A DNA stretch of 64,000 bases from Desulfofustis sp. PB-SRB1 (GTDB lineage Bacteria; Desulfobacterota; Desulfobulbia; Desulfobulbales; Desulfocapsaceae): the NCBI GenBank assembly GCA_016722945.1, contig JAEQMT010000059.1, forward strand, positions 186,001 to 250,000, written 5' to 3'. Below are positions 1 to 64,000 of the stretch, piece after piece (the first letter of the stretch is position 1; the number at the start of each line of letters is the position of its first letter). A program made the translations under genes and the position numbers. The notes beneath the pieces were generated by a model. It had not been told where the DNA came from. It searched no databases and saw nothing but the letters and a program-made list of their open reading frames with translations.

Positions 1-65
1 GTGGCCCGGCTCTGATGAACCGTTGTTTGATGGGGAAAACATCTGCAGACCGCCACCGGATCGGG

Positions 66-165
66 GCGCCCATAATGGGTGGGAAATGGGTCTACATGGT
101 GGCTTTGGCGCTGCAATCCATTGGTTAAATCAAACTCCTTCAAGCGGCGGCAAAAAAGAGCTAAG
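66..165 (+). pseudogene. IS91-family transposase C-terminal relic (copy 1)
   Basis: About 90 bases encode a tail reading GGKWVYMVALALQSIG, a stop, then IKLLQAAAKKS and a final TAA. It matches, base for base apart from a few changes, the tail of the longer IS91-type relic at 15561-15968, where the same residues run without the internal stop (ALAVQSIGEIKLLEAAAKKS). Only the extreme C-terminus is left, so it cannot be active. The assignment to the IS91 (Y2 transposase) family rests on the longer copy. It lies just outside the 3' end of the deacetylase gene at 207-3920. Confidence 0.6.
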
Positions 166-167
166 CT

Positions 168-203
168 GCTGCGACACTTTTGCTGTACAGGCCTTGTCGC
201 AGC
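168..203. other. Stem-loop between IS91 relic and deacetylase gene end
   Basis: A perfect 9-bp stem, GCTGCGACA (168-176) and TGTCGCAGC (195-203), closes an 18-base loop. It lies four bases beyond the stop of the minus-strand deacetylase gene and three bases beyond the stop of the IS91 relic. There is no T-run on either strand. It may be an intrinsic 3'-end hairpin of the deacetylase operon or part of the IS91 terminus. Confidence 0.35.
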
Positions 204-262
204 CATTCAACGCCAGCCGTGCATACCATGCCAGAGGCCGAGAAAGAAATTCCTGGCATTGA

Positions 263-286
263 CTTGGGTTTGCGGTCAGTAGGCAC
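263..286 (+). repeat. Left terminal inverted repeat of the IS1634-family element
   Basis: Pairs with 2205-2228 on the opposite strand. There are three mismatches in 24 positions, all in the inner nine bases. Confidence 0.9.
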
Positions 287-441
287 AAAATCGGTCGAAT
301 TCACTCCATTAGATAAGTCAAAATCGCTAAATTTCAACAACATATATCGAGCCAAATGTCAGGTGTGAGCTGAAATATGTAGGCACACGAATTGTATTTA
401 TTTCCTTGCATTAGCTGTCTATACATGCTATTTACGTAAGC

Positions 442-2133
442 ATGTACCTGAGAACAACAAAACGCACCAACAAAGATGGCTCGGTCGTCGAGTACTTTCA
501 GATTGCCCACAACGAGCGCCATCCAAAGACTCGCAAACCGGTCGCCAAAATCATCCATAACTTTGGTAGAGCCGACCAACTTGACCGTCTTGAACTGGTA
601 CGACTGTGTCGATCTATCGCCAGGGTCTGTGGGTTGCATATCTCTGATCCATTGGCTGAAGACGTGTTGCTACCAGAGGGAGAAGCAATAGGTATACCGC
701 CTGATCTGAAGATCAAGCAAACGTTTGCTCTGGGGTGCCCGTTGGTCATTGAGACCCTATGGGAACGGCTCGGTTTGAAAAAGACGCTCAATAGTATTGA
801 ACAGGCAACCGGTAGTCAAGTTCCTTACGAACGAGCAATTCTGGCCATGGTCGCTAACCGATTATGTGACCCCGAATCCAAACTCGGGGTATGGGACCGC
901 TGGCTGTCCACCGTCTACCTGCCTTCTTGTGCAAGCCTCAGGCTCAGGCATATGTATGAAGCGATGGACCTGCTTCACGCCAATATCGATACCATTGAAC
1001 AAACCGTGTTTTTCAACACGGCCAACCTTTTCAACCTGGAGGTCGATCTGATCTTTTACGATACGACGACCGCTTCTTTCCAGGTCGATGCTGAAGACCA
1101 TTCTGAAGCCGACCCCAACGCCACATTACGTAAATTTGGCCGTTGTAAAGAAGGCGGTTGGGCACCGCAGGTCGTCGTTGCTCTGGCGGTGACCCGCGAT
1201 GGTATCCCGGTGCGTAGTTGGGTGTTGCCGGGTAATACCGCCGATGTCACAACGGTAGAAAAAGTTCGCGCCGATCTCAGAGGCTGGAACTTGGGTCGGG
1301 CAATGTTTGTCGCCGATGCGGGGATGAACTCCGAAGATAACCGCGTTGAACTGGCCAAAGCTTGTGGGAAATATCTTCTGGCCTGTCGTATGGCCAGTAT
1401 CTCTGAAATCAATTTGAAGGTTCTCAGTAAACGTGGCCGCTACACCAAATTTAAGGATAACCTCTATGCCAAGGAGATCATCGTCGGCGATGGTGAGAGG
1501 CGGAGGCGTTACATCCTCTGTTATAACCCCAAACAAGCGCAAAGGCAGCGGAGCCACAGACAGCTAATAATCGAGCTGCTTGAAGCTGAGTTGGCCACGC
1601 ACAAGGATCACTCAGCAACTGCCCAGTGGGCTATTGAATTGTTGGCATCACGCCGTTTCAAGAAATATCTGCGAACCACCAAAGGTGGCCTCATTCGTAT
1701 TGACCGGGCTGCCGTTGGTAAGGCGGCAAAGTATGATGGAAAATGGGTAATTGAAACCAACGACGATACCATTAGTCTCGAGGATGCGGCGTGCGGTTAC
1801 AAGAGTCTGATGGTGATCGAGCGTTGTTTCCGCTCGTTGAAACGTACCCAGATAAAGATGGTGCCGATGTACCACTGGGCCTCCCGAAGGATTGTGAGTC
1901 ATGTCAAAATTTGCGTACTGGCCTTGCTTATCGAACGGATCGCTGAAATGACCTGCGGCATGTCGTGGCACCATATCCAGCGAAATTTGGAGACACTGCA
2001 GATCACAGAATTTTTTGATTTAAAGTATCGTGTGCTTATGCGCAACGAAGTGACAACAGAGGCAAGAAACATATTAAAATCATTAAAGATAAAGGTACCA
2101 AAGCAGCTCATACACGCGGAAAAAACAGCTTGA
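442..2133 (+). CDS. IS1634-family DDE transposase
   Basis: This 563-residue protein has the usual IS1634 length and the family's opening MYLRTTKRTNKDGS followed by FQIAHNERHP and IIHNFGRADQLDR. The likely catalytic triad is D207 (in FYDTTTASF), D292 (in FVADAGMNS) and E460 (in MVIERCFRSLKR), which fits an RNase-H-like DDE domain. The N-terminal 120 residues are the family-specific DNA-binding region. It is the only gene of the element bounded at 263 and 2228. About 180 bases of leader separate the left repeat from the ATG. No frameshift or internal stop is present, so the gene looks functional. Confidence 0.93.
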   Translation: MYLRTTKRTNKDGSVVEYFQIAHNERHPKTRKPVAKIIHNFGRADQLDRLELVRLCRSIARVCGLHISDPLAEDVLLPEGEAIGIPPDLKIKQTFALGCPLVIETLWERLGLKKTLNSIEQATGSQVPYERAILAMVANRLCDPESKLGVWDRWLSTVYLPSCASLRLRHMYEAMDLLHANIDTIEQTVFFNTANLFNLEVDLIFYDTTTASFQVDAEDHSEADPNATLRKFGRCKEGGWAPQVVVALAVTRDGIPVRSWVLPGNTADVTTVEKVRADLRGWNLGRAMFVADAGMNSEDNRVELAKACGKYLLACRMASISEINLKVLSKRGRYTKFKDNLYAKEIIVGDGERRRRYILCYNPKQAQRQRSHRQLIIELLEAELATHKDHSATAQWAIELLASRRFKKYLRTTKGGLIRIDRAAVGKAAKYDGKWVIETNDDTISLEDAACGYKSLMVIERCFRSLKRTQIKMVPMYHWASRRIVSHVKICVLALLIERIAEMTCGMSWHHIQRNLETLQITEFFDLKYRVLMRNEVTTEARNILKSLKIKVPKQLIHAEKTA

Positions 2134-2204
2134 ATTTGTAGACACACGCCGAATCTTGCTATGCATCGCATAACCACCAACAGCAATGGTTTGCGGTGAT
2201 TCAT

Positions 2205-2228
2205 GTACTTACAGACCGCAAACCCAAG
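2205..2228 (-). repeat. Right terminal inverted repeat of the IS1634-family element
   Basis: Read on the minus strand it begins CTTGGGTTTGCGGTCTGTAA and mirrors 263-286. It abuts the ATTGA target duplicate at 2229-2233. Confidence 0.9.
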
Positions 2229-3921
2229 ATTGATCCCGAGGGATCTGGAGCGATACCCTCCTTCCTGGACTACCAGCGTCGGTAATCTGAGGCTTCCGAT
2301 CAGCGTGCCGTTCTGGTGGAGATCGGCAGGTGTCAGAGACCAGGTGCCGGTCGGGTCTTTACGGGCAGTGTCGAGACCGAGGGCAATCACCAGGCTTTTC
2401 GGCCGGAATTCACTGATCCGCTTGAGGGCCCGCTCGAGCGTCCGGTGATAGCTGGGGCCGTCGAGGAACTCCGGCAGGGGGTAGTTGCGGTTGCAGCCAT
2501 GCCCGGCACCCTCCCCGCGCTCTTCGGAGAAGCCAGAAAAATAGGGATAGGCGAAGCTGGGATGACCGTGAATGGAGACGGTCAGCACGTCGCTTCGTTC
2601 ATAAAAGATATCTTGAGTGCCGTTGCCGTGGTGGTAATCAACGTCGAGAATCGCCACCTTCCCATGGCGGCTCAGGTACTGGGCGGCGATGGCCGCGGAG
2701 TTGAAGTAGCAGAAACCGCCGAAGACCCTTCGCTCGGCATGGTGGCCGGGTGGGCGGACCAGGGCATAGCTGATCCGGTAGCCGCGGAGAAACCGCTCGG
2801 CGGCGGTCAGCGCGCAGTCGACGGCGCCTTTTGCCGCTTTGTAGGCGTTTCGATTGAGCGGGGTAAAGGTGTCGATGCAATAATAGCCGGCCCGTACCGG
2901 CATCTCCTTGGGCGGCCTGGTGGCGTTGCGGATGGGAAAGACATACGGATAGACCGATTTCCCCGGTTCCATGGTCAGACACATCCGCTTCAGGTACTCG
3001 ACAAAGGCCGGTTCATGCACTTCTTTGATGTGTTTCTCCGGGAAATGGTGTGCGGCAACGGTGTCGAACAGACCGGTGGGCAGGATCCCTTTGAGGATGG
3101 AGGAAATCCGCACCGGTGCTTCCACGTAGCCGCGTTCGTGGATGTGGTGAATATCATGGCCTTCGTTAACCACCAGGGCAATTCGCTGATCAATGTGGAT
3201 CGCTCCTTTACCCGGTTGCCGCGATGATGGATGCAGGTGGCGTGGCGGCCCCAACCGGACCGGATCTTCAGCAAACGAGTTGACGACGAGGTCGATGTAA
3301 TCTCGCGAGCAGCGATCACCATATTTTCTGGTCAAGATCGCTTGTACCACGTGACGGGCATAATCCCGGGCGAGGTGTTTGGTCACCCCCAATCCGTCGA
3401 AGACCAGGTATGGCGGGCAGTCGTCTCCTTCATGCAGCGGCGTCTCGTAGGCGGTGCCGCTGATGGGCAGGGCGCCGAAACGCTCGTAGAAGCGCAGTCG
3501 CGCCCGGTTCTGCTTGAGTATCTGCTGGTCGGCGCAGAGCGCCGGGTCGTCGGGTAGACACTCCATGAAGATACCGCTAGCCCGCAGGTGTCGGGCCTCT
3601 TCACGGGCCCTCGTATAGAGGGCTCCGCCGATTCCACCGGTGGTCGACGGCTCGACGGAGATATAATCGAGGTAACAGAAGTGAAGGTCCGGCGCGTGGT
3701 CGAGGAGCGCAAACCCTTTGACATGCAGCCTACTGTTCTCGGCAACGAAGAGAATGGTGCGCAGCCGATAGCGAAACGGGTCGGCGAGCTTGCGGGCCAG
3801 GCTGGAGATGTCGCTGTCCTTCAGGCCGGAAAACTGGCGCCGCAGGATCTCCTGTACCTGGGTAATGGCGTCGCGGTCGACGGCCAACGTGTTATCATAG
3901 ATCCGCCGGATGCGAAACATC

Positions 3922-4392
3922 TCACAAAACCTTTCGGTAGATGATCTTATCGTCGCCGTCCCGATAAAAATCTTTGAGGTGGGTCGCCATGTCGTAACCG
4001 TTTTTTTCATAGAAATGGCGAGCCGGCTGGTACCCCTCGGTGGACGAGGTGTCGATGTAGACGTGCACGGGTTTGGTGGTTCTGAGCCGTTTCTCCATCT
4101 CGGCCAGCAGCATGGTGCCAATGCCGTGTCTTCCGTCGTGCGGGTCAACGGCGATCCAATAAAGATCGAATCGATTCTCCGTCATCGGGATCGGTCCATA
4201 ACTGACGAAGCCGAGCATCCGCTGCTGGTCGGCGGCGGCGAGCACCCGGTAATCTTCCTTGGGGTGGAAGGTGGCGTCGACCACTTCGATGGCCACGTCG
4301 ATCTCGCACTTGAGAAAATTCTTCTGCATCTTGATGATCCGCACCAGCTGTTCGCGGTCTTTCGGCCTGATCGGAGCAATCGTTATGTTCAT
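3922..4392 (-). CDS. GNAT-family N-acetyltransferase
   Basis: This 156-residue protein has the GNAT fold: a start of the MNITIAPIRPKDREQLVRII type, a central strand ending RFDLYWIAVDP, and the acetyl-CoA loop DGRHGIGTMLLAEME, with ARHFYEKNGYD near the C-terminus. Its ATG overlaps the preceding ATP-grasp stop (ATGA), and the next gene, a GNAT-deacetylase fusion, starts one base after its own stop, so translation is probably coupled. Given the lysine 2,3-aminomutase upstream, an amino-group acetylation of beta-lysine, comparable to AblB of the N-epsilon-acetyl-beta-lysine pathway, is a reasonable guess. Sequence alone does not fix the substrate. Confidence 0.88.
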   Translation of the reverse strand: MNITIAPIRPKDREQLVRIIKMQKNFLKCEIDVAIEVVDATFHPKEDYRVLAAADQQRMLGFVSYGPIPMTENRFDLYWIAVDPHDGRHGIGTMLLAEMEKRLRTTKPVHVYIDTSSTEGYQPARHFYEKNGYDMATHLKDFYRDGDDKIIYRKVL

Positions 4393-5372
4393 ACTCTTCT
4401 GTCACCCAGCAGCGTAGTCATCTGAGCCACCATGGCGGTATAGTCGAGCCCTGCCTGGCCTGCTGCCGCGGGAAAGCCCGCGTCGGGACTGAGGCAGGGG
4501 TTGGCGTTGATCTCCAGGACATGCAGGGAGCCGTCCTTGTCCATGCGCAGATCGACGCGGCCGTAGTCGCGCAGACCGAAGAGTTGAAAGCACTCGGTGG
4601 CGAGCGTGTTCAGCCGGGCGGCGAGGGGTGGGTCCAGTTGGGGGAAAACCCGCCGTGTCTCCCGGTAGGCGATGGAGTCCGGTTCCCATTTGGCCCGATA
4701 ACCGACGATGTGATGCAGGTGGTCGGGCATGGTCGTGAAATCGATCTCTGCCACCGGCAAGACCACCGGGGTTGGACTGCCGAGCAGGGACACGTTGAAT
4801 TCCCGCCCGTCGATATACTCTTCCACCAGCAGCGGGCCGTACGCCTCATAAAATGCGGTCAAGGCCTCGGGCAAGGCGGCACTGGCCTCGATAACCGAAT
4901 CCTGATCGATACCGATGCTGGCATCCTGGCTGCGTGGTTTGATGATCACCGGAAAGTCCATCTCCCGCGGGTCGGTGTCGACCGTCCCGTCGTAGAGAAA
5001 CGATTTTGGGGTGGGCAGCCCGGCACCGCGGAGGATCAGCTTCATCAGGTGCTTGTCGGTGGTGGTCTGCAAGGCCGCTGACGGCGATCCGGTAAAAGGG
5101 ATGCCGAGTAACTCCAGGACGGCGGCCGGATGGGCGACGAAAAACGGATCGTCGTCCAGCGATTCACAGAGATTGAACGCCGCGTGCACCTCGGCGTCTT
5201 CCACAGCCTTGACAAACCGCTTCAGATCACGGGTGACCGGAATGCGGACCGAGGTGTGGCCCAGGTCTCTCAGCGATGCTTCGATCGCCTCCACCTGGGC
5301 CAGGACATCGGCCGAAGACAACCAATAGGCCAGGCCCTCCTCAATCGGCTGGGTATAGACCAACCCGATCAT
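4389..5372 (-). CDS. ATP-grasp ligase, D-Ala-D-Ala ligase-like (second of two)
   Basis: A 327-residue ATP-grasp carboxylate-amine ligase. Visible features are an N-terminal domain starting MIGLVYTQPIEEGLAYWLSS, FNLCESLDDDPFF, an ATP-binding segment DFPVIIKPRSQDASIGID, the loop VEEYIDGREFNVSLLG, and the metal-binding end YGRVDLRMDKDG followed by HVLEINANPCLS. The ATG at 5372 is preferred over an in-frame start 105 bases upstream, because the latter adds 35 atypical residues inside the previous gene. It starts five bases after the stop of the other ATP-grasp gene and overlaps the GNAT gene by four bases. D-Ala-D-Ala ligases are a family relative, not the likely function: two different such ligases in one operon with kamA suggest amide bonds to beta-lysine or a product of it. 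Confidence 0.87.
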   Translation of the reverse strand: MIGLVYTQPIEEGLAYWLSSADVLAQVEAIEASLRDLGHTSVRIPVTRDLKRFVKAVEDAEVHAAFNLCESLDDDPFFVAHPAAVLELLGIPFTGSPSAALQTTTDKHLMKLILRGAGLPTPKSFLYDGTVDTDPREMDFPVIIKPRSQDASIGIDQDSVIEASAALPEALTAFYEAYGPLLVEEYIDGREFNVSLLGSPTPVVLPVAEIDFTTMPDHLHHIVGYRAKWEPDSIAYRETRRVFPQLDPPLAARLNTLATECFQLFGLRDYGRVDLRMDKDGSLHVLEINANPCLSPDAGFPAAAGQAGLDYTAMVAQMTTLLGDRRV

Positions 5373-5377
5373 CGCTC

Positions 5378-6367
5378 TCACCCGCGGCCAGCTAGGCCGT
5401 GGCGCACGATGGAAGCGTTGATGATTCGCTCCATCAGCTGCTGATAGTCTATCCCGTACTTGGTGGCGATGATGCACAGGTCGGAATGGTCAGGATGCAG
5501 ACCGGCCAGCGGATTGATCTCGATGAAATGAGGGCGGGCAGTGGCATCGGAGCGCAGATCGACTCGGGCGGCGTCGCAGCAGCCGAGGACCCGGTAGCAC
5601 TCCAGGGCAAGGGCTTCGGCCGCCTGTGCTTCGAGATCGTCAACCGCTCGGTATTTCACCAGCTCTTCGTAGAATTCCTTGTTGTGATAGGAGTAGATAT
5701 CCGGTTCCGAATGATCGAGCAGAACCACCTCCATGATGCCGATGGAACGGACATCGTCCCCGTTGCCGACAATGCCGACGGTGAATTCCCGACCGGGCAG
5801 GAAGGTTTCAACCAGCACCGGTTGCTTGAAGGTGTCCAGCAACGCTGCGCAGGTGGTACGCAACTGACCCGGCTCACTGATTTTGGAAGCCGGTGTGACG
5901 CCTTTGCCGGTCCCTTCGGCCACCGGTTTGGCGAACAGCGGGTAGGGCAGGGCGATAGCAGCGATATCAGCGATGGAGGTGATCACCGCAAAAGCCGGGG
6001 TCGCCAGCCCGCAGTCGCGGACGATATGCTTGGCGATGCCTTTATGCAATGTGATCGCCTGAACCAGCGGTCCGGAAAAGACATACGGGATACGATAGGC
6101 GTCGAGCAGGGCCGGTACCTGTGATTCGCGGCCAAACCCGTAGAGACCCTCGGCGATATTGAAGACCAGGTCCCAGCGTATGCCGGCGGCCAGTTGCGGC
6201 ACCAGACTCATAAGATTGCCGATTCGCTGAGGTTCGTGGCCCATGTTGCGGATTGCCCCCTCGATGGCCTCGATGGTGGAGAGACGATCGAATTCCGCCG
6301 TCTCTTCTTTGCCGTAGCCGGCAGCGAGATAGTCATCGCGCAGGTCGTAGGTCATGCCTATCCGCAT
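5378..6367 (-). CDS. ATP-grasp ligase, D-Ala-D-Ala ligase-like (first of two)
   Basis: A 329-residue ATP-grasp protein, clearly divergent from its neighbour. It begins MRIGMTYDLRDDYLAAGYG, has DLVFNIAEGLYGFGRESQVPAL (the pre-ATP domain), LPYPLFAKPVAEGTGKGV, VETFLPGREFTVGIVG, and the Mg-binding CDAARVDLRSDATARPHFIEINPLAGLHPDHS split over two strands. GGAGG eight bases before the ATG at 6367 decides the start. It overlaps the end of kamA by 10 bases, so coupling is likely. Related ligases are often annotated as D-alanine-D-alanine ligases, but the N-terminal YDLRDDY and the HPDHSD end are typical of uncharacterised small-peptide or amino-acid ligases. Confidence 0.87.
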   Translation of the reverse strand: MRIGMTYDLRDDYLAAGYGKEETAEFDRLSTIEAIEGAIRNMGHEPQRIGNLMSLVPQLAAGIRWDLVFNIAEGLYGFGRESQVPALLDAYRIPYVFSGPLVQAITLHKGIAKHIVRDCGLATPAFAVITSIADIAAIALPYPLFAKPVAEGTGKGVTPASKISEPGQLRTTCAALLDTFKQPVLVETFLPGREFTVGIVGNGDDVRSIGIMEVVLLDHSEPDIYSYHNKEFYEELVKYRAVDDLEAQAAEALALECYRVLGCCDAARVDLRSDATARPHFIEINPLAGLHPDHSDLCIIATKYGIDYQQLMERIINASIVRHGLAGRG

Positions 6368-7590
6368 AGAGCCTCCTCGCCGCAGGTGGAGACAAACTGG
6401 TCGGGATATCGAAAAACACGGTCTTCGTAATTTTTCAACAGCAGTTCGTTGTCTTCCCAGCCGAGCACCGTTTCCGGAAGCAGCGGAATCTTGCCGCCTC
6501 CTCCGGGGGCATCGATGACATAGGTCGGTACTGCGTAGCCGGTGGTATGACCGCGCAGCCCCTGGTAGATCTCCAGCCCTTTCTTGACGGAGGTGCGGAA
6601 GTGCGAAGAGCCGAGAATCGGGTCGCACTGGTACAGGTAATAGGGTTTGACCCGGATCGTCAGCAATTGCTGCATCAAGCGCTTCATGGTCTCGACGGAA
6701 TCGTTGATTCCTAAGAGCAGTACGGTCTGGCTGCCGAGCGGAATCCCGGCGTCGGCCAGCATGGTGCAGGCCCTCCGGGCCTCCGTGGTCAATTCTTCCG
6801 GATGCATGCAGTGAATGCTGATCCACAGCGGGTGGTATCGTTTCAGGATCCTGACCAGAGCGGGCGTGATCCGTTGCGGCAATACCATGGGGACCTTGGT
6901 GCCGACCCGGATCAATTCGACGTGTTTGATGGCCCGCAGTTGGCCGAGCAGCCAGTCGAGCTGGCCGTTGCCCAAGGTGAGCGGGTCGCCCCCGGAAATG
7001 AGCACGTCATGGACTTCCGGATGGCCCGCGATATAGTCGATGGCTCGTTGCCATTGTTGTTGTCCGCCCTTGCTCCGTTTGCCGACCATGCGGGAGCGGG
7101 TGCAGTACCGGCAATAGCTGGAACAGAAATCGGTCACCAGAAAGAGTACCCGATCGGGATAGCGGTGAATCAATCCCTTGACCGGGCTGTGGCCGTCTTC
7201 GCCGAGCGGGTCCTGTGCCTCTCCGGGTGAGACGAACAATTCCGAGACAACCGGAATCATGGCGCGCCTGATCGGATGACTCGGATTATCAGGGTCTATC
7301 AGGCTGGCGTAGTACGGAGTGATGGCCAGGGGCAGTGTGGCGTTTTGAAACTGGAAGGAGTTGCGCTCGCTGTCGGTCAGGGAAAACATTCGTTCGAGCT
7401 GTTCGCATCGATCGATGCGATGGCGGATTTGCCATTTCCAGTTGTTCCAGTCGGTTAGCGTTGCTTCGGGGAAAAAACGATGGCGGAAGGCGGTGGTGCG
7501 ATCGGGGCAGGGCGGAGAGGGGGCAGCGAAATACGCTCTACTGTCTGGGGGTTCATCCTGCTCCTCGGCGAAGATGGTCTTGGCTATCAT
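6358..7590 (-). CDS. kamA: KamA-family radical SAM protein, probable lysine 2,3-aminomutase
   Basis: This 410-residue protein has the radical SAM cluster motif CSSYCRYC (C156, C160, C163), the SAM-binding ISGGDPL and the PLP lysine K367 in DAPGGGGKIPL. Both aspartates that hold the substrate epsilon-amino group in clostridial lysine 2,3-aminomutase appear conserved (GINDS, D297, and YQCDPILG, D323), so L-lysine to L-beta-lysine is more likely than another KamA reaction. This is a family inference. The ATG at 7590 follows AAGGTGAG at good spacing. It is the first gene of a five-gene operon. A TTGACA-containing promoter lies about 100 bases upstream. Confidence 0.9.
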   Translation of the reverse strand: MIAKTIFAEEQDEPPDSRAYFAAPSPPCPDRTTAFRHRFFPEATLTDWNNWKWQIRHRIDRCEQLERMFSLTDSERNSFQFQNATLPLAITPYYASLIDPDNPSHPIRRAMIPVVSELFVSPGEAQDPLGEDGHSPVKGLIHRYPDRVLFLVTDFCSSYCRYCTRSRMVGKRSKGGQQQWQRAIDYIAGHPEVHDVLISGGDPLTLGNGQLDWLLGQLRAIKHVELIRVGTKVPMVLPQRITPALVRILKRYHPLWISIHCMHPEELTTEARRACTMLADAGIPLGSQTVLLLGINDSVETMKRLMQQLLTIRVKPYYLYQCDPILGSSHFRTSVKKGLEIYQGLRGHTTGYAVPTYVIDAPGGGGKIPLLPETVLGWEDNELLLKNYEDRVFRYPDQFVSTCGEEALCG

Positions 7591-7674
7591 GGCTCACCTT
7601 TTGATTAAAATTAGTAAGTTATCTTTTTTTCGGTTCTCGTTCCAGCAGCAATTTTATGCTGATTCTGGCCCCTA

Positions 7675-7701
7675 ATAGTATTCGTTTTCATCTGCTGTCA
7701 A
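7675..7701 (-). promoter_or_regulatory. Putative sigma-70 promoter of the kamA operon
   Basis: On the minus strand TTGACA (7701-7696) is followed after 15 bases by TACTAT (7680-7675). The start codon is about 85 bases further on. The spacer is short, and no protein-binding evidence exists. Confidence 0.4.
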
Positions 7702-7813
7702 TAGAATTTGCAAGAGCCCTGAAAAAAATGACGAAAGCGTTGCCAACTAGCTGAAATAAAATAATATACCAGAAATCATAAAGGGGCCTTTGGGCGAGCT
7801 TCGTTGCGTCAAG

Positions 7814-8037
7814 TTACGCAATTTGCTCGCATAGCATGTGGTGGTGCACGGGAGGCTCCAGCAACAGCTGCTTGGGGTGCTCTCTGAGCAGATTCATACC
7901 CGGATACCGGTGTGCCTCGATCCGGTTCTCATGGGTCTCGTCGGCGAGCGCTCGCGCTAACCGCGGGCAACGATCGTTTCCTAGTTTCTCCAGACGCCAT
8001 CCTCCACCAAAATACCTTCGACTTAACTGACAACGGT
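7814..8037 (-). pseudogene. Unidentified reading-frame relic in the kamA-tauC gap
   Basis: On the minus strand an uninterrupted frame of about 74 codons reads like protein (LSRRYFGGGW, LEKLGNDRCPR, then LARALADETHENR and HRYPGMNLLREHP), ending in TAA at 7814. No convincing start or ribosome site was found, so it is probably the 3' fragment of a lost gene. I do not recognise the family. The rest of the 7591-8130 gap holds only the kamA promoter and nothing else that I can name. Confidence 0.3.
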
Positions 8038-8120
8038 AAGGTGAAATGATATCCTATATTCTAACCGAACACAGGAAGAGGTGGCAGACCAGTAAAAACC
8101 GCTATCGACTGTTTTAGCTC

Positions 8121-8134
8121 GTGAAACGTTTCAC
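8121..8134. other. 14-bp perfect palindrome at the tauC stop
   Basis: GTGAAACGTTTCAC is a perfect palindrome with a central CG, the layout of LacI/GalR-type operators. It overlaps the last codons of tauC and lies downstream of that gene, so an operator role is doubtful and chance is possible. Confidence 0.2.
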
Positions 8135-9012
8135 ATCTTTCCCTTCCAGGGCACGACTTTTCGTTCAATCATGCGCATCAGCAGATCAAACAGATATGCG
8201 ATACCGGCGATCACAACAATACCCATGATGACTACCGATGTCTGGAGAAACTGCGAGGCCGTCAGCACCATATAGCCGATACCTTTTGTTGCAGCGACCA
8301 TTTCAGCAGCGACCAGGGTCGTCCAACCGAAACCGATGCCAATTCTCATCGCCGTAAGGATTTCAGGCATAGCCGATGGGAGGATAACATGGCGCAGTAC
8401 CTGCCAACGCGTCGCCCCAAAAGAGTAGGCAGCATGAATCTGCTCGATTGCAGCTGATCGCACTCCAGCTCTTGCGCCCAGAGCAACTGGAGCGAACACC
8501 GAAAGAAAAATGAGAAGAACTTTTGAGGTCTCACCGATTCCAAACCAAATTATCATCAATGGAAGGTATGCAAGTGGTGGGATAGGTCGATAAAATTCGA
8601 TTGGTGGGTCAAAAATACCACGTATGAGTGGGCTCATTCCCATAGCCAGGCCAAGTGGTATGCCAATGGCACAGGCCAACAGAAAAGCGCTAAACACCCT
8701 GCCAGCCGAGATCAGGATGTGTACCCAAAGCGCGGAGCCGGTGAATCCGTCCCTCCAAATGTTTAAAAACTTTACTACAATACTTTGCGGCGAAGGAACA
8801 AACAGCGGCTTGACCCAGCCCATCGCAGTGATCAACCACCAGAAAAAAAGCAGTATCGCAATTGTAGTCAAGCTGAGTAATACTGTGTTTCCGGAACCAG
8901 GAACACCATAGGTCTCGCCGGGCAGTGTAGGTCGTTCCCGCGTCAGCTTGGAGAGCAAAGAGTTCGAGGCGGACTGTATTTTTTGTTCGTTTTCATTACT
9001 CGTATTACTCAT
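8131..9012 (-). CDS. tauC: Taurine-type ABC transporter permease TauC
   Basis: A 293-residue inner-membrane permease of the binding-protein-dependent type (SsuC/TauC). About 40 polar residues precede the first helix (TTIAILLFFWWLITAMGW). The cytoplasmic ATPase-contact loop is seen around EQIHAAYSFGATRWQVLRHV with PSAMPEIL after it. Five further hydrophobic stretches fit the family's six-helix layout. Its start overlaps the tauB stop (ATGA). It is the distal gene of the tauABC unit. Family knowledge gives taurine or another small sulfonate as cargo. Confidence 0.9.
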   Translation of the reverse strand: MSNTSNENEQKIQSASNSLLSKLTRERPTLPGETYGVPGSGNTVLLSLTTIAILLFFWWLITAMGWVKPLFVPSPQSIVVKFLNIWRDGFTGSALWVHILISAGRVFSAFLLACAIGIPLGLAMGMSPLIRGIFDPPIEFYRPIPPLAYLPLMIIWFGIGETSKVLLIFLSVFAPVALGARAGVRSAAIEQIHAAYSFGATRWQVLRHVILPSAMPEILTAMRIGIGFGWTTLVAAEMVAATKGIGYMVLTASQFLQTSVVIMGIVVIAGIAYLFDLLMRMIERKVVPWKGKM

Positions 9013-9794
9013 ACAGCCTCCTCATCTGCAAAAATGATCGCCAACACTTCCTCGCGAATCTCAATAAATTCAGGGGAAGCTTTCACAGAGCGGGCACTGG
9101 TTCCATCTAAGAACTTTCGTGAAAATGGCAGATCAAATTCGTGCGTAATCCGACCTGGGCGTGGTGACATTACGATCAACCTCGTCCCCATGAACAAGGC
9201 CTCTTCGACGCTGTGGGTGATAAAAAACACCGACTTCCCTGTATCGTGCCAAAGCTGCAGGATGAGCTCTTGCGCCTTTTCACGGGTCAAAGCGTCAAGA
9301 GCACCTAACGGCTCATCCATGAGTAACAGTTTGGGGTCACAGGTCAGAGCGCGTGCTATCCCAACCCGCTGCTGCATGCCGCCTGAAAGTGCATAAACCG
9401 GGGAGTTCTCGAAACCGCTCAGGCCCAGCAATTTGATGAACCTGCCAGCTACCGTATTGCGGGCTTCTTTTGTGTGCCCCTGCAGCATCAAACCAAACTC
9501 TATGTTCTCAAGGACATTCAGCCAGGGCAATAAAGCATGCTTCTGAAAAACCACAGAGCGGTCCGCACCGGGCCCCTCCACAGCCGAACCATCAAGAATA
9601 ATTTGCCCCTCTGTCGGGGCAAGAAATCCTGCAATCAAATTTAGGAGTGTTGATTTCCCGCAACCGGACGCCCCAATTGAGACAACAAAATCACCATCGT
9701 CTAGGGTCATATTTATCTGCTGCAGGGCCTCGGTTGGGGGCCTCCCATCCGTGCCTGGATAAATAACCGTCGCATTTTCGACGTTCAGACTCAT
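9009..9794 (-). CDS. tauB: Taurine-type ABC transporter ATPase TauB
   Basis: A 261-residue ABC ATPase with Walker A GASGCGKST, Q-loop FQKHALLPWL, signature LSGGMQQRVGIARAL, Walker B LLLMDEPLGALD and switch histidine ITHSVEEALFMG. Length and motifs fit the nitrate/sulfonate/taurine subfamily (SsuB/TauB). The ATG at 9794 lies 83 bases after tauA and the gene is coupled to tauC. It powers import by the permease encoded next to it. Confidence 0.92.
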   Translation of the reverse strand: MSLNVENATVIYPGTDGRPPTEALQQINMTLDDGDFVVSIGASGCGKSTLLNLIAGFLAPTEGQIILDGSAVEGPGADRSVVFQKHALLPWLNVLENIEFGLMLQGHTKEARNTVAGRFIKLLGLSGFENSPVYALSGGMQQRVGIARALTCDPKLLLMDEPLGALDALTREKAQELILQLWHDTGKSVFFITHSVEEALFMGTRLIVMSPRPGRITHEFDLPFSRKFLDGTSARSVKASPEFIEIREEVLAIIFADEEAV

Positions 9795-9877
9795 GCTGCT
9801 GGGTCTCCGCTTGATCAGGTGGTATTCCCACCCTCTAGAAAGAGGGCAGGAATACTGGTAAAAATAATTGTCTCAGG

Positions 9878-10876
9878 CTATTTGATAGCCGCCTTGAGAT
9901 ATTCAATATTCACTGAATTTGAGTAGTCATCAGCGGCTTGATCAATACGCCCTGCTGACTTCAGGAATGCCGCAGTATCTTTAACAGCCTTGGCAATGCC
10001 ACCACCCATCCAAGTAGGCTTGAGCTGCTCTGTCAAAGGGAGGAATTTATACCCTTTGAGCGATACTACTACCGTTTCAGGGGTGGCACCGGTCTGAGCT
10101 GCAATTGCTTTTACTTGCGGGCTATCGGCAGTCCAGGCTTCCATATTCTCAAGATAATCAAGATTTGCAGCATCGACGGCCTTCATAAATGCAACCAGTG
10201 AATCTTTGTTGGCAGCTGCAAATTCCTTGTTCACGACCCAAACGTTAAAGGTCGGATAACCCCATTCAGCAACCTTGTCCGCGCCGACCAGACGCTTGCC
10301 GGTTTTGAGAATCTCGGTTTGTGCCGGTGGCCACACGAATGCAGCATCAATTGCTTCTTGTTGCCAAGCTGCAGTAATCTGGTCCGGCGACATCCCCATG
10401 ATAGTGAGTTCATTTTCCGCAACCCCTGCATGGTTTAAGGCACCCATCAATGAGAAATGCGCCGTTGAACCCAGTGGTGTCGCAACACGCTTGCCCTTGA
10501 GGTCAGCCAATGATTCAATACCAGCGCCGTTGCGCACAATTAAAGACTCCGATTCACCGATAACAAAATCGAGCATGAATGCTTCAATATCGACGCCTTG
10601 GGTCGCACCGATAGCAAAAGGTGACGAGCCGAGTTCAGCAAGGGCGACATCCCCTGACGCCATCGCCGCAATGACATCAGTTCCCGACCCAAATTTACGC
10701 CAATCGATATTCCAGCCAGTTGCTTCAGCCAGGGTTCCTTCATGTGCTGCCATCTGGACGGGCAACGCTTCACCAAATGTCGCTATGATCACTTTATCTG
10801 CTGCATTCACTGATAGCGTCATAGCGCTATAGACGACCAAACTGCTGAGTACGAGCTTTAAGCCTTTCATTTTCAT
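9878..10876 (-). CDS. tauA: Taurine-binding periplasmic protein TauA
   Basis: A 332-residue binding protein with a Sec signal peptide (MKMKGLKLVLSSLVVYSAM, cleavage near VNAADKV). The mature part resembles TauA closely: VIIATFGEALPVQMAAHEG, a WRKFGSGTDVIAAMASGDV stretch, LGSSPFAIGATQGV, GKRVATPLGSTAHFSL and the end NDYSN-like DDYSNSVNIEYL. GGGAGG six bases before the ATG at 10876 supports the start. Binds taurine or a close analogue. First gene of tauABC and third-last of a six-gene minus-strand run that includes its presumed regulator. Confidence 0.9.
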   Translation of the reverse strand: MKMKGLKLVLSSLVVYSAMTLSVNAADKVIIATFGEALPVQMAAHEGTLAEATGWNIDWRKFGSGTDVIAAMASGDVALAELGSSPFAIGATQGVDIEAFMLDFVIGESESLIVRNGAGIESLADLKGKRVATPLGSTAHFSLMGALNHAGVAENELTIMGMSPDQITAAWQQEAIDAAFVWPPAQTEILKTGKRLVGADKVAEWGYPTFNVWVVNKEFAAANKDSLVAFMKAVDAANLDYLENMEAWTADSPQVKAIAAQTGATPETVVVSLKGYKFLPLTEQLKPTWMGGGIAKAVKDTAAFLKSAGRIDQAADDYSNSVNIEYLKAAIK

Positions 10877-10980
10877 TCTTTTCCTCCCGTTGTAATCGTT
10901 TGTGATATTCAGCCCTCTGACAGCGCCGATTCGCTGCTTCGGCTATTGCTGAGGCCCCTCTTGGAGCCTCAAACCAACCA

Positions 10981-10988
10981 TGTATACA
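10981..10988. promoter_or_regulatory. TGTATACA palindrome upstream of tauA (possible GntR half-operator)
   Basis: A perfect 8-bp palindrome, TGTATACA, flanked by A and AA, about 105 bases before tauA in the gntR-tauA gap. FadR-type GntR regulators commonly bind short palindromes of this kind, and a GntR gene is adjacent. No other support is available. Confidence 0.25.
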
Positions 10989-11119
10989 AAAACGTCGTTT
11001 TCCAAAAAACAGTTCTACGTTACTGCAATTGGCACCAATTCATTCCTGCAATGCACTACTGCTACAAGCCTCAATAGTTTCTTTCGAACAGCTCCAACTT
11101 GGGAGCTGGTCAAGAGCCC

Positions 11120-11776
11120 TCAACTCAACACTCTAAAGAGTTCCCTGTATGTTTCTTTGATGACCGACAATCCACTTTCAATATTGTTTGCAATGGTCTT
11201 TTGAAGATTTTCTGTATCTTGATTTTCAATGGCTGCTATAATGAGACCGTGCTCTTTATTAAACTTCCTACAATGCTCTTCTTCACGCCGATAGATATGC
11301 AGAAAGTTCTCTACCGACCCCCTTAAAATCTTTGCGATATTGCAGAGATGAGGAAGATTTGAGGCGTCATAGATGAGAAAATGGAAGTCGCTATCCAACT
11401 GGTGATGATTCTCAGGACACCCCTGCATGGTGGTATGAAGATCCTCTAGCTTACAGATGTCCGGGCGCGTCAGGTTGCCAATTGCCTCAGCACCAAGTCT
11501 TGTCTCAAGGTCGATGCGCAGATCATAGATGTGAAGTATTTCTTTGCCGCTGGGGAGGGTCTCAACAATAGCACCTTTATAGGGAATATTTTTCACCAAT
11601 CCGGTACGATCGAGCCTCATCAAGGCCTCTCTGATTGGACCGCGACCGATCTTCAGTTCCTTTTCGAGATCTGTCAGAATAAGGCGTGACCCTGGTAGTT
11701 TATCTCCGCACAAGATCATATCGCGTATGATTTCGTACGCTTTCAGAGATTTCATTGATGTCAGAGAAGTACTCAT
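11120..11776 (-). CDS. GntR-family (FadR subfamily) transcriptional regulator
   Basis: A 218-residue regulator. Residues about 10-75 form the winged helix-turn-helix (AYEIIRDMIL, ELKIGRGPIREALMRLDRTG, then VKNIPYKGAIV). The remainder is an all-helical FCD effector domain with the metal- or ligand-binding DSDFHFLIYDAS and a C-terminal HGLIIAAIENQD. It lies between degT-like and tauA genes on the same strand, 243 bases before tauA, which suggests control of sulfonate uptake and breakdown. Best operator candidates are the 36-bp palindrome at 14407-14442 and the TGTATACA at 10981. Confidence 0.9.
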   Translation of the reverse strand: MSTSLTSMKSLKAYEIIRDMILCGDKLPGSRLILTDLEKELKIGRGPIREALMRLDRTGLVKNIPYKGAIVETLPSGKEILHIYDLRIDLETRLGAEAIGNLTRPDICKLEDLHTTMQGCPENHHQLDSDFHFLIYDASNLPHLCNIAKILRGSVENFLHIYRREEEHCRKFNKEHGLIIAAIENQDTENLQKTIANNIESGLSVIKETYRELFRVLS

Positions 11777-11845
11777 TGCGACACCATCAATAGGCCTCAG
11801 GTAAGCTGAACGGGTTCAAAGATGATATCAGTTTACTATGTTCCA

Positions 11846-13039
11846 TCAGAATAAGGTTCTCTTGGCGACATCTGATATAATTTCAACAATTTCTCTACAA
11901 TCTTCTTCACTGAAAGTAAGCGGAATCCTCATGTCGCACATTGTCCTGAGAATTCGGTCTGTGTTGGGAAGAGAGGGGAGATTTTCTATATATTCCCAAT
12001 TTGAATAGCTGCTGGTGAACCCAATCGGTTCTTTATTGCCGAACCACTTGAGCTCAACACCACGATCCATGCATCTCAAAAGAAACGTGGTTGTCATCTC
12101 TTTATGATCACTATTGATTGAAAATTGAATAGAACTCCCCACATATGTCTCTTTTGGGTCTCTTTTCGGGCAGGCAATACCATCGATGTTGTTGAGGCCC
12201 TGTTCGAGAATCTGGTACCGCTTATTCCATCTGGCACACTGCGCATCAAGCATTTGTAACTGCGGTCTCAGTATCGCCGCCCTGAGGTTGTCCATCCGGC
12301 ATGAGTAGTTGGGCGTTATGTTTTTGATGGGCTCAAATACATCCATGGCAGGGCGTGACGTATGCCGTTCATACAGCATATACGAGCCAGAGGATATTAT
12401 TGCTCTGCTGATAACTTCAGGATCATCGGTAACCAGCAGACCACCCTCCCCTGAATTAATGTGTTTATAGGTCTGTGTAGAAAAACATCCAACCTTGCCA
12501 AACGCCCCGGATTTCTTGCCATTCCATGATGCCCCCATAGTATGAGCAGAATCCTCGATAAGGGTCAAATCATAGATTTTGCAGAGTTCCATTACCTTGT
12601 CCATATTGGCGATGTGCCCTCGCATGTGGGAGAGAAGAAAAAAATTCGCGCCCGGAGCTTTATCAGCGAGGTCATCCAAGTCGACCGTGTAATCGTCTGT
12701 AATTTCAACAAGCTCGATATTGGCCCCTGTGTTTTCTACTGCACCGGGAACTGGAGCGAGGGTGAAGGCATTACAAAGAATTGTATCCCTAGGGCCAACG
12801 CCCAACGATTTCAGGGCAAGGTATATGGCGCTTCCGCAGGATGCGCAAGCCAGGCAATATTTTTTGCCCATATAAGCTGCAAACTCCTCTTCCAAGAGGG
12901 CTGTTTCACCTTTCTCTTCACCTTCGGTATTATATCTGTGAAGCTTGCCAGTTCTCAGGATAACAAGTGCTTTTTCTATCCCATCCTCGCAGATGGGTTC
13001 CTGTTTGGTAAAGTTCTTGGTGAATCTTTTTTCGGTCAT
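11846..13039 (-). CDS. DegT/DnrJ/EryC1-type PLP aminotransferase
   Basis: A 397-residue PLP enzyme of the sugar-aminotransferase fold. It has the N-terminal FAAYMGKKYCLACASCGSAIYLAL, LIEDSAHTMGASWNGKKSG and the Schiff-base lysine in QTYKHINSGEGGLLVTDD. GTG at 13045 is possible, but the ATG at 13039 after AGGGTG looks better. The family normally aminates UDP-keto sugars. Here the neighbours are tauABC, a GntR regulator and a serC-like gene rather than sugar genes, so a sulfonate or amino-acid substrate is more likely. The exact substrate is unknown. Confidence 0.85.
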   Translation of the reverse strand: MTEKRFTKNFTKQEPICEDGIEKALVILRTGKLHRYNTEGEEKGETALLEEEFAAYMGKKYCLACASCGSAIYLALKSLGVGPRDTILCNAFTLAPVPGAVENTGANIELVEITDDYTVDLDDLADKAPGANFFLLSHMRGHIANMDKVMELCKIYDLTLIEDSAHTMGASWNGKKSGAFGKVGCFSTQTYKHINSGEGGLLVTDDPEVISRAIISSGSYMLYERHTSRPAMDVFEPIKNITPNYSCRMDNLRAAILRPQLQMLDAQCARWNKRYQILEQGLNNIDGIACPKRDPKETYVGSSIQFSINSDHKEMTTTFLLRCMDRGVELKWFGNKEPIGFTSSYSNWEYIENLPSLPNTDRILRTMCDMRIPLTFSEEDCREIVEIISDVAKRTLF

Positions 13040-13093
13040 TATCACCCTTTTTTATCTAACAGAAAGACAATTCCGCGATTGTGCTCACCACGG

Positions 13094-14278
13094 TCACTTC
13101 ATCTGATATTTGCCTGCGAAACGTTTCATGAAATCGGCAAGATATGCGGCGTCCTCAACGGTAATGCAATTATAAAGACTCGCCCTCAGATATGAGCCAA
13201 CGCCAAAAGGCGTCAGTGTTCGCAAACCAACCATGCCCTCATTCCAACTCTGAATAAGAAACTCACTGGTGAGGTTTTCATCTCCCCCATTGACGTTGAA
13301 AGGGACATTCATCCTGCTCCGTAACGACTTATCCTGCACCGGGGTCCGGTAAAAACCACCGGAGTTATCGATTACATCATAAAGGATGCTGCTTTTCGCA
13401 ATAGAGCGCCGTTCGTTTGCCGCGACACCACCCTCTCGTTCAAGCCATTCCATCAAAAAACCAATGACTTCAATATTAAAAGTTGCAGGGGTGTTCCAAA
13501 GATTGTCAGCCTCAGCATTTGTGGTGTAATTGAAAACCCCAGGGCATAGAGGGGAAAATTTCTCATTACCGAGAAGATCTTTTCGTACAACCGTTAAGGT
13601 GACACCTGGATGGCCAATGTTTTTGGATGCGCAAGCAAAGAGAACCCCCACGCCGTCATCCTGCCAATCAATTGGTTTCGTGGTAAAGTCTGAACTTGCG
13701 TCAATGACAAGTGGAATGTGACGACGCGACTCAGGCAATTTGGGGAGCCTGTGGTTCTCAATGCCATTGACAGTCTCATTGGAGCATAAAAAGAAGAATC
13801 TGCTGTTAGTGTCGATATCTTTTTCCTTTAGCTCGGGGAAGGTTGTATATCCCCCCATGCTGTCTCTACCATCAATAGTTTGCACGGCACAATACCGGAG
13901 AGCTTCGTCGCGAGCCCTTTCTGTCCATGTCCCATTGACAACGTAGGTGGCAACATCTGATGTTTTGTGGCAGAGGTTCAAGGGCACAGCAGCGAACTGT
14001 CCGTGACCTCCCCCATGGGTAAAAAGCACCTCGTATTGATCAGGTATACCCATTACCCGCCTGACAGATGCCTTTGTACGATCGATTATATCGATGAACT
14101 CCGGCGACCGGTGCGACAACGCCAGAGATGTCAGTCCAGGCCTCTTGAAACTATCAGCAATCCTTTCCTCAACAGCCTCAGGCAAAGAGGTTGGACCGGG
14201 GCTGAAATTGATCAGCTTACCTGCCGTCTTTGATTGTTTGAGTGATCCTAAAAGTGCTGGGTGGGTACTCGTATTCAT
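13094..14278 (-). CDS. SerC-like class V aminotransferase (phosphoserine aminotransferase family)
   Basis: A 394-residue PLP enzyme with the family opening INFSPGPTSLP, SLALSHRSPEF, THGGGHGQFAAVPLNL and the lysine motif CASKNIGHPGVTL. The end ...TPFGVGSYLRASLYN is also typical of SerC. ATG at 14278 and at 14311 are both possible, with weak ribosome sites. It starts the minus-strand run serC-like, degT-like, gntR, tauABC, so it need not be the serine-biosynthesis enzyme: it may transaminate taurine, cysteate or another sulfonate. It is divergent from the SDR at 14649 with a shared control region. Confidence 0.85.
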   Translation of the reverse strand: MNTSTHPALLGSLKQSKTAGKLINFSPGPTSLPEAVEERIADSFKRPGLTSLALSHRSPEFIDIIDRTKASVRRVMGIPDQYEVLFTHGGGHGQFAAVPLNLCHKTSDVATYVVNGTWTERARDEALRYCAVQTIDGRDSMGGYTTFPELKEKDIDTNSRFFFLCSNETVNGIENHRLPKLPESRRHIPLVIDASSDFTTKPIDWQDDGVGVLFACASKNIGHPGVTLTVVRKDLLGNEKFSPLCPGVFNYTTNAEADNLWNTPATFNIEVIGFLMEWLEREGGVAANERRSIAKSSILYDVIDNSGGFYRTPVQDKSLRSRMNVPFNVNGGDENLTSEFLIQSWNEGMVGLRTLTPFGVGSYLRASLYNCITVEDAAYLADFMKRFAGKYQMK

Positions 14279-14385
14279 TGTCTCAATCCGCGTTCTCTTA
14301 CTAGGCTGCATTCTACTGTCGCTTGATTTCGGTACATGGCGGTATCAACAGATAATCCGAATGATGCTTATGTCAGTGAGTAGAA

Positions 14386-14411
14386 ATAGTAGGAAAAACA
14401 TCTGATGTCAA
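14386..14411 (-). promoter_or_regulatory. Putative promoter of the serC-like/tau run
   Basis: On the minus strand TTGACA (14411-14406) and TACTAT (14391-14386) are 14 bases apart. The -35 box lies in the left arm of the 36-bp palindrome. The start codon is about 110 bases downstream. Confidence 0.4.
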
Positions 14412-14442
14412 CATTTCATAAAATATTTTATAAAATGTTGAC
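14407..14442. promoter_or_regulatory. 36-bp near-perfect palindrome, candidate regulator operator
   Basis: The arms GTCAACATTTCATAAAAT and ATTTTATAAAATGTTGAC differ at one pair only (C against A). Each arm carries a GTTGAC that doubles as the -35 box of one of two divergent promoters. A dimeric regulator bound here would block both transcripts. The GntR protein encoded 2.6 kb away in the same cluster is the obvious candidate. Confidence 0.65.
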
Positions 14443-14467
14443 GTCCGGTCATATCACAGGCAATAAT
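14438..14467 (+). promoter_or_regulatory. Putative promoter of the short-chain dehydrogenase
   Basis: TTGACG (14438-14443) and AATAAT (14462-14467) are 18 bases apart. The -35 box is in the right arm of the palindrome. About 180 bases of leader then precede the start codon. The remainder of the 14279-14648 gap shows no other element. Confidence 0.4.
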
Positions 14468-14648
14468 AAAAAAGCATCCGTTGCAGTGCCGTAAAGCAGA
14501 GTTCATCCAAAAGCGATGTTGCTGATTGTTGTACTAAAAATTCTATGGATTACAAACAGTTCAGCTTCGCAGCTTGTACCGATATGGAAGTATCACTGGC
14601 AAAAAATAGTCGCGTAGCTTTTCAACACCATGAGAGGAGTTTAACACG

Positions 14649-15425
14649 ATGAATGCTGTACACCAGTTGTTCAGTCTGGAGGGGCGTATCGCTCTTGTCA
14701 CCGGGGGCAGTTCAGGGATTGGCAGAGTAATTGCAATGGGTCTTGCCGAGGCAGGTGCCGCAATAATCCATGTTGCAAGAAAAGAAGAGGAGTTGCAGGA
14801 TGCGACCAAGGAAGTTGAAAAACGAGATGGAAAAGCTGCATACCTGTCCTGTGATCTGTTCAAAATTGATGAGATTTCTGAAATTTTGGAGAAAGCGTGT
14901 TCTTTTTTTGGAGCACCCGATATCCTAGTCAATGCCGCTGGCACCAACCTTCGTCAACCCTGGGAAGAGATTACTGTCGAGAGCTGGGACAGGCAAATCG
15001 ACATTAATCTGAAAGCGCCCTTTTTTGTTGCCAGGCATCTGGTGCCAAAAATGAAGAAAAAGAACTGGGGAAGAATTATCAACATCGCCTCGCTCCAATC
15101 TGAAAGAGCGTTTCCAAACAGCATTCCCTATGGTGCATCCAAAGGGGGTGTAGTGCAGTTGACCCGTGCTATGGCTGAGGCCTGGTCCGCTGGTGAAAGC
15201 GGGATCACCTGCAACGCCATTGCACCCGGCTTCTTCAAAACAGGATTAACCTCTGCCCTATATGACAAGAAAGAGGTGATTGATGCTCTCGCTCGACAAA
15301 CTATTATCGGTCGTAACGGAGAACTGGAAGACCTCAAGGGTGTGGCAATTTTCCTCGCATCACCCGCCTCCGCGTATATTACCGGACAGACGATTTTTGT
15401 CGATGGTGGCTGGACAGCAAAATAG
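14649..15425 (+). CDS. Short-chain dehydrogenase/reductase
   Basis: A 258-residue classical SDR: cofactor loop TGGSSGIG near residue 19, NAAG (ILVNAAGTNL), catalytic S (NIASLQS), and YGASKGG with the Tyr/Lys pair, then the PGFFKT segment and DGGWTAK end. GAGGAG about nine bases before the ATG supports the start. It is the only plus-strand gene of the tau cluster and shares its palindromic control region. By analogy with IsfD, an SDR that reduces sulfoacetaldehyde to isethionate, it could act after transamination of taurine, but gluconate or 3-ketoacyl-type dehydrogenases are equally close in motif terms. Confidence 0.88.
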   Translation: MNAVHQLFSLEGRIALVTGGSSGIGRVIAMGLAEAGAAIIHVARKEEELQDATKEVEKRDGKAAYLSCDLFKIDEISEILEKACSFFGAPDILVNAAGTNLRQPWEEITVESWDRQIDINLKAPFFVARHLVPKMKKKNWGRIINIASLQSERAFPNSIPYGASKGGVVQLTRAMAEAWSAGESGITCNAIAPGFFKTGLTSALYDKKEVIDALARQTIIGRNGELEDLKGVAIFLASPASAYITGQTIFVDGGWTAK

Positions 15426-15517
15426 ATATTGAGGCGGTGCTAATCGCCGCTACCCATATTTTCCTCTACCTCCTTTTGCATCATAGTGCAGACCTTCAAT
15501 TGACTTCCAAAAATTTC

Positions 15518-15546
15518 CCCCCTGCACCAAGAACCGATACAGGGGG
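15518..15546. other. Stem-loop downstream of the SDR gene
   Basis: CCCCCTG (15518-15524) pairs with CAGGGGG (15540-15546) across a 15-base loop and can extend into flanking TTC/GAA. No T-run follows. It may end SDR transcription, or it may belong to the IS91 relic that begins a few bases on. Confidence 0.3.
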
Positions 15547-15560
15547 AAGAGCAAGGTATC

Positions 15561-15968
15561 AGCCAACTAAAGAGATATTACTTGGAATATGACGTCCTGT
15601 CAGACATCCCTTTGGAAAAGCTGAAGTATGAATCAGGTGACTCGTCGGTAATCTACCGCTCGAAGATGACGCATGGGAAAAACAAGAAAAACTTCCAGGT
15701 ATTTTCACCCGTGGAGTTTGTCGCGGCAATAACCCAACACATTTCTGATTCGCCATTTCAACTGGTGCGGTAGTACGGGTGCTACAGCAACCGAATGCGC
15801 GGCGATAGGGACAAGCAGCACAAGCGGGAACAAGGGCAGAACACAGCAGCGACAGAAGTGGTCGACGAGGTGCCCGTAATTGGTGGGAAATGGGTCTACA
15901 TGGTGGCTTTGGCCGTGCAATCCATTGGCGAAATCAAACTCCTTGAAGCGGCGGCAAAAAAGAGCTAA
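15561..15968 (+). pseudogene. IS91-family (Y2) transposase C-terminal relic (copy 2)
   Basis: One frame runs from about 15561 to TAA at 15968 and reads RYYLEYDVLSDIPLEKLKYE, NFQVFSPVEFVAAITQHI, FQLVR, a stop at 15771-15773, YGCYSNRMRGDRDKQ and finally VYMVALAVQSIGEIKLLEA. The block resembles the C-terminal third of IS91/IS801-type transposases, where a tyrosine would replace the stop (VRYYG-type). The N-terminal two thirds are missing. Its tail recurs at 66-165 in the same orientation, 15.8 kb away. Just after it, the upstream glycosyltransferase-like copy loses its start. Confidence 0.7.
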
Positions 15969-16035
15969 GCTACCGCGCACACTGCCAGAGGGTAAAATCA
16001 GCGGTGAAATGAGGACTCGCTAAGAAAGCAAATTC

Positions 16036-16074
16036 TTATCATCATCAATTCTTATCATCTACCATCTTATCATC
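16036..16074 (+). repeat. Three spaced TTATCATC repeats
   Basis: TTATCATC occurs at 16036, 16052 and 16067, spaced 16 and 15 bases, in a low-complexity stretch just upstream of the conserved part of the truncated glycosyltransferase-like gene. It may mark slippage at a recombination junction. Confidence 0.45.
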
Positions 16075-16075
16075 T

Positions 16076-17011
16076 ACGCAAAAAACCTGTGGCATAAGCA
16101 TACTGAGCTGGCGTTCCTGGGAATCGCTTATTGCCACCCTGGAATCGTATGAGCGGGTCGGATTATTTGATTTTTTTGACCGCGTCCTCATCTATTTTCA
16201 GGACGTATGCCCGCGCGATATTGAGATAGCCACGCGGTTTTCGCTCGACTATCACGGCGGGCCAAATTGCGGGATCGCCGACGGCATGCGCAACGGAGCC
16301 ACGAAACTTGGCACCGATTACGTGTTATTCCTTGAAAACGATTGCCCGGTAATCGAAGACCGGAACGAGATAGAACGCCAACTTAAAACCGCTCTTAAGT
16401 ACCTGGAATCCGGCACAATCGACATCATGCGGCTGCGTTCGAGGCTGCGCCCCGGCGAGTCCTTTATGGATATACCAAAGTATTTACGCTACTACACCGT
16501 GCGCGAAAAAGAGCCACTGGTGGATATCGAGCCGTTCCACGCCGAGACCCGGCGCAGATGGCTGAGGCGTATCTATAAACGCCACAATCTCAACCGCATG
16601 AAGGGCCGGGCCGTCTACCTTGAACAAGCAGCCGAAAAACTATTTCCAGAGGTCATTCAAAAAACCGAGGATGGCATTTGGATTATGGATTCCTGCTGCG
16701 CCGATTGGACGAATCAGTCGGTGCTGTGCCGCCGCGATTTTTTCCTTGACGTGCTCATGCCCTATGTTGACGCCCACCCGTCTTCGCGCACCAGCAACGG
16801 CTTCCAAGAACCGGAGCGTCCCTTAAACTGCCGATGGTGGCGGCGGCAACACTTTAAAATTGGCCAGGGCAAAGGCCTATTCACCCACCGCCGCGTTGAT
16901 GGCAGTTGGCGGTCTTATCACCCAGCTTTTGAAGACACGGCAAGCTATGCCCCCGGCTCTGACAACGACCGCGCCTCCCAGCCCACGCATGGTGCCAGCA
17001 TTGACGGCTAG
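16076..17011 (+). pseudogene. Glycosyltransferase-like gene, copy 1, without start codon
   Basis: The frame carries the whole conserved core (CGISILSWRSW, GLFDFFDRVLIYFQD, GGPNCGIADGMRNG, YVLFLENDCP) but no ATG, GTG or TTG occurs between the in-frame stop at 16010-16012 and the late ATG at 16286, which lies inside the core. The intact neighbour at 16989 begins with 11 extra residues and an ATG. The 5' end was therefore probably lost next to the IS91 relic. The fold looks like a GT-A enzyme with FLENDCP in the DXD position. The last 30 residues (after DGSWR) are unlike copy 2. Translation could still begin at 16286 or at a non-standard codon. Confidence 0.6.
16706..16912 (+). repeat. 207-bp homogenised block, copy 1
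   Basis: Matches 17640-17846 with only two base differences over 207 bp, while the sequences just upstream of each block differ much more often, including third-codon positions. This is the pattern expected of gene conversion or a recent partial duplication. Confidence 0.85.
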
Positions 17012-17894
17012 CGCAGCAAAAACTTTAGGCGTAAGCATCATCAGCTGGCGTTCGTGGGAAACGTTGGAAATGACGCTCTCCTCCTACCAGGAAGTGGGGC
17101 TGTTTGATTTTTTTGACCGCGTACTCCTCTACTTCCAAGACCTGGGCCAACGCGATATTGAGATTGCAGCCAAATTCGGGCTCCCCTATGGCGGCGGGCC
17201 CAACTGCGGGATAGCCGATGGCATGCGCAACGCGGCCACGGAGCTGGGAACCGATTACGTGCTCTTTCTGGAAAACGATTGCCCGCTCATCGAAACACGG
17301 GATGAGGTGGAATTTCAGCTAAAAACCGCTCGGCAATATCTGGAATCGGGCATCATCGACGTGATGCGCTTGCGCTCCCGTCTGCATCCCGGCGAGGCCT
17401 TTGCCGACGTGCAAAAATATCTGCGCTACTACCCCGTACGCAAAAAAGAACCGTTGGTGGATATCAGGCCATACCGTTTGGAAATCATGTTTCGGTGGCT
17501 GTGGCGCGTGAAGCGTTACAACCTGAGCCGCATGAAGGGCCGGGCCATCTACGTTGAACAAGCAGCCGAGGAGCTATTTCCGGAAGTCATCCAAAAAACC
17601 GCGGAAGGATTCTGGATTCTCGATTCCTGCTGCGCCGACTGGACGAATCAGTCGGTGCTGTGCCGCCGCGATTTTTTCCTTGACGTGCTCATGCCCTATG
17701 TTGACGCCCACCCGTCTTCGCGCACCAGCAACGGCTTCCAAGAACCGGAGCGTCCCTTAAACTGCCGATGGTGGCGGCGGCAGCACTTTAAAATTGGCCA
17801 GGGCAAAGGCCTATTCACCCACCGCCGCGTTGATGGCAGCTGGCGGAAAGAGCATCCAGCGTTTGAGGGGGAAATAGGGAGTGGCGACACGTAA
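16989..17894 (+). CDS. Glycosyltransferase-like protein, copy 2
   Basis: A 301-residue protein starting MVPALTASAAKTLGVSIISW. The ATG at 16989 is chosen because it gives a compact N-terminus before the first conserved strand; earlier in-frame starts lie wholly inside copy 1. Core features are a GT-A-like strand, GLFDFFDRVLLYFQDL, GGGPNCGIADGMRNAA, YVLFLENDCPLIE, MRLRSRLHPGEAF and a Cys/Trp-rich end (LDSCCADWTNQSVLCRRDFF, RPLNCRWWRRQHF). It overlaps copy 1 by 23 bases. A surface-glycan role is likely from the fold. Donor and acceptor are unknown. Homologues appear to be a small, poorly described family. Confidence 0.7.
   Translation: MVPALTASAAKTLGVSIISWRSWETLEMTLSSYQEVGLFDFFDRVLLYFQDLGQRDIEIAAKFGLPYGGGPNCGIADGMRNAATELGTDYVLFLENDCPLIETRDEVEFQLKTARQYLESGIIDVMRLRSRLHPGEAFADVQKYLRYYPVRKKEPLVDIRPYRLEIMFRWLWRVKRYNLSRMKGRAIYVEQAAEELFPEVIQKTAEGFWILDSCCADWTNQSVLCRRDFFLDVLMPYVDAHPSSRTSNGFQEPERPLNCRWWRRQHFKIGQGKGLFTHRRVDGSWRKEHPAFEGEIGSGDT
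17640..17846 (+). repeat. 207-bp homogenised block, copy 2
   Basis: Partner of 16706-16912 (two mismatches). Encodes the segment from WTNQSVLCRRDFF to VDGSWR. Confidence 0.85.
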
Positions 17895-18016
17895 AAAGTA
17901 ATGGTCGGAATTGAGGCGTTGGCGAAATTTTAGATTGTTCTGCTTATTTTTCAAACCTGTTCATTGGTTCCGGGGAAGGTATATTTAATTATTCGTTTTC
18001 GCTGATAAGGCTCCTG

Positions 18017-18814
18017 CTACAGGAGCCCGATCAGCATTCTGGCGCCTACCACGATTAGCAGCAGGGCGAAGATTTTTTTAAGCCTGCCCACCGGCAGGCT
18101 GTGGGCAAGCCGCACTCCCAGGGGCGCGGTGAGCACGCTGACCGCGGCGATGCCGAATAGAGCGGGCAGATAGACATAGCCCAGGGCATAGTCTGGCAGG
18201 TTCGGGTCGCTCCAGCCGTTGAAGACGTAGCCGAAGGCGCCCGCCACCGCAATGGGCAGACCGATGGCGGCGGAAGTGCCGATGGCGCGATGGACGGGGA
18301 TGTTGCACCAGATCATAAAGGGCACCGACAGCGAGCCGCCGCCGATACCCACCAGACTGGAGACAAAGCCGATTATGTTGCCCGCCCCGAACATACCGGC
18401 CCGGCCCGGCAATTCCCGGCCCGGTTTGGGTTTTTTGTCCAGCAGAAACTGGGCGGCGACGGTGTAGAGAAAGATCACGAAGACGATCTTCAGGGTCGGG
18501 GTGGAGAGGGTCGCCACGAAACAAGTACCGATAAAGGTGCCGGTCATGATGCCGATGACGATACGGCGCACCACCAGCCAGTAGACCGCGCCGCGCCGAT
18601 GATGGGCCATGAAGCTGGAGATGGAGGTGAAGATAATGGAGGCAAGCGAGGTGCCCAAGGCCAGATGCATCATCACCACTAGGGGAATGTCCAGCAGTTT
18701 GAAGGAAAACACCAGCATGGGAACAATGACCACGCCGCCCCCCACCCCCAGCAATCCGGCCAGCACTCCGGCAACCGCGCCGACCCCGCCATAGATGGCA
18801 AGTGCGACAAGCAT
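18017..18814 (-). CDS. TauE/SafE-family permease
   Basis: A 265-residue polytopic membrane protein with the two-fold repeat of the family: AGVLAGLLGVGGGVVIVPML near the N-terminus and GFVSSLVGIGGGSLSVPFMI after residue 140, with HLALGTSLASI and HRAIGTSAAIGLPI. About eight hydrophobic helices can be counted. Members export sulfite, sulfoacetate or other organosulfur anions. The start overlaps the stop of the formyltransferase gene (TGATG), so the two are translated together. Substrate is uncertain; the nearby tau genes lie on the far side of 3 kb and are not in the same operon. Confidence 0.85.
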   Translation of the reverse strand: MLVALAIYGGVGAVAGVLAGLLGVGGGVVIVPMLVFSFKLLDIPLVVMMHLALGTSLASIIFTSISSFMAHHRRGAVYWLVVRRIVIGIMTGTFIGTCFVATLSTPTLKIVFVIFLYTVAAQFLLDKKPKPGRELPGRAGMFGAGNIIGFVSSLVGIGGGSLSVPFMIWCNIPVHRAIGTSAAIGLPIAVAGAFGYVFNGWSDPNLPDYALGYVYLPALFGIAAVSVLTAPLGVRLAHSLPVGRLKKIFALLLIVVGARMLIGLL

Positions 18815-19755
18815 CAGCGTGGTGCCCCGGGCTGCGCGGTTTCGCCAAAGATTTCACTGATCTTGGGTTGATCGGCAGCGATGAAATCAGCGGCCGCCTG
18901 TTTTTTCTCCCCTTTTTTTCGCACCGACAAAATTTTAAGGGCGCCATCACCAGTGGCGACAGTGATGTACTGCTCGGTAATGGCGATGATCTCGCCTGCC
19001 CGCCCGCTGCCGCCCGCGGGCCGGGCATCGAAGATCATGAGGTCGCCGCCGCGAAATGTCGTGGTGGCGCCGGGATGGGGGTTGGCGCCTCGGATCAGAT
19101 TGTAGAGCTCGGCGGTGGGGCGTTGCCACGAAATTACCGTGTCTGCCGCGGTGATCACCGGCTGAAATGAGGCCTTTTCTTCATCCTGGGCAACGGTTGT
19201 GGCTTTACCGGTGCGGATCAACCGCACCGCCTCGGCCATCATGCTCACTCCCAGCGGGAAGAGTTTGTCGAAATAGAGGCTTTTGACGGTATCGTCGGGG
19301 GCGATGTCAACTGCTTCCTGCAGTAGGATGGGACCGGTATCAACGCCCTCATCGATAGAGTGAATGGTAACCCCGCTCTTTTTCTCGCCATTGATGATGG
19401 CCCAGTTGATGGCCGAGCCGCCCCGATACGCAGGCAGCAGGGAAGGGTGATAGTTGATGCCGCCGAGCCGGGCGGCAGCAAGCATCGCCGCCGGAACAAA
19501 AGAGGTGACAAAGGCCAGCACCAGTAAATCGGGCTGCAGCATGCGCACCCAATCAATGGCTTCCGGCGCTTTCAGCAGCCGGGTGCGTAAGAGCGGGATT
19601 TCATGCTTCCGCGCTACCTGGGCCACCGGGTTTGGCTGTTTTTGGCTGGGGACATCCGGAACGGTGATTACTCCGGTCACTGATTCACCCTGGCTCAGCA
19701 GTGTTTCCAGTGTGTGTCCGCCAAAAGGCGCCTGGCCGATAAAAATAATCTTCAT
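18814..19755 (-). CDS. Formyltransferase-family protein (Fmt/FDH-type hydrolase domain)
   Basis: A 313-residue protein of the methionyl-tRNA formyltransferase fold. The catalytic Asn-His-Asp set is visible as INYHPSLLPAYRGGSAINWA and HSIDEGVDTGPI. The opening IFIGQAPFGG and the SAINW and PDDTVKSLYFDKLFPLGV segments resemble the hydrolase domain of 10-formyltetrahydrofolate dehydrogenase or ArnA more than housekeeping Fmt. The C-terminal barrel is short. It is coupled to a TauE/SafE permease, not to def or fmt-operon genes, which also argues against the initiator-tRNA role. Likely uses 10-formyltetrahydrofolate; acceptor unknown. Confidence 0.8.
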   Translation of the reverse strand: MKIIFIGQAPFGGHTLETLLSQGESVTGVITVPDVPSQKQPNPVAQVARKHEIPLLRTRLLKAPEAIDWVRMLQPDLLVLAFVTSFVPAAMLAAARLGGINYHPSLLPAYRGGSAINWAIINGEKKSGVTIHSIDEGVDTGPILLQEAVDIAPDDTVKSLYFDKLFPLGVSMMAEAVRLIRTGKATTVAQDEEKASFQPVITAADTVISWQRPTAELYNLIRGANPHPGATTTFRGGDLMIFDARPAGGSGRAGEIIAITEQYITVATGDGALKILSVRKKGEKKQAAADFIAADQPKISEIFGETAQPGAPR

Positions 19756-19936
19756 GGACTCTCCACGGCTTTGCGAGAAACGACAGGAATCGTATTACCC
19801 TCGGGCCAGCTGAACGTACCAGCAATGGTTGAAAAATGGTAGTTGTTTTGGGCTATTGCCGCCGAGTTGGCGATTACACGCGGGACCACAACCTGTGTTG
19901 TCTCGGTCTGGTGCGAAAAGTATCATCTTTCAGGAT

Positions 19937-20100
19937 ATGATGGCTTAGTAAAAATCCCAAGTACAGTCATTGTGGAGTTGAATCGAAATCCATAATCATT
20001 TGAAATTACTGGATTCCCGCTGCAGCCTGCCCTTGAGTGTTGTTATCGAGGGCGGGAATGACGTTAGCAAGCAAATTCAAGGTTTTTACGAGTGCATCAA
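19937..20100 (+). repeat. MITE-like repeat 1, copy A (about 164 bp)
   Basis: The ends are imperfect inverted repeats (ATGATGGCTTAGTAAAAA and, on the other strand, TTGATGCACTCGTAAAAA). An inner pair GGATTCCCGC / GCGGGAATGACG forms a second stem. It shares 88 of 91 bases with copy B (from 20001) and extends further like copy C. It sits in the 543-base gap 19756-20298, where otherwise only weak promoter-like sequence and no gene was found. Confidence 0.75.
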
Positions 20101-20298
20101 GATTTGCTTGTTAGCATAGAGATTATTACGGCTTTTTGGGACATGTCGGTGTAGTAAAAAAGGCAAGGCAGGGCGAACCGGAGTCGCCGGATCACTGATT
20201 ACCATGCGGAAAGCCCGGCTCGGAGCAGTAATGATCGTCGGTGGGTAGTCCTTAACGGTAGGTATGAGAGCACCAGGGATTCGTGAGGGGGATTAGTT

Positions 20299-21213
20299 AT
20301 GACGGTGATGAGGTCGGTGTTTTACGTGCCCAGTACCAATGAGAAGATGATGAGCAAGGCGGCGACCATTCTGGCCGATGTCCTCACCTTGGATCTGGAG
20401 GACTCGGTCCCGCCGGCCAGGAAGAGTGAGGGACGGGAGGTGGTGCGAAATTATCTGAAACACAAACGGGGGGCCCAGGTGTCGCCCTATCTCTACGTAC
20501 GACTCAATAACTGGGAAACCCAGATGACCAATGATGATCTCGAGGCGGTCGTCTTTCCCGGACTGGATGGGGTCTGTCTGGCTAAATGCGGCAGTGCCGA
20601 CAATGTCCGGCGGTTGGCCTGGAAGCTCGATGAGCTTGAGCAGCGGCGTGGCCTGGAAAAAGGTTCGGTGGCCATCCAGCTGCTTATTGAAACCGCCAGG
20701 GGTTGTATGAACGCCTATCCCGCCGCACTTGCCAGTGAACGGGTCAATTCGCTGATTTTCGGGGCGGTGGATTACACCAAGGATATGCGCGTTGAGCTCA
20801 CCAGCGAGGGCACCGAGCAGCTCTACGCCCGCTATCACACCGCGGTGGCCGCTCGCGCCGCCGGCTGCGTGGCCATCGATTGCCCGTTTGTGGCCTTTCA
20901 GGATATGGAGGGATTCAGGCAAAGCTGCCGGCAGGGACGGCAGATGGGCTATGAGGGCAGGATGCTCATCCATCCAAGTCAGATCGAGCCATCCCATGAG
21001 ATATATACACCGTCTCCGGAAATCGTTGCGTGGGCCAAGGGGGTGAAGCGGGTATTTGAGGAGGAGGGGATCGCCAAGGGTTCCGCCGCCGTCTCGTATG
21101 ATGGCAAGATGGTTGACACGCCGGTGTATGAAAATGCCCTGCAGATCCTTCAAACCATGGCGGAAATTCACGCGGTTGGCAAGAAGATAGATGCATCTGA
21201 GAGCACCCAATGA
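20299..21213 (+). CDS. HpcH/HpaI aldolase, CitE/malyl-CoA lyase-like protein
   Basis: A 304-residue TIM-barrel enzyme of the citrate-lyase-beta family. It shows RSVFYVPSTNEKMMSKA, VLTLDLEDSVPPARK (metal and CoA region), the conserved glutamate in LLIETARGC, GAVDYTKDM and HPSQIEPSHEIY near the end. GAGGGGG nine bases before the ATG decides the start. Members cleave or form beta-hydroxyacyl-CoA thioesters such as malyl-, beta-methylmalyl- or citramalyl-CoA. No alpha or gamma citrate-lyase subunit lies nearby, so a free-standing CoA-ester lyase is more likely than a citrate lyase. It is flanked by two copies of the same MITE-like repeat. Confidence 0.87.
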   Translation: MTVMRSVFYVPSTNEKMMSKAATILADVLTLDLEDSVPPARKSEGREVVRNYLKHKRGAQVSPYLYVRLNNWETQMTNDDLEAVVFPGLDGVCLAKCGSADNVRRLAWKLDELEQRRGLEKGSVAIQLLIETARGCMNAYPAALASERVNSLIFGAVDYTKDMRVELTSEGTEQLYARYHTAVAARAAGCVAIDCPFVAFQDMEGFRQSCRQGRQMGYEGRMLIHPSQIEPSHEIYTPSPEIVAWAKGVKRVFEEEGIAKGSAAVSYDGKMVDTPVYENALQILQTMAEIHAVGKKIDASESTQ

Positions 21214-21248
21214 TCCTGGATCGAGTAACCCCGAAATCGTTCATTAAT

Positions 21249-21339
21249 TGAAATTACTGGATTCCCGCTGCAGCTTGCCCTTGAGTGTTGTTATCGAGGG
21301 CGGGAATGACGTTAGCAAGCAAGTTCGAGGTTTTTACGA
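21249..21339 (+). repeat. MITE-like repeat 1, copy B (91 bp core)
   Basis: Matches 20001-20091 with three changes. The left 64 bases seen in copy A are missing. Lies in the 341-base gap between the CitE-like gene and nifJ. The rest of that gap shows no gene. Confidence 0.85.
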
Positions 21340-21530
21340 CGCCACCAGAAATACCGGTGAGAATACATTTCAGGGTGGTTACGACTCCATGAAAAAGGTG
21401 GCCTCGACATTTTCGCTATCAGTTGTCCGACCTATATGATCCGGGGTGTCATGATACTTGAATTTTAGACAGTATTTTACTAGACTCGTTATTTTCAGAT
21501 GATGGCACGGGCGGCCGTTGCCCGGAGTGA

Positions 21531-25070
<3,540 letters not shown>

Positions 25071-25114
25071 TTGCAGGGGCTCAATGGATAATCGGGCCGT
25101 CAGAGGCTGACTTG

Positions 25115-25288
25115 ATGGGAAACGATGTTTTTCAGGTGATCTAACAGGAAAAGGTTTCCGAGCAGATCGTCGAGGATGTCAAAGACCCGATCATCGGCAC
25201 CACGCTCATCTCCGGCGATACCCCGTCGCCTGAGCGTGAGCTGATGACTGGGGTCAACCTCAGCTGTCGGGTGGCGGGGGGGCATTGA
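25115..25288 (+). pseudogene. Short decayed reading frame after nifJ
   Basis: Fifty-eight codons from ATG to TGA with one internal stop at codon 10 read like protein (QEKVSEQIVEDVKDPIIG, TTLISGDTPSPERELMTG). No family recognised. It may be chance. The gap 25071-25441 otherwise holds only the hairpin at 25321. Confidence 0.2.
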
Positions 25289-25320
25289 ACACCGTTTCCG
25301 CCATACGTTTCGCGCAAATA

Positions 25321-25358
25321 GTGCGGCGAACCAGGGCCACGCCTCTGGTTCGCCGCAC
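25321..25358. other. Strong 14-bp stem-loop upstream of prmA
   Basis: GTGCGGCGAACCAG (25321-25334) pairs perfectly with CTGGTTCGCCGCAC (25345-25358), loop of 10 bases. No T-run on either strand. Position 83 bases before prmA fits a leader structure or a nifJ 3'-end hairpin. Confidence 0.5.
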
Positions 25359-25441
25359 CATCTCCCTGTGACAGTTTTGCAAAGAAAACACTCAGACCTC
25401 ACGTGATCTCATCCAGGCGTGAGCCATCGCTGGAGCCGGCC

Positions 25442-26353
25442 ATGGCGAGTTCAGCGTCTCGGTCTCAGGTACCATCCATGTCCCGCACTCTGCTCCTGCA
25501 TATCGTTTGCGACGCCCGCCTTGAAGCGGGGGTAACGGATTATTGTACCGGCATACTGGGGGCGGCGGTGCACATCGATGACCAGCCGGAAGAACCTCTG
25601 TGTACTATCTGCGGCTATCTCAGCGTGGATGAGGATACCATCGATACGGTGCTGTCGGCGGCGACTGCCTACTTTGCCGAACTGGCGACTATTCTGCATG
25701 CTGAGCAGCCCCGGCTGGGTCATGAAGTGGTTGCCGACCAAGACTGGGAACAGAACTGGAAACAGCATTTTACGACTTTTACGGCGGCGCCGGGTCTGAT
25801 CATCGCGCCAACCTGGGAGATACCAGAGCAGGGTGGTGATGGTGCCGTGATCGTTATGGATCCGGGCATGGCGTTCGGCACCGGTCACCATCAGACCACC
25901 AGACTCTGTCTGCACTTTTTGCATGAGACTATCAATGCAGATACCCACCGGGTACTCGATGTGGGGGCCGGCACCGGTATTCTTGCCATGGCGGCGGCGC
26001 TGTATGGCGCCCATCGGGTAACGGCGCTGGACAGCGACCCGGAGGCGCGGGCCATCGCCAGGGCCAATATTGAGACAAACCACCTGGGTGGGCGGGTATG
26101 TGTCAGTGAATGTGAGGTAGCTGAAATTGATGGTGAATATGATATCGTTGTTGCCAACATCGTCCACGATGTCCTGCTCATGCTGGCGGCCGATCTAGTC
26201 CGCTGTACCGCGCCGGGCGGCTCTTTATTTCTCTCCGGGTTGGCGGGTGAACAGCAGGCGCGGAGTATCGTCGCCGGTTATGGCGAACTGGGGATGAAGA
26301 TGGTTGAGGTGCGGGCGGACGATCAGTGGTATGGGGTATACCTGAAAAAATGA
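25442..26353 (+). CDS. prmA: Ribosomal protein L11 methyltransferase
   Basis: A 303-residue class I SAM methyltransferase. It has the PrmA-specific DQDWEQNWKQHFTTF and PTWEIPE, the substrate-loop MDPGMAFGTGHHQTTRLCL, motif I VLDVGAGTGILAMAA, ALDSDPEARAIARANIE and the catalytic-side NIVHDVL. It trimethylates L11 in bacteria that have it. GGAG seven bases before ATG at 25442 favours this start; ATG at 25478 would give a slightly shorter protein and is also plausible. Its stop overlaps the rsmE start (ATGA), a common prmA-rsmE arrangement. Confidence 0.92.
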   Translation: MASSASRSQVPSMSRTLLLHIVCDARLEAGVTDYCTGILGAAVHIDDQPEEPLCTICGYLSVDEDTIDTVLSAATAYFAELATILHAEQPRLGHEVVADQDWEQNWKQHFTTFTAAPGLIIAPTWEIPEQGGDGAVIVMDPGMAFGTGHHQTTRLCLHFLHETINADTHRVLDVGAGTGILAMAAALYGAHRVTALDSDPEARAIARANIETNHLGGRVCVSECEVAEIDGEYDIVVANIVHDVLLMLAADLVRCTAPGGSLFLSGLAGEQQARSIVAGYGELGMKMVEVRADDQWYGVYLKK

Positions 26354-27087
26354 GCGTACCGCGTTTTGTCATAACCCCGGGCGCCGATATTTCAAAACCG
26401 GTAGAACTGGAACGTTCCGAGTCGCATCATGTCCGGCAGGTATTGCGGCTGGCTGTGGGAGATGTGGTCGAGTTGCTGGATGGGTGCGGCGGACGCTACC
26501 ATGGCAGTATCGATACCATCGGTGCCACCGTGTCGGTAAGGGTTATTGACGTCGCCTATGAGATACCGGCAACGCCGTCTTTATGGCTCTATCAGGGGGA
26601 GTTGAAGCAGGCAAAAACTGATGAACTGGTGGAAAAATGCGTTGAGCTGGGCGTTACCCGTTTTATCCCGGTAACCTGTGCACGCACCCAGGGCAGGCGC
26701 GATGGCAGGCGTCTGCAAAAGCGGTGGAAAAGACGCGAGAACATCGTCCGAGGCGCCTGCAAACAATGCGGCCGGGCCACCTTTATGGAGGTTGCCGAAG
26801 AGGGCGATTTTGCAACCCTCATCAGTGGTTCGGGGGATCACGGTATAATCCGAATCATGTTCTATGAGGGAGCTCGCGCGGCTTTTGATGCAACCCTTAT
26901 TGCCGGTACCGGCACGCGGCGGATTTGTCTGTTGACCGGACCCGAAGGGGGATTTACCGACCGGGAAGTGGAACTGGCCCGGGCAGACGGCTGGCGGGTG
27001 GCCGGGCTGGGGGATGTTGTGGTGCGTGCCGAAACGGCGGCGGTGGCGGCAATCACTATCGTCCAACATCGACTGGGACGATTATAG
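26350..27087 (+). CDS. rsmE: 16S rRNA m3U1498 methyltransferase
   Basis: A 245-residue SPOUT-class enzyme. The N-terminal PUA-like part has SHHVRQVLRLAVGD. The knotted domain shows KQAKTDELVEKCVELGV, the LLTGPEGGFTDREVELA SAM-binding loop and GDVVVRAETAAVAAI at the end, all typical of RsmE. ATG at 26350 overlaps prmA by four bases and is preferred over the upstream in-frame start, which lies inside prmA. Acts on uridine 1498 of 16S rRNA. Confidence 0.93.
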   Translation: MSVPRFVITPGADISKPVELERSESHHVRQVLRLAVGDVVELLDGCGGRYHGSIDTIGATVSVRVIDVAYEIPATPSLWLYQGELKQAKTDELVEKCVELGVTRFIPVTCARTQGRRDGRRLQKRWKRRENIVRGACKQCGRATFMEVAEEGDFATLISGSGDHGIIRIMFYEGARAAFDATLIAGTGTRRICLLTGPEGGFTDREVELARADGWRVAGLGDVVVRAETAAVAAITIVQHRLGRL

Positions 27088-27220
27088 TGCCTGACGCTAT
27101 TTGATGGGATCAAAAAGATCCTCGATCCGCCCTGCATGATCTGCATCAGGCGCCCGGGACCAACCGGAAGTGCTTGATTCAACCTGGAGCCTCCCCGCAC
27201 ATGGAGGAATGGTGGAATCG

Positions 27221-27260
27221 GGGGCGGGAATGACGGCGCCCAGAAAGTTCAAGGTTTTGT
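27221..27260 (+). repeat. Partial copy of MITE-like repeat 1
   Basis: GGGGCGGGAATGACG followed by AGTTCAAGGTTTTGTAGACG resembles the right third of copies A to C. The left part is absent. Lies in the rsmE-glycosyltransferase gap just before the start codon. Confidence 0.45.
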
Positions 27261-27273
27261 AGACGAGCATCCG

Positions 27274-28470
27274 ATGCTGACTCTTATTGCCGCGATTCTT
27301 TTTCTGGTGGTGTGCACGGTGGTGTATGACACCGGTAGAGGGGTAGGTTCGCTTCGCCGGTTGCCCTCCTGCCCTGAGTGTGCAGAAACCGATGCCCCGC
27401 GGGTTTCAATAATCGTTGCCGCCTGTAATGAAGAGAACACTATAGAGGCGGGTCTGCGCTCGCTGGTAGAGCAGTCATACCCTCATCTTGAGATTGTTGT
27501 GGTAAATGACCGGTCAACCGATAGAACCGGTGAAATTCTCAAAAACGTTGCTCGGCAATGTGAGACGTTGCGACCTGTTGAAGTTGATAGTCTGCCTGCC
27601 GGATGGCTGGGAAAAAATCACGCCTTGGCACAAGGCGCCGCCCTTGCTACGGGCGAGATTTTGCTGTTTACCGATGCCGATGTGAGATTTGATCACTCAG
27701 CCGTAAGTCGGGCGGTCTCCGTTTTGCAGAAGGAAAACCTTGATCATCTGTGCATCACCTTCGACAACATCGGCGGTGGCGCCCTGCTCAACGCATTGAT
27801 CATAGAAGCGAGCATGAATCTGCTTTTCTTGTTCAAACCATGGAAGGCAGCAGATGCCCACAGCCGCATTTTTACCGGCATCGGTGCCTTCAATATGGTG
27901 CGCCGGGAGGCGTATCGCGCTGTGGGTGGCCATGATGCATTGAAAATGCAGGTAATAGATGATGTCTTTCTGGGTAAATTAATTAAGCGGCACGGGTTTA
28001 CCCAGGATTGTCTGCTGGGTGCCGGGTATCTCAGGGTGTCCTGGTACGCAACCGTGCCGGAGATGATCGATGGGCTGATGAAAAACAGCTATGCAACATT
28101 TAACTATCGCCCATCCCTTGCCGTTCTCGGTGCCGGACTCAGCGGTATCCTCACGGTGGTTCCGCAGTGGGGGATGGTGATTGCCGAACCACCGGCGCAG
28201 GTGTTGTTCGGCGCCGCCTTAGGCGTACGGTTGATCGCGCTTAGTATCCCGATGGTAATCAATGGCTACGGGGTAAGAGGTATCGTGGCGCTGTTACTTA
28301 CCCCCTATCTGATCTGTTACATAATCATCAGAGCCATGGCGATGGCCGAGCGGCGGGGCGCTATTTCATGGCGTGGAAGCGTGTATGATCTGGCTGAGCT
28401 GCGCCGGCAGGAGTGGCTTTTTTCAGGTTATTTTCGATGGCCATGGACAGCCGTCGCCTTTAAACAATGA
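27274..28470 (+). CDS. Membrane-associated family 2 glycosyltransferase
   Basis: A 398-residue GT2 protein. An N-terminal helix (LIAAILFLVVCTVVY) precedes the GT-A domain: RVSIIVAACNEENTI, VNDRSTDRT, PAGWLGKNHALAQGA, the DXD as LFTDADVRF, and the acceptor-base region KMQVIDDVFLGKLIKR. Two or three helices follow residue 290. This layout is shared by HpnB- and CrtQ-type transferases that act on hydrophobic acceptors such as carotenoids or hopanoids. Nothing in the neighbourhood indicates the acceptor. A repeat relic directly precedes the gene. Confidence 0.85.
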   Translation: MLTLIAAILFLVVCTVVYDTGRGVGSLRRLPSCPECAETDAPRVSIIVAACNEENTIEAGLRSLVEQSYPHLEIVVVNDRSTDRTGEILKNVARQCETLRPVEVDSLPAGWLGKNHALAQGAALATGEILLFTDADVRFDHSAVSRAVSVLQKENLDHLCITFDNIGGGALLNALIIEASMNLLFLFKPWKAADAHSRIFTGIGAFNMVRREAYRAVGGHDALKMQVIDDVFLGKLIKRHGFTQDCLLGAGYLRVSWYATVPEMIDGLMKNSYATFNYRPSLAVLGAGLSGILTVVPQWGMVIAEPPAQVLFGAALGVRLIALSIPMVINGYGVRGIVALLLTPYLICYIIIRAMAMAERRGAISWRGSVYDLAELRRQEWLFSGYFRWPWTAVAFKQ

Positions 28471-28482
28471 ACAGGAGAGCAG

Positions 28483-29031
28483 GTGGACGAACATATTGAG
28501 CGGGTGCTGATCGATACCCAGGAAATCAAAACCATTGTCGCGCGACTTGGCGATGAGATTACCGCCCATTACCGCGCCCTTGAAACCTTTGATCTGATTG
28601 TGGTGGGACTGTTGCGCGGCTCCTTTGTGTTTGCCGCGGACCTGGTGCGTGTCATTAACCTCCCGCTGATCATGGACTTTATGACCGTTTCAAGCTACGG
28701 CGACGAGACCGCGAGTACGGGCAACGTCAAGGTGGTGATGGATCTTGATGAGTCCATCGAAGGCAAGGATGTGCTCATGGTGGAGGATATTATCGACACC
28801 GGCAATACCTTCGCCAAGGTGTTGCGGCTGATGCATCATCGACGACCGCGCACCCTAAAGATATGTACCTTTTTGAACAAGCCGTCGCGGCGTCTGGTTG
28901 ATGTGCCCATCGATTTCTGCGGCCGCACCATCGAGGATGAGTTCGTCTGCGGCTATGGACTTGATTTTGCCCAGAGGTATCGCAACCTGCCCTACGTCGG
29001 GGTCTTATCCAGGGAGGTGCTGGAAGGCTGA
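28483..29031 (+). CDS. hpt: Hypoxanthine phosphoribosyltransferase
   Basis: A 182-residue purine salvage enzyme, the usual length. It converts hypoxanthine or guanine plus PRPP to IMP or GMP. The PRPP motif is VLMVEDIIDTGNT; LLRGSFVFAADLVR, FMTVSSYGD and GYGLDFAQRYRNLPYVGVL are also diagnostic. The start is GTG with AGGAG six bases upstream. It follows the glycosyltransferase gene by 12 bases and may be cotranscribed. Convergent with the DUF423 gene. Confidence 0.95.
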   Translation: MDEHIERVLIDTQEIKTIVARLGDEITAHYRALETFDLIVVGLLRGSFVFAADLVRVINLPLIMDFMTVSSYGDETASTGNVKVVMDLDESIEGKDVLMVEDIIDTGNTFAKVLRLMHHRRPRTLKICTFLNKPSRRLVDVPIDFCGRTIEDEFVCGYGLDFAQRYRNLPYVGVLSREVLEG

Positions 29032-29032
29032 C

Positions 29033-29422
29033 TCACTCCCACGGGTTGCGCCGGGCACCGAACCGCGCCCCGGCCAACGCCGTCAGCACCCAGCCCAGAG
29101 CAAACAAAATGCCGCCGGCAGGCGTAATGTAGCCGGCATCGATATCACTCATGGCCATGGCGTAGAGGCTGCCTGAAAACAGCACAATCCCCGCCAGAAA
29201 ACACCAGCCGGCGCTGATGACCAGCAGGGCGGGTACGTTTCCCGCCCGCGGGATGAGCCCACAGATGAGCAGGGCGATAGCGTGATACATCTGGTACCTG
29301 GACGCCTTGTCGATCCAGATTGTCTGAATTTCGTCAAGGGATCCGCCATGGGCGCCGTATGCCCCCATCAGAACGGCCATGGCGGCTAAAAGGCCGCCGG
29401 CAGTCATAAATACGCGTGTCAT
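29033..29422 (-). CDS. DUF423 membrane protein
   Basis: A 129-residue protein with four hydrophobic helices and the family marks MGAYGAHG near residue 20, YQMYHAIALLICGL and LFSGSLYAM, ending in TPAGGILFALGWVLTALAG. DUF423 members (YwdK/YgdD-like) are widespread inner-membrane proteins of unknown role. Its stop is two bases from the hpt stop on the other strand, a tail-to-tail arrangement without room for a hairpin. Confidence 0.88.
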   Translation of the reverse strand: MTRVFMTAGGLLAAMAVLMGAYGAHGGSLDEIQTIWIDKASRYQMYHAIALLICGLIPRAGNVPALLVISAGWCFLAGIVLFSGSLYAMAMSDIDAGYITPAGGILFALGWVLTALAGARFGARRNPWE

Positions 29423-29503
29423 AAAAAGCCTCCGTGGCAGTTACCATGGCCTTGCATCATAATCGTGTCAAGCGTCACTATGATTTTTGCCAATGGGGTA
29501 TTT

Positions 29504-30760
29504 TTAGCCGAACAGCTCCACCATAAACAGGCTCAGCCATGGAATATAGGTAATAACCAGAAGTGCCGCCAGCAGCAGGCCAAGAAAGGGCAGGGTGGCG
29601 CGATACAGGGTAATAATCGGCTTTTTAAATCGATAGGAGGCAAGAAACAGGTTGAGGCCCACCGGTGGGGTGCAATAGCCGATCTGCAGATTGGTGAGAA
29701 ATATTATGCCCAAGTGGATGGGGTTGATCTCATAGCCCGCCGCTATCGGCAGGATGAGCGGCACCACCAGGACCAGGGCGGAGAACATGTCAAGCATCGC
29801 TCCCACCACCAGAAGAAAGACGTTTAATACCAGCAGAAAAGTGAACTTGTTATCGATATACGTCTTGATGAACTCAAAGAGCCGGGTGGGAATATCCTGA
29901 TCGATGAGATAGTTGGTGGAGGCCATGGAGGCGGCAAGGATGATAAGGATGCCGCCAAACAGCATCATCGACCGCGCCATCAGAGCGGGCAGGGCGCTCA
30001 GGGCGATATCGCGATGAATGAACACTTCCACGATCAACACATACAGAGCGATGACCGCCGCCGCTTCACCAGGAACCAGGTAGCCGCCGTAGATGCCGAT
30101 GATGATGATCAGGGGCAGGGGGATCTCCCAGGCTGCCTCTTTGATAACCCGGCCCGCGCTTTTTTGCCTGAGCCGTTTGCGCGGGGCGCGATGAAGCCCG
30201 GTGGTAATGCCGTAGCCGGCCAGCAGAAACAGGATTAAAAATCCCGGTACGATCCCGGCCAGAAAGAGGTGGTCGATCCGGGTCTCGGCCACCACCCCGT
30301 AGAGAATAAGCGGCAGGCTGGGGGGAAAGAGCAGCCCGAGACTGCCCGATGAGGTGAGTAACCCCAGGGAAAAACGCTCCGGATAATTGTCTTTGAGCAG
30401 GGCCGGTAATAACAGCCCGCCCAGGGCGAAAATGGTAACCCCCGAGGCCCCGGTAAAGGCGGTGAATACGGCGCACACGACCAGCGCGATAACGGCCAGG
30501 CCGCCCGGCATCCACCCCAGCAGCAGGTTCGACACGTCGAGGATGCGGCTTGGCGCCTTGCTCTCGGAGAGCAGGATGCCGGCGAAGATGAAGAGAGGCA
30601 GGGCAACCAGCATGGGGGTTTCGGCCAGCCGGGTCATCTCGATGATGACCACCGATATATCGATGTCCACCGACTGAAATGAAATCAGTGCCAGGGCTGA
30701 AATAACGATAAAGAGCGGCGTACCCAGCAGGGCAAGGATGAAGAGGATCAGCGAGCTCAT
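29504..30760 (-). CDS. dctM: TRAP transporter large permease subunit
   Basis: A 418-residue DctM-type protein with about 12 hydrophobic helices. Family landmarks are PLFIFAGILLSES, ILDVSNLLLGWMPGGLAVIALVVC split over two helices, SGSLGLLFPPSLPLILYG and QIGYCTPPVGLNLFLAS. The ATG at 30760 is taken because it overlaps the small-subunit stop (ATGA); a longer upstream frame is not hydrophobic. It uses a sodium gradient to import a carboxylate or sulfonate bound by DctP. Last gene of the dctPQM run. Confidence 0.92.
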   Translation of the reverse strand: MSSLILFILALLGTPLFIVISALALISFQSVDIDISVVIIEMTRLAETPMLVALPLFIFAGILLSESKAPSRILDVSNLLLGWMPGGLAVIALVVCAVFTAFTGASGVTIFALGGLLLPALLKDNYPERFSLGLLTSSGSLGLLFPPSLPLILYGVVAETRIDHLFLAGIVPGFLILFLLAGYGITTGLHRAPRKRLRQKSAGRVIKEAAWEIPLPLIIIIGIYGGYLVPGEAAAVIALYVLIVEVFIHRDIALSALPALMARSMMLFGGILIILAASMASTNYLIDQDIPTRLFEFIKTYIDNKFTFLLVLNVFLLVVGAMLDMFSALVLVVPLILPIAAGYEINPIHLGIIFLTNLQIGYCTPPVGLNLFLASYRFKKPIITLYRATLPFLGLLLAALLVITYIPWLSLFMVELFG

Positions 30761-31293
30761 TGATCGATGGAAGCGCCTCGCCACAGTGCCCTGATCTGGA
30801 GCCGGCAGTTCAGGACGAAATGGAGCAGGATAAGGGCGAAGGCGATGGGAAAAATCAGGTTCCAGATCCAGGTTGATATGCCAAGCAGCCCACTGATGGG
30901 AAACTCCCGTTCGCCTGCGACAAAGCGCATACTGGCCACCAGCAGAAAAAATGAGACCACCACGCTGACCAGTCCGGCAAGCAGTTTCAGCCCTGCCTGA
31001 ATCGGTTCGGAGACCATAAACCCGGCAATATCCAGGGTGATATGCTGATCCCTGGCGGTGGCGAGAACGGCGCCCATCATGCCGCTCCAGAGCACCAGGT
31101 ATCGTACCAGCGGGTCTATCCAGCTCAATCCGCCGGCGGTAAACCAGCGCAGGCCGATCTGATAGCAGGCCAGCAGGATCATGGCGCCCAGCATGGCGCT
31201 GAGCATCCACTCCTCCAATTTAATCAAGAGAGCGGGAAAAGGTGACGCCTCTGTCTGGGTATCGCCGAAGTCGCCGATGGGCTTTGTTCTCAT
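30757..31293 (-). CDS. dctQ: TRAP transporter small permease subunit
   Basis: A 178-residue protein with four predicted helices (MLSAMLGAMILLACYQIGLR, LVRYLVLWSGMMGAVLATA, LLAGLVSVVVSFFLLV and the IWNLIFPIAFALILLHFVLN-type last one) and the family's ARDQHITLD after helix 2. It forms the membrane complex with DctM. Start and stop overlap the neighbouring genes by four bases each, so the three dct genes are translationally linked. Confidence 0.9.
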   Translation of the reverse strand: MRTKPIGDFGDTQTEASPFPALLIKLEEWMLSAMLGAMILLACYQIGLRWFTAGGLSWIDPLVRYLVLWSGMMGAVLATARDQHITLDIAGFMVSEPIQAGLKLLAGLVSVVVSFFLLVASMRFVAGEREFPISGLLGISTWIWNLIFPIAFALILLHFVLNCRLQIRALWRGASIDQ

Positions 31294-32297
31294 GGGGTGC
31301 GATGTGCATTGAGGGCATCAATCAGGGTGTCGTAGGCCTCTTTTGAGAAGGCGCTGCCGATCAGCTGGGTGAGCATTTCATCCCGGTGGGTTTGCAGGGT
31401 CGTAAGGGTTTCTGGTGTTGTCGGCACAAAGGTGACGCCGTTTTGCGCCAGTACATCGCGCGACTCACGATTGGACTGCCGGGTCTTAACCAGCAGCTCA
31501 CCGAAATGACGAGCCGCGGCCTCCTCCACCACAGTTTTTTGTTCCGGGGACAGTTTGTTGAATGCCCTGCCGTCGAGTAGAAAGGCGCCGTAGGCATATC
31601 CGTAGGGTGCGTCGGTAACGTAAGACGCCTTGGTGAACCATTGCAGGACGATGGAGCCGTAAAGTGAGTTGAATACCGTATCAACCAGGCCGGTCTGCAG
31701 CGATGAGAGTACATCGGGGATGGAGAGGGGAATAGGGCTGATGCCAAGACTCTGCAGGAAGGTGTCGGTAAGCGGGTCGTTTGACGGTGCCCAGGTTTTG
31801 CCCTGCCGCAGCTCGGCGATGGTGACGCGCGGCTGAGTTGCGAAGGTGTAAATAAAGCCGACCTCGGTAAGGGCGATAAGCGCCAGCCCTTGATCGGCGA
31901 AACGTTTAGTGAAAAGCGGTATCAACCGGGGGACGGCTGCATCGATCTCCTCGTAGGAATCAAACATGAACGGGATGCTCATTACCCGGAAGTCGGGAAC
32001 TATTTCGGCAATACCGGTTACCGTAAAGCCGCCGCCCTGGAGCTGACCGATGCGCATTTTCCGATACATGGCCCGATCATCGCCCATAACTCCGCCAGGA
32101 TAGTGACGAAAAACGATCTGACCGGCGCTTTTTTCCGCCACCTCGGCGGCAAATTCCTCAAACACATTTACCCACACCGAACCTTCCGGTGCGAGGCTGG
32201 CAATCTTGAATTGGTGTTTGGGTTTCGCCCGGCAATCGGAAGTGAATCCGGCTGCGGCAATAAAGATCAGAGAAACAATGGTAAGGATTTTATTCAT
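31290..32297 (-). CDS. dctP: TRAP transporter solute-binding protein
   Basis: A 335-residue periplasmic protein. Signal peptide MNKILTIVSLIFIAAAGFTS precedes a DctP domain: FKIASLAPEGSVWVNVFEEF, IVFRHYPGGVMGDDRAMYRK, RIGQLQGGG, and a helix with VWAP-like KTWAPSNDPLTDTF. The last 100 residues have LSPEQKTVVEEAA. The ligand is not evident. Variants with this opening commonly occur next to TatT-type lipoproteins, as here. Confidence 0.9.
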   Translation of the reverse strand: MNKILTIVSLIFIAAAGFTSDCRAKPKHQFKIASLAPEGSVWVNVFEEFAAEVAEKSAGQIVFRHYPGGVMGDDRAMYRKMRIGQLQGGGFTVTGIAEIVPDFRVMSIPFMFDSYEEIDAAVPRLIPLFTKRFADQGLALIALTEVGFIYTFATQPRVTIAELRQGKTWAPSNDPLTDTFLQSLGISPIPLSIPDVLSSLQTGLVDTVFNSLYGSIVLQWFTKASYVTDAPYGYAYGAFLLDGRAFNKLSPEQKTVVEEAAARHFGELLVKTRQSNRESRDVLAQNGVTFVPTTPETLTTLQTHRDEMLTQLIGSAFSKEAYDTLIDALNAHRTP

Positions 32298-32376
32298 GAA
32301 CCTGCTCCGTATTTTTTATGTTATTAAACATGCTATAATGGTGACACATCGGGGGATGATAGCGCATGGCGTTTGT

Positions 32377-33276
32377 TTAATCGCCAAAGTAGTTTTCATC
32401 CAGAAGCGCTTGGGCGGTGCGCCGGGCGATTTGGTTTGACAAGGCATGCTCCGGGGCATCGTTGATATCGAAATCAATCACTTCGGCCAGCAATGAGTCA
32501 TGCAGCGCCTGATTCATGGTCATGCGTGCATAGGTTTGCGCAAAGGTGGTCTGGATGATGAGAAAACGCCGGTCTGATATCTCCAGGGCACGGTCAAAGT
32601 GAAACCTGCTTTTATCAGGGTTGCCGCCGGCAATAACCGGTTTTGCCCCGTACAGGGCACCGAAGAACAGATGTGGGCTGCCCTGCTCCACCGTTTCGTC
32701 CAGGGACAGAACTCGCGCCATTATTTTTTCCACCACGATGAGATCAGCCAGCGCCGCCGGTGAACCCTGCTGCTGGGTAATCCAACTCAGCCAGCCGAAC
32801 CCGCCCCAGAAGAGGAGTTCGGCATCATTTTTGGATTGTCTCTCCAGGGCTTTCTCAAATTCGGGGCTGTGCGGGGTGTCCATGGGCAGCCTGGTGGCCA
32901 GCAGCCTTTTGCCATAATTCCTGGCCTTGCCGCTCATCGCCATTATCCGGTCGGCCGGCGCATCGCATGCACGCAATGCCTCTGCTGCACCGCTGTAGGC
33001 CTTGGTGGTAATCAGCAGCAGGGTTCTGCTGGTGGGATTGTCGGCCACCAGTGAATCGAGCATGAGCAGGTAAGAGGCCGCCCCTTCACAGACCAGATCG
33101 ACATCTTGCTGGCGTTGCAGGTTGGTTACCGAGGGTTCGATCACCACGTTGGAAAGCAGTGCCGTACAGCTACTGAAAAGCACCAGACATGCAGCCAGTG
33201 GGACAGATCTGATGATGGCGCTAAACAATGGCCAACCGAACCGGGCGTGTGCCTGACACTTTGAAAATGTATTCAT
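32377..33276 (-). CDS. TRAP transporter-associated TatT-family lipoprotein
   Basis: A 299-residue protein whose N-terminus carries a signal and lipobox (LAACLVLFSSC, cleavage before Cys near residue 37). The mature part is helical and repeat-like, with VCEGAASYLLMLDSLVADNP, LLITTKAYSGAAEAL, ELLFWGGFGWLSWI and PHLFFGALYGAKP, which matches the TatT component known from periplasmic TRAP systems with TPR-like helical repeats. It is the first gene of the minus-strand TRAP run, 79 bases before dctP. It probably stores or presents the ligand to DctP. Confidence 0.8.
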   Translation of the reverse strand: MNTFSKCQAHARFGWPLFSAIIRSVPLAACLVLFSSCTALLSNVVIEPSVTNLQRQQDVDLVCEGAASYLLMLDSLVADNPTSRTLLLITTKAYSGAAEALRACDAPADRIMAMSGKARNYGKRLLATRLPMDTPHSPEFEKALERQSKNDAELLFWGGFGWLSWITQQQGSPAALADLIVVEKIMARVLSLDETVEQGSPHLFFGALYGAKPVIAGGNPDKSRFHFDRALEISDRRFLIIQTTFAQTYARMTMNQALHDSLLAEVIDFDINDAPEHALSNQIARRTAQALLDENYFGD

Positions 33277-33372
33277 TTGCGGAATTTCTGTATGAGGGAA
33301 TCGTGCAAAATGGCCTTTTTGCTTGATTTATTTGTTACTCAAAAAATGTTATCTTGCCGCTGTTACGCATAT

Positions 33373-33420
33373 GCCCGCGGTAACATGTTACTCGCGCCTT
33401 GATTGTGAACGAAAATTCTC
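33373..33420 (-). repeat. Fragment of MITE-like repeat 2
   Basis: GGTAACATGTTACTCGCGCC, then TTGATTGTGAACGAAAATTC, matches the inner part of the complete repeat at 59308-59446 read in reverse complement, with a handful of changes. The outer end is missing, and repeat 1 copy C starts a few bases on. Confidence 0.65.
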
Positions 33421-33431
33421 ATTCATCAAGA

Positions 33432-33568
33432 TTGATGGACTCGTAAAAACCTCAAAATTGTTTGCTATCGTCATTCCCGCGAAAGCGGGAATCCAGTAAT
33501 TTCAAATGATTATGAGTGTCGGGTCAACTCCGTTATGACTGGTATATGGGATTTTACGAAAGCATCAA
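33432..33568 (-). repeat. MITE-like repeat 1, copy C (137 bp)
   Basis: Read on the minus strand it follows copy A from end to end (CGTAAAATCCC, ATAATCATTTGAAATTACTG, GATTCCCGC, GCGGGAATGACG, GAGGTTTTTACGA). Terminal inverted repeats are TTGATGGACTCGTAAAAA and TTGATGCTTTCGTAAAA. It lacks the 25-base inner loop of copy A and has a tight CGCGAAAGCG hairpin instead. Sits in the 558-base gap 33277-33834, where no gene was seen. Confidence 0.8.
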
Positions 33569-33834
33569 GATTCCCACAAAGGTACGAATTATGTGATATG
33601 ATAGCTGTTTATGGTGACCTGCGTCAATTGTAAATCAAATGTTGAACGGTGACCCCGGTATGGACCTGCAATGTCTTGACAGGTGGTATGGCAATGGCAG
33701 GCGAGGCAAATTTTTGTAAATCAGGGACATGAAATGGTTTTAGGGCTGGTACCAGTAGTGGAAGTATGGTAGGTTTGCCGCGCCAACAGTGATAGAAGAT
33801 GCGGTTTGCTTATCATTCTCTGGAGCGTAAAACA

Positions 33835-34200
33835 ATGGCTATCCACAATAAATATTTTAGAAAAAACATTTTGCTCAGTGCCGTAATGATCGGTGCCCTT
33901 TTTGCCGGCGGCTGCGGCAGTAACACAATGCGATATGGGGTGGCGATGATCAAAAGTGAACCGCCCGGGGCCGAAGTAGTAAATCTCAGAGATGACAGTA
34001 ATCTCGGTATTACGCCGGTGAAGGCGACCTTTCGCAGTAGCGACGACCAATCCGAATATGTGACGGTGCAGCTCCGACGACCTGGCTATGCTGACCGAAT
34101 TACCGCTTTCTGGATTAATTACCGCCATGAAGAACTTGTTAAAGCGGAAAATGAGGCAATCGATGTGTTCGTGGTGATGGAAAGAGAAAATCAGCCGTGA
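33835..34200 (+). CDS. Small lipoprotein with PEGA-like domain (1)
   Basis: A 121-residue protein. Signal peptide with lipobox LFAGGC at about residue 25, then a short PEGA-type beta domain: KSEPPGAEVVNLRDDSNLG, ITPVKATFR and VTVQLRRPGYADR. The ATG at 33835 follows GGAGCG ten bases upstream; an in-frame ATG 36 bases earlier has no ribosome site. PEGA domains are usually extracytoplasmic and peptidoglycan- or S-layer-associated. It lies 22 bases before a second, similar lipoprotein, so both probably act together in the envelope. Confidence 0.7.
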   Translation: MAIHNKYFRKNILLSAVMIGALFAGGCGSNTMRYGVAMIKSEPPGAEVVNLRDDSNLGITPVKATFRSSDDQSEYVTVQLRRPGYADRITAFWINYRHEELVKAENEAIDVFVVMERENQP

Positions 34201-34222
34201 TCGGCTCCAGAGGGAGATCTCA

Positions 34223-34567
34223 ATGAAACGGGTACTGTTATTTATGGTATTGATGGCTTTGCTACTTGTTGCCGGTTGTTCTTCGAAACAGGCGATTAAT
34301 TTCAAGGTACACAGTGAGCCGGCGGGTGCACATGTCATTTTACAAAATGACGGCTCGCGCTGGGTCTATCTGGGGATGACGCCTTTGGATATTTCCGAGA
34401 CCTTTTCCGGGGATCAATTGGAGGACGGCAAAACCGTCACCATGAGAATTATGCGGTGCGGCTATCTTGATCAGACGAAAGGATGGTCGGGCGAGGAGAT
34501 CATTGATGAAATCGACACCAAGGATGCCGTGTTATGGACGCCTCGTTTGATCAAAGCCGAGGAGTAG
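34223..34567 (+). CDS. Small lipoprotein with PEGA-like domain (2)
   Basis: A 114-residue lipoprotein: [19 protein letters not shown] with lipobox LVAGC, then [30 protein letters not shown] and [16 protein letters not shown], the PEGA layout (glycine-rich PAGA, G-TPL, rising strand, CGY). GAGGGAGA precedes the ATG. It shares its fold and position with the gene before it but little sequence. It precedes the glycan cluster by 19 bases and could belong to the same transcript. Confidence 0.75.
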
Positions 34568-34586
34568 CGGGTGTTATCAATTCACC

Positions 34587-35537
34587 ATGAAAACGTCAAT
34601 CAAACGAATCGCTGTCACCGGCGGCGCCGGTTTTCTCGGCTCGCACCTGTGTGATTGGCTGTTGAGCCAGGGCCATGAGGTGCTGTGTATCGATAATTTT
34701 TTTACCGGTACGAAGCAAAACATCGCCCATTTACTGGCTAACCCTCTGTTTGAACTGATCAGACATGATGTGACCTTTCCGCTCTATATCGAAGTTGATG
34801 AGATTTACAATCTTGCCTGTCCGGCCTCACCGATTCATTATCAGTTCGATCCGGTTCAGACCACAAAAACATCGGTGCATGGCGCCATCAACATGCTTGG
34901 GCTCGCCAAGCGCATAAAAGCCAAAATTTTCCAGGCCTCCACCAGCGAGGTGTACGGTGACCCCCGGGTACATCCGCAACCTGAAACCTATTGGGGGCAT
35001 GTCAACCCCACCGGGGTGCGGGCCTGTTACGATGAGGGCAAGCGATGCGCCGAAACGCTTTTTTTCGACTACCACCGGCAGCATGGATTGAATATAAAAA
35101 TTGCCAGGATATTTAACACGTACGGGCCAAGAATGCACCCAAATGACGGCCGAGTGGTTTCCAATTTCATCGTCCAGGCCCTGGCCAACAAGCCGATTAC
35201 CGTCTACGGCGACGGCAGCCAGACCCGGTCATTCTGTTATGTGGACGATCTCATCGACGGCTTTATCCGGTTGATGGATTCACCTGATGATTTTTGCGGG
35301 CCGGTAAATCTGGGTAACCCTAACGAGTTCACCATCCTGCAACTGGCCGAGCAGATTATAGCCCGCACCGGATCTACCTCTCAAATTGAGTTTTTACCAC
35401 TACCAGCAGATGATCCGCGCCAGCGACGGCCTGATATTTCGCTGGCCGTGGCAAAATTGGGATGGGAGCCCGATATTTCATTGTCAGACGGGCTTGATCC
35501 TACAATAAACTATTTTAAGAAACTACAGACGTTGTAA
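34587..35537 (+). CDS. uxs: UDP-glucuronate decarboxylase (UDP-xylose synthase)
   Basis: A 316-residue extended SDR. Rossmann loop [43 protein letters not shown], the Tyr/Lys pair in [35 protein letters not shown] and [16 protein letters not shown] are the UXS set. It makes UDP-xylose from UDP-glucuronate for glycan assembly. Length is normal, start ATG at 34587. First enzyme gene of the surface-glycan cluster. Confidence 0.92.
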
Positions 35538-35570
35538 GGGCAAAATCCCACCTGTTTGCCATCTTACCAC

Positions 35571-38126
35571 ATGCCAATCCAAAAATTCTGTTTGTTTGTC
35601 ACTGGTATGCGCTTCAGCGGTGCCTCTACCGTGAGCGCCATGCTTGCTACGGCAGGTGTGGATTTTGGGAAAACATGGGTTAAACCATCAGGCGACAGCC
35701 CGAAGGACCATCATGCTAACCGGCACATAGGCGATTGTAACGAAGCAATTCTGAATGAGTGGGGGATCAGTTGGGATAGCCCGTTATGTCTTGGTGGTGA
35801 ATGGGTTTTACAAAAGCAACATTCGGATTCATCGCTGACGAGAATCAAAGAGTGTATTGTTGCTGAGTTTGGCGGCTCCACATTTTTCGCCATCCAAGAC
35901 CCTCGACTTTGTGCCCTCTTACCGCTTTGGGTTAAGACCTGCATTCAACTTGATATTCAGGCAGGTTTTGTTGTGCCATTACGGCATCCTGCCGAAGTCG
36001 CCGGAATTTTGCGCGAGCAATACCGTTTTTCACGTTCCAAAAGCCTGGCAATCTGGTTGAATCATTGTCTTGGTGTTGAGCGGATGACGCGAACGCATCC
36101 ACGACTTTTTACTTTATTTGAAGATGTTGTCGCTCATCCAAAAACAATCCTGGATGACATACTTGAGACCTTCGCCCCGGCCGGTGGGACGAATTCGAAA
36201 ATTGCTGAAGAGCATGAGGCGATGATCAAATCACCACCGGCGCATGCCGATAGTGAGGATTTAGGCGACACCTGTCTTGAATCCCTTGCCGTCAAATCGT
36301 ATAAGGTATTCCAGCGATTAAGCGGTCGAGAGGCGATGACGGAAGATGATCTTGCACTCTTGGATAGCCTCTTTGATCGGCATCAAGTTATGTGCCGTTC
36401 TTTTTTTGTTGAAGAGAGTAAGCAATTGTCTTCATTTCCTCATGAATCAGCGGAGCCGAGAGTTGAATCTGCTTTGCTCGCCCAAGAAATGGATCAACTT
36501 CGATGGGAGTTGCAGCAGGCTCAGCATGATAAATATAGTATAGCTTCCAGGCTTACCCAGACTCAGCAGGCTCTTGAAACGGCTCTGAGCGAAATAGCGG
36601 CGATGAAAAGCACGTTTGTCTGGAGGAACGCGGAGCGCATTCGTCGTTTGAAAAAACGGCCTGGGAAGCCGGCTCCCATAGCATCGGTACCTGAGAAGGC
36701 TGCTGTTGTCAACCTTACGCACGGCACCTGCCCGATTACAGAGATAACAATACAATTACGTGAAACGACAAACAACCAGAGTGGTGGAGGGGAAGCGTGG
36801 TTGCTTGACCTTTTCGATGAGGCCGGAGATTCGATTGTTGACTGGCAGCGGTCTGATCTGCCGGCTTCAATTGAAAGAAAAGAGCTGGAACCCGGCCGGA
36901 ATACGATCTTTTTTTCTTCTCTTTCACAACTACGTCTGGCCGTGCACCCCCACGGAGAGCTGCTATTCCTGTGTCACCCCTGGAGTTGTTCGATTGAGCT
37001 CACCAGTGGCGAGCGGGCCGTGCTGATTGATCTGTATTCTCCGGTCAGCCGTCACCTCAGGGTTGCGGTTCCAGATCTGATGCAAAATGAATCTGAGCGA
37101 TTGGGGCGTTTCAGTGACAATCAACGCCAGTGGCTGGAGCGTATGCAAAAATCATCGCGAACCGTCGTTTCGATAGTAAATCCTGACTGGCGCGGGGTTC
37201 GCAGTGCAACCGAAAATCTTGTTGCCGACCCTCTTTTAATTGAGGACAATCTCAACGCTGTGTCAGCCAGGCGTGTCGCCCACCTGCTTTGTCAATCCGG
37301 TGCCAAGCAGTTTTTCTTTGGCGGGTTTCCGATTTCCTACGAGCCGGTTTTAACTCAGTTAAAGAAAAGCAAGCCTGAGGCGATCACCACCGTGTTCTGG
37401 TTGAGCAGCTTTCTGCAAAGCAATGAGGATTACACCTGGTATGCGTTAAGGCGTCTCCATGACCTGAACAAAAAAGGTATTATCGACACCATTGCCATGG
37501 CCAAAAAGGGCATGGCTGAGGTGTTCACCAAGATTGGCGGCAATGCCGAGTTTCTTCCGAGCTATGTCAATCGCATTCCCGAAAAAGCCGGGACAAGGCG
37601 AAATGGCGACATACGTATCGGTATCTGGGCGTTGGCACCCATCTGGCGAAAGTCTCCATATGCCATGCTAGCGGCAACGGCTTTGCTGGAAGGGGTTACG
37701 GTTCATCTGGTTGGCCAAGATAGTCGGGCCCTGGAGTTTGCCCGATTTTTTGATATTAACGTCGAATACCGGGAGGACCCTCTTCCTCAGGATGAAATGC
37801 CGCAAGCCTTGGCGGACATGGACCTGAACCTCTATGTAACGCTCAGTGAATGTTGCCCCATGCTCCCACTGGAGAGCTTGTCTGTTGGCGTGCCATGCCT
37901 GTTTGGGCCAAATTCCCATCTTTTTGAAGATCATGCCTATCTCTATTCACGTCTTGTGGTTCCATATCCCGATCGATCTGATGTTATTCATAAGATGATA
38001 ATCGTCGCCCTACGGGAGCGTGAACGAATTGTTGATGAATATCGGTCATATGCCAAGCTCTACAACACATCGGTACAGTCAGCCTTTGCCTCACTTTGTG
38101 GGGGTGCCGGGGTGGATGCTAGGTAA
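35571..38126 (+). CDS. Sulfotransferase-like/coiled-coil/glycosyltransferase fusion
   Basis: An 851-residue multidomain protein. Residues about 1-220 resemble sulfotransferases: a P-loop-like VTGMRFSGASTVSAMLATAG (PAPS 5'-site position) and VPLRHPAEVAGILREQYRFS (3'-phosphate position). Residues about 290-350 are heptad-rich (AQEMDQLRWELQQAQHDK). A beta-rich part (LDLFDEAGDSIVDWQRSDLP) follows at about 385-490. The last 330 residues look like a GT-B glycosyltransferase ending in LYVTLSECCPMLPLESLSVG. The ATG at 35571 is taken; no good ribosome site is seen. It may sulfate and glycosylate the same glycan. Each domain call is by motif only. Confidence 0.65.
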   Translation: MPIQKFCLFVTGMRFSGASTVSAMLATAGVDFGKTWVKPSGDSPKDHHANRHIGDCNEAILNEWGISWDSPLCLGGEWVLQKQHSDSSLTRIKECIVAEFGGSTFFAIQDPRLCALLPLWVKTCIQLDIQAGFVVPLRHPAEVAGILREQYRFSRSKSLAIWLNHCLGVERMTRTHPRLFTLFEDVVAHPKTILDDILETFAPAGGTNSKIAEEHEAMIKSPPAHADSEDLGDTCLESLAVKSYKVFQRLSGREAMTEDDLALLDSLFDRHQVMCRSFFVEESKQLSSFPHESAEPRVESALLAQEMDQLRWELQQAQHDKYSIASRLTQTQQALETALSEIAAMKSTFVWRNAERIRRLKKRPGKPAPIASVPEKAAVVNLTHGTCPITEITIQLRETTNNQSGGGEAWLLDLFDEAGDSIVDWQRSDLPASIERKELEPGRNTIFFSSLSQLRLAVHPHGELLFLCHPWSCSIELTSGERAVLIDLYSPVSRHLRVAVPDLMQNESERLGRFSDNQRQWLERMQKSSRTVVSIVNPDWRGVRSATENLVADPLLIEDNLNAVSARRVAHLLCQSGAKQFFFGGFPISYEPVLTQLKKSKPEAITTVFWLSSFLQSNEDYTWYALRRLHDLNKKGIIDTIAMAKKGMAEVFTKIGGNAEFLPSYVNRIPEKAGTRRNGDIRIGIWALAPIWRKSPYAMLAATALLEGVTVHLVGQDSRALEFARFFDINVEYREDPLPQDEMPQALADMDLNLYVTLSECCPMLPLESLSVGVPCLFGPNSHLFEDHAYLYSRLVVPYPDRSDVIHKMIIVALRERERIVDEYRSYAKLYNTSVQSAFASLCGGAGVDAR

Positions 38127-38200
38127 TCAATCGCTCAAAGTACCAATTGGTGTCAGCAGGGAGACTTGACACTTTTCGCAAATCACGTTTCTGCTAACCC

Positions 38201-39289
38201 ATGGCTATACCACTTATCTCGGTAATCGTTCCTCTGTACAACCATGCGCAATACATTGAGGCGACTATCGCATCGGTGCGCAGCCAAACTCATAAGAACT
38301 TTGAGTTGGTCGTAGTTGACGACGGTTCAACGGATACATCGCCTCAACTGGTAAAATCCGTGGATGATCCTAGGGTTTTTTATGTGTATCAGGAAAATCA
38401 GGGGGCACATGCCGCGATTAACAATGGCATCGCACTGAGTCACGGTGACTATATCAGTATTTTAAATTCTGATGATCTGTATGCACCGGACAGATTGGAA
38501 ACCTGTCTTAAAACAATCAATACGGACGAGCGGATCGATGCGGTTTTCAGTTTCATCGACTATATCGATGAGAGTGGATTATTGCTGAAGAGTTCGGACG
38601 GCACCGACGAACGCTGGAAAAGTGGCTGGTCAAAATATTCATTCTCAGAGGATCACCCGCTGTACCTGCAACTGCTGCAGGGAAACTTTCTCAAGACGAC
38701 ATCTAATTTATTTTGCAAGCGCTCGGTTTTTTCCCGATTTGGTGTATTCAGGAACCTTCGTTACTGCCATGACTATGATTTCTTTTTACGGCTGGCATTT
38801 GCCGGGAAAGCAGAGTTGATCCACAGGCAATTGTTGCAGTATCGGGTCCACGGCGGCAATACACTGAAAGAAGACTCAGCGCTGGTTGATTTTGAGTGTG
38901 CATGGGTGATTGCCGATTTTCTTTTTTCACATGACATCCTGAACGGGGCCGGTGAATCGGATACGGCCACGATAACACAGCTTTTTAATGGGGTTCATGT
39001 CCATAACGGAGAACGCATTGTTATGGCTCTCCTCTACTGGTGGGGCCTGCGGGAGTGCAGCGGCGAGTCCCGAATGGAGCTGCTCACGGATGCAGACCAC
39101 CCCTTTCGCAGGGACGCCCTGCTTTACCTGCGAAATTACCTGGATGGCTGGTCGGCACGGGAAAAAATCTACAATGATTGGCATCACCTGCATGAAGAAA
39201 GCAGAGCGGTACAGCAACGGCTGGCCGCCATCGAGAGCTCAATTGGCTACCGATTCTATACCGCGGTGAAGCGTATTTTTAATCGGTAA
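38201..39289 (+). CDS. Family 2 glycosyltransferase
   Basis: A 362-residue protein with a standard GT-A domain: LISVIVPLYNHAQYIEATIA, VVVDDGSTDTS, NQGAHAAINNGI, ILNSDDLYAPDR (DXD) and RYCHDYDFFLRLAFAG (acceptor helix). The C-terminal 130 residues are helical without membrane segments, and end in YRFYTAVKRIFNR. It probably adds one sugar to the growing glycan. Seventy-five bases after the fusion gene, 66 before the next. Confidence 0.9.
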   Translation: MAIPLISVIVPLYNHAQYIEATIASVRSQTHKNFELVVVDDGSTDTSPQLVKSVDDPRVFYVYQENQGAHAAINNGIALSHGDYISILNSDDLYAPDRLETCLKTINTDERIDAVFSFIDYIDESGLLLKSSDGTDERWKSGWSKYSFSEDHPLYLQLLQGNFLKTTSNLFCKRSVFSRFGVFRNLRYCHDYDFFLRLAFAGKAELIHRQLLQYRVHGGNTLKEDSALVDFECAWVIADFLFSHDILNGAGESDTATITQLFNGVHVHNGERIVMALLYWWGLRECSGESRMELLTDADHPFRRDALLYLRNYLDGWSAREKIYNDWHHLHEESRAVQQRLAAIESSIGYRFYTAVKRIFNR

Positions 39290-39354
39290 CATGCTCAGTT
39301 TCCAACCAGCTAGCGATTGCAGCATTGTTAGAACCGCAGTAAAAAAGCGTAATA

Positions 39355-40827
39355 ATGCTCAATAGACGCCATATCGTTATCATTACCCGTGAACTCGTAC
39401 CATATCATTACGGTGGAATCGGTACGCTTTTCATGTCCATCGCCAATCTTTTCTGTGGCGCCGGGCATTCCGTAAGCCTGCTGACCACGGTGCCGGAAAC
39501 GTTTGATGAGCATGAGTTTCAGCTTCATTACGGGGATGTCAGACTGGTCCCCGTGGCAGCGGGAGATGCGGCTGATTTTGTAGATTATTCGCCAAGCGGA
39601 GGGGTTATCTCAACGTTTGCGCTGCACTACGCATTTAGTGTAGCCGAGACGTTTTGCCGGAATTTTTCCGAAGACCCACCGGATATCGTTGTATCAGCTG
39701 ATTTTGGTGCGGAGGCCGTAATACTTATGATGCGGCATGCGCGTCAGGTATTTGCCCGAACCTGCTTCGTGCTCCATCTCTCCGGCGGTCTGCGGGATGC
39801 CCTTGAGGTATACCATAGCGGGCAACAAGAAGACGGTTATAACGCCTTGAACGAGCCGCGCAACAAACTTGTCTGTTCGCTGGAGGATACCTGCTTTCAT
39901 CTGGCCGATATGATTATTGCGCCATCGAATATCGCCTGGCAAAGCGTCCGCTCCCGATTGCGGGTCAGCAACGATAAGGTACGGATTATCCCAAATCTTC
40001 TCGCTCCTGATTATGTAAAGCGAACGCCACCGATTGGAGCGGCCGATGATCGATATATTCTGTTCGTCGGCCGGCTTGATCGGCACAAAGGCGCCGATCT
40101 GCTCCTTGAGGCCTATCTTTGTTATTGTGCTCGCTACGCCAATCCCGCACCGCTGATAATGGTGGGCCGGGACTGCCATTGCTTGGCATACGGGCGCACG
40201 TTTCTTGAGGAGTGGCGGGAGCGTATTCCACCAGAGCATCGTGGGCGCATTACCTTTACCGGTCAAATTGATCACACGGAGGTGCGCACCTACTTTCAGG
40301 GGGCATCGGTCTGCCTTTTTCCATCACGGTGGGAGGTTTTTGGGATCGTCTGTCTGGAGGCCATGGTGTATGGGGTGCCGGTGCTTGTCAATGAGGGAAC
40401 GGGATTGGCGGGGCTGCTGGGCGACGAGTTTTCAGACTATATTTTTAACTTTGAGCACGATTACGATGCAGTGGCTGAAAAGCTGCATGAGTTGCTGAAC
40501 GGATCAGGCGACCCGCGAACACGTGGAAAGAGGTTTCAAAAACGAGGACTGGAAATCGTCAGCCAGGGAGAGTCGGAGTATTTACACTTGCTCGATAACT
40601 GTATTAAAAAGCTGGGCAAAGAAGATGGTAAGGCGGCATTGCAAACACTTGACAACAGCCTGGAATGGCTGGAGATAGTAACCAATATCAGCAGATACCT
40701 GAGCAAAGATTACCAGGCGGTAACCAGGGGTTTGGGCGTCAGTGAAGAGCTGGCCACATCGATTGTTCGCGAAAAGCGTCATAATGCCGTCTCACTGGTT
40801 CGCATGATTACCCGATTTTTTCAATGA
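39355..40827 (+). CDS. Family 4 glycosyltransferase (GT-B)
   Basis: A 490-residue GT4. N-terminal half starts IVIITRELVPYHYGGIGTLF; donor half has YILFVGRLDRHKGADLLLEAY, ITFTGQIDHTEVRTYFQGAS and the EX7E motif as LFPSRWEVFGIVCLEAMVYG. A helical extension of about 80 residues follows. Stop overlaps the next gene's start (ATGA). The opening resembles the N-terminus of the following GT4-GT2 fusion (GGIGTLF against GGIGTYI). Confidence 0.9.
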   Translation: MLNRRHIVIITRELVPYHYGGIGTLFMSIANLFCGAGHSVSLLTTVPETFDEHEFQLHYGDVRLVPVAAGDAADFVDYSPSGGVISTFALHYAFSVAETFCRNFSEDPPDIVVSADFGAEAVILMMRHARQVFARTCFVLHLSGGLRDALEVYHSGQQEDGYNALNEPRNKLVCSLEDTCFHLADMIIAPSNIAWQSVRSRLRVSNDKVRIIPNLLAPDYVKRTPPIGAADDRYILFVGRLDRHKGADLLLEAYLCYCARYANPAPLIMVGRDCHCLAYGRTFLEEWRERIPPEHRGRITFTGQIDHTEVRTYFQGASVCLFPSRWEVFGIVCLEAMVYGVPVLVNEGTGLAGLLGDEFSDYIFNFEHDYDAVAEKLHELLNGSGDPRTRGKRFQKRGLEIVSQGESEYLHLLDNCIKKLGKEDGKAALQTLDNSLEWLEIVTNISRYLSKDYQAVTRGLGVSEELATSIVREKRHNAVSLVRMITRFFQ

Positions 40828-43388
40828 TGACGCCGTTTACCAATATTTCTGAAGCAGCGGGTGCGGCGTTGAGGATAGCTTACGTCTGCCGGGAATTCGG
40901 CTCTATTACCGGTGGTGGAATCGGTACCTATATCGAACAGGTCAGCCGGTCGATGGTTGATCGCGGCCACCAGGTATTTCTCATTACCGACTGTTTTACC
41001 GATGACAACCGGCACCACCTGCCGGACGGTATAGAACTGGTCAACCTCGCCGCCACGAGACCCCATCGACACGGCAGCTTCGTCTCAGGTAATCATGAGT
41101 ACAGCTATCGTGTGTACGACACCTTGACCGCCTTGACCAGAAAGATCGCACTGGATGTGATTGAGTTTGCCGAATTTGGCGTAGAAGGCTTCATTTCCAT
41201 CCGAGCCAAACGGCTGCTGGGAATGTTTGCAAACACCAAGCTGGTGGTCAAACTTCATACTCCAAGTTCACTGCTCTACCGGATCAATGAGGATCGGCGG
41301 CTCCATGTCGACAGCCTGTGCGATTATTACATGGAAGACTACTGCGTCAAGCATGCCGACATGGTCACCTCGCCATCACTTTCGCTTGGTGATTATTTTG
41401 TCGAGCGGGTCGGCCGCAAAGATATCAAAAAGTGTCCGTATCCTCTTGAACTTCCTGAAAACGGCGAAGCTCGCACATTTACCGACGAGCAAATCCGCCG
41501 GGTACGATTAATTGGCTCGATTCAGGTACGCAAAGGTGTTGATACCTTCATCGGGGCGGCCATTGAGGTTTTGCGCGTGGATCCGGGCTTTGTCTTTGAG
41601 ATCTGGGGTGCCGATCGCAATGCCCATTTGTTCGGCACGAGCTATACGGACACGCTTCAAAGGTTGATACCGGAGGAATTCAGGGACCGAATCCGGTTTG
41701 CCGGGACACTACCGTACAGCGAGATTCCACCACTCTTCCAACAGTCCTGTTTTTGCGTATACCCGTCCCGCTGGGAGAACTGGGCCAATGTCTGCCTCGA
41801 GGCCATGTCCAGTGGGTGTATAGTCCTTGGCTCCAGGGAAGGTGGGATGAGTGAAATGATCGAGCACGAGGTGAGTGGTTTTGTCATCAATCCGCTTGAT
41901 TCGGTGGAGATTGCTGGAATTATTATAGATTATGCTCAAAAACCCGAACGATTGGCGGAAATATCGATGCGAGCCGTTGCCCGCAGCCGAGAGATCTGCG
42001 ATCCGCTGGCTACGACCCGGCAGATAGAGGAAAACTATCGACAGACATATAAACAGAAGAGTTGGCGCGACCTGCAGCCAGCGGCCCCGCTGGTATCGGT
42101 AATTATCCCATTTTTCAACCAGCCGGAGTACGTGGAGCAAGCGGTTGAATCGGTGCGCCGGTCCGCCTATCCGGCTATTGAAATTATCGTGGTCAATGAC
42201 GGCTCGACAACGGCCGCGGCAATAGAGGCCTTTGATTCTCTTACCGGGGTGGTGAAGCTCAGTAAAGAAAACGGCGGCCTCAGTTCGGCTCGAAACGCCG
42301 GAATTGCCGCGGCTACCGGGGTATTCATTCTGCCGCTGGATGCCGATGATCTGCTTGAACCATCATATATCGCAAAAGGTGTAAGTGCTCTTCTGAACAA
42401 CCCTGATCTTGGATATGTCAGTTGTCATGCCCAAAACTTCGGGGAGTTACATGATGCCTATATTCCGGTGGGCTATGTTGCTGAACTGATGCCCTACACC
42501 AATACCCACGGTAAATGCAGCAACATCTATCGGCGGGAATTGTTTTGCTCCCACCTTGCCTACGACGAGGTGATGACCTCTTACGAAGACTGGGATTTGC
42601 TTTTGAGCCTTCATGAACGGGGCTTTGAGGGTGATGTGCTGCCTGCAGAACTCTTTTATTATCGGCGCCATTTCGATTCTATGGTCTATACCACCGCAAA
42701 CCGGCAGCGAGCGGATTTGATCCAGTACATGATGATCAAACATGAGAAACTGCTCACGCCGCAGACTGGGAAAATGGCGATTATGCTGGCCCGTTTGTGG
42801 AAACAGACCGAAGCGGAGTTGGAGTTCGCTGAGGCTCAGTTGGCAAACGCTTACCTGCAGCCGGCCAGTCAGGCTGAATTGCAGTCAGGTGGAAGCGTTC
42901 GTCTCCAGGTTTACTCGCGAGTCAACGAAGAGTGGTGGGAGCATAATTCGGTTTACGTGAATTTACCACTGGGCTCATGGCAACGGCTGCGTCTGAATTT
43001 ACCGTTTACCGGGCATGATGGTTTATATCGCATCGATCCGGCCAATCGGTCAGGCACCATCGTGATCAGAAGGCTCGTTCTGCGTACGAGGCGGTTTGGT
43101 CGGCGATTGTTATATGCGCATGGCGGAAATGATTTCGCCGGCTGCCGGGCTGACGGCTCAGCGCATGCGGAAATTCATCAGGGATTTCTGGTGCTCCGCG
43201 CCTTTGATGAGGATCCCCAGGTTATACTTGATCCCGTGTCTGCGGATAGGGGCTGTTTTCTCGATATTGACTGCTATGTGAGCGCTCAACAAGAAACGGA
43301 TCCCGACATAATTATTCAAACATATCGCAAGCAGTCGCGGAGAAGAGCACTTAAAGGCATTGTCCGCCGCTTTTTTGACACCATTTGA
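40824..43388 (+). CDS. GT4-GT2 bifunctional glycosyltransferase with C-terminal beta domain
   Basis: An 854-residue fusion. Residues about 1-400 are a GT4 enzyme (IAYVCREFGSITGGGIGTYI, RLIGSIQVRKGVDTFIGA, YPSRWENWANVCLEAMSSG). From about 412 a complete GT2 domain follows (PLVSVIIPFFNQPEYVEQAV, VVNDGST, LSSARNAGIAAATG, LPLDADDLLEP, YEDWDLLLSLHERG). The last 170 residues are beta-rich (YRIDPANRSGTIVIRRLVLR), like a stretch in the next gene. Two sugar-transfer steps may thus be made by one chain. GTG/ATG choice is clear because the ATG overlaps the upstream stop. Confidence 0.9.
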   Translation: MMTPFTNISEAAGAALRIAYVCREFGSITGGGIGTYIEQVSRSMVDRGHQVFLITDCFTDDNRHHLPDGIELVNLAATRPHRHGSFVSGNHEYSYRVYDTLTALTRKIALDVIEFAEFGVEGFISIRAKRLLGMFANTKLVVKLHTPSSLLYRINEDRRLHVDSLCDYYMEDYCVKHADMVTSPSLSLGDYFVERVGRKDIKKCPYPLELPENGEARTFTDEQIRRVRLIGSIQVRKGVDTFIGAAIEVLRVDPGFVFEIWGADRNAHLFGTSYTDTLQRLIPEEFRDRIRFAGTLPYSEIPPLFQQSCFCVYPSRWENWANVCLEAMSSGCIVLGSREGGMSEMIEHEVSGFVINPLDSVEIAGIIIDYAQKPERLAEISMRAVARSREICDPLATTRQIEENYRQTYKQKSWRDLQPAAPLVSVIIPFFNQPEYVEQAVESVRRSAYPAIEIIVVNDGSTTAAAIEAFDSLTGVVKLSKENGGLSSARNAGIAAATGVFILPLDADDLLEPSYIAKGVSALLNNPDLGYVSCHAQNFGELHDAYIPVGYVAELMPYTNTHGKCSNIYRRELFCSHLAYDEVMTSYEDWDLLLSLHERGFEGDVLPAELFYYRRHFDSMVYTTANRQRADLIQYMMIKHEKLLTPQTGKMAIMLARLWKQTEAELEFAEAQLANAYLQPASQAELQSGGSVRLQVYSRVNEEWWEHNSVYVNLPLGSWQRLRLNLPFTGHDGLYRIDPANRSGTIVIRRLVLRTRRFGRRLLYAHGGNDFAGCRADGSAHAEIHQGFLVLRAFDEDPQVILDPVSADRGCFLDIDCYVSAQQETDPDIIIQTYRKQSRRRALKGIVRRFFDTI

Positions 43389-43418
43389 TGGTATTTCCCC
43401 GCCAATAAACCGAAGGTT

Positions 43419-45551
43419 ATGAACCCAAGCCTGCGCCGCAATCATCCCCTTCCCCTGGTAGTGCAGGTGGCTTTTTTTGTCTGTATTCTGGCGGCTTTTT
43501 TTATTGTTCTCAGTGAAAAGGATGACCCGCGGGAAGCTCTGCTTCAGCTTCGATTGGATACTGATAAGGAGGCAATTGCGCAGATTTTCTGGCGTTTAGA
43601 CGAGCAGGAATACAGCCAGGAACAGAGTCGGACCTTCACCCTCATGCCCGGATTCAATACGTACCGCATCGTTTTACCCAAACGCTACGACATTGCCCGT
43701 CTGCGTTTTGATCCGGCCACTCGTTCAAGCCGGGCGACCTTGCACGAAATCAGTCTGCAGTGGGACGGGAGGGTGATCTTCAATCTCTCCGGCACTGCAC
43801 TGGCTCATGTATTGTATGCCGCGGGCCAGGTCGTTATTGAGCCGGTTGCCGGGGCAGACACTGTCCTTCTCACATCAACCGGTATCGATCCCAGCACCGA
43901 AATTGATATGGCCGCGGTAACCCGGAGCTTTCGATTTATCCAGCAATTGAAAGTGGTGGCGTGGGCACTGCTGCCGGCTGCTCTACTGACTCTGGGGCTG
44001 TGCTATCTTTCTTCAGCAACGTATGCCGCTTACGCGCACCGTACCTACCCAAAACGGCCGCTGCACTGGTTTTTATGGGTCGCGGTTTTCTGGGTGCTCG
44101 GGCTCTATTTTTATCTGGTTACTCCGGCGGTTCCGCCACAATCCGTCGCCATACCGTTGTATCTGGCGGCATGGTCGATAGTGGTGGGCGGTTGTCTCTT
44201 CATTCCCGCTTTCTGGTTCGTGACCAGACAGTACTGCGCGATATGGTCGGAGCCGCCGCTTCGGTTGCAATGGCTCTGGTTTGCGCTGCCTTCCCTGTTT
44301 GTTTGGAGTTTCTATCTTGTCGCCATGTGGCCCGGCTCGATGAGTCCGGATTCCCATACCCAATGGCAGCAAATGCTTGAGGGCCAGTATACTGATTGGC
44401 ATCCGGCCTTTCATACCATGACTATCTGGCTGCTCACCCGTCTCTGGATGTCGCCGGCCATTGTCGCCGTTGCCCAGATCATCTCTCTTGCCCTTGTGGC
44501 CGGTTGGGGCCTGTCGGTCTTGCAGTATCACGGTGTACCGCGGCCGGTGTTGTGGTGCACCAGTTTTCTGTTTGCGCTTATTCCGGTGAACGGCTTGATG
44601 GTTGTCACCCTCTGGAAAGATGTTGCTTACAGTTGCGCCATGCTCGCTTTAGTGATCTGTCTGTTTCAGGTCGTGATGACCAAGGGTGAGTGGCTGCTAC
44701 ATCGTCTCAATTGGCTTGCGCTCGGAATCATTCTGGCTTTGGTTTGCCTGTACCGTCACAACGGTATTGGTGTGGGTGTGGCAACCATTATCGTTTTGCT
44801 TGTTTTCTTCACTCGTTTTTGGCGCGGGGTAAGTCTGGCAATGCTCTGTGCGGTAATGATGTACGGTGGAGTAAAAGGGCCGCTCTACGATGTGCTCGAA
44901 GTGGGGCGGAGCGACCCGGTGGCGAAAGTGGTGAAGCGTATCAAAAAAGATCTTTTTGTCCGTTCCGAGCAGGTCCCCGAAATGGATGTGATCGAGCCGC
45001 AGGTCAAGGGTGACGCTTCGGTTGAGGATTCGCCGTCTCTTATTTCAAAAACGGCTGTGGAGCGAATCCACTCCGCCTCACGGCTCTGGCGGATCCAACC
45101 ATTGACTGAATTTCACGCCCGAATCGAGTACGTTAATATGTGGCGAAAGTGGAATGGAAATGAATATTCAATAAAATATATGAGCGCAAATGATCTCGGT
45201 CTTGACGAACGTTCCCTTATACCCTCACTATTGGAGGAGATAGACAGAGTGCTCGATAGGTCCCGCTCTGACAATTTGCTGTCCTGGATGTGGCGGCCAG
45301 CGGTATTTCTGTATGCACTGACGGGGCTGCTGATTATGCTTTCCTGGCGTCTGCGTCTGCGTCTCTACCTGTTGCTGGTGCCGCTGCTGGCCAACTCATT
45401 ACCGTATTTTTTAATGGTTATTCATAAATCCGTGTTTCGCTACCACTACCCGCTTGTAGTAACCGGTCTGCTGCTGATTATCCCGCTTCTGTTTCTGCGG
45501 CCGGTTGAGCCTGAGTCTGGGCTTGAAAGCTATGGAGAACAGTGTCTCTAG
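43419..45551 (+). CDS. GT-C-like polytopic membrane protein
   Basis: A 710-residue membrane protein with a first helix (LPLVVQVAFFVCILAAFFIV), a periplasmic beta domain at about 35-130 (FNTYRIVLPKRYDIARLRFD, PATRSS, LHEISLQWDG) and about 11 further helices. The loop after helix 5 has WPGSMSPDSHTQWQQMLEGQ and TDWHPAFHTMTIWLLTR, the acidic and histidine-rich signature of GT-C or DUF6020 proteins, which use polyprenyl-phosphate sugars. The N-terminal beta part resembles the end of the preceding protein. Probably adds a residue on the outer face of the inner membrane. Confidence 0.75.
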   Translation: MNPSLRRNHPLPLVVQVAFFVCILAAFFIVLSEKDDPREALLQLRLDTDKEAIAQIFWRLDEQEYSQEQSRTFTLMPGFNTYRIVLPKRYDIARLRFDPATRSSRATLHEISLQWDGRVIFNLSGTALAHVLYAAGQVVIEPVAGADTVLLTSTGIDPSTEIDMAAVTRSFRFIQQLKVVAWALLPAALLTLGLCYLSSATYAAYAHRTYPKRPLHWFLWVAVFWVLGLYFYLVTPAVPPQSVAIPLYLAAWSIVVGGCLFIPAFWFVTRQYCAIWSEPPLRLQWLWFALPSLFVWSFYLVAMWPGSMSPDSHTQWQQMLEGQYTDWHPAFHTMTIWLLTRLWMSPAIVAVAQIISLALVAGWGLSVLQYHGVPRPVLWCTSFLFALIPVNGLMVVTLWKDVAYSCAMLALVICLFQVVMTKGEWLLHRLNWLALGIILALVCLYRHNGIGVGVATIIVLLVFFTRFWRGVSLAMLCAVMMYGGVKGPLYDVLEVGRSDPVAKVVKRIKKDLFVRSEQVPEMDVIEPQVKGDASVEDSPSLISKTAVERIHSASRLWRIQPLTEFHARIEYVNMWRKWNGNEYSIKYMSANDLGLDERSLIPSLLEEIDRVLDRSRSDNLLSWMWRPAVFLYALTGLLIMLSWRLRLRLYLLLVPLLANSLPYFLMVIHKSVFRYHYPLVVTGLLLIIPLLFLRPVEPESGLESYGEQCL

Positions 45552-46526
45552 ATGAAAAAGCTGATTATCCAGATCCCCTGCTACAATGAGGAGAAAACCC
45601 TGCCCGTCACCCTGGCCGTATTGCCGCGAGCGGTACAGGGGTTCGATGTGGTGGAGTGGCTGATCATCGATGACGGGTGCCGAGATGATACGGTGCGGGT
45701 GGCTCTTGAAAACGGCGTCGATCATGTTGTTCGGCTCACGAAAAACAAGGGACTCGCCAAAGGTTTTATCGCCGGCCTGGATCGTTGTTTGCGGCTTGGC
45801 GCGGACGTTATTGTCAACACCGATGCCGACAATCAGTATGATGCACGAGACATCCCAAAACTGGTGGCGCCGATTATCGAGGGCACGGCCGACGTTGTCA
45901 TCGGGTGCCGGCCCATCGACGATATCGAGCATTTTTCATCCTTGAAAAAAATCCTGCAGAAAGTTGGCAGCAGGGTCGTGCGGGCGGCCAGCAAAACCAG
46001 GGTCAGCGACACCACCAGCGGGTTCAGGGCAATCAGCCGGGAGGCGGCAATGCAGATGAACGTTTTCAGCGAGTATACTTACACCCTGGAAACAATCATT
46101 CAGGCCGGCCAGAAGAATATGGCCATTGTTTCCGTACCGGTGCGCACCAACGATTATCTGCGGCCTTCACGGTTGATGCGCAGTATCCCATCGTATATTC
46201 GCAAGTCGGTGGCGACCATCATCCGCATCTTCGTGGTCTACAAGCCGTTTCGTTTTTTTCTGGGAGTTGGGCTTGTAACTTTTGGCGGCGGGCTGTTCAT
46301 CGCCCTGCGCTTTCTCTACTTCTATCTCTCCGGTAGCGGCGACGGGCATATCCAGTCTCTGATTCTCGCCGCCATTTTGCTTGGGGCCGGCTTCCAGGTG
46401 ATCCTGACCGCCTTTCTTTCCGATCTGCTCTCCGTCAACCGACGATTACTGGAAGATGTGCAATACCGGCTCCGAAAAATGGAACTTTCAAAGAAGACCT
46501 CCGATCACGAGCAACAAGAACATTGA
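45552..46526 (+). CDS. Dolichyl-phosphate-mannose-synthase-like GT2
   Basis: A 324-residue GT2 with IIQIPCYNEEKTLPVTLAV, IIDDGCRDDTVRVA, LTKNKGLAKGFIAGLDRCLR, NTDADNQYDARDIPKLV (DXD) and SDTTSGFRAISREAA, followed by two helices (FFLGVGLVTFGGGLFIALRF and LILAAILLGAGFQVILTAF). This is the layout of polyprenyl-phosphate sugar synthases, which would supply the GT-C enzyme encoded immediately upstream. The ATG directly abuts the upstream stop. Confidence 0.88.
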   Translation: MKKLIIQIPCYNEEKTLPVTLAVLPRAVQGFDVVEWLIIDDGCRDDTVRVALENGVDHVVRLTKNKGLAKGFIAGLDRCLRLGADVIVNTDADNQYDARDIPKLVAPIIEGTADVVIGCRPIDDIEHFSSLKKILQKVGSRVVRAASKTRVSDTTSGFRAISREAAMQMNVFSEYTYTLETIIQAGQKNMAIVSVPVRTNDYLRPSRLMRSIPSYIRKSVATIIRIFVVYKPFRFFLGVGLVTFGGGLFIALRFLYFYLSGSGDGHIQSLILAAILLGAGFQVILTAFLSDLLSVNRRLLEDVQYRLRKMELSKKTSDHEQQEH

Positions 46527-46529
46527 TAT

Positions 46530-47675
46530 ATGCGGGTTCTGTACTGGGGTACCTATGATACCGGAAAGCCGCGCAATCGGATATTACTGCACGGTCTCAG
46601 GGAGGCGGGGGTGGAGGTGGCGGAAATCCATCATGACGTATGGGGTGGCGTCGAGGACAAGAGTCAACTGCGGAATCTACCGATAAAAATTCTCTATTTC
46701 ATTAAAACGGCACTTGCCTACCCCATCTTAATCTGGCGATTTTTAAGGGAAAAGCACATTGATGTAGTGGTAGTCGGCTACCTCGGGCAGCTTGACGTAA
46801 TCGTTATCCGGCCGTTTGCCAAGCTGCGCGGTATTCCGGTGTGCTGGGATGTTTTCATCAGTCTGTATGACACCGTAGTTGCTGACCGATGCCTGCTGGC
46901 GCGCCGCAATCCCCTTGCCTGGATGCTCTACGGCTGGGAATGGCTGGCAAGCAGATGCTGTGATCTTGTGGTAATGGATACCAAGGCGCACTGCGCTTAT
47001 TTCGCACAACTGTATCGACTCGACCCGGGTAAAACCGCGGCCATTCCGGTTGGTGCCGAACCGGAACATTTTCCGCCTTCAACTCAGCAACCTCCAAAGG
47101 ATACAGCCTTTTCAAATGAGCGACCGCTTCGGGTATTGTTCTACGGCCAGTTTATTCCGCTGCATGGCATCGAAACGATTGTCGAGGCGGCACGACAGCT
47201 TGCCGACGAGCCGATCGAATGGACCATTATCGGTACGGGGCAGGAACAGACAAAAATAGATGCAATACTTCATCACCATCGGCTTGAGCGTGTGCACCGG
47301 ATTTTATGGGTCGCCTATGACCAGCTCCACGAACATATTGATCGAGCAGATATTTGCCTCGGTATCTTTGGCACTTCAGGCAAGGCCGGCCGGGTCATCC
47401 CCAACAAAGTGTTTCAGGGTTTAATGGTGGGGAAACCCTTGATTACCCGCGATTCAGCCGCAATCAGAGAACTGGTCGATGAAAAAATGCGCGGCGTGTA
47501 CTTGGTGCCCGCCGGGGATGCCCCCGCTCTGGCACGGGCAATTTCGATGGCGTACTTATTACCAAAGCCTCTGGTCGAGCCTGCTGAGATGGTAATTATT
47601 CAGCGTCGAATTGCACCACGTGCAATCGGTAACAATTTCAAAGAAATTCTCGACGGATTAATGTCTCGTCGGTGA
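46530..47675 (+). CDS. Family 4 glycosyltransferase
   Basis: A 381-residue GT-B enzyme: MRVLYWGTYDTGKPRNRILL, KLRGIPVCWDVFISLYDTVV, PLRVLFYGQFIPLHGIETIV, IEWTIIGTGQEQTKID, HEHIDRADICLGIFG and VFQGLMVGKPLITRD. The usual EX7E is altered (no glutamate visible at the first place in GKAGRVIPNKVFQGL). Six bases after the preceding GT2 stop, so cotranscribed. Confidence 0.87.
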   Translation: MRVLYWGTYDTGKPRNRILLHGLREAGVEVAEIHHDVWGGVEDKSQLRNLPIKILYFIKTALAYPILIWRFLREKHIDVVVVGYLGQLDVIVIRPFAKLRGIPVCWDVFISLYDTVVADRCLLARRNPLAWMLYGWEWLASRCCDLVVMDTKAHCAYFAQLYRLDPGKTAAIPVGAEPEHFPPSTQQPPKDTAFSNERPLRVLFYGQFIPLHGIETIVEAARQLADEPIEWTIIGTGQEQTKIDAILHHHRLERVHRILWVAYDQLHEHIDRADICLGIFGTSGKAGRVIPNKVFQGLMVGKPLITRDSAAIRELVDEKMRGVYLVPAGDAPALARAISMAYLLPKPLVEPAEMVIIQRRIAPRAIGNNFKEILDGLMSRR

Positions 47676-47716
47676 GTATTTCGTGGTTGGATGATCAGAA
47701 CCACACACCCGGTGAT

Positions 47717-48883
47717 ATGAATATTCTCATGGTCATAGAACGATATGCACCGATTTGGGGTGGCGCCGAAAACCAGTTGCGCCAGCTGGCGGTTCGTTTG
47801 ATGAGCCGCGGCTGTAGCATTTCGATTATAACGAGGCGTTGGGACGCTGAAATGGCTCGTTTCGAGCAGGTAGATGGTATTGATGTACATCGCGTCGGCA
47901 GGCCGGGCGAAGGCGCTGCCGCTCGCCTTTTCTTCATTGCCGGTTTGTGTCGCTTTGCCCTGAAAAAACGAAATGATATTGATATCTTTCATGCCCATGG
48001 CGCGGTTAAAATGGGGGCGATCATAGCCGTGCTGGCGAATCTGCTGGGTAAAAAAAGCGTTGCCAAGATTGCCACTGCCGGTCACGTACCAGTGTTGCAG
48101 AGGCGGTTCTTCGGCAGGGCAGTGCTATATCTGTTCAAGCGGGTTGATGCCGTTATCGCGATGACGGATCAGATCATCTCTGAAATGGCGGCTATAGGTC
48201 TGGAAAAAAAAAGAATCGTTCAGATCGCAAATGGCATCGATTGTCGCTGCTTTGCCCCATTACCGCCTGCCCAGAAGAGTTTGATGCGTCATCAACACGG
48301 ATGTACCGAGGATGAGCTTATCTTTCTATTTTCCGGCAGGCTGGTTCGGCGTAAGGGGATTGATACCCTTATTGAAGCTTGGAGCCGATGGCCTTCCTCT
48401 GTAAAACCGGCTATTCTGCTCATAATCGGCAGTGGGAAGGGGCAAGACGATTCTGTTGAAGAGGTGGTTCGCGCCAGGGTGAAAAACGAGGGTATCAGGC
48501 AAGTTCGCTTTTTTGGCGAAACCGATGAACCGCATCGTATCCTTCCTATGGCTGATGTTTTTGTTTTCCCATCTCGCCTGGAGGGTTTTCCCAATGCCTT
48601 GCTCGAGGCGATGGCCACCGCATTGCCGGTTGTTGGCGCCGCTATCGGCGGGGTGGTAGATGTTGTACGCGACGGTGCTGAGGGGCTTCTATTCGAGCCA
48701 GATGATGCCAGCCAGTTGCTTGCTAAAATGATGCAATTGGCCGAGGACCCGGCCCTGCGCGCACGTCTCGGAAAAAACGGTCGGCAGGCGGTGTGCACGC
48801 GCCATTCTTTTGCATTGGTAACGAATGAGTATGTGGACCTGTACGAACGCCTTCTCCAACCGATAGGCAACAACCAGGAGTGA
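47717..48883 (+). CDS. Family 4 glycosyltransferase
   Basis: A 388-residue GT4: MNILMVIERYAPIWGGAENQ, VDGIDVHRVGRPGEG, IFHAHGAVKMGAIIAVLANL, IVQIANGIDCRCF, FLFSGRLVRRKGIDTLIEAW and the EX7E as FPSRLEGFPNALLEAMATAL. ATG at 47717 starts the conserved strand. A GTG at 47672 overlapping the upstream stop would add 15 unconserved residues and remains possible. Highly regular member of the family. Confidence 0.9.
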   Translation: MNILMVIERYAPIWGGAENQLRQLAVRLMSRGCSISIITRRWDAEMARFEQVDGIDVHRVGRPGEGAAARLFFIAGLCRFALKKRNDIDIFHAHGAVKMGAIIAVLANLLGKKSVAKIATAGHVPVLQRRFFGRAVLYLFKRVDAVIAMTDQIISEMAAIGLEKKRIVQIANGIDCRCFAPLPPAQKSLMRHQHGCTEDELIFLFSGRLVRRKGIDTLIEAWSRWPSSVKPAILLIIGSGKGQDDSVEEVVRARVKNEGIRQVRFFGETDEPHRILPMADVFVFPSRLEGFPNALLEAMATALPVVGAAIGGVVDVVRDGAEGLLFEPDDASQLLAKMMQLAEDPALRARLGKNGRQAVCTRHSFALVTNEYVDLYERLLQPIGNNQE

Positions 48884-48906
48884 CAAAGCGGCATCAGTCT
48901 TGAGCT

Positions 48907-50697
48907 ATGGGTACATTTTTTTCGAAAATTCTGTCTTTTCTCTCTGGCAGGGAGAAACGACACCTCGGATACTTGTTTATCACCATGGTTGTGATGGGGG
49001 TGATCGAAGTAACCGGCGTCGGCTCGATTCTGCCGTTTATGAGTGTTGTTTCCGATCCATCGCTGATCGAGTCCAACAAATATCTGCATCGGGTCTACTT
49101 GGCGCTGGGGTTTACCGGGTACAAGAGTTTCCTGATCGCCCTCGGGCTGTTTGTGCTCGTGATTCTAGTCATCAATAACCTGACTACTGCCCTCGTCACT
49201 TGGCTCATTCACAAGTTTATCTGGATGAGAAACCACAGCATATCCAGGCGGTTGTTCAGCAATTACCTGCACAAACCGTATCCATTTTTCCTCAATCGAA
49301 ACACCGCCGATCTCGAGAAAAACATCATGGACGAAGTTAGAATAGTAGTTGTCGGTATCGTTCGTCCACTGCTTATGATAATAAAAAGCATTGTAGTTGT
49401 TTTTTTTATTGTCGCATTATTACTGTTTATAGATATAAAGCTGGCCCTTGTTATGGCTGTAGTTCTCGGGGGCTCGTATGGGCTGCTGTTTCGTGGTGTC
49501 AATCGTATCTTAAAAAATATTGGAATAACAAGAGCAAATGCCAACCGGATCCGCTTCAAGATTGCAAGCGAGGCACTCGGTGGAATCAAGCCTGTTAAAG
49601 TTTTCGGGCGTGAAGAGTATTTTATTAATAAATTCAGCATTCATTCAAAAAGAATGGCTGAAGTCCAGGCGCTAAAAGAGATTATTTCGCAGACCCCAAA
49701 GTATGCCTTTGAAGTTATCGCTTTTGGTGGGATCCTTCTGATAATTATCTACCTGCTGGCAAAAGATCGAGATATTAAAACGATTATTCCACTTTTGTCG
49801 CTTTATGCCTTCGCCGGTTATCGTCTCATGCCGGCTTTGCAGTTAATTTTTACCGGTGTGGCGGAGATACGTTATACAACTCCGGCGTTAAATGAACTAT
49901 ATGCTGATTATCAGAATGTGGCTGAAGAGGTCACAGATTGTGGTGTCGATGGCAGTGATGCTCGCGGCATTGCTCTACTGCAAAAACTTGTGTTGGAACA
50001 TATGTCATTTCGCTATCCCGGCCAGGCCGATTGGCTATACAGGGATTTTTCCCTCACCATACAAGCCCACACTATGGTGGGACTGGCCGGCTCAACAGGT
50101 TCGGGCAAGTCGACGCTGGTGGATATCATGCTTGGACTGCTCCTCCCGGAAAAAGGGCAGGTCAAAGTGGACGACATCACCTTATCCCCTGAAAATGTCC
50201 GCCAATGGCAGCGAAATATCGGCTATGTGCCGCAGGATATATATCTGAGTGATGATACCATTGCCGCTAATATCGGCTTTGGCATCGCCGCGGAAAATCT
50301 CAATATGAAAGCGGTCATGAATGCGGCCCGGGCGGCTAATTTACATGATTTCATTGTGAGCCAACTGCCGGAAGGCTATGATTCCATCGTCGGCGAACGC
50401 GGTATTCGTCTAAGTGGTGGGCAATGCCAGCGAATTGGCATTGCCAGGGCTCTCTATCACAACCCCGACCTGCTGATTTTCGATGAAGCGACAAGTGCTT
50501 TGGATACACATACTGAAGAATCGGTAATGAAGGCGATTAACGCACTTTCCGGCAAAAAAACAATTATTATGATTGCTCATCGGTTGACAACCCTCCGCGA
50601 TTGCAACGTTATCCATGTACTGGAGCGGGGACGCCTCGCGACATCGGGCAGCTATCATGAATTAGTTGAAAAGGGTGGGCTCTTTAGTTCCATATAG
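48907..50697 (+). CDS. ABC transporter, PglK/MsbA-like lipid-linked oligosaccharide flippase
   Basis: A 596-residue exporter half: six helices over about 1-320 (first YLFITMVVMGVIEVTGVGSI, then FLIALGLFVLVILVINNLTT), then an ATPase domain with Walker A GSTGSGKST, Q-loop YVPQDIYLSDDTI, signature LSGGQCQRIGIARAL, Walker B LLIFDEATSALD and MIAHRLTTL. The N-terminal VIEVTGVGSILPFM is typical of PglK/WlaB-type flippases. It would flip the lipid-linked glycan built by the surrounding transferases to the periplasm. Confidence 0.9.
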   Translation: MGTFFSKILSFLSGREKRHLGYLFITMVVMGVIEVTGVGSILPFMSVVSDPSLIESNKYLHRVYLALGFTGYKSFLIALGLFVLVILVINNLTTALVTWLIHKFIWMRNHSISRRLFSNYLHKPYPFFLNRNTADLEKNIMDEVRIVVVGIVRPLLMIIKSIVVVFFIVALLLFIDIKLALVMAVVLGGSYGLLFRGVNRILKNIGITRANANRIRFKIASEALGGIKPVKVFGREEYFINKFSIHSKRMAEVQALKEIISQTPKYAFEVIAFGGILLIIIYLLAKDRDIKTIIPLLSLYAFAGYRLMPALQLIFTGVAEIRYTTPALNELYADYQNVAEEVTDCGVDGSDARGIALLQKLVLEHMSFRYPGQADWLYRDFSLTIQAHTMVGLAGSTGSGKSTLVDIMLGLLLPEKGQVKVDDITLSPENVRQWQRNIGYVPQDIYLSDDTIAANIGFGIAAENLNMKAVMNAARAANLHDFIVSQLPEGYDSIVGERGIRLSGGQCQRIGIARALYHNPDLLIFDEATSALDTHTEESVMKAINALSGKKTIIMIAHRLTTLRDCNVIHVLERGRLATSGSYHELVEKGGLFSSI

Positions 50698-50791
50698 TTA
50701 TGGCTTTCTCGTGAGCAGTTGTTCATGAGGATGTAAAAAGCCTCCGTTACTGCTCATTTATGATATATTCGAATGGGATAGAGTCGGCTCA

Positions 50792-52171
50792 GTGAGATCA
50801 CTATTAAAATCAATCATTCCCCAAAAGTTATGGCCGTTTTTTCGGGCTGTTGATGTGTATGTTATTTATTTATTATTTGTTTATTTTGCAATAAAGCGAG
50901 TTGTTGTAGGCCGGTTGATTGTACTCGACCACGCCCTGCGGCAGAAGGTTATGGTGTTGAGATGTAATATTTCTCTGTGTGCTGATACCGGCACTGATAC
51001 TTTGGCCCAGACATTAATCAGGGAAGGGCTGGCAGTCTTTCAAGGGCGTCACACGGTTTATATTGCAAGCAAAAATGATATTGACAGAATATCTGCAGGG
51101 TTAAGAGAGAGATATTGGCAGCAATTTGGTGTTAAAATTATAAAGAGCAGGCAGATGGCCGTGGATGGAACACCCTATTATACATCATCACAACTCGCTC
51201 CCGCATCGACTTGGTTTAGTATGTTTGCGGTTGGCAGCGTGGCCGAAAAAATGGTTGTAAGCAACCTGTTGCATTTAGAAGGTGTCGCTCCTCGTGTTAT
51301 TGACCTGGTAAAATTTGAATCACATGATGGAACATGGCGCTATGCTCAGATTGTTGAACATGTTGGCAATAAGGTGGTGACGGGTGAGCAGGGCGTTGAG
51401 TTTATGCGGAGTTTTACGAATGCACTAAAAACGCTTGGACTGGAAACGATGAGCATTAAAGAGCATTCTGATTTAAGGCCACCGGACTTTCGTGGGAATA
51501 TATTATGTGATGAAGAGGGACATTGCCGTTACGTTGATATTCAGAATTTTATCTTCAAAAACAACGTAAAGATAAGAAGTATTCTTAGTGATATAAAGAA
51601 GAGGTATGAAGATTATTCTGCCGTTTTTATTATTGAAGAGTTGATAAAATATAGTTTTTACAAAAGAAAAAGTATCAATTTAGCTGAAATATTGAGCGAT
51701 AAAGTTAGAGTGTTTCTTCAAAATAATCGTCTTGAAATAAATCGTTCAATCATTATTGACTCAGGAGAAGATTTTGGTTTTTTTTCAATGCTATTTCTTC
51801 ATCTTGGTGCATCTTGGTGTACCCTTTTAAGGGGCGAAGAGGATCACCAGCTAATTGAGGAAATTTTTATAATCCTTGGATATTCTCGGTTTAGCGTTGT
51901 TACTCCATCTTCATTTGATCATTCTACGTCGCGTAATATGCCTCATAGCCAACGAACTATTATGTTTATTGAGTATAAAGATGATTTGCTTGCCGATATA
52001 TCACACATTGATCACTTGATTTTTGATGCATTGGTGGTTCTTTGTCCTGATTCGAAGAAAGTGCCGTCGACTTTTTCCCTGAAAAGTTTTAACACAAGTT
52101 TGAATTACATTGATTCTTGTGACGTTAATTTAAATTCACCAAGTGGTGAAAGATTGTATCTTTACATGTAA
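50792..52171 (+). CDS. Protein of unknown function, A/T-rich gene in glycan cluster
   Basis: A 459-residue protein starting at GTG 50792 (SSIG of the first residues MRSLLKSIIPQKLWPFFRAV). A hydrophobic stretch near residue 25 (VIYLLFVYFAIKRVV) is followed by a region with YAQIVEHVGNKVVTGEQGVE and RGNILCDEEGHCRYVDIQNF, faintly like a sugar or lipid kinase fold. The last third has SIIIDSGEDFGFFSMLFLHL, which resembles a methyltransferase SAM loop. I cannot name the family. The gene is visibly richer in A/T than its neighbours and ends 41 bases before neuB, so it was probably acquired separately. Confidence 0.6.
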   Translation: MRSLLKSIIPQKLWPFFRAVDVYVIYLLFVYFAIKRVVVGRLIVLDHALRQKVMVLRCNISLCADTGTDTLAQTLIREGLAVFQGRHTVYIASKNDIDRISAGLRERYWQQFGVKIIKSRQMAVDGTPYYTSSQLAPASTWFSMFAVGSVAEKMVVSNLLHLEGVAPRVIDLVKFESHDGTWRYAQIVEHVGNKVVTGEQGVEFMRSFTNALKTLGLETMSIKEHSDLRPPDFRGNILCDEEGHCRYVDIQNFIFKNNVKIRSILSDIKKRYEDYSAVFIIEELIKYSFYKRKSINLAEILSDKVRVFLQNNRLEINRSIIIDSGEDFGFFSMLFLHLGASWCTLLRGEEDHQLIEEIFIILGYSRFSVVTPSSFDHSTSRNMPHSQRTIMFIEYKDDLLADISHIDHLIFDALVVLCPDSKKVPSTFSLKSFNTSLNYIDSCDVNLNSPSGERLYLYM

Positions 52172-52212
52172 TTAATACTATTCTGAAATGAATTAATAAT
52201 ACAAAATTTTGA

Positions 52213-53268
52213 ATGAAAATATTTCATATTAAGAATAAAAAAATCGGTATTGGGCATACACCGTATGTTGTTGCCGAGGTTGCGCAAGCGCATGACGGCA
52301 GTCTCGGAACGGCCCATGCATACATAGATGCCATCGCAAGAACCGGTGCTGACGCGGTTAAGTTCCAAACCCATATTGCAGAAGCAGAAAGCACGCAAGA
52401 GGAGCCGTGGCGCATTAAATTCAGTCCGCAAGATGAAACGCGCTATGATTATTGGCGACGCCTTGAGTTTTCCGAGGCTCAATGGCGTGGTCTTTATGCG
52501 CATGCGCAAGAACAGGGTATGGCTTTTATCAGCTCTCCCTTTTCCATCAAAGCCGTCGATATGCTCATTGAGACTGGTATTGACGCCTGGAAAATCGCAT
52601 CCGGGGAGGTTGCGACCCCTGACCTGATTGAGAAAGTGGTGGAGTCAAATATCCCCGTTCTCGTATCATCTGGGATGAGCTCATTTGAAGAAATAAAAAA
52701 AGTCGTGAAAATTTTTCGCCAAAGAGACAAACCGTTTAGTCTCTTGCAATGCAGTTCATACTATCCATGTCCGCCCGAAAAGGTCGGCTTGAATAACTTG
52801 GCTCTTTTTCGTGAAGAGTTTAAATGCCCGGTTGGTCTGTCAGATCATTCCGGCACGATTTATCCCTCTCTTGCCGCTGTCGTATTGGGTGCCAGCATCC
52901 TCGAGGTGCATGTAACGTTCAGCAGGGATCTTTTTGGGCCTGATGTATCCTCTTCGATCACTATTGAAGAGCTTGCAACTCTGATTAAGGGTGTTCGTTT
53001 TTGTGAAAAAATGATGGGTAACCCCGTGGACAAAGATCGACTCGCGAAAGAGTTGGCGCCAATGCGGCAACTCTTCACGAAAAGTGTCGTTTCCGTGCGT
53101 GATTTAGCGGCAGGCACAATCCTGACAGGGGAAGATGTGACGGTTAAAAAGCCTGGTCATGGAATTCCAGCCAAAGAGTTGAACAGCGTTATTGGATGTC
53201 GGCTCAGGACGGATGTAAGGGTTGACCAGGTTTTATTACCGGGAGATATTGAGTGGAACAGCCAATAA
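52213..53268 (+). CDS. neuB: N-acetylneuraminate synthase (NeuB family)
   Basis: A 351-residue enzyme that condenses an N-acyl-hexosamine with phosphoenolpyruvate. Catalytic-barrel features are VVAEVAQAHDGSLGTAHAYI, GADAVKFQTHI, AWKIASGEV, VLVSSGMSSFEEI, LLQCSSYYPCPPEKVGLN, GLSDHSGTIYPSLAAVVLGA and EVHVTF. A C-terminal SAF (antifreeze-like) domain starts near TKSVVSVRDLAAGTIL and has VKKPGHGIPAKEL. Its stop overlaps the neuC start (TAATG). Sialic, legionaminic and pseudaminic synthases share this fold; the neuC and neuA neighbours favour Neu5Ac. Confidence 0.92.
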   Translation: MKIFHIKNKKIGIGHTPYVVAEVAQAHDGSLGTAHAYIDAIARTGADAVKFQTHIAEAESTQEEPWRIKFSPQDETRYDYWRRLEFSEAQWRGLYAHAQEQGMAFISSPFSIKAVDMLIETGIDAWKIASGEVATPDLIEKVVESNIPVLVSSGMSSFEEIKKVVKIFRQRDKPFSLLQCSSYYPCPPEKVGLNNLALFREEFKCPVGLSDHSGTIYPSLAAVVLGASILEVHVTFSRDLFGPDVSSSITIEELATLIKGVRFCEKMMGNPVDKDRLAKELAPMRQLFTKSVVSVRDLAAGTILTGEDVTVKKPGHGIPAKELNSVIGCRLRTDVRVDQVLLPGDIEWNSQ

Positions 53269-54419
53269 TGCGAAAAGTATGTGTGGTCATTACGGCCCGT
53301 CCAAGCTACAGCAGAATAAAAACCGCCCTTGCGGCTATCAGGGATCACCAGTCACTGCACTTGTATCTCGTGGTCGCAGCCTCCGCGCTTCTTGACCGGT
53401 ACGGCATGGTGATCAACGAAATCAAGCGGGACGGCTTTTCAATTGACCGGCAAGTGTACATGGTCCTCGAAGGAGAGAGTCCGATATCCATGGCTAAAAC
53501 GACCGGCATTGGTCTGATGGAAATGGCTACCGTATTTGATAACCTGGGTCCGGATCTTATCGTCACCATAGCCGATCGTTACGAAACCATGGCAACCGCT
53601 GTTGCTGCAGCATATTTGAACATTCCCTTGGTTCACATTCAGGGGGGCGAAGTAACCGGCTCCATCGATGAAAAGGTACGCCACGCCATAACCAAGCTTG
53701 CCGACCTCCATCTTGTTTCAACAAAACAGGCATTTGATCGGGTGGTGAAAATGGGCGAGCATCCTGACAAGGTAGTGATAACCGGATGTCCATCCATCGA
53801 CCTTGCACAAGAGATACTGGCTTCACCAAAGCTTGATTTCTGTCCATTTGATAAGTACGGCGGTGTCGGTCGCAATGTCGATATAGCGAACGGTTACCTG
53901 GTGGTGATGCAGCACCCAGTAACGACCGAATACGAAAAAGCCAGTACCCAGGTTGATGAAACCCTTTATGCGGTTATGGGACTCGGCATTCCAACGCTGT
54001 GGTTCTGGCCCAATGTCGACGCCGGATCTGATGGCACATCAAAGGGCATTCGGAGTTTCAGGGAACGAGAACAGCCTGAGAATATCCATTTTTTTAAGAA
54101 TATGGAGCCTTATGATTTTCTCAGGCTCATTTATAACAGCCGCTGCCTTATCGGTAACTCAAGTGTCGGTGTTCGTGAAAGTTCTTTTCTCGGCGTCCCG
54201 GTCGTCAATATAGGTTCTCGCCAACAGGGACGCGAGCGCGGAGAAAATGTTATCGATGTTTCTTATGATCGACGCGAGATTGTTGAGGCGGTCACCATCC
54301 AGACGCAACGCGGCAGATATGACCAGGCACATATCTATGGAGATGGACATGCCGGAAAGATCATTGCCGATGTCCTGGCCACAACGCCTCTTTCAATTGA
54401 AAAGCGCTTGAATTACTGA
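53268..54419 (+). CDS. neuC: UDP-N-acetylglucosamine 2-epimerase (hydrolysing), NeuC
   Basis: A 383-residue GT-B-fold enzyme that yields ManNAc and UDP. It has KVCVVITARPSYSRIKTALA, DLIVTIADRYETMATAVAAA, VHIQGGEVTGSIDEKVRHAI, HLVSTKQAFDRVVKMGEHPD, ITGCPSIDLAQ and LIGNSSVGVRESSFLGVPVV. The ATG at 53268 overlaps the neuB stop; an upstream GTG adds five residues. Makes the NeuB substrate, so the three neu genes form a self-contained CMP-sialic acid route. Confidence 0.93.
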   Translation: MRKVCVVITARPSYSRIKTALAAIRDHQSLHLYLVVAASALLDRYGMVINEIKRDGFSIDRQVYMVLEGESPISMAKTTGIGLMEMATVFDNLGPDLIVTIADRYETMATAVAAAYLNIPLVHIQGGEVTGSIDEKVRHAITKLADLHLVSTKQAFDRVVKMGEHPDKVVITGCPSIDLAQEILASPKLDFCPFDKYGGVGRNVDIANGYLVVMQHPVTTEYEKASTQVDETLYAVMGLGIPTLWFWPNVDAGSDGTSKGIRSFREREQPENIHFFKNMEPYDFLRLIYNSRCLIGNSSVGVRESSFLGVPVVNIGSRQQGRERGENVIDVSYDRREIVEAVTIQTQRGRYDQAHIYGDGHAGKIIADVLATTPLSIEKRLNY

Positions 54420-55129
54420 TGAAGATTCTTGGTCTTATTCCGGCCCGGGGAGGCTCCAAAGGGGTTCCGCGGAAAAATATCAAGCTGCTCGGCGGCAAAC
54501 CACTGCTCTGGTATACGGTAAGTGCGGCGAAGGGGGCCCGCGGGCTTGATCGCATCGTCCTGTCTACCGACGATCTAGAGATTGCCGAGGTTGGCAAACG
54601 GTGTGGCGTTGATGTTCCATTTATCAGGCCGGCGGAGCTGGGAAAAGACGATACCCCTACCTTGCCTGTCATTCAGCATGCCCTGAACTGGCTGGAGAAG
54701 CGTGGTGCGGTCTATGAGGCGGTTTGTTTGCTGCAACCAACCTCACCGTTCCGAGGTTCACGGGTTATCGAAAAATGTTTGGAGACATTTGTCGAGACGA
54801 ACGCTGACACCCTAATCACGCTTCAGCCCATTCCGGAAAAATTCCATCCCGCCTTTGTCTATTTTAAAAGTAGTGAAGGGTGGTTGCACAGTTGTCTCGG
54901 CAACGATTTGGCTGTTGTACGGCGCCAGGACGTGAAGCCGGCATATGTTCGGGAAGGATCGGTTTATATAATTAGAAGAGAAACTCTGATGGAGTCATCA
55001 TCGCTCTACGGTCAACGGATTGTCGGCTATGACATGGCCGTTGAGCAGACAGTCAACGTAGATACGCTCGAAGATTGGCACTATGCCGAACGTCTCTGGA
55101 GAGAAAAGCAGCGTGCGGACACCCCATAA
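54419..55129 (+). CDS. neuA: CMP-sialic acid synthetase (acylneuraminate cytidylyltransferase)
   Basis: A 236-residue cytidylyltransferase: ILGLIPARGGSKGVPRKNI (CTP loop), GGKPLLWYTVSAA, VLSTDDLEIAEV, LLQPTSPFRGSRVI and VNVDTLEDWHYAERL. It activates the nine-carbon acid made by NeuB. ATG overlaps the neuC stop by one base (TGATG). The protein has no extra domain (some NeuA enzymes carry an esterase). Confidence 0.93.
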   Translation: MKILGLIPARGGSKGVPRKNIKLLGGKPLLWYTVSAAKGARGLDRIVLSTDDLEIAEVGKRCGVDVPFIRPAELGKDDTPTLPVIQHALNWLEKRGAVYEAVCLLQPTSPFRGSRVIEKCLETFVETNADTLITLQPIPEKFHPAFVYFKSSEGWLHSCLGNDLAVVRRQDVKPAYVREGSVYIIRRETLMESSSLYGQRIVGYDMAVEQTVNVDTLEDWHYAERLWREKQRADTP

Positions 55130-56096
55130 AATAGTCATTGCCGAAAGTATTGGTTTTTCGCCGCGGGCAGTTCGGGAACTGGAGCAAATCGGCGCGGTGT
55201 ATAAAGCAGATTGGAAGCGGCAGGATTTGCTCGCCGGTCTGGCCGATACTACCATTTTATGGGTACGGCTTCGCAACCTGATTGATCAGCAGGTGATCGA
55301 TGCCGCACCGCGGCTACGCTATATCGTAACGGCAACAACAGGGCTTAATCATATAGATGTTGAATATGCTCAAACGAAAGGCATCACAATCGTCTCGCTG
55401 CGCGGTGAAGCACTTTTTCTGCGCACTGTCAGAGCATCGGCGGAGCATACGGTGGCATTGATCCTTGCCCTTCTCAGAAAGATACCCGCGGCTTCGGCGA
55501 GCGTTTGTCGAGGGAACTGGCAACGTGATTTTTTCAAGGGAAATGAATTGTATGAGCGGACGGTCGGCATTGTCGGGTTTGGACGAATCGGCAGACTGGT
55601 GGCGAATTATCTCCTTGCCTTCGGAAGTTCGGTTTTGACGACCGACCCGCTCTATCGACCGGCAGAGGGGCTTACGGAGGTTACCCCGGTTTCTTTAGAA
55701 ACATTGCTTGAACGTTCTGATATTGTTTCATTGCACGTAGATTATAAACCTGAAAACAAAAGGTTTTTCGGCTTCGATGCCTTTCAGTCGATGAAAAATA
55801 CAGCATACTTTATCAATACATCTCGTGGGGAATTAGTGGACGAAATGGGGCTGCTGCGTGCACTGGAGGACCAAGAAATCCAAGGGGCGGCGCTTGATGT
55901 CTTGGCCGGTGAAACGGGAGTGAAGACGGCGGAACATCCATTGGTTGTATATAGCCGCACACATGAAAATTTGCTCATTACTCCGCACATTGGCGGCTGT
56001 ACTCATGAATCGATGGAAAAGACCGAGCTGTTCATGCTGGAAAAATTGGAGCGTATGCTTCGCAATCAGGGAGACTATCCACCGTGTGCGGTATAG
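55113..56096 (+). CDS. D-isomer-specific 2-hydroxyacid dehydrogenase family protein
   Basis: A 327-residue NAD-dependent dehydrogenase: RLRYIVTATTGLNHIDVEYA, RASAEHTVALILALLRKIP, the Rossmann ERTVGIVGFGRIGRLVANYL, INTSRGELVDEMGLLRALED and LITPHIGGCTHESMEKTEL with the Arg, Glu and His of the family. GTG at 55113, with GGAGAG upstream, is preferred; ATG at 55083 would overlap neuA by 47 bases. It lies between neuA and an AsnB gene, so it may form or reduce a keto or hydroxyacyl group on the glycan. Substrate unknown. Confidence 0.85.
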   Translation: MRTPHKIVIAESIGFSPRAVRELEQIGAVYKADWKRQDLLAGLADTTILWVRLRNLIDQQVIDAAPRLRYIVTATTGLNHIDVEYAQTKGITIVSLRGEALFLRTVRASAEHTVALILALLRKIPAASASVCRGNWQRDFFKGNELYERTVGIVGFGRIGRLVANYLLAFGSSVLTTDPLYRPAEGLTEVTPVSLETLLERSDIVSLHVDYKPENKRFFGFDAFQSMKNTAYFINTSRGELVDEMGLLRALEDQEIQGAALDVLAGETGVKTAEHPLVVYSRTHENLLITPHIGGCTHESMEKTELFMLEKLERMLRNQGDYPPCAV

Positions 56097-57811
56097 CCGG
56101 AATATTCGGCGCCTCTCATGCCGATGAACAGCTAAACCGGATGGTGGCGGTGCAACGGCATCGCGGGCCGGATGCCGAAGGTGTCTGCTGGGATCAGTCC
56201 GGTGGTGCATGGATGGGGCATTGCCGGCTCAGCATTTTAGATTTGTCGGCCAAGGCAAATCAGCCGATGTATGACAATTCAGGACGGTACTGTCTGGTTT
56301 ATAATGGGGAGATATATAACTATCTTGAGATAAGAGAACAACTCGAACACCGTTATCGATTTCGGACCGCAACGGACTCAGAAGTTCTGCTTGCCGCCTA
56401 TATTGAATGGGGGGCAGATTGCCTGGATCGATTTCTCGGCATGTTTGCTTTCATGATATGGGACACCAAAGATAAAGTACTGTTTGCCGCCCGGGACAGG
56501 TTCGGCGTCAAGCCGTTTTATTATTCTTGTACTGACGGAGGCGTACTTTTTTGTGCCAGCGAGATAAAGGCGTTGCATGCCGCGGGTATAGACAAAACTT
56601 TCGACCCCGTGTCGTGGTCGACCTATTTTGTGTACGGAGCATATGATCATACGGAGAAAACCTTCTGGCGCAATGTTTTCAAGTTGCCGGCCGGCTGTCT
56701 GCTGACATGGCGGGACAATACGTTACAGATCAGTCGCTGGTACGATTTTCGTGAACGCGTCGGTAGGCTTACGGAAAACCGGTCAATTGCCGAAGTAGCG
56801 GAAGAGTATTGCAGCCTGCTTGAGGCCAGCGTTAAACTGAGGTTTCGCTCAGATGTCACGGTCGGGGTCAGCCTGAGCGGCGGTCTCGACTCATCCGTGC
56901 TTTTGAGCCTGATCAGGCGTTTTCATGGTGATTCGGCAAATATCAACGTTTTCACTTTTTTCACCGGTGATGAGCGTTATGACGAATTACCCTGGGTGCG
57001 TGCTATGCTCATGGGTACGAATTATCCATTGACGCCCTGTTTGTTGAATGCGCACGATATCCCTGTTCAGGCGGAACGGGTAAGTCGTAATCAGGGTGAG
57101 CCGTTTGGAGGTTTTCCCACCCTTGCCTATGCCCATCTTTTTTCCATGGCCCGGAAGCATGGGGTGACCGTACTGCTCGATGGGCAGGGGATGGATGAGC
57201 AACTTGCGGGCTACGACTACTATCATTCAGCCGCGGCTCAGTCGGGGGATATCACCCCCGTTCAGGGAACGACCCTGCCATTGAACTTGGCTCATTGCCT
57301 GGAGGAGGACTTCAAACACGTTGCTAGGCCAATAGAAAAAGAGGACTTTTTCTCAGAAGAACTTAAAAATCTCCAATATAGAGACATCTTTGCCGCCAAA
57401 ATTCCGCGGGCGTTACGTTTTAACGACCATGCCTCAATGATGAGTTCCTGTGAGCTGAGAGAGCCTTTCCTCTGCCATCGGCTTGTGGAATTGGCTTTTT
57501 GCCAGCCTGATGCACGGAAAATAAAGGATGGTCAAGGCAAATGGCTGTTGCGGGAGATTGCTCGAGACATGATGCCGCAAAGTGTAAGCACTGCACCGAA
57601 GCGGCCGGTGCAAACGCCCCAGAGGGAATGGTTGCAAAACGATCTTGCCGATTGGGCGACTGCCTGCATTGCCACGGCGATGCGGGGTTGGGGACGAGCC
57701 TGGTTCAAGGAAAAAGAAGTATGGCGTACCTGGGATCTCTTTCGCCGTGAAGGGGGAGACAACAGCTTTCCCTACTGGCAGTTGATTAGTCTTGGCTTGA
57801 TGCAAAGCTAG
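56084..57811 (+). CDS. asnB: Asparagine synthase (glutamine-hydrolysing), AsnB family
   Basis: A 575-residue protein. Cys2 after the GTG start (MCGIAGIFGA) is the glutaminase nucleophile; QRHRGPDAEGV, SILDLSAKANQPM and VYNGEIYNYLEI complete that half. The synthetase half has the ATP loop VSLSGGLDSSVLLSL and LDGQGMDEQLAGYDYY. Overlaps the dehydrogenase by 13 bases. In surface-glycan loci, AsnB homologues often amidate uronic or nonulosonic acids, which is the more likely role here than asparagine supply. Confidence 0.9.
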   Translation: MCGIAGIFGASHADEQLNRMVAVQRHRGPDAEGVCWDQSGGAWMGHCRLSILDLSAKANQPMYDNSGRYCLVYNGEIYNYLEIREQLEHRYRFRTATDSEVLLAAYIEWGADCLDRFLGMFAFMIWDTKDKVLFAARDRFGVKPFYYSCTDGGVLFCASEIKALHAAGIDKTFDPVSWSTYFVYGAYDHTEKTFWRNVFKLPAGCLLTWRDNTLQISRWYDFRERVGRLTENRSIAEVAEEYCSLLEASVKLRFRSDVTVGVSLSGGLDSSVLLSLIRRFHGDSANINVFTFFTGDERYDELPWVRAMLMGTNYPLTPCLLNAHDIPVQAERVSRNQGEPFGGFPTLAYAHLFSMARKHGVTVLLDGQGMDEQLAGYDYYHSAAAQSGDITPVQGTTLPLNLAHCLEEDFKHVARPIEKEDFFSEELKNLQYRDIFAAKIPRALRFNDHASMMSSCELREPFLCHRLVELAFCQPDARKIKDGQGKWLLREIARDMMPQSVSTAPKRPVQTPQREWLQNDLADWATACIATAMRGWGRAWFKEKEVWRTWDLFRREGGDNSFPYWQLISLGLMQS

Positions 57812-57820
57812 AGCTCCACT

Positions 57821-59194
57821 ATGCACGATGATTACCTTTTTTTGCCGGTTGAAATCAAGGCTCGTGAGCTGCATGGGAAGATGTTGCTTGCTCTGTGCGC
57901 GGCGGAAGCAGGGTTCGCTGTTGTCATTGGCCGGCAAAAGGTACTGCGCGAGCAACTGCACAACTTTCCCGCGGGCCTGTACCTTGATAAAAGTGTGGCG
58001 GTTTCTAAAGAACGGTGGTTCAAGAGATTCCGTAATCTGGGCAACCGTGTGGTTGCCTGGGACGAGGAAGGGCTGGTTATCCATGAAGAACAGTATCTGA
58101 AAAGTCGAATTTCAGAGCGGGCACTTGCTTTGACCGATCTGTTTTTTGCCTGGGGAGCCGCCCAGCGCGACATCTTGGCTAACGCATTTGTTGATAGGGA
58201 GCAGATGTTTGTGCTGGCGGGCAACCCCCGGTTTGATTTACTCCGAGTTGAACTCAGGGGCTTGTATAGTGATGCGGCGGAGCGTTTGCGAGACCGGTAT
58301 GGGCATATCATACTGATCAACACGAACTTTGGGTTTTACAATCATTTCAAGGGTGCTGCTGAGGCGAAACGAATCTTTTCCCAGAGTTCTTCTCATGCTG
58401 ATGAGCGCTTTATTGACAATTGGATTGATTACCAGGAAAAGCTGTTTCACGCTTTCGCCGCCGTCTTACCCTGGCTTGGCGAACGGTTTTCCCAACACAC
58501 AATTATTGTGCGCCCGCATCCGTCCGAAAACGAAGAGCGCTGGCAGGTTGAAGCTGGTAGGGTCGCCAATGTTCGGGTGGTTAAGGAAGGAAGTGTCATC
58601 GAATGGATCATGGCCTCTGATGTGATGGTGCACTCCAACTGTACAACGGGTATCGAAGCGTACCTGCTTGGTGTGCCACCAATTGCGTATCGACCCGTCA
58701 CCTCGGAAATATATGAGACATTCCTGCCCAATGCACTGAGTAAAAGTGTTTACAGTTTTGATTCGTTCAAGGCCTGCATGAGTGAGTTGCTCAGCAGTGA
58801 TGAAGCTGCTCCGGACTGGCTCGCCAACGATGAAAAACAAAAAATCTGCTCCGCCTATATTAGCGGCACCTCCGGTCAGCTTGCAAGCGATTGTATCGTT
58901 GAAAATCTAACCGCTCTTGTTGACTCGTCAGGCCAATGGAAAGCTGATCAAAGTCTGTCCAGACGTTTTCAGGTGTTGCTCAATCAGCTCAGAACAACCA
59001 AGGATTTTCTGTTGAGATGGAAATCTGTATACCGGCGGGCTGAGCGTTATGACAGATTGAAATTTCCCCATTTGCAGCTGCGGGAGCTCGAAGAAATTGG
59101 CCAACGCTTCACCGACCTTACCGGTAGATTTGACGATATCGCTGTGTCGGAGTTTACAAAGGAATGCTTCATGCTGCGGCGAATTTCGCGATAA
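57821..59194 (+). CDS. Surface carbohydrate biosynthesis protein (GT-B-like)
   Basis: A 457-residue protein: YLFLPVEIKARELHGKMLLA, VVAWDEEGLVI, LTDLFFAWGAAQRDIL, LAGNPRFDLLR, IIVRPHPSENEERWQ, MASDVMVHSNCTTGIEAYLL and YRPVTSEIYE. These are the marks of a family annotated as surface carbohydrate biosynthesis proteins, related to GT-B and CDP-glycerol or polysialic transferases. The TTGIEA loop would bind a nucleotide donor. It starts nine bases after asnB and could transfer the CMP-activated nonulosonic acid. Confidence 0.78.
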   Translation: MHDDYLFLPVEIKARELHGKMLLALCAAEAGFAVVIGRQKVLREQLHNFPAGLYLDKSVAVSKERWFKRFRNLGNRVVAWDEEGLVIHEEQYLKSRISERALALTDLFFAWGAAQRDILANAFVDREQMFVLAGNPRFDLLRVELRGLYSDAAERLRDRYGHIILINTNFGFYNHFKGAAEAKRIFSQSSSHADERFIDNWIDYQEKLFHAFAAVLPWLGERFSQHTIIVRPHPSENEERWQVEAGRVANVRVVKEGSVIEWIMASDVMVHSNCTTGIEAYLLGVPPIAYRPVTSEIYETFLPNALSKSVYSFDSFKACMSELLSSDEAAPDWLANDEKQKICSAYISGTSGQLASDCIVENLTALVDSSGQWKADQSLSRRFQVLLNQLRTTKDFLLRWKSVYRRAERYDRLKFPHLQLRELEEIGQRFTDLTGRFDDIAVSEFTKECFMLRRISR

Positions 59195-59307
59195 TGTGAA
59201 GGCGGTGATTCCCCATCTCATTGTTTCCATACTTTAGCGATGGCCGGATAAGACCATCTGTTGTTGCGGTTATTTTTACACTGTTGCCGACTAATTATAA
59301 AAGATAA

Positions 59308-59446
59308 GGGAGCCTTGAAATAGGAGAATTTTCGTTCAAGATCAAGGCGCGAGGGAAATGTTACCGCAGGCCGGACTGATATTGTCAGGATAAAGTTTTT
59401 TGAGCAACGCGGAGATTAGACGAAAAGGCCATTTTTCAAGGTTCCC
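59308..59446 (+). repeat. MITE-like repeat 2, complete copy (139 bp)
   Basis: The ends are inverted repeats (GGGAGCCTTGAAATA at the left and, reversed, GGGAACCTTGAAAAA at the right). ATAA flanks both sides (59304-59307 and 59447-59450), a likely 4-bp target duplication. A fragment recurs at 33373-33420 on the other strand. The 273-base gap that holds it carries no gene; it ends 21 bases before the next start codon. Confidence 0.8.
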
Positions 59447-59467
59447 ATAAGCTGGTGAGAGGGTTTC

Positions 59468-60247
59468 GTGGACAATCAGGCAAAAATAGAAGCGGTCGAT
59501 TATTTAGAGGCCGAAGGGGTTAGTAAACTCATAGCCGATTATATCGATACTGCCTCTGATCAAGATGCATTCGATACGGTGCGCGGAGGCCGCATCACTC
59601 CCTTTGATCCGGAGCCGGTTGATTTGGCACGCCTGCACAAGATGATCAGGGCAAGGAAATGTTTCACCGTACTTGAATTCGGTGTCGGATTTTCGACGAT
59701 TGTTATGGCGGATGCCTTGAAAAAAAATAAAGAAGAGTGGGCGCAGCTTGAAAAGAAACCTGATATCCGTAACCGTTTTATGTTTGATCTCTTTTCAGTT
59801 GATGCCTCCGCTCATTGGATTGAACGAAGCAGGCGTAGATTCCCCACTAATTTGATTGATTATGTGACGTTTTTGAGGAGTTCAGTTCATATCGGACGCT
59901 TCAACGGGCAGATATGCCATTATTACGATACATTGCCCGATATAGTGCCCGACTTTATTTACCTTGATGGCCCAAACCCAAAAGATGTTCAGGGCGAGAT
60001 CAATGGATTGAGCTTTCAGTGTGATGAGCGGACCGTAATGGCGGCCGATATACTTCTCATGGAGTCGACTCTTCTACCCGGTACCTGCATCGTAATTGAT
60101 GGCCGGACAAACAATGCCCGGTTTCTTGAGCGGAATCTTAGCCGGAACTACTCGGTATCCTGGGATCCGGAAGGCGATGTTACCATCATGGAACTCCAGG
60201 AAAAGCGTTTGGGGCCTTTTAATCTGCTTGGGTGCGACTTTTTTTAA
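59468..60247 (+). CDS. SAM-dependent methyltransferase-like protein
   Basis: A 259-residue protein starting at GTG. FTVLEFGVGFSTIVMADAL is a clear class I methyltransferase motif I, followed by LFSVDASAHWIERSRRRFP, VPDFIYLDGPNPKDVQGEIN, ADILLMESTLLPGTCIVIDG and a short C-terminus. The YLDGP segment is typical of class I sugar or rhamnosyl O-methyltransferases. It stands after a repeat and 33 bases before the last glycosyltransferase, so a role in capping the glycan is plausible. Confidence 0.75.
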   Translation: MDNQAKIEAVDYLEAEGVSKLIADYIDTASDQDAFDTVRGGRITPFDPEPVDLARLHKMIRARKCFTVLEFGVGFSTIVMADALKKNKEEWAQLEKKPDIRNRFMFDLFSVDASAHWIERSRRRFPTNLIDYVTFLRSSVHIGRFNGQICHYYDTLPDIVPDFIYLDGPNPKDVQGEINGLSFQCDERTVMAADILLMESTLLPGTCIVIDGRTNNARFLERNLSRNYSVSWDPEGDVTIMELQEKRLGPFNLLGCDFF

Positions 60248-60279
60248 TTTTTATACTCTCGCTCTGAAACGTTGGGGCA

Positions 60280-61374
60280 ATGTCCTCTCATCGTCGCATG
60301 CATGTAATCCTTATCGCTGATGGTATGCCTGCCGGCGGTACCGAGCGCCAGATTGTAGCCCTGCTGAGAGGACTGCGTCAAGAATGCCCGCGGATCACTT
60401 CCCATTTCGGCGTCCTTGCCAAGGGCGGGGCTCGGGAGCAGGAGGCGTATTATTGGGCCGATCACCGTTTTATGGTTCCACGGTCCAATCCTTACGACCT
60501 GCGCCTGGCCTGGTCTTTGCGAAGATATGTGCGTGCGCATGGTATCGACATCATTCACACCTTCGGCGCCATCGCCGATCTCAGCGGCGTGATCACCGCC
60601 CGTCTCTGTGGTACGAAACTGGTCAACGGTTCGATCAGATCGGCACGCCGTCGTTTGACCCGCCGTGATATACTGAGCCGCTTCACCATGCGTTTCGCCG
60701 ACCATGTTGTGGCAAACTCGAGAGCCGGACTCCACGCGTTCGGTCAGCGGAACAATCCGCGGGCCACGGTTATTTATAACGGCATCGATCTTGCCGACTA
60801 TGCCGAGGTTGTATCTCACCACAGTGACAGCCCATATCTCTGCATGGTCGGCAATTTTACCGCCAAAAAAGATCACCAGGCGTTGCTCGAGGCATTTGTA
60901 CTTGTTTTGCGCTCTTATCCGACATACCATCTGGTGCTTGTCGGACAGGGCCCGACCGAGGCGGCGTGCCGTAGATTGATAGAAGAGCGTGGCTTGAGCG
61001 ATCACGTCGATATGGTCACAAACTGCCATGAACCGGCCCCTTATATTAAAGGTGCGGACGTCTGCATTCTGCTGAGCCCGGACGGTGAGGGCTTGTCCAA
61101 CGTGATTCTTGAATATTGCGCCCTTAAGAAACCGGTGGTGGCGACCAACAAGGGCGGCACCCCGGAAATCATCGAGCACGGAAAATCTGGAGTTCTGGTT
61201 GATTCGCATCTTCCCGCTGAAGTCGGGCAAGCGATTATGGGGCTTATTGCTGACCCGGAAAGACGGGCGAAATTGGCGGCTCATGCACATCAGGTGGCTG
61301 TCGATAAGTTCAACTGCACTCGGATGACGGCGGCCTATGCCCGTTTGTATGACCAAATATGTCCAGCAGATTAA
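60280..61374 (+). CDS. Family 4 glycosyltransferase
   Basis: A 364-residue GT4: VILIADGMPAGGTERQIVAL, ADHRFMVPRSNPYD, HGIDIIHTFGAIADLSGVIT, VIYNGIDLADYAEV, YLCMVGNFTAKKDHQALLEA and the EX7E as LSPDGEGLSNVILEYCALKK. GGGG lies five bases before the ATG at 60280; an internal ATG six residues on is also possible. Last gene of the glycan cluster. Confidence 0.9.
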   Translation: MSSHRRMHVILIADGMPAGGTERQIVALLRGLRQECPRITSHFGVLAKGGAREQEAYYWADHRFMVPRSNPYDLRLAWSLRRYVRAHGIDIIHTFGAIADLSGVITARLCGTKLVNGSIRSARRRLTRRDILSRFTMRFADHVVANSRAGLHAFGQRNNPRATVIYNGIDLADYAEVVSHHSDSPYLCMVGNFTAKKDHQALLEAFVLVLRSYPTYHLVLVGQGPTEAACRRLIEERGLSDHVDMVTNCHEPAPYIKGADVCILLSPDGEGLSNVILEYCALKKPVVATNKGGTPEIIEHGKSGVLVDSHLPAEVGQAIMGLIADPERRAKLAAHAHQVAVDKFNCTRMTAAYARLYDQICPAD

Positions 61375-61584
61375 ACGAAGAACTGGGGAAGGGCCTGATA
61401 AGTAGTGGTATATACGGGAGTTCAGGAGATTAGAATTTTCACTAAACATTGAGGTGCAAAGACAATTGCACTTGCAGACCGGGGGGAGGTTCCTAGGGCG
61501 AAATTTTGCTTGCGGCGATGAGAGTGGACAAAAAAGGAGGTTGATAGGGTTTGCTGTAGTCTATCACTGGGTAATAATTATTTA

Positions 61585-61767
61585 ATGGTTTTCAGCTACA
61601 ATATAGAGATATGTGAAGAATTTATTTCATTTTTTATGCGCAGTGATCTGACCGGATATAAGCAGATTTTGCGTATCAATGGTACGGTTATAAGAGAAGG
61701 AAGCAGGAAAAAAATCATAACGTTTTTGTTGTTTGATAAACAAAGTATTGAGAAAAATTTTACCTGA
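61585..61767 (+). CDS. Possible small A/T-rich gene, at IS1595 insertion site
   Basis: Sixty codons from ATG (MVFSYNIEICEEFISFFMRS) to TGA, the last bases inside the left end of the IS1595-family element. Removing the element changes only the last two codons and gives a TAA. No ribosome site and no known domain. It may be chance in A/T-rich sequence. The rest of 61375-61762 shows nothing else. Confidence 0.25.
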   Translation: MVFSYNIEICEEFISFFMRSDLTGYKQILRINGTVIREGSRKKIITFLLFDKQSIEKNFT

Positions 61768-62492
61768 TTACCACTAAAGCTCAGCTAAGCCGAATTTTTT
61801 CTGAGAGTCTCACTATATGAGACCCCTGGTATGGCATAATCAAATGAACCCAATGAATCAGGAGGATATGCCATGCCACGCAGTACCGTACAATTTCAAA
61901 AAGGGCTCAGTTTGCCATCATTTCTCGCCACCTACGGCACTGAAGAACAATGTCGGGAAGCGCTCTATCGGATTCGCTGGCCCTCTGGGTTTTGCTGCCC
62001 ACGCTGTGGTCACCGCAGTTGTTTTCTCATAAAAACCAGAATGCTCTATCAATGCACCGGCTGTCGGACGCAAACTTCTCTGATGAGTGGGACGGTGTTT
62101 GGTTGCTCCAAACTTCCGTTAACAATCTGGTTCCTTGCCATTTTCCTGATCACTCAATCAAAAAATGGCATCTCATCTCTTGCGTTGTCGCGAAGCACCG
62201 GAATATCGCCAACCGCTGCGTTGCGCATGAAGCATAAGCTTCAGCAGGCAATGAAGAACCATGACGATTCCCTTGCCCTCTCACGAGTGGTTCAGATCGA
62301 CGATGCCTACTGGGGCGGTACCCGCCATGATGGCTTGGTAGGCCGTGGTGCTTCGGGAAAAACCCCTTTTCTTGCGGCAGTCGAAACCAATGAAGACGGC
62401 CATCCGATCTTTATGCGACTGAGCCGAATAGCGGGCTTTACCAGTCACGAGATTGGACGATGGGTAAAACACCATGTAATTCCATTTTGCGT

Positions 62493-62999
62493 TCAAGATG
62501 CGTTTAATATCCATTTCCAACCAGTCAAAGACTGGAGTGCTTCTGGTGAGTTTTCCATGCGCCACAGGCCAAGCGCCAGCTGTGCGATGACAGCATCAAG
62601 ACAATCAAATAGTTTGTTGGCAAATTCTTTCTCGCGTAACTCATCCCAGAGCCGCTCGGCCGGGTTTAACTCAGGTGAATACGGCGGTAAACGAACCAGC
62701 GCCATGTTAGCGGGGAGTTCCAGATCCTTTGAGCGATGCGAGGGAGCGCCATCGAGTACCATGATAATGAATTCCCGATGATACTTCCGTGCTATTTGAT
62801 CAAGAAAAACATTCATGGTCTCCGTCTTCATTGAGGAGCCCACCATCCAATCAAGGCTGCCATCCGCCGGTGTTATCGCAGCATAGGCGTATACGTATTC
62901 CCTGACCAAAGATGATGCAACCAATGGCCGCATGGGAAAGGGCACCCAGCAGCGACGAGGGTCGTTTATCCTCCCAAACCGAGCCTCGTCCTGAAACAT
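62493..62999 (-). CDS. IS630-family transposase, DDE half (ORF B)
   Basis: 168 residues beginning MFQDEARFGRINDPRRCWVP. It holds the catalytic triad: D in FQDEARFGR, D in VLDGAPSHRSKDL and E in SPELNPAERLWDELREKEF. The ATG overlaps the ORF A stop (TAATG). Full function needs fusion to ORF A, probably by -1 frameshifting at 63025-63030, which would put NTTDLPVRV before MFQDEARFGR. Confidence 0.9.
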   Translation of the reverse strand: MFQDEARFGRINDPRRCWVPFPMRPLVASSLVREYVYAYAAITPADGSLDWMVGSSMKTETMNVFLDQIARKYHREFIIMVLDGAPSHRSKDLELPANMALVRLPPYSPELNPAERLWDELREKEFANKLFDCLDAVIAQLALGLWRMENSPEALQSLTGWKWILNAS

Positions 63000-63547
63000 T
63001 ACTCGTACCGGTAAGTCTGTGGTGTTTTTTCCCGCTGATTACGCCACTGTTTGGCAGAATTTTTTTTAAAGTCGTCTTGCGCTGCTACATCACGTTTTGG
63101 ATGGTAGGTGTCGGGTGCAATCTTGCGCCAACCATGCCTGGCGAGTAACCGATATACGGTAGAAGGAGCTATGGTACGCCCACATGCTTGTTCAAGTGCT
63201 TTATGGATTGGTGGCACAATCAACACGCCGCCTTTTTCCGCTTCGGCCACCCATGGTTCAAGAAACGCTTTTTCTTCTTCAACCGTCATGAGTTGTCGGC
63301 GTCTGCCACCCCACTTTCTTTTTTGCTCGGTAGTGCCATTGACTCGTTGGCGAATCTCTTTTTGCATCCTGAGAATTGTAGCGATACTCACGCCAAGTGA
63401 TTCACCCGTGCCGGCATTGGTGAGTCCATGTTGTTTGGGGAGCAAGACGCTGAGTCCGGTACGGAGTTCCTTGGCGGTCTTTGCGTGCTTAACAAGGTAC
63501 ATTGCTTCTTGCTCCATTTCCGTGGTAAGTTGCGCTGGTCGTGCCAT
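62999..63547 (-). CDS. IS630-family transposase, DNA-binding half (ORF A)
   Basis: 182 residues with two helix-turn-helix regions: GTGESLGVSIATILRMQKEI and GRTIAPSTVYRLLARHGWRK. It ends QREKTPQTYRYE in frame 0. The region between KKNSAKQWRNQREK and the stop holds an A-run at which a -1 slip would enter ORF B. Ribosome site GAGGCAGGC-like sequence precedes ATG 63547. Confidence 0.88.
   Translation of the reverse strand: MARPAQLTTEMEQEAMYLVKHAKTAKELRTGLSVLLPKQHGLTNAGTGESLGVSIATILRMQKEIRQRVNGTTEQKRKWGGRRRQLMTVEEEKAFLEPWVAEAEKGGVLIVPPIHKALEQACGRTIAPSTVYRLLARHGWRKIAPDTYHPKRDVAAQDDFKKNSAKQWRNQREKTPQTYRYE
63025..63030 (-). promoter_or_regulatory. Six-A slippage site for -1 frameshift in the IS630 transposase
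   Basis: On the minus strand GGGAAAAAACACC lies 28 bases before the ORF A stop. Slipping back one base on the A-run converts GAA AAA ACA to GAA AAA AAC and continues straight into ORF B with no stop between. Confidence 0.6.
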
Positions 63548-64000
63548 GTCGTGCCTGCCTCCTTGGAGAAAGAGTGTTGCTGAAAATGGTTGCAGGCACA
63601 GTGTATATTAATATTATCTTGAATGCAAATTAGAATAAGTCCTCATGGTATCTGCGTTACCGATGGGTTACCGGGCTTTCGAGGTATCAGCGCAACCGGC
63701 AGAATCCACCAGGCAATCATTACTGGTGGTGGGCATAACAGCATGAAGATCCCTCAATTTAAATGGGTGAATACCATGCTTGGCAACGTCAAAAATGCCA
63801 TCCATGGTACCTATCACCAGGTGAGTACCAGACATCTTCCTCGCTATTTCGCTGAATTTTGTTTTCGTTTCAACAATCGATTTAACGTCGGAGAGATGAT
63901 TCCAAAGCTCATCCGCGCAGCTGCCCGTACGCCCCCAATCCCTGGCTATAAACTGAAGTTAGCTGAGGATTGGTGGTAATTAGGAAATTTTATATAAAGA

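Follow-up and report, generated by a model that had tools for sequence, protein, structure and literature searches.

Two neighbouring glycosyltransferase-like genes of Desulfofustis sp. PB-SRB1 differ at many positions over most of their length and are almost identical in a block of their 3' parts, and the first of them has no standard start codon. This raises the question of how long-separated copies came to share such a block, and whether the copy lacking a start is a decaying gene, a gene that is still translated or a reservoir of variation for its neighbour. In the 64,000-nucleotide stretch of DNA analysed here (hereafter, the window), the evidence makes it highly likely that an old tandem duplication was combined with gene conversion in the 3' part and with loss of the first copy's start at the junction with a transposon relic, leaving the second as the likely working copy.

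Layout of the tandem pair and its shared block

The first copy (c1, 16064–17011, + strand) is an open frame that runs from 16013 to a TAG stop at 17009–17011, with neither an internal stop nor a frameshift. The second copy (c2, 16989–17894, + strand) is an intact gene of 301 aa, and its ATG at 16989 falls, in another frame, within the final codons of c1. Both the tandem arrangement and this overlap, with the second copy beginning inside the 3' end of the first, agree with the first-pass annotation of this DNA. A third copy (c3) lies on the minus strand of another contig of this genome (G000:C1:58867–59761, corresponding to L005:8868–9762); it starts with GTG. Its frame is intact but for a frameshift of one base near C1:59236, where four C stand in a row, which would reflect either recent decay or a sequencing error. 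Of the three copies, only c2 has both start and frame intact, and it is likely the one that works, its expression being presumed.

A gap-free alignment at an offset of 934 matches 205 of 207 positions between 16706–16912 of c1 and 17640–17846 of c2 (both + strand), exactly the 207-bp block that had been described, with divergent parts upstream: identity drops to about 80% on the 5' side of the block and to about 55% on its 3' side. The two mismatches, at 16849 and 16906, are both third codon positions, and the longest exact stretch measures 143 bp (16706–16848). Assembly of this repeat is the main caveat to our reading, as an exact repeat of 143 bp is near the short-read k-mer limit and can mislead short-read assemblers, and the genome is in 71 contigs; during assembly or polishing, short reads of one repeat copy might have been used for both, rendering the block falsely identical. 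Such an artefact is nevertheless unlikely, given that the block keeps its two copy-specific differences, that either flank of it differs sharply between the copies, and that, with flanks A and C, middle B and repeat R, A-R-B-R-C is the sole linear path using all segments.

The lost start of c1 and the IS91-family relic

Immediately upstream, c1 abuts an IS91-family element (15528–16043, + strand) that is a relic: its Y2_Tnp domain matches the profile at 30.6 bits (cut-off 20.9), is partial (profile positions 97–178 of 183 only) and contains one internal TAG. A fragment of the same element elsewhere in the genome (C45:184053–184239) aligns with it as far as window base 16043, beyond which the two diverge. 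Directly before c1, and spanning its expected start codon, stands a 16-bp tandem repeat in three copies (AATTCTTATCATCTAC, 16031–16077, + strand); the end of homology at 16043 indicates that this repeat opens with the element's final bases and that c1 coding resumes right after it. Searching the genome for a 21-base piece of the repeat, with up to 3 mismatches tolerated, gave no second occurrence.

From 16013 onwards, the c1 frame holds no ATG, GTG or TTG until an ATG at 16286, and the start expected by alignment to the GTG of c3 is an ATC at 16064, inside the repeat. The absence of a start codon and the contact with an IS91 relic, both reported in the first-pass annotation, were thereby borne out, and we infer that the start was probably lost at the junction with the relic. 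Two other candidates were discarded. Initiation at 16286 would cut about 70 residues from the nucleotide-binding half, among them the initial beta-alpha-beta units of the predicted GT-A fold, and was rejected as the start of a functional enzyme; phase variation by the 16-bp repeat was rejected after simulating 0 to 7 copies, none of which puts an ATG, GTG or TTG in frame.

Continued translation of c1 from a non-standard codon, be it ATC 16064 or another, which would make both copies functional, is quite improbable. The ATC does sit where c3 has its GTG, the frame is free of stops from 16013, dN/dS between c1 and c2 upstream of the block is about 0.15, and private residues at conserved sites amount to 0/16 in c1, compared to 4/13 in c2 and 5/41 in c3 (a site counts as conserved when two or all three of the outgroups share the residue of the other copies). 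Against this, ATC start codons are very rare, no Shine-Dalgarno-like sequence can be read ahead of 16064, the site lies within a repeat that starts at the transposon relic's end, and no sigma-70-like promoter match was found upstream on the + strand of the region. A version in which the transposon-end repeat replaced the old start, thereby creating the ATC, with c1 still being made and functional beside c2, has a slim chance of being correct. The intact frame, the low dN/dS and the lack of private changes at conserved sites indicate that c1 was probably under selection until recently.

Decayed fragments of the IS91-family element recur in the genome, namely at window 15528–16043, C45:184053–184239 and C43:69705–69932, with a further fragment near the window's left end (62–178, or C45:186062–186178). 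In the C45:184053 fragment, TTGA comes right after the shared end (...CATC), and the junction thereby spells CTTG, like an IS91 target sequence. A transposase-like ORF, judged from its translation only, follows just after the left-edge fragment (442–2133).

Silent sites and exchange between the copies

Within the protein family, conservation is highest in the part encoded by the 3' half (c3–c2 identity is 88% in the C-terminal versus 62% in the N-terminal half), and percent identity alone thus exaggerates the contrast between the block and its flank. Silent sites are free of this difficulty once the third copy is used as a yardstick. Equal divergence along the whole length, the outcome named in the first-pass annotation as contradicting its reading, is absent: dS between c1 and c2 is 0.044 within the block versus 1.25 upstream, a value that, like all those above 1, approaches saturation and can be read only as "large". 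The corresponding values within the block and upstream are 1.57 and 1.27 for c1–c3, and 1.57 and 1.42 for c2–c3. Consistently, c1 and c2 use the same codon at 62 of 64 shared residues in the block versus 89 of 146 upstream (Fisher p = 5e-9), a contrast absent for c1–c3 and c2–c3 (p = 0.87 each). The longest exact silent run between c1 and c2 was matched by only one of 20,000 shuffles, and the longest run with two mismatches allowed was reached in none of 3,000. A two-rate segment likelihood fit on silent codons places the tract at about 16682–16905, with a log-likelihood gain of 21.3 versus at most 11.6 in 300 shuffles; the same fit revealed no low-divergence segment beyond shuffles for c1–c3 or c2–c3, and c3 was rejected as a conversion partner for want of any segment of low divergence with either copy.

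Strong selection on the C-terminal domain, or DNA or RNA signals, holding the block identical without exchange is hardly credible, even though this half is the family's most conserved: the c3 protein is very similar there, yet its silent sites are saturated relative to both copies, so silent sites in the family are unconstrained and protein constraint cannot explain the block. The contrast in silent rates, read against c3, indicates that the block was exchanged between c1 and c2 long after their divergence, and the bounded tract of low silent divergence, specific to this pair and leaving c3 unaffected, supports gene conversion. GC3 (0.625 upstream in c1, 0.67 upstream in c2, 0.70–0.72 in the block) gives no decisive pointer to the direction of conversion. 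Of the two block differences, c3 shares the base of c1 at one and that of c2 at the other.

These observations are best explained by the following history. An uncharacterised GT-A/GT2-like gene would have been duplicated in tandem long ago, and host homologous recombination between the copies, presumably the route of exchange, would have converted about 207–220 bp of the 3' part encoding the conserved C-terminal domain, so that the copies became identical there; the two silent changes would have arisen after conversion. Independently or later, c1 would have lost its start at the junction with the IS91-family relic, whose terminal bases were repeated three times, and would then probably have remained untranslated as a full-length enzyme. 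Duplication, conversion and loss of the 5' end of c1 had been proposed in the first-pass annotation, and these events are supported by the silent-site rates with the third copy and by the relic–repeat junction; the order it gave to conversion and start loss is not.

That annotation had further suggested that c1 may serve as a silent donor for sequence variation of c2, a suggestion that the evidence does not support. In pilin- and VlsE-type systems, one expressed gene is accompanied by several silent variant cassettes, and the likeness is a copy without expression signals (c1 keeps an intact frame without a standard start) beside an intact one, plus a conversion tract. Unlike in those systems, there is no cassette array and at best a single donor, as only c1 lies beside c2 and the frameshifted c3 is on another contig; the sole visible exchange removed differences, homogenising the most conserved region, whereas the variable 5' two-thirds bear no sign of exchange; c1 has no private changes at conserved sites, as expected of a gene selected until recently; and three other genomes with homologues have one copy each. 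We therefore regard a donor role as very improbable, and ordinary gene conversion with partial decay as the supported mechanism.

There are well-documented cases of homologous recombination converting neighbouring paralogues, among them the tandem duplicates PE_PGRS17 and PE_PGRS18 of Mycobacterium tuberculosis (PMC1762029; see also the discussion in PMC12046097). In both cases the paralogues are adjacent, share their orientation and show a bounded tract, which in PE_PGRS17/18 was transferred by homologous recombination. PE_PGRS17/18 appear in both states across many strains, whereas c1/c2 are known from one genome; outside the tract, divergence between c1 and c2 is also much greater (dS > 1), and c1 has lost its start. 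With the third paralogue as internal yardstick, the locus offers a clean case, within one genome, of how genuine gene conversion can be distinguished from protein constraint and from percent identity as such.

Protein family and genomic setting

The protein gave no match of note to Pfam, NCBIfam or PHROG families, and a sequence search of the PDB returned chance-level matches to translin only. An AlphaFold model built from seven sequences (pLDDT 71.5, moderate) gave 190 PDB fold matches in Foldseek at E <= 0.001, the best 50 of which are GT-A enzymes or related nucleotidyltransferases; they include POMGnT1, mannosylglycerate synthase (MpgS), GpgS, SpsA and hyaluronan synthase (E about 1e-5 to 1e-6). 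The predicted model has the nucleotide-sugar-binding fold of GT-A enzymes, despite TM-scores of only 0.3–0.5. What the family would share with SpsA, GpgS, MpgS and the POMGnT1 catalytic domain is this predicted beta/alpha fold; identity to the solved GT-A structures matched by fold is 9–18%, and the family has its own conserved C-terminal domain. GT-A enzymes carry a DxD motif where c1, c2, c3 and three alphaproteobacterial homologues all have LFLEND; its acidic END motif, which follows a beta strand, has a putative role in metal binding. The N-terminal half gives weak profile matches to genes of the phylum (E 5e-5 to 9e-4); of these, the two that were read through (at L036 and L037) resemble typical GT2-type enzymes in their sequence. 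On these grounds, the protein is most likely a GT-A/GT2-like glycosyltransferase; as no curated profile, Pfam Glycos_transf_2 or other, matches it, we use this wording and do not file it as a GT2 member. The earlier label "glycosyltransferase-like" thus stands on predicted fold and finds no counterpart in Pfam or NCBIfam.

Searching 84,980 species genomes with two short peptide patterns, an insensitive approach such that the family may be larger, returned only three clear relatives outside this genome, all in alphaproteobacterial MAGs, each genome having a single copy, at 38–42% overall identity. Plasmids, phages and viral contigs yielded no homologues. Neither homologues nor a second c1/c2 pair turned up among 96 relatives or, with the first alignment as query, in the class and phylum samples, and with the pair in one genome only, exchange between strains is not visible.

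In two of the three alphaproteobacterial relatives (L028 and L029), the family gene directly follows a second glycosyltransferase-like gene (MKWGTRYG...; L028:7256–7984 and L029:7244–7975). A homologue of the latter lies near c3 (L005:3950–4738; no Pfam match) and is 37% identical to the L029 gene over 249 aa; the c3 neighbourhood also has an epimerase and a GT1 gene. The two genes possibly form a glycosylation module, and their association both in the relatives and near c3 suggests that the c3 site may be the older functional context. The c1/c2 site, by comparison, bears the relic and lies beside a TauE–formyltransferase pair that is conserved in the four family relatives that were compared, all of them lacking c1/c2 at that position. 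Taken together, these data point to a rare glycosyltransferase family that has no Pfam model and is linked to a second unannotated glycosyltransferase-like gene; its interest is mild, being a rare family with one of three copies looking intact.

Elsewhere in the window, a large polysaccharide cluster (34587–61374), read from translations only, comprises many glycosyltransferase-like genes and an ABC exporter-like gene. Within it, genes resembling neuB, neuC and neuA at 52213–55129 suggest that the cluster may make a sialic-acid-like sugar.
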